From: OM182 bacterium MED-G24 | Lineage (GTDB): Bacteria > Pseudomonadota > Gammaproteobacteria > Pseudomonadales > Azotimanducaceae | Direction: 5' to 3' | Assembly: GCA_002457275.1 (NCBI GenBank) | Contig: NTKD01000014.1 | Coordinates: 1 to 32,723 of the forward strand | Length of the DNA stretch: 32,723 bases | Part shown: positions 1-32,723 of the stretch, one piece after another | Layout of the letters: every line of letters begins with the position of its first letter | How positions within the stretch are numbered: position 1 is the stretch's first letter | Program-made: the position numbers and the translations under genes | Notes under the pieces: model-generated | What the model saw: only the letters and a program-made list of their open reading frames with translations | Databases searched by the model: none | What the model was told of the DNA's origin: nothing

Positions 1-1320
1 CGATATCTCGTATCTGCTCGTCGCCATCGCTATCGGGTTTCCCATTATGCTTGTGCTGACCTGGGTCATCGACCTGACACCCGAAGGCCCACACATCACT
101 ACCGGCCTCACCAAGGAGGAAACGGCAAGACTCTCACCCACTCGCCTGGTCGACGTGGCTATTGTCATCATCGCAATTGGTGACGGCTACATGTGCCTGC
201 AATGGTTTGTTGCAGACGACAATCCCGTCCTCGAAAAGGTCACTACCGAAGTTGCAGCACAGGAGCAGGTGTCCGTCGCTGACTCACCTTCTATTGCGGT
301 TCTGCCTTTTGACAATCTCAGCAGCTCTTCCGAGAACGAGTGGTTTGCCGCTAGCATTCATGAAGACCCTGAATCACCTATCGCAGATCCCGGACCTTAT
401 CGTTACGTCACGAACAAGCACATTAAGTTACGCGGATAACAAGCCACCCATTGGTCAGATTGCCAGTGAACTCAACGTCGATTTCATTATGGAAGGCAGT
501 GTACGACGTGTCGGTGACCGCGTTCGGATCACCGTGCAACTCATCGAAGCGGCGAACGATGCTCATATGTGGTCGAACAATTTTGACCGCGAACTGGACG
601 ACATTTTCGCTGTTCAAGACGAAGTCGCGAGTCAGGTTGCAGAGGCATTGAAGGTAAAGTTCAAAGGCGACGCCGCAAATCAGCCAACACGCAACATTGC
701 CGCCTACGAGTTGTTCCTAGAGGCGCGGGAACTCGGTAGCAGGGTGAATAGGGACGACATGGCTCTGAGCATTCGTAAGTTCCGCGAAGCCATCGTCATT
801 CGACCCGGAGTTCGCCGATGCCTGGCCTGGTATGGCCTACAACCTAGCTCAGGCCGTCTTCTGGAGTTCCGATTCGCCGGACCAGATCGGGGATGCCCGC
901 GTTGCCGCTGAGACAGAACAGCGACTCGACACGGACTCCTAGCTATCGAACCTCGCGATGGCAGCTTATTTCTCCGATTGCGGCGTGGCGAAATGGGCCG
1001 AGTCCGAACCCTACTATCTGCGGGCGCTTGAACTGACCCCCAACGACGGCCGCCTGTTGTTTGAATAGGGGACAGCCTCATGATGCAAGGACGGGCCGCT
1101 GAAGCCAAGGTCCATCTGGTCCACGCCTATCGCCGGAATTCGATGAGCGCGAAATCAGCGATCGCCCAAGCCTTCGCTGCCATCATTGACGGTGAAATCA
1201 TTGAAGCAAACGAATTTATCGAGCGCGGCCTTGCGATTGAAAGCAACCAGCCTTACGTCCAATGGAGCGAAATCCTCGCCCCGACTGACTGCGAATCTGG
1301 TATTTTGGTGGTTCATTTTC
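1..1320 (+). pseudogene. Decayed TolB-like/TPR signalling protein, 5' end outside window
   Basis: Three reading frames together rebuild one protein. Frame 2 from the window edge carries a membrane segment and the D-L-T-P-E-G motif, a second hydrophobic segment (about 150-210), then S-I-A-V-L-P-F-D-N-L-S, the start of the FlgO/TolB-like domain found beside CadC-type or adenylate-cyclase regulators. Near 360-370 the frame shifts and continues as V-T-S-R-T-S-T-L-S-Y and G-S-V-R-R-V-G-D-R-V-R-I to about 810. A second shift near 812 leads to E-F-A-D-A-W-P-G-M-A-Y (TPR-like), interrupted by TAG at 940-942 and TAG at 1066-1068. The last TPR-like stretch (about 1080-1290) is in a third frame. Members of this family are transmembrane signalling or assembly proteins; this copy cannot make a full product. 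The end is uncertain because similarity fades before the sulfatase start. Confidence 0.75.
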
Positions 1321-1344
1321 TGCCTCATCGCAACGCGCCAAACC

Positions 1345-2844
1345 ATGACCCAACAAGCGAATATCGTCATCATCATGACCGACCAGCAACGGGCGGATGT
1401 CTCTAGTCGAGAGGGCTTTCCACTCGACACCACACCTTTCCTGGATGCGCTCGCGAAAAAAGGCACCTGGTTTGATCGTGCCTACACGACAATGCCCGTG
1501 TGTCTACCGGCTCGGGTCAGCCTGCTGACGGGCCGGTATCCCAGCGCAACACGCGCGCGCACGAATCACAACGGCGAAGACGCGTACTACGAGACCGACC
1601 TCTTTGATCTGATGCGAGCGCAGGGATATCGATTAGCGCTCTGCGGCAAGAATCACTCGCACGTGAAAGCTGACAGAATGGACCACATGTTCAATCTGGG
1701 GCATCACGGCGGCGGTGGCGATCAGCGTACCGAGGACGAGATTGCGTTTGATGCGTACCTCGCAAGCCTGCGGATGAGTGCGGGCGCCACACCGGCACCC
1801 TTTGGTGTCGAGGTCCAGTGCCCCTATCGTGCCGTCACCGACGCCACACGGTGGATCGATGAGGATCAGGGTGAGCAACCCTTCTTCCTCTGGCTCTCGT
1901 TCCCGGAACCACACAACCCTTACCAAGCACCGGAACCCTATTTCTCGATGTTCCCACCGGAAACGTTGCCACTCACCCAATCCGATGCATCCTCGCTGGC
2001 GGCAAAGGGTTACAAGTATCAGTTTCTTCGTGAGCTCGGCGAAACAGCCTTCCCGAACTATGACGAACAACTCGTTCGGGCACGCTCCAACTACCTGGGT
2101 ATGCTGCGTTTGATTGACGACCAGGTCAGCCGCTTCTTCGATTACCTTGACGCCAACAACCTGCGAGACAAGACGATCGTGTTCTTCCTGTCTGATCATG
2201 GTGACTACGTCGGCGAATATGGTCTGGTGCGCAAAGGCGCGGAATTACCCGAGGTGATCGCGCGTATCCCTTTCCAGGTGGTTGGCCCGGGTGTGGTGGC
2301 GTCGGATTCGCCGCACGCCGCCCACGTTTCGACGGCCGATGTCATGCCGACAATCTGCGAGGCGATGGGTGTGGATGTACCCAGAGGTGTCCAGGGCCGC
2401 AGCCTTTGGTCAATGCTGACCGGGCAGGACTATCCAGAAGACGAATTTGACAGCGTGTATATGGAGCATGGTTTCGGAGGACTGCATTACACCGCCGAAG
2501 ACAACTACGACCGCAATGCCGATGGGCTTTCCGAGTACATCGGTTTTGATGAGCTGAACGGCGTCTCACAGAGTGGCACCATGCGCGCCCTGCGCTGCGG
2601 CGACTGGAAACTGATCTACGATATGCAGGAGCGGGGGCAACTCTACAATCTGCCTGACGACCCCGTTGAGCTGAACAACCTGTTCGATCACCCGGAGCAC
2701 GCCGAGGTACAATCGATGATGCTGGGCAAGCTGCTGGGTTGGACACTGCGCGTGCAGGATCCCCTGCCGCATCCTCGCCGGCGATATCAGTTCAAGTCAG
2801 ACAAACAGAACTACTGGTCGCCACACGCAAACAAGACCAAATAG
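1345..2844 (+). CDS. Sulfatase (arylsulfatase/choline-sulfatase-like), 499 aa
   Basis: This is a type I sulfatase hydrolysing sulfate esters; the substrate is unknown. The signature C-L-P-A-R has Cys53 as the residue converted to formylglycine, followed by V-S-L-L-T-G-R. The N-terminal metal site reads I-M-T-D-Q-Q-R (Asp13), with one Asp where many relatives have two. The second metal site is L-S-D-H-G-D-Y (about residues 284-290). The C-terminal G-D-W-K-L-I-Y-D motif is typical. No signal peptide is visible, so it is probably cytoplasmic. The ATG at 1345 is chosen because it starts directly before the A-N-I-V-I-I-M beta strand; the frame is open upstream, but that part overlaps the decayed TPR gene. 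No clear Shine-Dalgarno sequence precedes it, so the start is less certain than the family call. It precedes a decayed monooxygenase by 15 bp and may once have shared its transcript. Confidence 0.92.
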   Translation: MTQQANIVIIMTDQQRADVSSREGFPLDTTPFLDALAKKGTWFDRAYTTMPVCLPARVSLLTGRYPSATRARTNHNGEDAYYETDLFDLMRAQGYRLALCGKNHSHVKADRMDHMFNLGHHGGGGDQRTEDEIAFDAYLASLRMSAGATPAPFGVEVQCPYRAVTDATRWIDEDQGEQPFFLWLSFPEPHNPYQAPEPYFSMFPPETLPLTQSDASSLAAKGYKYQFLRELGETAFPNYDEQLVRARSNYLGMLRLIDDQVSRFFDYLDANNLRDKTIVFFLSDHGDYVGEYGLVRKGAELPEVIARIPFQVVGPGVVASDSPHAAHVSTADVMPTICEAMGVDVPRGVQGRSLWSMLTGQDYPEDEFDSVYMEHGFGGLHYTAEDNYDRNADGLSEYIGFDELNGVSQSGTMRALRCGDWKLIYDMQERGQLYNLPDDPVELNNLFDHPEHAEVQSMMLGKLLGWTLRVQDPLPHPRRRYQFKSDKQNYWSPHANKTK

Positions 2845-2859
2845 AACAAGGAGCCGGTG

Positions 2860-3796
2860 ATGCCACTACGCCTCGGATAACTGCTGCCCACCCGTGAGAA
2901 CATCATGAACGGTCAGCCATCCGGCGCAGCGCTGCTGGATGCCGCTAGGATGGCCATCGGCCTGGGGTACGACTAGGTGTGGACAGGCGTTCACTGCTGG
3001 CTCGACCAAGGCACGACCCCCTGACGCTGCTTTCCGCTGTAGCAGACGCTATCAATCATATTGAACTGGGCACCGCGGTCTTGTTACCGTACTTCGTAAT
3101 CCGGTCGTCCTCGCACAACAACTCGCCACGCTTGACCAGATCAGCGAGGGGCGCTTCATCGCAGGGGTTGGAATCGCCGCTGACAATCCTGCCATCCGCA
3201 GCGAGTTTACAGCCGCATGCGTGCCCTGCGAGAAAAGTATTGGCACGCTCATGGAATCCTTCCGACTGTGGCAGGTGTTATGGTCCGGTGAGTCTGTCAG
3301 CTGGGACCGGCGTTGGCAGGTTGAGGGTCAGCTCGCCCCAACACCGTATCGTCCGGGCGGTCCACGCATCTGGTTAGGAACCGGTGTACCCACCGGTATC
3401 GAACGCGCCGCCAGAACCTTCGACGGCTAGATGCCGCTGGGTCCGAATGCAGAGAAATTTGGTTAACGACGTGACACCTATCTTCAGGCGCTCGAGCAAG
3501 CAGGACGTTCGCGGGACAATATGACCACCGCAGTCTACCTGACGGTCGCGGTCATGGAGGATGTCGTTGCCGCAGAGCAAGCCATCGACAACTACCTGGA
3601 ACGGTACTACTCATTACCCGCCGCAGCGATGAGAAAAGTGCAGGCGTGTTGCGGCGGACCCCTGCCCCAGATATTGGCCTTTGTTCGCGGCTTTGTGCAG
3701 CAAGGTGCACAGCACATTGTGCTGCGCATCGTTGGTGATTATGAAGAAACGCTGGCCCGGATCGCGGCGCAACGTGACGAGTTAGGGTCAAAGTAA
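2860..3796 (+). pseudogene. Decayed LLM-class flavin-dependent monooxygenase
   Basis: A luciferase-like monooxygenase (F420- or FMN-dependent oxidoreductase family) rebuilt from three frames. It begins at ATG 2860 after AAGGAG (2848-2853) with M-P-L-R-L-G, stops at TAA 2878-2880, reads on as L-L-P-T-R-E-N-I and G-L-G-Y-D, and meets TAG at 2974-2976 before V-W-T-G. A shift near 2985 gives S-L-L-A-R-P-R-H-D-P-L-T and I-E-L-G-T-A-V-L-L-P. Another shift near 3090 gives L-R-N-P-V-V-L-A-Q-Q and I-S-E-G-R-F-I-A-G-V-G, family hallmarks. The same frame reaches the end, with TAG at 3428-3430 and TAA at 3464-3466. Two frameshifts and four nonsense codons make it a clear pseudogene. Its former operon partner is probably the sulfatase 15 bp upstream. 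Confidence 0.82.
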
Positions 3797-3876
3797 AATT
3801 ACCTCAGGTGTGTCGATCACGAGAGTTGGCTGCATCGTATTTTTACTCTGACCCCGATTGCTCCAATTTCGTCCTC

Positions 3877-5352
3877 CTAATGGGGTTCAAGCACAAGCTC
3901 GGAACCAGGCCGGATCGTCCCCATTTCATCACGTACATCAGCGCGCAACCGCGCGTTGGCACCCGCCTCAATCCGAACCATCGCAAAGTTGAAGAAGCTG
4001 CCTTCGCCATAGAGCTTCGTGGGACCAAACGTTGGATCAATGCGTATCCCTGGACCTTTGATGGCACTCAATGGTCCCGCGATCAGTTCATGAAAAGACA
4101 ACTTGTCACCATCGCCATCGTAATCCCCGTCGTACCGCAATTGCGCCGCGGAGTGTACGTCGGTTGCGATAAACACGATGTTATTCACGTTCGCCGCGTC
4201 CAGCGTCTGTAGCAGACCTGCCAACTCGCTTTCGAAGCCCGGGACCGTTTCACTGCCCGCAAAGGCATCGTGACCAAATAGATCCGCCTGACTGCCCGTC
4301 GGTACCGATAGTGGGACATCAGAACTGACGATCTTCCAGGTGGCATCGGAAGCCACCAGTGATTCCTTGATCCATGCGAGCTGCCGGGCACCCAGCATCG
4401 TCTTGCCATCCATGTCCGAATCCCTGTTCAACGATCGATACGATCTTGCGTCCAGGATAAACAGCTCCACATGCTGGCCCCAACGAAAGGATCGATAGAT
4501 ACGATCCGGCTCAGTCGGATGCCGGGTCATGGGATGGTAGTCGAAAAGGGATTTCCTGCCTGCCGCGACGACGTTTGCAAACCCTGATCGCTCAGGCTGT
4601 GGTGGATACGATGCCCATGGTGCGCCGAAGTCGTTAATGACTTCGTGGTCATCCCACTGTACATAAACAGGCGTGGTCGCAAGAAAGGCCTGGAAGTGTT
4701 CGTCTTCCCGGTTGTAACGCCAGTGCGCATTGAAGACCTCAGCCACAACGACTGAATCCATCCAATCGACTGATGGGTTACCTACACCAGGAAAGTCCGC
4801 CGGGATATTTTTCCATCCCGGTTCAATACCGGTCTCCGGGCAGTCGTTATCCGCATAGATCATGTCCCCGTTGGCCACGAAAAAATCGGCTTGTACGCGC
4901 GTCATCGGTGCGAAAATCCGGTAGCCCACATCGGGGCGTCTGCAATACCGCTGACCCGCGAGGTCGCCACTAAATATCAATGTGACGTCTTGATCCGCAT
5001 CGGCTACTGGTGCCGTGCGAAACAAACCTGCGACTGTGTTGGATCGTTTGCCCCTGGACTTGAATGACACCTCATAACGGTACTGCGTGTCCGGTTTCAG
5101 ATCTGTGAGGGTCACCTGGGCTGTAAAGTCATTGTCCTCAGCATTCCTGGTGCGCGCTTCGAGAACCGCAGCCACGCCTGCAGCAGGGGTGTAGGACACA
5201 TGCATAGTCGCCGCCTTGTGATAGCGGGACCAGATGACTGCCGATGATTCTGTAATCTCACCGGCCGAGACGCCCTGCGCCAGGTCAGCGACCGCCAAGG
5301 CGGGCCATAGGTTTCCGACTACAAACGTCAGTAATGTGAAAACTCGAAACAC
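3877..5352 (-). CDS. phoD: PhoD-family alkaline phosphatase/phosphodiesterase, secreted
   Basis: A 491-aa PhoD-type metallophosphoesterase that releases phosphate from organic phosphoesters outside the cytoplasm. Residues 1-22 form a signal peptide (cleavage near A-V-A). An N-terminal fibronectin-like PhoD domain follows (about 25-115, with V-I-W-S-R), then the metallophosphatase domain: S-G-D at 128-130, N-G-D-M-I-Y at 161-166, D-D-H-E-V-I-N-D at 234-241, and a late T-D-V-H. Length is normal for the family. The start is GTG at 5352 with AAGGTGG about 8 bases upstream; an ATG further upstream lies in another frame. The signal peptide lacks an obvious twin-Arg motif, unlike classical PhoD, so export may be by Sec. 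It is convergent with the decayed monooxygenase. The 80-bp gap after 3796 holds nothing recognisable. Confidence 0.88.
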   Translation of the reverse strand: MFRVFTLLTFVVGNLWPALAVADLAQGVSAGEITESSAVIWSRYHKAATMHVSYTPAAGVAAVLEARTRNAEDNDFTAQVTLTDLKPDTQYRYEVSFKSRGKRSNTVAGLFRTAPVADADQDVTLIFSGDLAGQRYCRRPDVGYRIFAPMTRVQADFFVANGDMIYADNDCPETGIEPGWKNIPADFPGVGNPSVDWMDSVVVAEVFNAHWRYNREDEHFQAFLATTPVYVQWDDHEVINDFGAPWASYPPQPERSGFANVVAAGRKSLFDYHPMTRHPTEPDRIYRSFRWGQHVELFILDARSYRSLNRDSDMDGKTMLGARQLAWIKESLVASDATWKIVSSDVPLSVPTGSQADLFGHDAFAGSETVPGFESELAGLLQTLDAANVNNIVFIATDVHSAAQLRYDGDYDGDGDKLSFHELIAGPLSAIKGPGIRIDPTFGPTKLYGEGSFFNFAMVRIEAGANARLRADVRDEMGTIRPGSELVLEPH

Positions 5353-5416
5353 CAGCTGCCACCTTCATTAGCCAAGGACGCAGCAACATAGCACGGAGAC
5401 TTGATCGACGGTATCG

Positions 5417-6149
5417 TCAGTCCTGTGTAGCGGCCTGTTCTGATTGCGCCTGCTGTTGTAGCTGCGATTCAAGGTACCGGGTGCTCATTCTGATCTGTTC
5501 TCGCCTGACCTTCAGGTTGTCGTCAAGAATTTCGTACTTACTGGCATCCAGATACGACGTAGCACGTTCCAGCACTCTCTTGTCCCTGGCAGTCAGTGAC
5601 CGAAGTGCGTCCTTCTGCATTTCCAGCATGACTGACATGTCCTGACCATAGCAGGGTTCGGGCGCCCCGATGGTGGTCGTTTCCCCATCCATGATCAGCA
5701 GCAGCGCCTCTTTGGTGCAGTCATCGAGGGGCTGCCTGGACGCGTACATCCCCTTTGCGAACTTTTAGCTTCGGCGGCTTCCATGACCTTGAGCGATTCC
5801 TCAATGATCGCTCGTCGAACATCAGGGTCCTAGCTCAGCTTTATATACGCTGCCACCTTCTCGTCAATGGTCTGGGGATCTTCGTCCCAGTCCATCGTTG
5901 GTTCTGACGCCACAATATCCGGAAGTTCCTCTCGTACCAGCAACGTCCCTGCCAGTTCTGTCCGCAATACATCGACTTCGTCCAACGCCCTCGTTAGCGC
6001 TTCGTTCGTGGGTGCGGTGTCAGCAGGTTCATTGGGGACAACCGGCGTATCCGCTGAACGTTGATCACGCATGTCAGCCAGACCGTAGCCAATGACGACC
6101 CAAATGCACCGATCACCAGATGTGACGTGATGAGTGTCCTGATCTTCAT
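5417..6149 (-). pseudogene. Decayed membrane-anchored protein of unknown function
   Basis: I do not recognise the family. Three fragments on the minus strand make one protein of about 240 residues. It starts at ATG 6149 (GCGGAG upstream) with a positively charged N-terminus and one hydrophobic helix (M-K-I-R-T-L-I-T-S-H-L-V-I-G-A-F-G). A one-base loss near 6105 shifts into the frame reading V-V-I-G-Y-G-L-A-D-M-R-D-Q. That frame stops at TAG 5830-5832 after Y-I-K-L-S and continues in frame as D-P-D-V-R-R-A-I-I-E-E-S-L. A shift near 5765 leads to the last 110 residues, rich in Asp, Glu, Gln and Arg and probably helical, ending in Q-Q-Q-A-Q-S-E-Q-A. It looks like a single-pass protein with a periplasmic helical domain. 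It lies 64 bp upstream of phoD on the same strand. Confidence 0.6.
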
Positions 6150-6456
6150 GATGTCGCTCCGCTCAGTCTTACTGAACTTACTTGCCCAACCTGCTCCGGC
6201 ACTTTACTACTGTCATCCTGAAGCCGCAGCCTGAAGGATCTCCATCGCATGGATCCACGGTGTCAATGGCGGCAGTGACCAGAAACCCGGAGGTACTCGC
6301 GTCACTTTCGTTCCTCAGGACGACGGTGAGGGCATCCAAAACACGCTGTCTGGAAGAGACTAAAACGATCTATAGCGCGTAAAAGCACAGCCTCAAGGGT
6401 AGTAGTGCACCAAACCCGCTGGTTCTCGCATTGCTCCATTCTTCGGGACGACAGCG
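6150..6456. repeat. Gene-free stretch with two degenerate copies of a short motif
   Basis: No gene is supported here. Two related words are visible: TTCCTCAGGACGACGG near 6311-6326 and TTCTTCGGGACGACAG near 6439-6454, about 130 bp apart on the same strand. The sequence between them (about 6215-6300, with CCTGAAGGATCTCCATCGCA) resembles the kind of interspersed non-coding element seen between genes in many environmental genomes, but I cannot name it. The stretch separates two minus-strand genes and may contain the promoter of the decayed membrane protein. Confidence 0.3.
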
Positions 6457-8085
6457 CTACAGATAAAAATCCGAGGACTTCTCCTCGGTGTCACCCCAGC
6501 GCTCCCGTTCTGCTTGCAAGAGATCCGACTCAACCCGTGGTTCCGTGTCCAGGATCAATACCTCGCGGTTTTCCGCCGTATACTCCGGCCAGTCCGGCAG
6601 ACCTGCACCGTTGGGATTCCCCGTTTTCGCGAACTGGATAATCGTGTTGGACCAGTTGAGGGCGAGCTTGCGGACCTCCGGGTCGTGCTTGTCATAGAAG
6701 TGCGCAGTCGCCGGTGCGTCGCTTGCAAAAACGTTGAAGGTGAACCCGATCTCAACACCGTGTGTCGCGCCCACTTTCAGGTTGACGCCCTGCTGAACCG
6801 GCATATCGAACCGATAGAGCCAACCGCCCGCCCCTGCCGCACTCGCTCTCACCGCCGAATGGCTGGTGCCACGAGTGAGCAACTCAGACCAGATACGGGC
6901 AAAGTGTTGTGGACCAGTGTCTTCGGGATAGGCTTCTCGTAGTTCCTTCACGTATTGCGTGCCATCCATGCCCGGTACAACCCCCTGCCCCACCGCTTCT
7001 CCGACAAATGAATGGAGGAACGACGGTATAACCAACGCAAAAAAAGCGCCTTCATCACGGTTGTATCCTGCGATAAGAGGCACACCATTCTCCCGCCGAT
7101 CCAGAATCGCATCGCTGCTGGAACGCGTGATGACCGTACCATCCACAGCGGCACCAGTGCTCAGGGATAGTGATGTCCGCATCCCAACCAATTCCTCCGG
7201 CGACGCTGATCGCAGTGCGGAGGCCAAGTCTTCGATCGGAACCTCCATATGTTCCGCAAGCTGTTGCGTGTGATCCGTCGGCGGACCTCCAATCATACCC
7301 CCGCTGTGCACGATCGCCTGTTTGTAAAGGCCATCTGCTTCCGGCGTAGCAATGAGCGCCAAAACACTGCCACCGCCAGCGGATTCACCAAACAGTGTAA
7401 TGTTGTTAGGGTCACCGCCATAGTCCGCAATGTTGTCACGAACCCACTTGATGGCAGCCAACTGATCACGAATACCATTGGATGCCGAATCCGCAAATTC
7501 TTCACCGAGCGCGGACAGGTCCAGAAAGCCAAGCGAGCCAAGGCGATAGTTGATGGCAACCACCACCACATCGCCCTGCTCGGCAAGAACAGACCCATCA
7601 TATTCATTGGCGGAGCCTTCGAAGTAGCTACCACCATGGATCCAGAGCAGCACTGGACGCGCGTTTTCATCCGCAGACGGCGTGAAGACGTTCAGAAACA
7701 GACAGTCCTCAGACATTCCGGTCGGATCTCGCATGCTCAATGGTCCCGAGAAGTCCTGCCACGCAGTCATGGGAAAAGCGGTGGCATCGTGCAGGCCCTC
7801 CCAGGGCCTTTTGGCAACCGGCGGCAGGAAGCGTCTGTTTCCAACCGGCGGCTCAGCATAGGGCACGCCCAGGTAAGCTTGAATGCGACCATTCCCCAGA
7901 CCGACGACACTGCCAAGGCGCGTATCGAGAGTGTGCCGTTCTTCCCAGTCTAGGATGTACGACATGCCATCGGTGGTACTGAACTGGATTGAATTTCTTT
8001 GGAAGAACCACCAATAGGCAACGGCAACCAACACGGCGATAGCTACGATGACCATCGCGGCGATGATCAGGATTTTGGTGAGCAT
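6457..8085 (-). CDS. Type-B carboxylesterase, membrane-anchored
   Basis: A 542-aa carboxylesterase/lipase family protein (alpha/beta hydrolase, COesterase) hydrolysing carboxylic esters. One N-terminal transmembrane helix (about residues 4-27) is followed by Y-W-W-F-F-Q-R, so the catalytic domain is probably anchored and periplasmic. Visible motifs are G-V-P-Y-A-E-P-P-V-G at 73-82, E-D-C-L-F-L-N-V-F at 126-134, oxyanion-hole H-G-G at 150-152, nucleophile elbow G-E-S-A-G-G with Ser235, probable acid Glu345 in N-R-D-E-G, and His442 in A-T-H-G-V-E. The full triad indicates an active enzyme. The start is ATG 8085 with AAGGAAAA upstream. The last codons also form a terminator-like hairpin (separate entry). 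The neighbour on the other side is divergent and separated by about 310 bp. Confidence 0.92.
   Translation of the reverse strand: MLTKILIIAAMVIVAIAVLVAVAYWWFFQRNSIQFSTTDGMSYILDWEERHTLDTRLGSVVGLGNGRIQAYLGVPYAEPPVGNRRFLPPVAKRPWEGLHDATAFPMTAWQDFSGPLSMRDPTGMSEDCLFLNVFTPSADENARPVLLWIHGGSYFEGSANEYDGSVLAEQGDVVVVAINYRLGSLGFLDLSALGEEFADSASNGIRDQLAAIKWVRDNIADYGGDPNNITLFGESAGGGSVLALIATPEADGLYKQAIVHSGGMIGGPPTDHTQQLAEHMEVPIEDLASALRSASPEELVGMRTSLSLSTGAAVDGTVITRSSSDAILDRRENGVPLIAGYNRDEGAFFALVIPSFLHSFVGEAVGQGVVPGMDGTQYVKELREAYPEDTGPQHFARIWSELLTRGTSHSAVRASAAGAGGWLYRFDMPVQQGVNLKVGATHGVEIGFTFNVFASDAPATAHFYDKHDPEVRKLALNWSNTIIQFAKTGNPNGAGLPDWPEYTAENREVLILDTEPRVESDLLQAERERWGDTEEKSSDFYL
6465..6488 (-). terminator. 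Hairpin plus T-run overlapping the carboxylesterase stop
   Basis: On the minus strand, CCGAGGA-GAAG-TCCTCGG (6488-6471) is a perfect 7-bp stem with a 4-nt loop, followed at once by ATTTTTAT. That is the form of an intrinsic terminator. It lies inside the last codons of the carboxylesterase gene, which ends with TAG at 6457-6459, so the mRNA would end within or just after the stop codon. Chance cannot be excluded, since the stem also encodes E-E-K-S-S-D. Confidence 0.45.
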
Positions 8086-8396
8086 TGGGCTCTTTTCCTT
8101 TTATCTTTTTCCCTCAGTAACAATGCAGAGAGTCTCATGTCTTCATAGGGTACTCGAAGCAACTCACAACGGGATACAGCAATAGGTTACATACTATGCT
8201 GCTCGAGCCAGTGGTTACACAATCCAATCGATTGACGACAGGAACCGATCGTTGTCAGTTGGACCAGGCACCTACCCCTGCCGCGAAATCCTGTTCCACG
8301 TGGTTATTCATCCTCGATGGTCTCCAAATACCTGGGAATCTGGATACACTACGTCGCTCACGATGTCAGGACCTATAGGTACCGCACCTGTTTAAC
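8086..8396. other. Divergent intergenic region, no gene seen
   Basis: This 311-bp gap lies between the divergent carboxylesterase (-) and kinase (+) genes, so it should hold promoters for both. I see no convincing -35/-10 pair, no RNA gene and no coding region with family resemblance. A stop codon in frame with the kinase at 8376-8378 limits how far upstream that gene can begin. Confidence 0.4.
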
Positions 8397-9713
8397 TTGT
8401 CTGTAGAGTGGCTGCGAGACAGGCTCAATGAATCAAACGTGGGCGACGTTCGCGAGCTTCGTGGTTTCTCAGAGGAACCGATTAGCGACGGACGCGGCTT
8501 TGCCGCGCGAACTGTACGTCTTCATCTCGATTGGGGCGATACGATCCAGGATGATCGACACGATGCGCTGGAACGGCCGGGGAGCATCATCCTAAAGACC
8601 CACGCAGCGAACCCCGAGATGGCCCGATTCGTGGGCGACACCTACCGAAAAGAAACATTCTTCTATCAAACCCTGGCTCTAGATTTCCCGATTGCCATTC
8701 CGCATTGTTACTTCGTGGAGCACGATTCCGATACCGGACACTTCGCCCTCCTATTGGAAGACGTTCCGGGCGATGCCGGTGATCAGGTGAGCGGCGGAAC
8801 CATTAAGCAGGCCAGACAGGTCGTCGGGACACTCGCTGAGTTACATGCGGCATACTGGGGTCATGCAGCCATAGCGAGGTCGCTGGATAATGACCAACAC
8901 GTGACCAGCGACGAATCCGATGTGAGTCCCGCGCAGGTTCTTGAGGTTTTAGGCATGGTCCGAACCGAGAACACCCGCACGGGCGGAATAGGGCGCAATT
9001 TGTTGTCTGCCATCGAATTGGTAAGTGCGATCGTGCGCCTGACCGAGACAGCACAACGAGAACCCCGGAAGCCGCCCACACCCCGTTCAGTGATTAAGCA
9101 AAAAAAGAGAATGCAGAAACGGCAAGCGCGTGAGGCCCGATCAAAGCAGCGTGCGACTGAGAAGAAAAAGAAAGCCATGGCGAAACGGACCCTCGTGCAC
9201 GGTGATTTTCGTCTGGACAATCTCCTCTTTCTACCCGACCAGCAGATCGTCACCATCGATTGGGGGCCCAGATTCGAAGAGAGTGGCATCGATCTCGCGA
9301 GCTACATCTCTGGCAGTCTGCTACCTGAACAGATCCGGGCAGAAGGGCGGAATCTGATCGACCTGTACGTGAGCGAGATGGCCCAGCGGGAGATCAAGGT
9401 CAGCGCGTTTAAAGTTCGGATGCAATGTGTCGTGGTAGCTTTCGTCGCAGGCCTTTTCGGGTCGATTGCACGAACAGTGACCCAGCCTGGACTCGCCCAG
9501 ATGCTCCCTGCTGCGATCAAACGCCCGGGCTTGTTTGACTTTGTCGCTGGTATTACCGGCACCGATCGGGGAACGGTGTTTCTGGATAACATGATCGAAC
9601 GAGCCGAGGTCACGATAGAGGTGATGCAACCCAGAGGCTCGCGTACGCTGATTAGACTGTTGACGGCTCTTGTGTCCGGAGTCGAGCGAGTGATGCGCTG
9701 GTTCCGGCGTTAG
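8397..9713 (+). CDS. Aminoglycoside-phosphotransferase-like kinase with basic insert
   Basis: A 438-aa protein of the APH/ecdysteroid-kinase-like (protein-kinase-fold) superfamily; the small-molecule substrate is unknown. Lys67 in I-I-L-K-T-H fits the ATP-binding lysine. The catalytic loop is L-V-H-G-D-F-R-L-D-N (His268, Asp270, Asn275), and I-D-W-G at 287-290 corresponds to the metal-binding D-x-G/D-W. Between the N-lobe region and the catalytic loop (about residues 231-264) lies a highly Lys/Arg-rich, probably helical stretch that I do not expect in the family. The start is uncertain: an in-frame TAG at 8376 bounds it, and the only candidate is TTG 8397, which has no good ribosome binding site. 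The C-terminus (about 345-438) is the usual helical domain. Confidence 0.82.
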   Translation: MSVEWLRDRLNESNVGDVRELRGFSEEPISDGRGFAARTVRLHLDWGDTIQDDRHDALERPGSIILKTHAANPEMARFVGDTYRKETFFYQTLALDFPIAIPHCYFVEHDSDTGHFALLLEDVPGDAGDQVSGGTIKQARQVVGTLAELHAAYWGHAAIARSLDNDQHVTSDESDVSPAQVLEVLGMVRTENTRTGGIGRNLLSAIELVSAIVRLTETAQREPRKPPTPRSVIKQKKRMQKRQAREARSKQRATEKKKKAMAKRTLVHGDFRLDNLLFLPDQQIVTIDWGPRFEESGIDLASYISGSLLPEQIRAEGRNLIDLYVSEMAQREIKVSAFKVRMQCVVVAFVAGLFGSIARTVTQPGLAQMLPAAIKRPGLFDFVAGITGTDRGTVFLDNMIERAEVTIEVMQPRGSRTLIRLLTALVSGVERVMRWFRR

Positions 9714-9748
9714 CAGGCACGTTTCATGTTTCGCGCCAGACCGGGGGA

Positions 9749-10424
9749 TCAGTTCCCCTTCAGCCAGCGTTCCTTGAGACCCTCGTCATCCTGTTCGTCG
9801 GCATAGCCCCATGGACTTCCCCAGGCATCAAGACTCGCAACTTTTTTCACTGGCCTCCCAGTGACCGGACCGATTCGGTCACTGGGCCAACCTATCGGCA
9901 GCAGTGCATGCGCGGTCTGGCCTTCGGGAATACCCAGCAGCGGTCCCAACCGATCCATATGGGCGCGATGGAAACCCGTGACCACGCTGCCGAGTCCCAG
10001 GCCCGACAGGAGAGCAGCGCGTTCTGCACGGCGGGGTAGATCGTGCCGCCGGCCTGTTCAGGCCCGCAGATAAAGAGGTGTACGGGCACACTGCCGATGT
10101 TCCTCGCGAGATCGTCAGTAGAACGAACAACCAGCCGCATCTGCTTTGGAAGCTTGTCGATGTTCGCAGGATCCTCCACGTACTGATTGCCGTACTCCTT
10201 CCAGACCTCCCAATATATGTCGCCGATCTGACGACGCTTTTCGACGTCCCGAACCACAAGGAAATGCCAGATCTGCATGTTGCCACCGGCGGGTGCCCGT
10301 GTAGCAGCATCAATCACCGGGTACAGGTCTTCATCTGATACCGGCTCGTCAGTAAAGCGGCGCGGCGCGCGCGTGGAATAGAGCGCTTCAAAAGCCCAAC
10401 GGATTCGGTATCAATGGCTGGCAT
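9749..10424 (-). pseudogene. Decayed nitroreductase-family protein
   Basis: A nitroreductase-like flavoprotein rebuilt from three frames. ATG 10424, with AGAGGA about 10 bases upstream, opens M-P-A-I-D-T-E-S-V. A shift near 10395 gives the family N-terminus A-L-Y-S-T-R-A-P-R-R-F-T-D-E-P-V, then A-A-T-R-A-P-A-G-G-N-M-Q-I-W-H-F, the FMN-binding region. A second shift near 10020 moves from A-V-Q-N-A-L-L into L-S-G-L-G-L-G-S-V-V-T-G-F-H, continuing to L-G-I-P-E-G-Q-T-A-H-A-L-L-P-I-G and the C-terminus at 9749. Family members reduce nitro groups or quinones with NAD(P)H. With two frameshifts this copy is inactive unless the shifts are assembly errors. It converges with the kinase gene, leaving a 35-bp gap. 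Confidence 0.82.
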
Positions 10425-10490
10425 GGACAGTCCTCTCTCATTAGGGAGTCAGCATCATTGGTGAATATATGACACTCATTGCCTGTTTAT

Positions 10491-10528
10491 CCTGGCACCC
10501 GGTCCTGGCACCTGGTCCTGTCCCCAAT
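10491..10528 (+). repeat. REP-like intergenic repeat, copy A, with tandem 13-mer
   Basis: Two adjacent 13-bp words, CCTGGCACCCGGT (10491-10503) and CCTGGCACCTGGT (10504-10516), are followed by CCTGTCCCCAAT. The last 22 bp (10507-10528) match two further intergenic sites at 13781-13802 and 14040-14061, 19 of 22 bases each. All three copies are outside genes and on the same strand. The rest of the 374-bp gap from 10425 to 10798 holds no gene I can support. Confidence 0.5.
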
Positions 10529-10538
10529 TTCCACCGTC

Positions 10539-10550
10539 CCCAACGTTGGG
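10539..10550. promoter_or_regulatory. Perfect 12-bp palindrome CCCAACGTTGGG
   Basis: CCCAACGTTGGG is a perfect palindrome between the decayed nitroreductase and the serine hydrolase, about 250 bp upstream of the latter. It could be a small operator or part of the adjacent repeat. No factor can be assigned. Confidence 0.2.
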
Positions 10551-10798
10551 TGAACACAACACGCCCCACCTTTGAAAGACATTCGCTTGATCCACAAGAA
10601 TTGTTACAGTCGCGGCTCAACCGATTTGGTGACCCGAGCCACGTGAGACTCATGTTTCCCCCGCAGGACGCGACACCATGACGACACAGATCGGCTCCTG
10701 ATTCAGGCCGCGAACCGTGAAACGACGCTCTGGCTGAGAAGAACAACTGGGTGAAGAACAGCTGGCTGAATGAAAACGAACCAATCCAGGAAAAATCG

Positions 10799-11953
10799 AT
10801 GCACAACCCAACAAAACTGCCCTCTGCTGAGCCCGAATCCCTCGGTGTATCAACCGAGGGCCTTGCCGGCATCGACCAACTCATGCAGCAGCATGTAGAC
10901 GCCGGTGATATTCAGGGCGGCGTCACCCTTGTGGCACGTCGCGGCCACGTTGTTCACTTCGCGACCCATGGTGAAATGGATGTTGAAAAAGGTCGTGCGA
11001 TGGAACCCGATGCCATATTCATCATGGCCTCGTCGGCGAAACCCGTTATCGCGACGGGCATGCTCATGCTGGTGGATGAAGGATTGGTCAGCCTGAGTGA
11101 TCCGGTTTCAGAGTACATCCCTGAATTTTCCGACATGCAGGTGGCAGTGCTTGACCAGGACCAAAGCGAAGCAACGACAGACGCGGACGAAAAGCCAGCT
11201 TATAACCTGGAACCGGCGCAGACCCCCCTCACGATTCATCATCTGCTCACGCATACGTCGGGGCTCTGCTTCATGGGTCCGGTTGGCGAAGTATGGACCA
11301 GCGACGAAGATACTCTGACCACGTTTGCCAGCAAAATCGCCGCAGCGCCGCTCAATTTTCAACCCGGCTCCCAGTGGAACTACGGTAATTCCGGCATTCA
11401 CGGTCTGTCGTCTCGTCTGATAGAGGTCATCTCTGGCTCAACATTCGATGACTTCATGCAGGAGCGCCTGTTTGATCCACTGTCCATGAACGATTCCTAC
11501 TTTGACGTTCCGCCAAAAGCACACAGCCAACGTGTGCAGATAAAGGGCTTTGATTTCTCAATGAAGAAAAAGGGTTGGGGGCTCAGCAGCAGCGCGGAAG
11601 ACTTCCTTCATTTCAATCAAATGCTGCTGAATGGTGGTGAACTCTTTGGACAACGAATTCTAGAGCCAGCAACCGTCAAGAAGATGCGCAGCAACCAGGT
11701 CGGTGACCTGTTTATGAAGGCGGGCACCGGAGCGAAATCCCAACATGGGATGGGCTTTGGCTACGCGGTCGCCGTGACGATGGATCCAGTGGCAGCTAGG
11801 AATCACCGTGGCAAAGGCTCCTTTGGATGGGGCGGCGCCGGTGGCACCCAGTCTTGGGCAGACCCGGAACACGAACTCGTTGCCGTGCGCATGATGCAGC
11901 AGGAGAAGGGTGGAGATTTTCAGAAGGCCGTGGCCGACGCGCTGATCAATTAG
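10799..11953 (+). CDS. Beta-lactamase-fold serine hydrolase (class C/esterase type)
   Basis: A 384-aa member of the beta-lactamase/penicillin-binding-protein-like family, whose relatives act as esterases, D-aminopeptidases or carboxypeptidases. The S-x-x-K motif is S78-S-A-K81 within F-I-M-A-S-S-A-K-P-V. The Y-x-N motif is Y195-G-N197 in W-N-Y-G-N-S-G. The third region appears as G-K-G-S-F-G-W-G-G-A-G near residues 340-350. No signal peptide is visible, suggesting a cytoplasmic esterase-type enzyme. ATG 10799 is chosen because AGGAAAA lies at a good distance; a GTG 48 bp upstream would add 16 polar residues without family resemblance. The next gene starts 156 bp downstream on the same strand, and the pair may be functionally linked (acyl/amide hydrolysis). 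Confidence 0.88.
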   Translation: MHNPTKLPSAEPESLGVSTEGLAGIDQLMQQHVDAGDIQGGVTLVARRGHVVHFATHGEMDVEKGRAMEPDAIFIMASSAKPVIATGMLMLVDEGLVSLSDPVSEYIPEFSDMQVAVLDQDQSEATTDADEKPAYNLEPAQTPLTIHHLLTHTSGLCFMGPVGEVWTSDEDTLTTFASKIAAAPLNFQPGSQWNYGNSGIHGLSSRLIEVISGSTFDDFMQERLFDPLSMNDSYFDVPPKAHSQRVQIKGFDFSMKKKGWGLSSSAEDFLHFNQMLLNGGELFGQRILEPATVKKMRSNQVGDLFMKAGTGAKSQHGMGFGYAVAVTMDPVAARNHRGKGSFGWGGAGGTQSWADPEHELVAVRMMQQEKGGDFQKAVADALIN

Positions 11954-12109
11954 ACGTGCTCTGACCCGCGTATTTAGAGCGTCTTACCGTCCTCCAATCC
12001 TACCGGAATCACACTCATGGTCGTGGGCGTCAGGCCACGCGCCAAGAAAAGCCGAGTGGGTTACACTGCATGACTACAAGACGAACAAACCACCTCCCTG
12101 GGGGAAGAC

Positions 12110-13762
12110 ATGCACGACATCGTAATCCGAGACGGCCTGATTGTAGACGGCAGTGGCGCCGAACCCTACGCGGGTGATGTTGCGATTGAGAACGACACCA
12201 TCGTGGCGGTTGGTGATGTTGATGGCAAAGGCAAGGAAGAGATCAATGCGGGCGGTGCTGCCGTCACGCCCGGCTTCATTGACCTGCACACCCACCTAGA
12301 TGCCCAGGTCGGCTGGGATCCGCTGCTGACACCCAGTTCATGTCACGGTGTGTCAACCGTGCTGACCGGGAACTGCGCGGTCACGTTCGCACCCTGCAAA
12401 CCCGCTGATCAGCGATTTCTTGCAGAGATGATGGAGACCGTGGAGGACATCCCTCGCGAGGCAATCCTCGAAGGACTCCCGTGGGACTGGCACAGTTTTG
12501 GCGAATACCTGGATTCTGTTGAGCGCATGAAACCGGCCCTGAATATTGCCGGCCTCGTCGGACATGCAGCGATCCGATACTACGTCATGGGCGATCGCAG
12601 CATGGATGAAAACCCCAATGCCGACGAAATTGCACAGATCGCCGAGATTGCAGGCCAATCCGTGAAGGATGGTGCCGTTGGGTTTTCCACCAACCGACTT
12701 CCCGCCCACCGTGTACCTGATGGCCGTGCGATCCCGGGCACCTTTGCACTGGCAGAGGAGCTTGAGACCGTCGCACGCAGCGTGGCGGCCGAAGGCGGGT
12801 TGATGCAGAACGTTCCGTTCTATCGTCAGGGTGACATCGAAAAGGACCTCCACCTGATTGGACGGCAAGCCAAGGCCGGCAACGGTCGGGTGCTGTTCAG
12901 CGTGGTGGAGTCGGATTCCTTCAAGATGGAGGATCCGCACTACATCATCGATGACTATATCAAAGAGGGTTGCGAGATCTACGGCACAACCGTACCACGA
13001 TGTGGCGGCAATGTGTCCAACATTCAGACCGTCATCCTGTTCCCCGGATGGCAGAAGCTGCGAGCGATCGCACCTGAGAAAAGGCTGGAAGCGATCCGTG
13101 ACGACGCCTTCAGAGCGGAGCTGATAGAAGCAGCGAAGGCGGAACCCACTAGCGAAGGTTTTGCGAAACGTCTGCGCTGGACCGGCGACGGGCAACGGCC
13201 AATCTATACAAAAGGACGGGAAGACAACCTCGCCGCTATGGCGGAGTCGTTGGGAGAACATCCGGCAGAGACCTGGCTACGGCTGATGCTTGAAACCGAC
13301 GGCAAGGCCGTGTTCCACATGCCGTTTTTCAACATGGATTTTGAAGCCCTTGAGCAACTGATGGAGAAAGACTGGGTGGTACCCGGTCTCGGTGATGCTG
13401 GCGCGCATGTTTCGGTGATTATTGATGCCGGCTGGCCGTCCTTTCTGCTTGCCCACTGGGTCCGCGACGAAAGCAAGATGTCACTGGCAACCGCCATCCA
13501 TCGTATGACGGCGCGACCTGCCCAGGTGCTGAGATTGAACGACCGTGGTCTGCTGCAGCCGGGCAAACGTGCAGATATCAACGTCGTCGACGTGGACCGT
13601 GTGGCAGAACACCAGCCCCAGGTTATCCAGGATTTCCCATTGGGCAAGAGTCGGTTGACCCAACCCGCGACGGGCTATATCGCGACGATGGTCAATGGAC
13701 AGGTGATTGTTCGCAATGACGAGCACACGGGTGATCGAGGTGGTCGAGTATTGCGTTCATGA
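12110..13762 (+). CDS. N-acyl-D-amino-acid deacylase-like amidohydrolase, copy 1
   Basis: A 550-aa amidohydrolase-3 family protein related to N-acyl-D-amino-acid deacylases (D-aminoacylases), which remove acyl groups from N-acyl-D-amino acids using zinc. The start, M-H-D-I-V-I-R-D-G-L-I-V-D-G, is typical and has GGGGGAAG just upstream. Metal motif H60-T-H62-L-D64, Cys89 in T-G-N-C (the bridging-Cys position of the family), His152 in V-G-H-A-A-I-R, and late G-D-A-G-A-H are all present, so it looks active. The real substrate could be another cyclic or acylated amide. It is one of three homologues within 11.5 kb (others 14066-15731, decayed, and 21982-23631). It ends 3 bp before a strong hairpin. 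Confidence 0.9.
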   Translation: MHDIVIRDGLIVDGSGAEPYAGDVAIENDTIVAVGDVDGKGKEEINAGGAAVTPGFIDLHTHLDAQVGWDPLLTPSSCHGVSTVLTGNCAVTFAPCKPADQRFLAEMMETVEDIPREAILEGLPWDWHSFGEYLDSVERMKPALNIAGLVGHAAIRYYVMGDRSMDENPNADEIAQIAEIAGQSVKDGAVGFSTNRLPAHRVPDGRAIPGTFALAEELETVARSVAAEGGLMQNVPFYRQGDIEKDLHLIGRQAKAGNGRVLFSVVESDSFKMEDPHYIIDDYIKEGCEIYGTTVPRCGGNVSNIQTVILFPGWQKLRAIAPEKRLEAIRDDAFRAELIEAAKAEPTSEGFAKRLRWTGDGQRPIYTKGREDNLAAMAESLGEHPAETWLRLMLETDGKAVFHMPFFNMDFEALEQLMEKDWVVPGLGDAGAHVSVIIDAGWPSFLLAHWVRDESKMSLATAIHRMTARPAQVLRLNDRGLLQPGKRADINVVDVDRVAEHQPQVIQDFPLGKSRLTQPATGYIATMVNGQVIVRNDEHTGDRGGRVLRS

Positions 13763-13764
13763 CA

Positions 13765-13802
13765 GAACAGGATCAGATCCAGCACCTGATCCTGTTCCCA
13801 AT
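13765..13802 (+). repeat. REP-like repeat copy B forming a perfect 12-bp hairpin
   Basis: GAACAGGATCAG (13765-13776) and CTGATCCTGTTC (13786-13797) are perfect inverted repeats with a 9-nt loop. The right arm lies in the 22-bp word shared with 10507-10528 and 14040-14061. It sits 3 bp after the amidohydrolase stop, so it could act as a transcription-end or mRNA-stabilising hairpin; there is no T-run, so it is not a classical terminator. Confidence 0.55.
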
Positions 13803-13818
13803 ATGCTAGCAAAGCACC

Positions 13819-14010
13819 ATGCATCTGCTTGTTGAACATAAAGTGCATTGCCCCTACTGCGGCGAGCCTATCGAGGTATTGATCGACACGACCATCGAGG
13901 TTCAGGAATACGTTGAAGACTGCCAGGTCTGTTGCAGACCTATCGTGTTTGTTGTCACCACATCTTTCGATGGCGAGATTGACGTCGCAGTGCGCCACGA
14001 AAACGAATAA
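13819..14010 (+). CDS. CPXCG-motif cysteine-rich zinc-ribbon protein
   Basis: A 63-aa protein of the Cys_rich_CPXG family (function unknown, common in Gammaproteobacteria). It has C-P-Y-C-G at residues 11-15 and a second pair C-Q-V-C in D-C-Q-V-C-C-R-P-I at about 35-42, forming a likely zinc ribbon, with an additional Cys next to the second pair. Length is normal and the frame is intact. It lies 56 bp after amidohydrolase 1, with a hairpin repeat between them, and its 3' side carries another copy of that repeat. Confidence 0.88.
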   Translation: MHLLVEHKVHCPYCGEPIEVLIDTTIEVQEYVEDCQVCCRPIVFVVTTSFDGEIDVAVRHENE

Positions 14011-14024
14011 CGACCACCATCAAA

Positions 14025-14061
14025 GGATCGGATCGCACTGGCACCTGATCCTGACCCGAAT
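14025..14061 (+). repeat. REP-like intergenic repeat, copy C
   Basis: GGATC (14025-14029) and GATCC can pair across an imperfect loop, and 14040-14061 matches copy A in 19 of 22 and copy B in 18 of 22 bases. It lies between the CPXCG gene (+) and the end of the decayed amidohydrolase (-), a convergent junction, which is a typical place for REP-like elements. Confidence 0.45.
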
Positions 14062-14065
14062 CAGA

Positions 14066-15731
14066 TTAGCGATTGCCTCGAATCACGCGCCCCGGTGTCG
14101 CGCCGGTGTGCTCACCTTCCTCCTGCATCACCGCACCATTAACCAGGGTAGCAAGATACCCTTCGGATCGCTGGATCAGCCGCGTCTTGCCCAACGGGAA
14201 GTCACGAACTACCTCTGGCTGACAATGAGACACACGATCAAGGTCGAACACGTTGATGTCGGCTTTCTGCCCGACACTGAGTTCACCGCGATCGTTCAGG
14301 TTGATCGCCCGAGCCGCCTTTTTCGTCATCTTGGCGATAGCATCTTCCAACGTTAAGAGCCCTTCTTTCTTGACCCAGTGGTTCAGTGTGAACGTGGCCC
14401 AGTCGGCATCCATGATCATGGACACATGTGCACCCACGTCGCCGATTCCCGGCGCTACCCAATCACGCTGCAGAAGCTTCGCTTTTTCTTCCAGGTTCCG
14501 GTTGGCAAACGACATGTGGAAAAACGTCTTGCCGTCGTTTTCCAGCATGATGCGAAGCCACGATTCCGCCGGGTGCTCACCGGTCTCCTCAAAACGCTTG
14601 TGAAGGGCATCGCCAGGTTCCTAGAGGTAATCCGGCTGTGCACCATTACCCAGCCAGTGCATGTTGCGGGACATACCCAGAGTGCGCTCGTCATCATCTC
14701 GCGCCGCCTGAATCAGTTCCGCACGGAAGGCCTCATCCTGAATGGCTGCCAGGCGCCGCTCCACCTCGATGTCGCGCAGCTTTCGAAACACCGGGAACAT
14801 TATGTCGTTGGCAAGCCCGGACAACGCACCCGCGGCACGCGGGGTGGTATTGCCATAGATGTGCAAGCCTTCCCTGATATGAGCCTCAATGATCTCGTGA
14901 GGATCGTCATAACCCCAGGAGACTGTTTCATTACAGGTGAACAGTATGCGGATGTTCCCAGCACGGGCTTCCGTGGCCAGCAGTTCCAGATCCCGCTTTG
15001 TGGTATCAGCACGTCCGTAGTGCGGCACCGTCTGCATGATGCCGCCGTATTCACCCACCGCGCGGGCAATAGCTTTGAGTTCCTCCGCCTCCGCGAACGT
15101 ACTTGGAATCGGACGGCCATCAGGTACGCGGTGCGCCGGTTGCCGATTGGTGGAAAAGCCAAACGCGCCGTCGCGCACAGATTCACCTGCGACCCACGCA
15201 ATCTCAGCGATTTCCTCGGATGTTGGATTCTCATCGATACTTCTTGCGCCCATGACGTAGTAGCGCACTGCCGCATGACCCACCATACCCATCACGTTGA
15301 AGCCAAGGTCCGACTGGTCAACCACATCGAGATACTCACCGTATGTGTTCCAGTTCCAGGGCAGACCTTCCAGGATAACCTCGCGCGGAATGTCCTCCAC
15401 AGTTTCCATCATTTCAGCCAGGAACTGACGATCCCCTGGCTTGCACGGGGCAAAGGTCACGCCGCAGTTACCCATCAGGGCAGTGGTGATTCCATGCCAC
15501 GAAATGGGCGTCAACATGGGGTCGCAACCGATCTGCGCATCTAGGTGTGTGTGCAGGTCAATGAACCCGGGCGACGATCGCGCCCGTTGCGTCGATCTCT
15601 CGTGCACCAGAATCTTTCACATCGCCAATCGCTGTAATGACATCTCCGTCTACCGAGACGTCACCTGTAAACGATTCACCGCCGCTACCATCAGCGATGG
15701 TGCCACCTCGAATGACGATGTCATGTTTCAT
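14066..15731 (-). pseudogene. Decayed N-acyl-D-amino-acid deacylase-like amidohydrolase, copy 2
   Basis: A paralogue of the amidohydrolases at 12110 and 21982, on the opposite strand to copy 1. It starts at ATG 15731 (M-K-H-D-I-V-I-R-G-G-T-I-A-D-G). A frameshift near 15568 interrupts it just before the metal motif; the next frame reads S-P-G-F-I-D-L-H-T-H-L-D-A-Q. An in-frame TAG at 14621-14623 follows N-G-A-Q-P-D-Y-L, and the same frame then continues E-P-G-D-A-L-H-K-R to the normal end, including I-G-D-V-G-A-H. The body is otherwise well conserved, so the loss looks recent. Repair of two lesions would restore about 555 residues. The metal ligands outside the lesions are retained. Confidence 0.88.
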
Positions 15732-15814
15732 GGTCTTGCTGTCCCGCGTACTGACTTGCGATCAGTCTATCGATTCCATGACACCTACACATTTACACCA
15801 GTTCCAACCTGGGG

Positions 15815-17509
15815 CTACGGAAGTAGTACGCGGATTCGCCTGCTGGCGCGTCGTCCATCATTTTCGGTCATCTCGCCGCTTTCAACGGCGTCACGAATAT
15901 CTTGCAGCAGCTGGCGATAAGCCGACTCAGCCTGCTCGGCTGTCAAGTTTCCGTCGGCTTGTGAGATCCTGATTTCGCGCATTCGTCCGAACATCTCATC
16001 CGCCTTCGCCGAGCAGTTCCCAATCTCGGTCGCTGTCTCCGGGCAGTCCTTGATATTGTTGTGCTCCCCACGCGCACCGGAACGCTCTCCGTGTTCCTGC
16101 TTCACCGAAGCCACAGCCAGACGTACTCTTCGGATCGCCGCCTTAGCCTCTTCGTCAGTCATTTTCCCTTCTGCTTGTGCCGCTCTGATCCGTCGCATGC
16201 GACGCTCTATCCCGCTGCGATCCGACTTGGCTCGTGCGTGATGACCTCCCTTCGACATATCCACACCGGCTGCACGCAGCGCTTCTCTGAACTCCTCATC
16301 GGTCAGGTGACCCTGATGATGTGCCGCTCTGATCTCCCGTATACGTTCGCGTTTCTCTGTGGCCTCAGTCTCGCTCTCAGGTTCTGTAACCTCCTGTTGA
16401 CGTCTAAGAAAAGCCTGGCGACGCTCATCCGCCTGCAGTGGCGTGATGTCACCGGCCAGGACCGCAGCATCAAGTCGCTCCTGCATCGCCTGGTAGTCAC
16501 TCTCGCTGTCTGCACGAAGCAGCCCTAACGGCAGCATCGCGGCAGCAAACACAAAAAGGACGAACCTGGAGGGCCGCGAGGCCGCGTTCGTTGGTATCAG
16601 CATCATGTCTATTCTCCGTTGTAATTGGTGTCCGCCATTGATGGGACTGGCCATCTCTGGCGCCTTGAGGGGTTGGACCAGCAGCCGCACCGTACGAGCT
16701 ATAGTGAGGGCATAGTCTTTTCTTACAGGGTTCAGCATTTCGATGACCATCTGGTCACAGCACATCTCTTCCGCTTGATGCAGCCCTCGGCGAGCGACCC
16801 AGAGCAACGGATGCCAGAAGAACAGGACCATTGCCAGCCACTCGATCCACCGGATGAAATGATCACCCCGCTTCACGTGCGAGAGTTCATGCGCAATGAC
16901 GCAGCGCAGTTGCGCCACGTCAAGACGTTCCGTGAGCGCCAACGGCAGGTAGAGCCGTGGGCGGAACCCCGACCAGATCATAGGACTGACCCTGGCTGTG
17001 GTGACATGGACTGAAGGCACATGCGCCAGAGACAACTCGCTGGCAACTTCACCGGTCAACGAAACCAGCTCCTGTGGCACCTGGGTCTCGCTGGCGTTCA
17101 GCAATCGGTTGAAACGGGCAACCCTGGTGATTGAGTAACACGCAAAAGAAGCAGACAACATAAGCCACAGCACCAACAGGAAAGGCTGCATAGCGATGGC
17201 CCTCTCCTGGATCACGCCACTTGTCATGGTCTCGAGGGTTGACCCTATCGTAACAGTCTCTCCCTCTGTCCTCGTCGGGGACTCCGTCACTGTTACGACG
17301 GGTGTGCTCGCAACGAGGGGCATCGACGACACCGGAATCGTCATCAACGGTGGCGTCAACAACTTGAGCAACACCAGTAGCCAGAGCATATGGGCAAGTT
17401 GTGGGCTTTTGCCATGCCGCTGCACCGCAAACGCAATTACCGCGAGAATGACGGCCAGAACAGCGTTGCTCAGACCGGCTTGCAACAGAAATTCAGGATC
17501 AGGTATCAC
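15815..17509 (-). CDS. BlaR1/MecR1-type M56 membrane metalloprotease with C-terminal repeats
   Basis: A 564-aa M56-family membrane protease; such proteins sense a signal and lead to cleavage or release of a BlaI-type repressor. Hydrophobic segments lie near residues 11-29, 36-58, 108-126, 224-238 and 315-331. The zinc motif H207-E-L-S-H211 follows V-I-A-H, with E-E-M-C-C-D at 247-252 as the third-ligand region. After the last membrane helix, instead of the penicillin-binding sensor domain of BlaR1, it has about five repeats of the type R-x-R-x-I-R-x-A-x-x-x-G-x-[LM]-T-x-E-E-A/F (residues about 344-564), resembling SHOCT-like helical units. GTG 17509 is chosen: AGGAGGGG lies just upstream and the gene overlaps the blaI-like stop by 11 bp, implying translational coupling. 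Confidence 0.85.
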   Translation of the reverse strand: MIPDPEFLLQAGLSNAVLAVILAVIAFAVQRHGKSPQLAHMLWLLVLLKLLTPPLMTIPVSSMPLVASTPVVTVTESPTRTEGETVTIGSTLETMTSGVIQERAIAMQPFLLVLWLMLSASFACYSITRVARFNRLLNASETQVPQELVSLTGEVASELSLAHVPSVHVTTARVSPMIWSGFRPRLYLPLALTERLDVAQLRCVIAHELSHVKRGDHFIRWIEWLAMVLFFWHPLLWVARRGLHQAEEMCCDQMVIEMLNPVRKDYALTIARTVRLLVQPLKAPEMASPINGGHQLQRRIDMMLIPTNAASRPSRFVLFVFAAAMLPLGLLRADSESDYQAMQERLDAAVLAGDITPLQADERRQAFLRRQQEVTEPESETEATEKRERIREIRAAHHQGHLTDEEFREALRAAGVDMSKGGHHARAKSDRSGIERRMRRIRAAQAEGKMTDEEAKAAIRRVRLAVASVKQEHGERSGARGEHNNIKDCPETATEIGNCSAKADEMFGRMREIRISQADGNLTAEQAESAYRQLLQDIRDAVESGEMTENDGRRASRRIRVLLP

Positions 17510-17882
17510 GCAAATTCCCCTCCTGCAGACCATTGATAATATGGTCGATCTCTTCAACGGTGATCTTGTCGTTTTCTATCAGGTGCGTCACCAGGGGCAC
17601 AAACGAACCGCCGGTGAGCCCGTCGGCAAGTGATTCAACCTGCCACCCTGCATATTGTTGACGAGAGACTGCCGCCTCGAAAAAATGAGTACCCGCGCGC
17701 CGGTCCCTGGCCAGCATGTCCTTCTCCTCCAGGCTGGCCAGCAGACGTTGAACCGTTCCATGTTGGGGTCTGTCCGCGTCCGCATAGAGGGTTTCGCGGA
17801 TGGCTTTTGCCGTGATCCGCTCGCTGCTATCCCATAGCAGGTTCATAACAGCAAGTTCGGCGCGGGTGAGGGATTCCTTCAT
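17499..17882 (-). CDS. blaI: BlaI/MecI-family transcriptional repressor
   Basis: A 127-aa winged-helix repressor of the BlaI/MecI (penicillinase repressor) family. The N-terminus, L-T-R-A-E-L-A-V-M-N-L-L-W, and the recognition region, T-V-Q-R-L-L-A-S-L-E-E-K-D, are hallmarks; the C-terminal part (about 75-120) is the dimerisation helices. ATG 17882 is chosen because AAGGAC lies 8-9 bases upstream and the longer frame upstream overlaps the promoter and operators. It is the first gene of a two-gene operon with the M56 protease. Two dyads in its promoter (17929-17966) suggest autorepression. The physiological signal need not be a beta-lactam, because the partner lacks the usual sensor domain. 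Confidence 0.92.
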   Translation of the reverse strand: MKESLTRAELAVMNLLWDSSERITAKAIRETLYADADRPQHGTVQRLLASLEEKDMLARDRRAGTHFFEAAVSRQQYAGWQVESLADGLTGGSFVPLVTHLIENDKITVEEIDHIINGLQEGNLRDT

Positions 17883-17928
17883 CGTGTCCTTGGTGGCTCT
17901 TGCTTGGCGGCTCTGCTTGGCGCGAAAG

Positions 17929-17974
17929 TACGCTAAAACACCGTACAATTACGCCAGAATATCGTACTTGTCAA
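17929..17974 (-). promoter_or_regulatory. blaI promoter with two tandem BlaI-type operators
   Basis: On the minus strand, TTGACA (17974-17969), a 17-bp spacer and TAATTG (17951-17946) form a plausible sigma-70 promoter. Two dyads overlap it: TACGATATTCTGGCGTA (17966-17950) and TACGGTGTTTTAGCGTA (17945-17929), both TACG-N9-CGTA, separated by 4 bp, so their centres are 21 bp (two helical turns) apart. BlaI/MecI proteins bind TACA/TGTA-type dyads, so these are good operator candidates. Repressor bound here would cover the spacer, the -10 and the start site. Confidence 0.65.
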
Positions 17975-18153
17975 TTCAAATGTGGGACCGTCATGAGGGA
18001 CAAGCATGTGCGGCAACACAGACCTCATGGTTTTGGGTGGAAGGTCACTTCATCTTCCGCGGGGTCTGCAGAGGAATCTGCGAACTTCCTGCGTGGTTCA
18101 AGAGCCACTAAGCTAGGTGCCGTAAATGCGGGTGGAAGCGCAGGAGTAAACAG

Positions 18154-19017
18154 ATGGAAAACCACGACCCTACCGACATCAGCGAGGCAGTAGAGACGTA
18201 TGGTCTCGCCCGGCACATCACCGAGCTTGATGAAATCGGTCTCACCGTTGTCCCTCAATCTACACTGGGACTCAACGACACCTGGTTCGAGCAACTTCGA
18301 GATGCAATCCTGAGAGTTGCGAAGGAGCGTAGCGGTGTCACATTTGACGTTGCCACCAATCCAACAGCAGCTTTTGAAGGACGCCCCGGTGTAATTGGCC
18401 ATCTCATCCTCTCGCACCTGATCCATGAAGATCAGGTGTTTGAAAAAGTACTGACGCATCCCGTCAAGAAAGCGCTGATGACACACATGCTCGGTGCGCG
18501 ACACCGGCTTTCCGTTAGTGATGGCTGGATCAAGTGGCAGACACCCGACACCTGGGAGGAAGAGTCCACAACCGGATTCCATACGGATCAGAGTGTCGTG
18601 CCTCCACCGTGGAACTGGCGGCTACCCCACATCGCCAACATGAACTGGACCCTGACGGACTATACCCGGGAAAATGGCGCACTGGCCTATGTGCCCGGCA
18701 GTCACCTGGAAGGGCGATTACCAGAGCCCGGTGAAGCGTTGCCGCTGGCGGTGCCTGTCGAGGCACCGATGGGTTCTCTAGTGATGTTCAATGGTTGCAC
18801 CTGGCATGGTGCTTATCGAAAAACCACACCCGGACTGCGCGTCGCGATGCTTGGGCAACACTCTCGACCCTACATGCTGCCCTTCCAGGACTTCAAAGGC
18901 CGCGTCGCCGATGAGACGTATGCTGCGAGCGAAGACCCGGATTATCTCAGGAGCCTGATGCGTGACGATGAGGATCAACTACGCGTTGATCCTTTTGCTG
19001 TGCCACGTGCCCAATGA
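18154..19017 (+). CDS. Phytanoyl-CoA dioxygenase (PhyH) family protein
   Basis: A 287-aa Fe(II)/2-oxoglutarate-dependent oxygenase of the PhyH family. The iron triad appears as H143-T-D145 in T-G-F-H-T-D-Q and His218 in T-W-H-G-A-Y; Arg229 in G-L-R-V-A-M is the likely 2-oxoglutarate anchor. Family members hydroxylate diverse small molecules; the substrate is unknown. The start is ATG 18154 with AGGAG 8-12 bases upstream. It is divergent from the blaI operon; the 179 bp between them hold the blaI promoter and probably its own. A short hairpin (CACCTGATC/GATCAGGTG) is present in the coding region near 18416-18439, probably by chance. Confidence 0.9.
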   Translation: MENHDPTDISEAVETYGLARHITELDEIGLTVVPQSTLGLNDTWFEQLRDAILRVAKERSGVTFDVATNPTAAFEGRPGVIGHLILSHLIHEDQVFEKVLTHPVKKALMTHMLGARHRLSVSDGWIKWQTPDTWEEESTTGFHTDQSVVPPPWNWRLPHIANMNWTLTDYTRENGALAYVPGSHLEGRLPEPGEALPLAVPVEAPMGSLVMFNGCTWHGAYRKTTPGLRVAMLGQHSRPYMLPFQDFKGRVADETYAASEDPDYLRSLMRDDEDQLRVDPFAVPRAQ

Positions 19018-19102
19018 GCTAACGCGTCAGTTACGAGTCATTGATTTGATTGGCAAAAGAGCTTAGTCGCCGCTCGATCAATGTTCGCCTTTATGTGTTC
19101 CG

Positions 19103-19534
19103 TCAGCAATCCCCCTGCCGCTCCCCGGAAACCTCAGTACGCATCTCCATGGCCATGCCACCCATGTTCATTTTTATGACATTGGTCATCTCGAACGAGG
19201 ACCCTGTGTAGGTTCCCGTCCCGACAATCGAGGCGCTGCCGCCACGGTCCACCTCGCATTGCATCTTCATGTTGATGGTGCCGTCCGCAACGTCGTATCT
19301 CTTGACCTCGCAGGTTTGATCACGCTGATTCGACATCCACGATTTTGGGTTATCGGCGAAACTGCCTTCCTCAATACACTGTTCCGATGTGTTGGTGCGT
19401 CGAATTGGCAGCTGTTCGGACGATGTCTTACCGGTCATCTTGTATAGACCAGGCTTGGGCAGGTCAGCGGCAACTGCCATGGTGCAGCTCAAACCCAACA
19501 GCAAAGCAAACGTTGCCCTCAGGGTTGTCTTCAT
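19103..19534 (-). CDS. DUF3617-type periplasmic protein
   Basis: A 143-aa exported protein resembling the DUF3617 family (function unknown, common in Proteobacteria). Residues 1-23 are a signal peptide ending A-V-A-A. The mature start, L-P-K-P-G-L-Y-K-M-T-G-K, and the Cys pattern (Cys53, Cys75, Cys93 and a C-terminal Cys143) fit the family's disulfide layout, with T-G-T-Y-T-G-S-S-F and a Met-rich strand (M-N-M-G-G-M-A-M-E-M) near the end. The start is ATG 19534 with GGAGAC upstream. It converges with phyH and lies 94 bp downstream of the enolase-superfamily gene on the same strand. Confidence 0.8.
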   Translation of the reverse strand: MKTTLRATFALLLGLSCTMAVAADLPKPGLYKMTGKTSSEQLPIRRTNTSEQCIEEGSFADNPKSWMSNQRDQTCEVKRYDVADGTINMKMQCEVDRGGSASIVGTGTYTGSSFEMTNVIKMNMGGMAMEMRTEVSGERQGDC

Positions 19535-19628
19535 CGGTTGTCTCCATCAGTTGTTGTTGCCGTGTCCTCAGCATACAACGCGCCACCGCAACCCACGAAC
19601 CTCACCCGATAGGCCGTCACGCGTTTCA

Positions 19629-20795
19629 TTACCAGTTCGTGATTGAACCATCCTCGCGCCTCAGTCGGGGTGGCCACCATTGTAGGGGATCGAGTGCGCC
19701 TCTCTCGGCGGCATCCATATCAATGTCCACGCCTAGTCCCGGACTATCAGGACACCATGCGAACCCGTCTTCCCACTCAATCTGCTGTGGGAACAGATCC
19801 GTTGAGACAGAGCCAGGTCTGACCGGCATTTCCTGGACACCGACATTTGCGGATGCCATACAGAGCGCAACACAAACGGCGGCACTCACCGGGCCCAGGG
19901 GATTGTGCGGAACGATGTTGATGTAATGCGTCTCTGCCCAGTGAGTGATCTTTGCCGCTTCGGTAATACCCCCGACGATACAGAGGTCGATACGTGCATA
20001 GTCAATCAGCTCCTCTTCGATCACTTCTCTGAACGCCCACTTGGATGCCCACTGCTCACCCGCCGCAATGGGCAGGTTCACCTGTTGTCTCAGGTTCCGA
20101 TAGCTGCCCGGGTTTTCAGAACGCAGGGGGTCCTCAATGAAATAAGGCCTGAATTCCTCCATGTCTCGACACATCTGGACCACCTGCGGCACTTCAAGCT
20201 GTGTGTGGACATCGAAACAGAGATGGATATCGGGCCCTACCGCTTCCCGTACCGCGCCCATCAGTTCAACCGCTACCCGCGCCGACTTGTCCGGCTCGAG
20301 TGTTGTAATCCGGTTCGGCTTGAACTCGCCCATCGCGTCAGGCTGCCCCCAGCGCACGAACTTCCAACCCTCGTCCACGGCTTTCTTGCTGCCGTCGATA
20401 ATCTCCTGCTGACTCGTTCCCTTGATATGTGGATAGCAGACCACTTTCTCGCGCACCGGGCCACCCAGGAGCTTATAAGTCGGCAGGTTTACAGACTTGC
20501 CCTTGATGTCCCACAAAGCGATATCGATCGCGCTCATCGCGCAGCAGTACACCAGGTCCGCAGGCCAGTAGCCGGACCGGAACATGTCCTGCCACAGCCG
20601 CTCCGTCTCCCAGGGGTCTGCACCGATCACGAGATCACCAAGGTGCTCAACGGCATTGGCGATGGTCTTGCTCCAGTTCATGATGCCGATTTCACCAAGG
20701 CCGTAAATGCCAGCGTCAGTATCGACTTTGACTATGTGGTAGATAGCGCCGCCTTCACTTCGCACGGGGAGGTTGGTGATTTTTGTGACCTTCAA
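19629..20795 (-). CDS. Enolase-superfamily sugar-acid dehydratase (MR/MLE, galactonate dehydratase-like)
   Basis: A 388-aa mandelate racemase/muconate lactonizing enzyme family protein. Probable Mg2+ ligands are Asp195 (in C-F-D-V-H-T-Q), Glu221 (F-I-E-D-P-L) and Glu247 (A-A-G-E-Q-W-A), with His197 and His297 (V-P-H-N-P-L-G-P) as likely catalytic bases. This layout fits the acid-sugar dehydratases (D-galactonate, mannonate, RspA-like), which convert aldonates to 2-keto-3-deoxy sugar acids. The exact substrate cannot be told. The start is TTG 20795 with GAGG 7-10 bases upstream; no better start lies nearby. It follows a decayed SAM-decarboxylase-like gene by 72 bp. Confidence 0.88.
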   Translation of the reverse strand: MKVTKITNLPVRSEGGAIYHIVKVDTDAGIYGLGEIGIMNWSKTIANAVEHLGDLVIGADPWETERLWQDMFRSGYWPADLVYCCAMSAIDIALWDIKGKSVNLPTYKLLGGPVREKVVCYPHIKGTSQQEIIDGSKKAVDEGWKFVRWGQPDAMGEFKPNRITTLEPDKSARVAVELMGAVREAVGPDIHLCFDVHTQLEVPQVVQMCRDMEEFRPYFIEDPLRSENPGSYRNLRQQVNLPIAAGEQWASKWAFREVIEEELIDYARIDLCIVGGITEAAKITHWAETHYINIVPHNPLGPVSAAVCVALCMASANVGVQEMPVRPGSVSTDLFPQQIEWEDGFAWCPDSPGLGVDIDMDAAERGALDPLQWWPPRLRREDGSITNW

Positions 20796-20867
20796 GGCGA
20801 CCTCACTCTGTTTGACAATGAATATTACGCAACAACGACATGCACGCCTTATTCTGCACTATGCGTT

Positions 20868-21213
20868 CTAGAAAGACGCGTGCTCAATCTCGGTCGTATT
20901 GAAGAACGCATGCGTGAAGCTGACTGCCTTTTCACTGTCGAACTGTTTGCAGGTGAACAGCACCACTGAAAAGAACCGCGAGGCACTCCAGACCTATAAA
21001 GAAATGCCCGAATCGATCAGCGGTATGAATGCATCAAAACCGTCGTTCTCGTCTTTGCCAATGCCGTTGGATGCATGAACGATCGCATCACCATACGTTC
21101 TCAAATCCAGATGTGACGCCACATCATAAGGGTAGGTTCGCATCGACAGACCTGTCGTACCGTCCCTCAATAAGAAGTCGCTGACGTAAGATTTCAGGAG
21201 CAAGATCCTTCAT
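20868..21213 (-). pseudogene. Decayed S-adenosylmethionine-decarboxylase-like small protein
   Basis: A protein of about 115 residues rebuilt from two frames on the minus strand. ATG 21213 opens M-K-D-L-A-P-E-I-L-R-Q-R-L-L-I-E-G-R-Y. A shift near 21140 leads to A-S-H-L-D-L-R-T-Y-G and G-K-D-E-N-D-G-F-D-A-F, then P-L-I-D-S-G-I-S-L. At 20994-20996 a TAG replaces a probable Tyr codon, and the frame continues V-W-S-A-S-R-F-F-S-V-V-L-F-T-C-K to the natural stop at 20868. The pattern (I-D-S-G-I-S-x-Y-x-W, V-V-L-F-T-C-K) resembles small proteins annotated as S-adenosylmethionine-decarboxylase-related, known to me from memory only. One frameshift and one nonsense codon inactivate it. Confidence 0.55.
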
Positions 21214-21237
21214 CGATCAGATCTTTGCCAGCCTTCG

Positions 21238-21855
21238 CTAACGCTCTATTCGGAGCAGCCCGAGAAAGGCATCTTTTTGCTCATCGGTCATCTCGGAAAC
21301 GATCGGTACCAGCTTCTCGGTGACCGGGAACCCTTCATATTCCGGCGATGGCATCTGCATGCTCGCAGCCACATTGTGAAACCCTTGACCCACTGTCACG
21401 GCGGCGACAATCTCAGGCGGCCAATTCATCGATTTGGCGGCACCACCCTTACCCTTAGCCCACAGATCTTTCCTTCCAACGTACGCCATGATGTCCTGGT
21501 ACATCACACCTTCGTCGGCGCCACGCTCTTTTTGGCCGACACTGTCATAGATGGCGCGTGACTGGTTACAGATCGAGCCCCACACCGCCGAGACATGAAA
21601 GCCGTCCAGCGCCAGACATTCTTCCGGTGCGCCATCGCCACCTGAACATTGGCCGTCTTTGACCATAAAGTGAAAGGCAGAGATTTCACGTCCGCCTTCC
21701 AACATTCGTTCCGGTGGATAGAGATAGGTCTCGCTGAATCCCCAGGCCGTTTCTATCGGCAGCTTAGCATCCTCCAGCATTTTCGCACCGGCCTTACCGC
21801 AGGCCTCGCACCACTCTGCAGACCCAAACTCTCCTACGGGTTCAAGATCAGACAT
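21238..21855 (-). CDS. Conserved-looking protein of unknown function, 205 aa
   Basis: I do not recognise this family. It is an intact, soluble, acidic 205-aa protein with no signal peptide or membrane helix. A C-E-A-C pair (Cys16, Cys19) near the N-terminus and Cys70, Cys80 and Cys96 might bind metal or take part in redox chemistry. Motif-like stretches are L-D-G-F-H-V-S-A-V-W-G-S at 83-94 and T-V-G-Q-G-F-H-N-V-A-A-S at 154-165, with two histidines. The C-terminal S-E-M-T-D-E-Q-K-D-A-F resembles a helix cap. ATG 21855 is chosen over TTG 21867 because GGAG lies 8-11 bases upstream. It precedes the decayed SAM-decarboxylase-like gene by 25 bp, suggesting one transcript. Confidence 0.7.
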   Translation of the reverse strand: MSDLEPVGEFGSAEWCEACGKAGAKMLEDAKLPIETAWGFSETYLYPPERMLEGGREISAFHFMVKDGQCSGGDGAPEECLALDGFHVSAVWGSICNQSRAIYDSVGQKERGADEGVMYQDIMAYVGRKDLWAKGKGGAAKSMNWPPEIVAAVTVGQGFHNVAASMQMPSPEYEGFPVTEKLVPIVSEMTDEQKDAFLGLLRIER

Positions 21856-21981
21856 GTTGCTCTCCAAGGGTTCGAATGAGAGAGACAGTGTACCTCTTGC
21901 CGATCAGGTCTGTAGTGATAACTCGCGCGTAGTAACAGGATCCACATCGAACACAGAAAACGGTGTTCACGGCACAGAGGT

Positions 21982-23631
21982 TTAGTTCGTGCTAGGACGA
22001 ACCACGGTTCCGGCGCGAATACCGGTCAGTTCACCATCAAGCACATGTGGCTGACCGTTGACCAGCGTTGCCCTGTAGCCGATGCTGCCCTGGGTCATGC
22101 GTTCTGCCCCGGCAGGAAAGTCGCTAACACGGAACGGCATCGTTTCAGCGACGGTGTCCGCGTCGAAAATGTTGATGTCTGCTCGCAGACCTGGCGTCAG
22201 CGATCCCCGATCAGAGATGCCCAGTATGCGTGCCGAGGCACTGGTCATAAGGCGTACGGCCTCACCCATGCTAAAGAGCCCGTCTTCGCGGACCCAATGT
22301 GACAGCACGAAAGTGGCCCAACCCGCATCCATGACCATACCAACGTGTGCGCCGGCATCGCCGACACCCGGGAAGACACCACCTTCAAACAGGTCACGCA
22401 ACGCGTTCATGTTCTGGTTCTCGCCGACGAGATTGAAAAGGGCCTTGCCGTCAGTCTCATCAGAGAGCCGCAGCAAGGTTTCCGACCAGTGTTCTCCGGC
22501 GGCATTGGCCATATCAGAGAGCCGGTTATGATCACCCTGGCGATGATCCGGTGATGCACCCTTGCCAAGAAAGTACATCCAGCTGGTTTTTGGCCATTCG
22601 CCCTCGAAAGCGCGCGCCTCAGAGATCAGTTGTTCCCGAAACGACGCGTCTCGAATCGCAGCCAGCTTTGCCGGAACATCAAGTTCGCGAAGCTTCCTCC
22701 AGGCTTCCCCGAAGTGACCGGGTACCAAGCCCTGCAGACCAATCAATGCGCCGCTACCGCGTACCTGTGCAACCCCGCTCAGGTCTCGCCCCTTGCCAAT
22801 CTTCGCGATCGCGCCCAGTCGATTCTTGCCGGCGTTTTCGTCAAACCCCTGCAGGGTCGAGTTGAACAGCATCCTCGCGCCGGTTTCTCCCTGGACGTGG
22901 TGAATGTGGTCGAACTGCATGCCAACGCTTTGGTACAGCGCGTTGCGCTTTGCCACTTCGTTGCCAATCAGCACCAGTTCGTCGAGATCGGCGAGCGTAC
23001 CCGGCACTGCACGACCGTCAGGAATCCTGTGCTGCTTGTAGCGGTTGGATGAGAACCCGATCGCACCCTGATCAATGGCTTCTCCCACGAGACGCGCCAT
23101 TTCCTGCTTTTCTGCGTCGGTCGCGTCTTCTTCGACGCCGCGTTCGCCCATCACGAAATAGCGCAGCGCGCCATGTCCGATCATACCGGCAACGTTGATA
23201 CCGGGAACCATACGATCCAGGGATTCCAGGTATTCGCCATAGGTCACCCAATCCCAGGGAAGCCCCTGCATGATCGATTCGCGTGGGATGTCCTCCACCG
23301 TTTCCATCATGCCGGCCAGTAGTTCCCGGTCTTCGGGTTTACAGGGTGCAAACGTCACCCCACAGTTGCCGATCAGCGCCGTGGTCACGCCATGTTGAGA
23401 AACCGGAGACACATCCGGCTCCCAGCATAGTTGCGCATCAAGGTGGGTGTGCAGGTCGATGAACCCGGGGCTGACCGTCATACCTTCGGCGTCGATCTCT
23501 TGTCTACCCTTGCTATCTACCTTGCCGACCGCCGTAATCATGCCATCGTCGATCGCGATATCTCCTGGTGCAGGTTCGCCGCCGAGACCGTCAACGATAT
23601 GGCCACCACGGATAACGATTTCATGTGACAT
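21982..23631 (-). CDS. N-acyl-D-amino-acid deacylase-like amidohydrolase, copy 3
   Basis: A 549-aa amidohydrolase-3 family protein, intact, homologous over its whole length to the proteins at 12110 and 14066. M-S-H-E-I-V-I-R-G-G-H-I-V-D-G opens after GAGGAAA. Metal motif H61-T-H63-L-D65, Cys90 in I-G-N-C-G-V-T-F, and G-D-A-G-A-H near the C-terminus are present. The reaction is probably hydrolysis of N-acyl-D-amino acids or related amides in the cytoplasm (no signal peptide). It differs from copy 1 in the middle third (the Q-F-D-H-I-H-H-V region), which may reflect another substrate. It is divergent from a ThDP enzyme; the 187-bp gap probably holds both promoters. Confidence 0.9.
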   Translation of the reverse strand: MSHEIVIRGGHIVDGLGGEPAPGDIAIDDGMITAVGKVDSKGRQEIDAEGMTVSPGFIDLHTHLDAQLCWEPDVSPVSQHGVTTALIGNCGVTFAPCKPEDRELLAGMMETVEDIPRESIMQGLPWDWVTYGEYLESLDRMVPGINVAGMIGHGALRYFVMGERGVEEDATDAEKQEMARLVGEAIDQGAIGFSSNRYKQHRIPDGRAVPGTLADLDELVLIGNEVAKRNALYQSVGMQFDHIHHVQGETGARMLFNSTLQGFDENAGKNRLGAIAKIGKGRDLSGVAQVRGSGALIGLQGLVPGHFGEAWRKLRELDVPAKLAAIRDASFREQLISEARAFEGEWPKTSWMYFLGKGASPDHRQGDHNRLSDMANAAGEHWSETLLRLSDETDGKALFNLVGENQNMNALRDLFEGGVFPGVGDAGAHVGMVMDAGWATFVLSHWVREDGLFSMGEAVRLMTSASARILGISDRGSLTPGLRADINIFDADTVAETMPFRVSDFPAGAERMTQGSIGYRATLVNGQPHVLDGELTGIRAGTVVRPSTN

Positions 23632-23785
23632 TCTGGTTTCCTCTGCTTTTTACTGTTGTCTTTGAAATACGACCTTCTCACGTTCAGACCAATAGCCTGC
23701 CTGAAAATGACTCGATTCGCAGCACTCAACGAACGATTGAAAATGTGGGCCAATCAAGGTGCGCAACGCCGCCCCTCTCAATCTG

Positions 23786-23791
23786 TATAAT
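23786..23791 (+). promoter_or_regulatory. Candidate -10 box for the ThDP enzyme gene
   Basis: A consensus TATAAT preceded by TG lies 28 bp before the ATG at 23819, which would give a leader of about 20 nt. No good -35 is visible at 17 bp, so the promoter may depend on an activator or on the TG extension. The call rests on the -10 alone. Confidence 0.35.
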
Positions 23792-23818
23792 CGCGCCTTT
23801 TGCAGAAAGGCGAACATT

Positions 23819-25369
23819 ATGAATGGCGCAGAAAGTATGCTGGATACGCTGACCAATAACGGCGTGGATGTGTGTTTCACCAATCCGGGCACGTCCGAGA
23901 TGCATATGGTCGCGGCCATGGGCAAGTCCGATGCCATGCGCGCCATCCTCTGCCTGTTCGAAGGTGTCTGTTCGGGCGCTGCCGATGGCTACGGGCGTAT
24001 AGCCAACAAACCGGCATGTACGCTGTTTCATCTCGGCCCGGGTCTTTCGAACGCCTCTGCCAATATCCACAACGCAAGAAAGGCGAGTTCGCCGATGCTG
24101 AACCTAGTGGGCGATCACGCGACCTACCATAAGAAGTACGATGCCCCTTTGAATTCCGATGTCATAGGATTGGCGACACCCGTATCACACTGGGTACGGA
24201 CCTCGAAGGACGCCGCCAGCCTACCGGCTGATGCCGCTGAAGCAGTGCAGGCTGCCAACGTCATGCCCGGCCAGATATCGACACTGATCGTACCCGCAGA
24301 CTGCGCCTGGGATGAATCGGTTGCGCCGCTGGGTGCGCAGGAGATGCCCAAGACACCCACCGTCGAAGACGCGGCCGTCAAACGGGCCGCTGAGATGCTC
24401 AGCAATGGCAAGCCAACAGCGATCCTGATGTCGAAGATGGCACTCTATGAGGAATGTCTGGAACTCGCAGACCAGATCTCGCAGGCAACCGGTGCACGCG
24501 TCTATTGCGATACGCTCAACCGGATCATTCAGCGTGGCGAGGGACGTTGTCGCGTCGAGCGCCTCGGCTATTTTGCGGAACAGGCGACGGAACAGATCAA
24601 GGATCTGGAACAATTGATCGTCGTCGGCACCAAAGCACCGGTCGGTTTCTTTGCCTATCCAGGAAAGGTCAGTGAGTTCTACCCGGAGAATTGTGATCTA
24701 CACACGCTGGCGCATTTCTCTGAAGATGCCGAGGACGCATTGTCAAAACTTGCTGCCGAGCTGGATGCCGTCAGCCGCACACCAAGGCGTATTTCCCTCG
24801 ATCGCCCCGGCCTGGGGAGCGGCGAACTCAGCCCGCGCACCATAGGACAGGCGTTTGCGGAAATGTTGCCAACCGATGCCATCGTCGTCGACGAGGGCGG
24901 AACCTGTGGTGGCGGCTGCTTCACGTTTAGTGAAACCGCTGAGCCTCACGATTGGCTGGGCATTACCGGGGGTTCCATCGGTTACGGACTGCCTGCGGCC
25001 ATCGGTGCGGCCGTGGCAGGCAACGGACGCAAGACCATCTGCCTGCACGGTGATGGCGGCGCGATGTATACGATCCAGTCGTTGTGGACAATGGCCCGGG
25101 AGAACCTGGACATCTGCGTCGTCATCTTCGCCAACCGCAAGTACCAGATACTGCAGGTGGAGCTGTCACGCGTGGGCGCCCAGTCGATGACGCCGCGTAC
25201 GCTCGATGTGCTGGACCTGACGCGGCCTGACCTGGACTTCGTACAGATGGCGCAGGGTATGGGGGTTCCCGCCACCCGCGCAACAACAACGGAGGAATTC
25301 AACGCCCAGTTTGCGGCCGCGATGACCGAGAAAGGACCCCGGCTGATCGAGGCCATGCTGGACCGTTGA
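23819..25369 (+). CDS. Thiamine-diphosphate enzyme, acetolactate-synthase-large-subunit-like
   Basis: A 516-aa ThDP-dependent enzyme of the acetolactate synthase/benzoylformate decarboxylase superfamily. Catalytic Glu48 is in C-L-F-E-G-V, followed by G-A-A-D-G-Y-G-R. The C-terminal cofactor motif is G411-D-G-G-A with N439 in I-F-A-N-R-K-Y. G-I-T-G-G-S-I-G-Y-G-L-P-A-A-I-G precedes it. The protein is shorter than true IlvB (about 570 aa) and no small regulatory subunit gene lies next to it, so it is more likely a catabolic 2-keto-acid decarboxylase or carboligase of unknown substrate. ATG 23819 is preferred because the N-terminus then aligns with the family start; the upstream extension overlaps a -10 box. 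It is divergent from amidohydrolase 3. Confidence 0.9.
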   Translation: MNGAESMLDTLTNNGVDVCFTNPGTSEMHMVAAMGKSDAMRAILCLFEGVCSGAADGYGRIANKPACTLFHLGPGLSNASANIHNARKASSPMLNLVGDHATYHKKYDAPLNSDVIGLATPVSHWVRTSKDAASLPADAAEAVQAANVMPGQISTLIVPADCAWDESVAPLGAQEMPKTPTVEDAAVKRAAEMLSNGKPTAILMSKMALYEECLELADQISQATGARVYCDTLNRIIQRGEGRCRVERLGYFAEQATEQIKDLEQLIVVGTKAPVGFFAYPGKVSEFYPENCDLHTLAHFSEDAEDALSKLAAELDAVSRTPRRISLDRPGLGSGELSPRTIGQAFAEMLPTDAIVVDEGGTCGGGCFTFSETAEPHDWLGITGGSIGYGLPAAIGAAVAGNGRKTICLHGDGGAMYTIQSLWTMARENLDICVVIFANRKYQILQVELSRVGAQSMTPRTLDVLDLTRPDLDFVQMAQGMGVPATRATTTEEFNAQFAAAMTEKGPRLIEAMLDR

Positions 25370-25383
25370 TCACGACATAGACG

Positions 25384-25400
25384 CCTCCGAAAGGGGGTTT
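25384..25400 (+). terminator. Weak terminator hairpin after the ThDP enzyme
   Basis: CCTCC-GAAA-GGGGG (25384-25397, one G-T pair, GNRA-type loop) is followed by TTT. It lies 14 bp after the stop of the ThDP gene and before the convergent dioxygenase gene. The stem is short and the T-run minimal, so this is a modest call. Confidence 0.35.
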
Positions 25401-25435
25401 CGCACCTTCAGGAAGCAGTTAGACGCGAGCTCGGG

Positions 25436-26263
25436 CTATACAGGCTTGTCACCGCAGATCGTGATGCGTTCCACAGTTCTTTTCTGTGGATAGAAGTCCG
25501 CGAGCGCATAGTGCTGGGTACATCGATTGTCCCAGAACGCGACCGAGTTCTTTCGCCATCGGAACCGGCACTGGTACTCAGGAACGGTCGCCTGGATGTA
25601 GAGGAACGTCAGCAACTCATCACTTTCGCTCTTCTCCATACCGATGATCTGCCGGGTGAATGCCGCGTTCACAAACAGACTCCTGCGTCCCGTCTGCGGA
25701 TGAGTGCGAACCACCGGGTGTTCCGGGTTCGGGAAGCGGTGGTCGAACTCCTTACGATCCATGTTCTGCCATTTCATAACGATATCAACCCAGCCCGGGG
25801 GCCAGACATGTAACGCAGTGGCGTTGTCTATCTTCACTTTGATCTCATCATCAAGACCCTCATACGCCGCATACATGTCAGCGAACATCGTGTCTCCACC
25901 CACCGGGGGCATTTCCAGCGCACGCAGGATGGAACCCATCGGCGGGGATGCCTTGAACGTGACATCTGAATGCCAGATATCGTTGTGCGCCCGTAACTTC
26001 TCGTCTTCCGCGATACGGATCAGTTCAGCGTGCTCTGCACCCGGCGCGGACGTAGGATGAATATCAAGTTCGCCAAACCATCGGGCCACACGTTTCTGAT
26101 CTTCGACGTCGATCGTCTGATCCCGGAAAAACAGGACTTTCCAGTCGAGCAGTGCCTGCTCGAGTTCTTTCATCACGGAATCGGTCAACTGCTCCGAAAG
26201 GTCAAGATTCGGTATCTCGGCTCCGATGCCCGGTGTCAGTGGTTCAATAGTCAATGATGTCAA
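25436..26263 (-). CDS. TauD/TfdA-family Fe(II)/2-oxoglutarate dioxygenase
   Basis: A 275-aa dioxygenase of the TauD/TfdA family (taurine, 2,4-D and related substrates). Iron ligands are H98-x-D100 in I-W-H-S-D-V-T-F and His251 in C-T-Q-H-Y-A; Arg266 in V-E-R-I-T-I is the probable 2-oxoglutarate anchor. The middle has the family-typical G-G-D-T-M-F-A-D-M. The start is TTG 26263 with AGGAG about 10 bases upstream; the upstream codons in the same frame read through that ribosome binding site. The substrate cannot be assigned: no taurine transporter is nearby. A 23-bp sequence spanning its ribosome binding site and start recurs at 26500-26522. Confidence 0.9.
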   Translation of the reverse strand: MTSLTIEPLTPGIGAEIPNLDLSEQLTDSVMKELEQALLDWKVLFFRDQTIDVEDQKRVARWFGELDIHPTSAPGAEHAELIRIAEDEKLRAHNDIWHSDVTFKASPPMGSILRALEMPPVGGDTMFADMYAAYEGLDDEIKVKIDNATALHVWPPGWVDIVMKWQNMDRKEFDHRFPNPEHPVVRTHPQTGRRSLFVNAAFTRQIIGMEKSESDELLTFLYIQATVPEYQCRFRWRKNSVAFWDNRCTQHYALADFYPQKRTVERITICGDKPV

Positions 26264-26499
26264 CGTAATCGCTCCTGTGAGAACGCGCCTCGGCAATGAG
26301 ACCGGCTACAATTCCTGCCGTCGGCTCGCCTTAATTCATAGTGACAACTTCAGGGCGCTGATTCCAGAGAGAGAATAGACCAAGTCGTCAGCGGAATGTA
26401 CCGAACGTGGCCCCCGATCAGCCAAGGCGGCTCGCGGCCCGCGTTCGTCAAACAGGAGGACGACCAGAAGTGCAGTGGAGCGATACGTGTTCGATGACG

Positions 26500-26522
26500 A
26501 ATGATGTCAATGTAGTCGCCCC
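26500..26522 (-). repeat. Second copy of the dioxygenase leader/start sequence
   Basis: 20 of 23 bases match 26253-26275, the ribosome-binding and TTG start region of the TauD-like gene. Read on the minus strand, this copy gives a TTG followed by T-S-F-V-I-E, versus T-S-L-T-I-E in the intact gene, then loses similarity and soon reaches a stop. It may be the relic 5' end of a lost paralogue. Otherwise the 330-bp gap 26297-26626 holds only the hairpins listed separately. Confidence 0.35.
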
Positions 26523-26556
26523 CACTGCTGCGGGTCAGATGAGACCCTGAGGAAGG

Positions 26557-26625
26557 TTTGATATTTTTCTGATGCCAGAAAAATCAAAGGTTTACGGACA
26601 CACCCAAATCACCGCCAGGGTGTGT
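26557..26625 (-). terminator. Two successive hairpins after the ChbG-type gene
   Basis: Just after the TAA at 26627 (minus strand), ACACACCC and GGGTGTGT (26625-26618 and 26605-26598) form a perfect 8-bp stem with a 12-nt loop. About 10 bp further, TTTGATTTTTCTG (26588-26576) pairs with CAGAAAAATATCAAA (26571-26557), with a 4-nt loop and a 2-nt bulge. The second is AT-rich and long, as expected of a terminator or an RNA 3'-end structure, though neither has a clean T-tail. Confidence 0.45.
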
Positions 26626-26626
26626 T

Positions 26627-27505
26627 TTACGATGCCATTGCACTCTGTAGCTCGCGATACCCGATCAAATGAATGCCTGCATCGGAGATGTAGTCCTTAA
26701 GCACAGTCCCCTGCCAGGCAAGGTAGTCCGCATTCCGGGACGCGTGGGTTCCTGTGATGGCGGACAGTTCCTCACCGTCGACCGCTGGATGGAACAGCAG
26801 GTGTGTAAGACCGGGTTCGATCGCATCAATCAGGTCTCGATAGAACTGGGACTTGTCTGATAGTTGCACCAGGGTATCGATCAGAATTTCATCGAGCGTT
26901 GGGACCTCGGAGCGATCGACTTCCTCGATGGCAGCCAGCATGGCATCCGTATCGTCGACCTGGCGCATCCGGTCGAGACGTTCACGAGTGATACGCGGCA
27001 GGAACGCTGGCACGCCATATTCCCGCGCCAGTGCAAGGTAAGATCTGATGTAACGGGGATGGACCACGGTGCCCATATGCGTATCGATATGAGTAATCGT
27101 CAACCCCGACGAGAGTGCGGTTTCGATCTGGGTGCGCATTTCCCCTTCCGCGGCTGCTTCTGAGATGTGCTTGACCGCCTCCCTGCTCGAATGCCAGAGA
27201 TATCCTTCCTGATCTACAAGGCCCCTCGTTGGATCGCGCGAACTGAGCGCGGCCCAGCGATAAGTCGCATACTCAGACGTCAGTGTCAGGTGTACACCCA
27301 CATCCAGTCCGTCATTCTCAGCGCACATCGCCACCGCTTCCATGAACCACGGTGCGTTTACTATGATCGAGGCGCAACTGGCCGAGCCTTGCAGACATGC
27401 GAGGCTCGCGACATTGGCCGCATGACAGAACCCCATATCATCGATGTGCGTAATCAGGACTCGGTCGTCTGGGCCGTAACCCATTTTTTCAAGGAAGGGA
27501 TTCAT
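26627..27505 (-). CDS. ChbG/YdjC-family carbohydrate deacetylase
   Basis: A 292-aa YdjC/ChbG/HpnK-family protein, metal-dependent deacetylases that act on acetylated oligosaccharides (for example diacetylchitobiose). Motifs are T-H-I-D22-D23-M-G-F, G-V-H72-L-T-L-T-S-E and T-H139-I-D141-T-H143-M-G-T; these are the Asp/His metal and catalytic residues of the family. F-H-P-A-V-D-G-E-E near residue 240 is also typical. No signal peptide is seen. The start is ATG 27505 with GGAG about 9 bases upstream. It is transcribed away from the esterase at 27707, with a 201-bp promoter gap, and is followed by two hairpins. Confidence 0.85.
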   Translation of the reverse strand: MNPFLEKMGYGPDDRVLITHIDDMGFCHAANVASLACLQGSASCASIIVNAPWFMEAVAMCAENDGLDVGVHLTLTSEYATYRWAALSSRDPTRGLVDQEGYLWHSSREAVKHISEAAAEGEMRTQIETALSSGLTITHIDTHMGTVVHPRYIRSYLALAREYGVPAFLPRITRERLDRMRQVDDTDAMLAAIEEVDRSEVPTLDEILIDTLVQLSDKSQFYRDLIDAIEPGLTHLLFHPAVDGEELSAITGTHASRNADYLAWQGTVLKDYISDAGIHLIGYRELQSAMAS

Positions 27506-27706
27506 CGTAGATACTCCAGTCGCCCGCGTTACTCAGCATCGTTACACAGGCCAGCCCGTCCTTCACCTACTCGATGACATTCTGGGTGAGGGAGGTCAAC
27601 AACAGATCGGTTGGAGTGCTAGAGTGCGTGTCGGTGCGCCTCGGTACTGACCTTCATTTCCGTTGAACAACCTATCGCCTATACCTTGTTGCAAAGGCAG
27701 ACCCCC

Positions 27707-28642
27707 ATGAAGCTGACCAAAGAACAAACGGATGAGATCGCGCGACAAAAAGCGAGCATCCCGAAGATTCCGATACCGCCGCTGGAAGGATCACTCGACC
27801 ACCACAAGGACTTCCCCTCAGACCTGATACGTCCTCGTCCAGTCGATGTCTGGTTGCCTGAAGGGTACGACGAAGGGGCGAGCGAACAGTATCCGGTGAT
27901 CTATATGCACGATGGGCAGATGCTGATTCATCACGCGGATTCTTCCCTGGCGGGCATGGACGTGTTCTGGGATGTCGACAAAGTGATGACACGGCTCATC
28001 CGTAACGAAGAGATCAGACGCGCGATTGTAGTCTCCGTGTGGATGGCGGAATGGGCTGAGGGCGCTCGCGGCGAAGAATACATGCCGCAGAAGGCGGTGT
28101 CCGAGGAAGTCTGGCAAAGAATGCAGGTGGACAGTCCAAAGTGGTCCGCAGGGACAAGTGACGAGGTTTTGTCATCCGATAGCTACCTGAAGTTCCTGGT
28201 CACTGAACTCAAGCATTTTATTGATGACAGCTACCGGACACTGACCGATTCCGCGAACACCTTCGTAATGGGCTCCAGCATGGGTGGGTTGATTTCTGCC
28301 TATGCCATCGCGGAATACCCGGGCGTTTTTGGTGGCGCAGCCTGCATGTCGACGGACTGGACCATCGGAGAAGGAACAGTCGCACGCTGGTTGAGTGACC
28401 ATTGGCCCGCGCCTGGCAGGAACCGCATCTATTTCGACTATGGAACCGAGACCATGGATGCTCACTACGAGCCCTATCAGAAGCAGATGGATGAGTGCAT
28501 GCGGGACCAAGGGTATACCGAATCCCAGGACTGGATGACGCGACGCTTCGAGGGCGCGGATCATTCGCCAAAATCGTGGAATGCACGACTGCATGTGCCG
28601 CTGAAATTTCTTCTCGGAAATACCAGAACAACGCTGCCATGA
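27707..28642 (+). CDS. Esterase, enterochelin-esterase/esterase-D-like alpha/beta hydrolase
   Basis: A 311-aa alpha/beta hydrolase of the putative esterase (Fes/IroE/esterase D) family. The nucleophile elbow is M-G-S-S191-M-G-G, and V-I-Y-M-H-D-G-Q at 64-71 is a family hallmark. The likely catalytic His is in G-A-D-H-S-P-K-S-W near the C-terminus. No signal peptide is visible. Relatives hydrolyse siderophore esters or small acyl esters; nothing nearby suggests a siderophore cluster. ATG 27707 is chosen; a TTG 21 bp upstream is in frame but adds no conserved residues. Its stop TGA overlaps an ATG (ATGA, 28639-28642) of the decayed kinase downstream, so the two were once translationally coupled. 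Confidence 0.85.
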   Translation: MKLTKEQTDEIARQKASIPKIPIPPLEGSLDHHKDFPSDLIRPRPVDVWLPEGYDEGASEQYPVIYMHDGQMLIHHADSSLAGMDVFWDVDKVMTRLIRNEEIRRAIVVSVWMAEWAEGARGEEYMPQKAVSEEVWQRMQVDSPKWSAGTSDEVLSSDSYLKFLVTELKHFIDDSYRTLTDSANTFVMGSSMGGLISAYAIAEYPGVFGGAACMSTDWTIGEGTVARWLSDHWPAPGRNRIYFDYGTETMDAHYEPYQKQMDECMRDQGYTESQDWMTRRFEGADHSPKSWNARLHVPLKFLLGNTRTTLP

Positions 28643-29118
28643 TTAACATGTCTTCACTGCCGGAACCGGTACGCACCCGTACGTAATCGTTGGGAGACGT
28701 CGGCTCCGACTGGCTTGCGTCTCTACCGGATCGGGTCGCGTCTCTGCAGGAGCAATGGCGGTGCCGCGTCGACCCGAAGGCACTCTCGGGCGGCACCGAG
28801 GCATTGTTGTTGCTCTGTATTCGCAACAACGGCGATCTGGCAGTGATCAAGCTTGGAATGCCTGGATCCAGTGATATCAAAAGCGAGAGCAAAGTACTGC
28901 AACTGGCAGCGGGTCATGGTTACGCGCAAGTCTAGGAGAGCAAAGAAACCGCCAACGCGATGATGACGGAGCGTCTGGGTGCACCACTGGCCAGCTTCAA
29001 TTTCTCAGGTACTGTTGAGATGGACATCATCTGTACCACGCTGAGCGACGCCGCCTTTTCTTTGACAAGCAATCCGGGCTTAACAACCGGCAAGGAAAAG
29101 GCCCAATGGCTGGCATGA
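28639..29118 (+). pseudogene. Truncated APH(6)/hydroxyurea-resistance-type kinase relic
   Basis: The N-terminal half of an aminoglycoside/hydroxyurea antibiotic resistance kinase (streptomycin-6-kinase-like family). It begins with ATG at 28639 or 28648, then TAA at 28684-28686 (probably a former CAA), then W-L-A-S-L-P-D-R-V, L-S-G-G-T-E-A-L and A-V-I-K-L-G-M-P-G, with the ATP-binding lysine. It goes on to TAG at 28933-28935 and M-M-T-E-R-L-G-A-P-L, T-G-K-E-K-A-Q-W-L-A and TGA at 29116. The C-terminal half with the catalytic loop is missing and replaced by an unrelated phosphoesterase tail. Two internal nonsense codons plus truncation leave no doubt that it is dead. Confidence 0.75.
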
Positions 29119-29479
29119 GTACAAGGTTGACTTGGTTCCGTCAGGCCACGACCATACGTATGTACGTACGGGAGCGGTGGACGCGGCAGATCTCAAGAAC
29201 GTTCCCACCGGTTATCAGCAAGCTTACGACCCCAATATAGGAACAGTCTACGTCGTGTCTGTCAGCGGTCCGAAGATGTATCCCGTGACCAAGGGTGCTT
29301 ATGCAAAATGAATTGCTGAGAATACACAGCTCTATCAGATCATCGATGTTGACGACAAACAGCTCCGTTACCTAGGCTATACTGCCACCGGTCAACTGTA
29401 TGACCTGTTTAGACTGGAAAAACGGAAAGACCAGCCCAAACTGCCGATAGAGGCACTGCCGACGGAGATTCGGAGGGAT
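29114..29479 (+). pseudogene. C-terminal fragment of a calcineurin-like metallophosphoesterase
   Basis: The frame beginning E-Y-K-V-D-L-V-P-S (29117) carries S-G-H-D-H-T-Y, the final metal motif of purple-acid-phosphatase-like and calcineurin-like phosphoesterases. It continues G-T-V-Y-V-V-S-V-S-G-P-K-M-Y-P and, after TGA 29309-29311 (probable Arg codon CGA), I-A-E-N-T-Q-L-Y-Q-I-I-D-V-D and L-P-T-E-I-R near 29470. The N-terminal two-thirds with the other metal ligands are missing. The fragment abuts the kinase relic in another frame, so a deletion fused the two. It ends about 50 bp before the epoxide-hydrolase-like gene. Confidence 0.65.
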
Positions 29480-29532
29480 GGACTCGTTCGTAACCGGCGA
29501 CGACACACCGATTCGACGAAGGGACACATCCG

Positions 29533-30405
29533 ATGGACTACAACACGGTTGTCGATGAGACCAGGCTTCTGCACTTCTTCAAAGAAGCTGGTGGATTGAA
29601 CTGGCACTACGTGGAGATCGGTCAGGGTGAGCCGCTCATACTCCTGCACGGTATCCCAGAGAGCTGGTATTGCTGGCGCTATCAGTTTGAGCCACTCGCT
29701 GCGCACTTCCGTGTCATCGCCCCGGATCTGAAAGGCTACGGACAAAGCGATAAACGTGAGGGTGATTACTCACAACAGAATGCAGCCGATGAGTTGGCTG
29801 CGCTTTTTGAGGCGATTGGGTTGGATCAGTACTACCTGGTCGGTCATGACTGGGGTGCCGGCATCGGTAAGGAGATCGCAGCCCTTTACCCTGACCGTGT
29901 GCTCAAGTACTGCCACATGTCGACCCCGACCGTGCGCTACGACACCAAGATGGCGCCCCATCACCTTGAATACGCCAACGATCCGGTAAGTGCGGTTCAG
30001 ACATTCAGCGATGCGGAGAACTACATCCGTTGGTGGTGGGAAACAGGTGGCAGTGTGAACGGCGTCAGCGCACTCAGTTCGAAAGAATACTCGCGCATGG
30101 TCGAAGAATTCTCCCGCCCCGGCGTTGCGGAAGCGGTGGCACGATACTTCCGTGATGCTTTCGATCGTACTCAAAGAAAACCGAGTGCTTTTCAATCAGG
30201 GGCACTCACCATGCCAGTGCGATTTATCTATCCGGACAGCGATCCCCGGCAACCAATCGACTATATACAGAATGGATTGCAAGACGCGGTGCCAGGATTC
30301 GAGCGCTTAGTTGTCGTTCCAAATGCTGGACACTTCTCGATGCAGGAGCAACCGGAGATCGTCACCAAGTCACTTCTCGAGTTTTTCACCAACCGCACGG
30401 CATAA
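29533..30405 (+). CDS. Alpha/beta hydrolase, epoxide hydrolase/haloalkane dehalogenase-like
   Basis: A 290-aa alpha/beta hydrolase. Oxyanion motif H39-G-I-P42-E-S-W, nucleophile elbow G-H-D106-W-G-A with Asp as nucleophile, and His267 in N-A-G-H-F-S mark the epoxide hydrolase/haloalkane dehalogenase branch rather than the Ser-esterases. The second acid is probably Asp in Y-P-D-S-D-P-R near residue 236. The cap region is tryptophan-rich (I-R-W-W-W-E). Epoxide hydrolase is favoured by H-G-x-P; the substrate is unknown. The start is ATG 29533 with AAGGGA about 10 bases upstream. It follows the fused relics, and the next gene on this strand begins about 340 bp later. Confidence 0.88.
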   Translation: MDYNTVVDETRLLHFFKEAGGLNWHYVEIGQGEPLILLHGIPESWYCWRYQFEPLAAHFRVIAPDLKGYGQSDKREGDYSQQNAADELAALFEAIGLDQYYLVGHDWGAGIGKEIAALYPDRVLKYCHMSTPTVRYDTKMAPHHLEYANDPVSAVQTFSDAENYIRWWWETGGSVNGVSALSSKEYSRMVEEFSRPGVAEAVARYFRDAFDRTQRKPSAFQSGALTMPVRFIYPDSDPRQPIDYIQNGLQDAVPGFERLVVVPNAGHFSMQEQPEIVTKSLLEFFTNRTA

Positions 30406-30741
30406 AACACTCCGCCACTACACCGACACCACCTGTTCAGCCTCAAGGGTGGTGAATCTGCCACCCGCGCGTTTTATCCGCTATTTCCATGTGCTGGGTT
30501 AGCTCTGGGGTTTACTATGGATAACCACATGGGTTGTTCGGAGAGCTTCGCTATCGATGGTTCCATCCAAACGTTTAGTCCCGTGACAGGATTTGTTTCC
30601 AGAATCGCGACTATAGGGTTACCTGTACATGATAAAGGATGTGAAACCATGTTTTGGGTGGGCTTAGTCAGCCACAAGCTGCCTTCCGGCTGACGGCCCA
30701 CGTACACTGGGTTGTCATAGCGACCACCGGAATATTCCTCA
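30406..30741. other. Gene-free stretch, no feature recognised
   Basis: The 336 bp between the epoxide-hydrolase-like gene and the lipoprotein hydrolase show no coding region with family resemblance on either strand. A minus-strand open frame of about 108 codons (30474-30800) has no motif I recognise and overlaps the lipoprotein signal region. I see no terminator with a T-run; a promoter for the downstream gene is expected here but none is convincing. Confidence 0.35.
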
Positions 30742-31812
30742 ATGACATCCACCAGAACAATGATCATGCTGTTCGTCCTGGTGTCTGGTTGCAGCAACAA
30801 GGAGACTCCCTGAATGCCCGTCGGTGACGACCATGTATTTCCGCACGACGGTGTTGAGCGAACTTACAAGATGTATAAGCCGGACAACCTGGCACCTGGT
30901 GCGCCGATGGTCTTTGTCTTGCATGGCATGACCTCCAACAGCACTTGGTCCTACCTGGCAGGCTTTAACGATCTCGCTGAAGAACACGGTTTCCTTGCAG
31001 TGTATCCGCAGTCCCACCTCAAGTTGATCACGTTCGGTAAAGCGGGTGGCAAGCAAGGTGACTCTGGTAAGAAAGACAATTCAGGTAAGAAAGGCGACTC
31101 AGGCAAGGATGACTTTACCGACTTTCTGGGTGACAAGGCGAAAAACTGCAAGGAAGGCGAGACTTTCACCGCGATGGGGATGGAGATCCTCTGCCAGAAT
31201 GGACTCCTGACGACGCAACAGCTTCGCTGGAACAACGAAAACGCTGACGACCTGTTTGACGGCCAAAGCGATGTTTCATTTCTGACAGCGCTCGCCAAAT
31301 CGCTACAGGATGAGTTCGACCTGAGCCGAAAAAAAACCTTCGTGGCGGGATTCTCCAACGGCGGCTACATGAGCTATACGCTGATGTGTCAGGCGAGCGA
31401 TGTCTTCGCGGCCGCTGGTGTCGTGGCTGGATTGATCGATGTCGAGGTCCTGAAGAATTGTTCGTTCGACCAGCCCAAACCGATTATTCATATTCACGGC
31501 GCTGAAGACGGCATGGTCCCCATCTCGGGTGAGACCGACAAGTCCACGGGGATTGCCATGGTGAGTGCCCAGGACATCGTGCAGTACTTCGCGAACCTCA
31601 ATGAATCGGTAACCACAACTGAAACGCAGGTGACGGACAACACCACGTTGACGACCTATATTCCGGACGGTAACGGTGCCGAAGTGCATTACTACCGGAT
31701 CGAGAACCACGATCATTTCTGGCCCGGCAGTGACCCGAGCAAGAAAGGGTACAATGACGAATCAGGGATTAATGCCTCTGAACTGATCTGGTCGTTCTTC
31801 TCACGACTGTGA
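30742..31812 (+). pseudogene. PHB-depolymerase/LpqC-like lipoprotein interrupted after its signal peptide
   Basis: The hydrolase domain (30814-31812, 332 codons) belongs to the polyhydroxybutyrate-depolymerase/feruloyl-esterase-like family (LpqC): V-L-H-G-M-T at 35-40, nucleophile elbow A-G-F-S181-N-G-G, H-G-A-E-D-G-M-V-P with the probable Asp, and N-H-D-H-F-W-P-G with the probable His. In the same frame upstream, ATG 30742 opens M-T-S-T-R-T-M-I-M-L-F-V-L and the lipobox L-V-S-G-C, then S-N-K-E-T-P and a TGA at 30811-30813 directly before ATG 30814. The gene therefore encoded a lipoprotein, and one nonsense codon now separates signal from enzyme. Re-initiation at TGAATG could still yield a cytoplasmic form. 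Most of the enzyme domain is intact. Confidence 0.7.
31047..31110 (+). repeat. In-frame low-complexity Gly/Lys/Asp/Ser repeats
   Basis: Imperfect 15-18-bp units (GACTCTGGTAAGAAA, GACAATTCAGGTAAGAAA, GGCGACTCAGGCAAGGA) encode G-D-S-G-K-K-D-N-S-G-K-K-G-D-S-G-K-D-D in the hydrolase, residues about 80-100. The multiple of three keeps the frame. It looks like a flexible loop that grew by slippage. Confidence 0.6.
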
Positions 31813-31859
31813 AATGTGTTTCACGAACAACGTTACCCCTATCATCAGGAGTGAAATAG

Positions 31860-32723
31860 ATGGCTGTTTTCGGAAAAGACGAAGTCACACAAGCCAAGTT
31901 TGCGGCGAGTATGGCGCTACCTGAGTTTGAGTCGCCCAGCTTCACCCAGCCAAAATCTTTAGGCGATGCGAAGGTCGCGATCGTCACAACCGCTGCGCTG
32001 CATCGGGAAGGCGCAGATGGCTTTGAGCTCGGTGACGACGACTATCACTACGAGACCTTACCCAGAGACGCACGGGACCTGGCAATCGGACACCACAGCG
32101 TGAACTTTGACCGGGGTGGTTTTGCCGCTGATATCAACGTGGTGTATCCCATCGATCGTCTTGAAGAGATGGCAGCAAACGGCACCATCGGTGCTGTCGC
32201 AGAGAACCACTACACTTTCGCTGGCAACCAGTCCGATACAGTTTCAGAAATCCGTCTGGATTCCGGCCCGCTGTGTGCAAAAACGATGCTCGATGAAGGC
32301 GTTGACATTGTTTTACTCACCGGCACCTGACCGCTTTGTCCGCGTACCGTGTGTACGCTCGCTCATGTCTTCGAAGATGCCGGTCTGGCCACTGTTGTTC
32401 TGACCCCGATGTGGGAAGTGGCGGAACGTATGAACGTGCCAAGGGCGCTGCATACTCGTTTTCCCGTCGGTCTGTCGCTCGGTAAACCGAGAGACAAGGC
32501 GTTTCAGGATGAGGTCCTGCAAGCCGCGTTTGATCTATTGTCAGAACCCGAAGGTCCGGTGCTCAAAGAATTCCCTGTCAGTATCAGTTCGACGGGCGGA
32601 GAACCGCTGGCGTGCCCGCTCCCACCAAGAATGAACGCAGACCTGCATCCCGCTGTCGATGAAGCCCAGGCCCTCAAGGCTGCTTATGACCGTGCTTATG
32701 AAAAGAACAAGAGAACCTCAATC
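31860..32723 (+). CDS. Probable selenoprotein, glycine/betaine/D-proline reductase GrdB/PrdB family, 3' end outside window
   Basis: ATG 31860 follows AGGAGTGA. The first 156 residues have V-A-I-V-T-T-A-A-L-H, I-G-H-H-S-V-N-F-D-R-G-G-F, A-A-D-I-N-V-V-Y-P-I-D-R-L and G-A-V-A-E-N-H-Y-T-F, typical of the selenoprotein B family (glycine, sarcosine, betaine and D-proline reductases and their aerobic relatives). An in-frame TGA (32328-32330, residue 157) follows I-V-L-L-T-G-T and precedes P-L-C-P-R-T-V-C; the frame is then open for 131 codons to the edge (T-L-A-H-V-F-E-D-A-G-L-A-T-V-V-L). U157-x-x-C160 is the redox motif where other homologues have Cys. A SECIS-like hairpin follows. The role in an apparently aerobic genome is unknown; reductive cleavage of C-N or C-S bonds, or thiol redox work, is possible. 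A plain nonsense mutation is the alternative. Confidence 0.85.
32328..32358 (+). promoter_or_regulatory. Candidate bacterial SECIS element downstream of in-frame TGA
   Basis: After TGA (32328-32330) come 11 nt (32331-32341), then GCGTAC (32342-32347), loop CGTGT (32348-32352) and GTACGC (32353-32358): a perfect 6-bp stem, 17 nt in all, with GU in the loop. In E. coli fdhF the minimal element recognised by SelB is a 17-nt stem-loop placed 11 nt after the UGA with loop GU (recalled knowledge). Spacing, size and loop content fit. Confidence 0.75.

Follow-up and report, generated by a model that had tools for sequence, protein, structure and literature searches.

The last gene of contig NTKD01000014.1 (C6) of OM182 bacterium MED-G24, the entire 32,723 nucleotides of which were analysed and are here called the window, raises the question of whether a reading frame interrupted by TGA encodes a selenoprotein and, if so, what kind of enzyme such a protein would be. 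A preliminary description of the DNA had proposed a selenoprotein of the GrdB/PrdB family, made by local recoding of the TGA. The source assembly, a MAG of 2.09 Mb in 86 contigs, is 85% complete.

The frame was found as described: from its ATG it runs to an in-frame TGA and then stays open to the last base of the window (see table). The final 54 nt of the window match, on the minus strand, the start of contig C44. Joined across the two contigs, the frame encodes 390 residues, with the motif T-U-P-L-C-P-R-T around residue 157 and a terminal TGA stop; past the gene end on C44, a Rieske ring-hydroxylating oxygenase is encoded on the opposite strand. TGA is also used as an ordinary stop, ending both the upstream gene (30814-31812) and the selenoprotein gene itself. 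A changed genetic code, with TGA read as Trp, was ruled out on these grounds and by the Cys that relatives carry at the site, so that the recoding is local, as had been proposed. A separate ORF after the TGA, from GTG 32349, was also ruled out, since the sequence past the TGA can be aligned with 14 orthologues and shows similar constraint.

Features of the selenoprotein gene at the end of the window (positions are those of the window)
Feature	Position	Strand	Basis
Selenoprotein gene, 5' part, 288 codons	31860..32723	+	Frame reading and orthologues; the rest lies on contig C44
AGGAG, likely ribosome-binding site	31847..31851	+	8 nt before the ATG; sequence reading
In-frame TGA, selenocysteine codon, residue 157	32328..32330	+	TGA in 14/14 close orthologues; in relatives, 75 TGA and 5 TGT
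Cys160, second residue of the U-P-x-C motif	32337..32339	+	Invariant in the 22-row alignment, nearly so in the 64-row one
SECIS-like hairpin	Stem 32342-32347 with 32353-32358, loop 32348-32352 (CGTGT)	+	Segment comparison and covariation

When 200 genomes from the same family were searched, a relative was found in 174 genomes and in 34 of 37 genera; among the matches listed, each has at least one in-frame TGA, and three have one further stop. The codon aligned to residue 157 is TGA in all 14 close orthologues (67-80% identity to the 390-residue query), all of which have the full C-terminal part past it and end in TAA or TAG. Wider relatives, 80 of 239 loci kept from a scan of named genomes and in part on the same contigs as the 14, belong to marine Gammaproteobacteria (Pseudomonadales, K189A, SAR92, Porticoccaceae and others) at 69-81% identity and mostly to Acidimicrobiia at 51-57%. 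In 75 of them the aligned codon is TGA and in five it is TGT (Cys), these five being few and related to one another; plasmid homologues also have Cys at the TGA position. When the comparison was extended to a 70-row alignment with PrdB and GrdF included, the column of residue 157 held Sec or Cys in 70 of 70 rows, and on the corresponding tree two changes are needed to account for the Sec and Cys states. The annotated PrdB of Terrisporobacter, an unannotated PrdB of Acetoanaerobium and the annotated GrdF of Peptoclostridium each have a TGA of their own in that column, within LLTAGUGTC, LLTAGUGTC and LTSTUGTC, respectively, as compared with LLTGTUPLC in the window.

Substitution rates tell the same on the two sides of the TGA. 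Between the window gene and its same-genus orthologue, pS is.776 and pN.133 over the 156 codons before it, and.668 and.104 over the 131 codons after it; in three other orthologues pN is.097-.139 before and.094-.125 after. With constraint so similar before and after the TGA, the part after it is translated in these lineages. The selenoprotein proposed in the preliminary description is thus borne out by the close and wider relatives and by the constraint after the TGA, and the expected alignment of residue 157 with Sec or Cys in homologues was observed in every row.

The nucleotides that follow the TGA carry a second signal. A six-pair hairpin, GCGUAC-CGUGU-GUACGC, lies 11 nt after it, and its stem is perfect in the window. 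In 131 genes, which give 105 different segments (100 TGA, 5 TGT), 97.0% of the stem cells are paired in the 100 TGA segments versus 85.7% in 1000 shuffles (sd 0.7, maximum 89.0), and sliding the 3' side of the stem by 1-3 nt leaves 6-74% pairing. The fourth stem pair, in which base 3 of the Arg162 codon pairs with base 1 of codon 166, is U-A in 56 of the TGA segments, C-G in 33, G-C in three, A-U in one, G-U or U-G in six and unpaired in one; it is therefore formed in 99 of 100 TGA segments, as against none of the five Cys segments, where the stem has partly decayed (4.0 of 6 pairs formed on average versus 5.8 in the TGA segments). When mapped on the tree with its 60 Sec rows, both sides of this pair have changed 8 times each, and among six independent pairs five go in the same direction and none in the opposite one (p about 0.06, too few for 0.05); three other stem pairs gave two to four independent pairs each, none opposing. 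Across nine orthologues the amino acid is unchanged at 160 codons, and 14 codons do not vary at any base; R162, T163, C165 and T166 belong to these 14. The distant paralogue on contig C27 (L002) has a hairpin with a different stem at the same spacing from its TGA. Bacterial SECIS loops carry a conserved G-U. Rfam at its gathering score returned no match in the window. As read from the sequences, a hairpin just 3' of the UGA, of the kind expected of a SECIS in bacterial selenoproteins, is in place, and insertion of Sec at residue 157 can be taken as nearly certain.

The machinery for such an insertion was only partly recovered when it was looked for in the genome, a check that had been suggested for the Sec reading. 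selD is present in the MAG (286.8 bits, cut-off 125). No match to selA was obtained in the 85%-complete MAG; eight selB-like matches were all below cut-off, the best being IF-2; and tRNA-Sec was not found, since 150 of the 268 first-look candidates were scored and the best eight of 12 tRNA-Sec candidates proved to be other tRNAs. In a genome of the same genus (G028), selA (601 bits) lies directly before selB (454 bits), both over cut-off, and of the 11.3 kb in which the two genes lie one 57-bp stretch alone matches the MAG, which means that the genes neighbouring selA-selB are also missing from it. Across the family, 158 of 200 genomes have a selB match that passes the cut-off, and tRNA-Sec was detected in 138 of 200 (20 candidates per genome scored under strict filters). 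All 14 genomes that carry a close orthologue have selB and ten of them tRNA-Sec, the same-genus genome being among the four without a tRNA-Sec match. The absence of selA, selB and tRNA-Sec from the MAG is read as probable assembly incompleteness, for which more than one gap may be needed because in several relatives tRNA-Sec is on another contig than selB. Among genomes compared by the residue they encode, selB is over cut-off in one of five Cys-bearing versus five of seven Sec-bearing ones; the expectation that Cys genomes are without selB is only partly borne out. The MAG selD (L021:313-2505) encodes 730 residues, with a pyridine nucleotide-disulphide oxidoreductase domain fused at the N-terminus. 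In another genome of the family (G149, L099:7800-14140), a relative with TGA and 61% identity is separated by about 5 kb from a tRNA-Sec, which there adjoins selB.

With respect to the protein, the assignment to the GrdB/PrdB family made in the preliminary description holds at the superfamily level only. The Pfam GRDB profile (PF07355) gives 34 bits against a cut-off of 22 (36.7 for the same-genus orthologue), with a match that starts at about profile position 200, the N-terminal half of GrdB being missing, and ends at residue 156. The best NCBIfam match is PrdB (TIGR04483), at 127.6 bits for the window part and 123.8 for the full-length orthologue versus a cut-off of 300, followed by TIGR01918 (45.1 and 50.1 versus 65.45) and TIGR01917 (38.8 and 41.8 versus 602.2), whereas annotated PrdB and GrdF pass their own cut-offs in the same scan (424.7 bits for Terrisporobacter PrdB). 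GrdB/PrdB is thus a statement of ancestry and not of function. Pfam gave no match over cut-off in the C-terminal 134 residues of the orthologue and no thioredoxin or peroxiredoxin family for either the window protein or its same-genus orthologue; a weak match to Thioredoxin_3, below cut-off, was seen in the C27 paralogue only. Since the Pfam match stops at the residue before Sec, the gene is easy to lose in annotation. The profile itself (347 positions; window 31884-32327) stops there in both the window protein and its orthologue, as would a model derived from TGA-truncated proteins.

In a tree of 70 rows, the window type U-P-[LM]-C-P-R, its Cys members included, forms one branch (SH-aLRT 100), which is joined (98) with the U-P-x-C-[TS]-R types of Gammaproteobacteria and Acidimicrobiia; this joint group lies apart from PrdB, GrdB and a short U-P-V-C-H-Q type, in a tree with long branches and a support of 66 for the PrdB/GrdB group. 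An AlphaFold2 model of the same-genus orthologue, built from 64 aligned sequences with Sec as Cys (pLDDT 93.6, pTM 0.91), predicts an alpha/beta core, with strand 150-154 before and helix 160-174 after residue 157, followed by a C-terminal region that is helical. Foldseek returned no match at E <= 0.001, and the best VIA-align Z of 7.8 (LacI-type and other Rossmann-like folds) is below the informative level, absence from either list excluding no family; a PDB sequence search with the family profile gave no match at E <= 1.

The Stickland reductases act with a pyruvoyl partner, and the profile PF09338, which matches both PrdA (80 bits) and GrdG, the GrdE-type subunit (676 bits), was used to look for it. 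It has no match in 199 of the 200 family genomes, the 85%-complete MAG among them. In the sole case (G015, L222:6794-9111) the PF09338 protein is immediately followed by a GrdB-type ORF that contains a TGA in frame (FTSTUGTCTRCG). With no partner subunit in 199 of 200 family genomes, the PrdB label is probably wrong for the window lineage, and it is on this point, together with the curated cut-offs, that the family assignment of the preliminary description is limited to the superfamily.

In a comparison of gene neighbourhoods over 18 stretches (the window, C44, C27, a relative with 61% identity and the 14 orthologue loci), no recurrent operon partner was found, no neighbour family occurring in more than six of them. 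The commonest neighbour clusters across the 80 loci, named from one representative scanned per cluster, are AMP-binding (acyl-CoA synthetase-like, 13), metallo-beta-lactamase fold (10) and a cluster with no Pfam match (8); a sulfatase-type cluster is found downstream on the same strand in six of 80, and there are other clusters of 5-6 loci. A gene whose scanned representative is a PhyH-type dioxygenase follows on the same strand 48-57 nt downstream in five Porticoccaceae/SAR92-type loci (L137:7230-8156, L139, L141, L142 and L144). Naming the substrate by operon logic was attempted and gave no answer. The preliminary description had also counted several 2-oxoglutarate dioxygenases near the gene; by Pfam there are two among the 17 window proteins scanned, TauD (25436-26296) and PhyH (18154-19017), to which the Rieske oxygenase on C44 may be added, and an aerobic life of the organism is inferred from these oxygenase genes.

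Among the known systems, PrdB of Terrisporobacter and Acetoanaerobium is homologous over residues 31-228 and has Sec in the same column, but has 241 rather than 390 residues, U-G-T-C in place of U-P-x-C and a separate branch; prdA lies two genes upstream of the Terrisporobacter PrdB, whereas the window genome has no PF09338 protein. GrdB, GrdF and GrdH (PF07355, TIGR01917/01918), the protein B of glycine, sarcosine and betaine reductases, share a homologous C-terminal half and the Sec column, but the window protein is without the N-terminal half and the GrdE-type partner and has a C-terminal extension. The short Cys homologues encoded on Roseomonas and Haematobacter plasmids, annotated as 'glycine/sarcosine/betaine reductase selenoprotein B family protein', have CP[VI]C for UPxC and no prdA or grdE in the stretch shown, and fall near the C27 TGA gene in the tree; they differ from the window protein in length (about 305 residues), in having no C-terminal helical region and in their branch. 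Fluoroacetate reductase FarB/FarE of Synergistota, as described in PMC10838667, is GrdB-like, with Sec proposed to attack the C-F bond; it comes from an anaerobe and keeps a GrdE-like partner and, likened by description, serves as a model for the chemistry only.

Four other explanations of the locus have to be weighed. That the TGA is a sequencing or assembly error, as a single MAG might suggest, can be practically dismissed, since 14 of 14 orthologues, all in other assemblies, share the TGA at this codon and the hairpin covaries. It is very improbable, too, that the gene is a relic in a lineage that has lost selA, selB and tRNA-Sec, the TGA now ending a useless 156-residue product. The failure to find these three genes and the 57-bp match that alone represents the same-genus selA-selB region would be in keeping with such a loss, but the MAG is 85% complete, the missing stretch includes neighbouring genes, selD is kept, the genes of both the window and C27 are kept open past their TGA, the window hairpin has a perfect stem, and the tRNA candidates were partly scored.

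The other two explanations accept the selenoprotein and concern its function. The protein could be a true subunit of D-proline or of glycine/sarcosine/betaine reductase, with the pyruvoyl partner encoded elsewhere, as would be suggested by the shared superfamily and Sec column, by PrdB as best NCBIfam match and by the name PrdB that tables of published surveys give to marine relatives. This is unlikely by taking into account the PrdB, TIGR01918 and TIGR01917 cut-offs, which the window protein does not reach and annotated PrdB and GrdF do, the motif U-P-x-C versus U-G-T-C, and the absence of PF09338 from all but one family genome in a search that does detect the single positive one. A Sec-dependent antioxidant or thiol-disulfide oxidoreductase, acting on peroxides or disulfides, is somewhat unlikely: UxxC is a usual thiol redox motif in the tables of the GOS (PMC2398784) and Sargasso (PMC1088965) surveys, and the neighbourhood is rich in oxygenases, but neither the window nor the same-genus protein has a thioredoxin or peroxiredoxin Pfam match, the protein is long with many conserved polar residues, and its relatives act on amino acids.

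The reading favoured here, with moderate confidence, is that the gene encodes a 390-residue selenoprotein with Sec at residue 157 that would act as a stand-alone reductase, without a pyruvoyl partner. SelB carrying Sec-tRNA would bind the hairpin just past the UGA and insert Sec at residue 157 of a protein with an alpha/beta core akin to PrdB and to the C-terminal half of GrdB, followed by a C-terminal helical region, the selenol being placed at a helix start within the U-P-x-C motif. By analogy with the glycine and D-proline reductases, which, as presented in PMC13188914, are the nearest chemistry together with the C-F attack proposed for fluoroacetate reductase (PMC10838667), the Sec selenolate may attack a C-N, C-S or C-halogen bond of a small organic substrate, Cys160 would then form an Se-S bond and free the product, and a thioredoxin-like protein or a small thiol would re-reduce the Se-S bond; the pyruvoyl partner of the Stickland reductases would not be used. 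Cys160 need not be the resolving residue, because Cys252 is also nearly invariant (64-row alignment). The chances that stand-alone UxxC chemistry of this kind takes place appear even.

A marine Sec protein of the GrdB/PrdB superfamily is not new, since selenoproteins named PrdB were already counted in tables of the Sargasso Sea survey (42 genes, one Cys homologue, UXXC; PMC1088965) and of the GOS survey (235 Sec and 110 Cys, seventh by number, under pfam07355; PMC2398784). As tabulated there, they resemble the window lineage in being marine and in having UxxC and Sec with some Cys homologues, and the window lineage is very likely the one counted. The function of these PrdB-labelled ocean selenoproteins was read off from clostridia, whereas the window lineage fails both the curated PrdB score and the partner test. 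The lists of the 2022 and 2026 reviews that include D-proline reductase mention no partnerless form (PMC9312934, PMC13188914), and a literature search run mostly outside subscription papers found no paper on a partnerless GrdB/PrdB-like selenoprotein. The new point here is that the window lineage lacks the partner, has an extension and probably does not consist of proline reductases.

If the partner is indeed missing, a common marine use of selenium lacks an explanation. It may be, as is suggested here tentatively, that the widespread ocean 'PrdB' selenoproteins, rather than being proline reductases, form a class of their own, stand-alone selenoenzymes found in marine Gammaproteobacteria and in Acidimicrobiia, partnerless, often in several copies per genome and with an extra helical region, in which Sec carries out reductive cleavage in oxygen-living cells; among the commonest marine uses of selenium would then be a reaction that nobody has described. 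The orthologue set, the hairpin and the availability of both Sec and Cys relatives make the question of function directly testable.

Some observations on other members of the superfamily may be added. The MAG has a second GrdB/PrdB-like gene, that on contig C27 (L002:1357-2253), which encodes 298 residues with an in-frame TGA (VPIUPVCHQ). Of the Alphaproteobacterial plasmid Cys homologues, one (L225:4890-5798) adjoins selO and another (L226:4854-5780) a cob gene cluster. An Acidimicrobiia-like copy of the gene (L168:5971-7143) is found in a record titled Bifidobacterium breve, which is probably a misnamed MAG.
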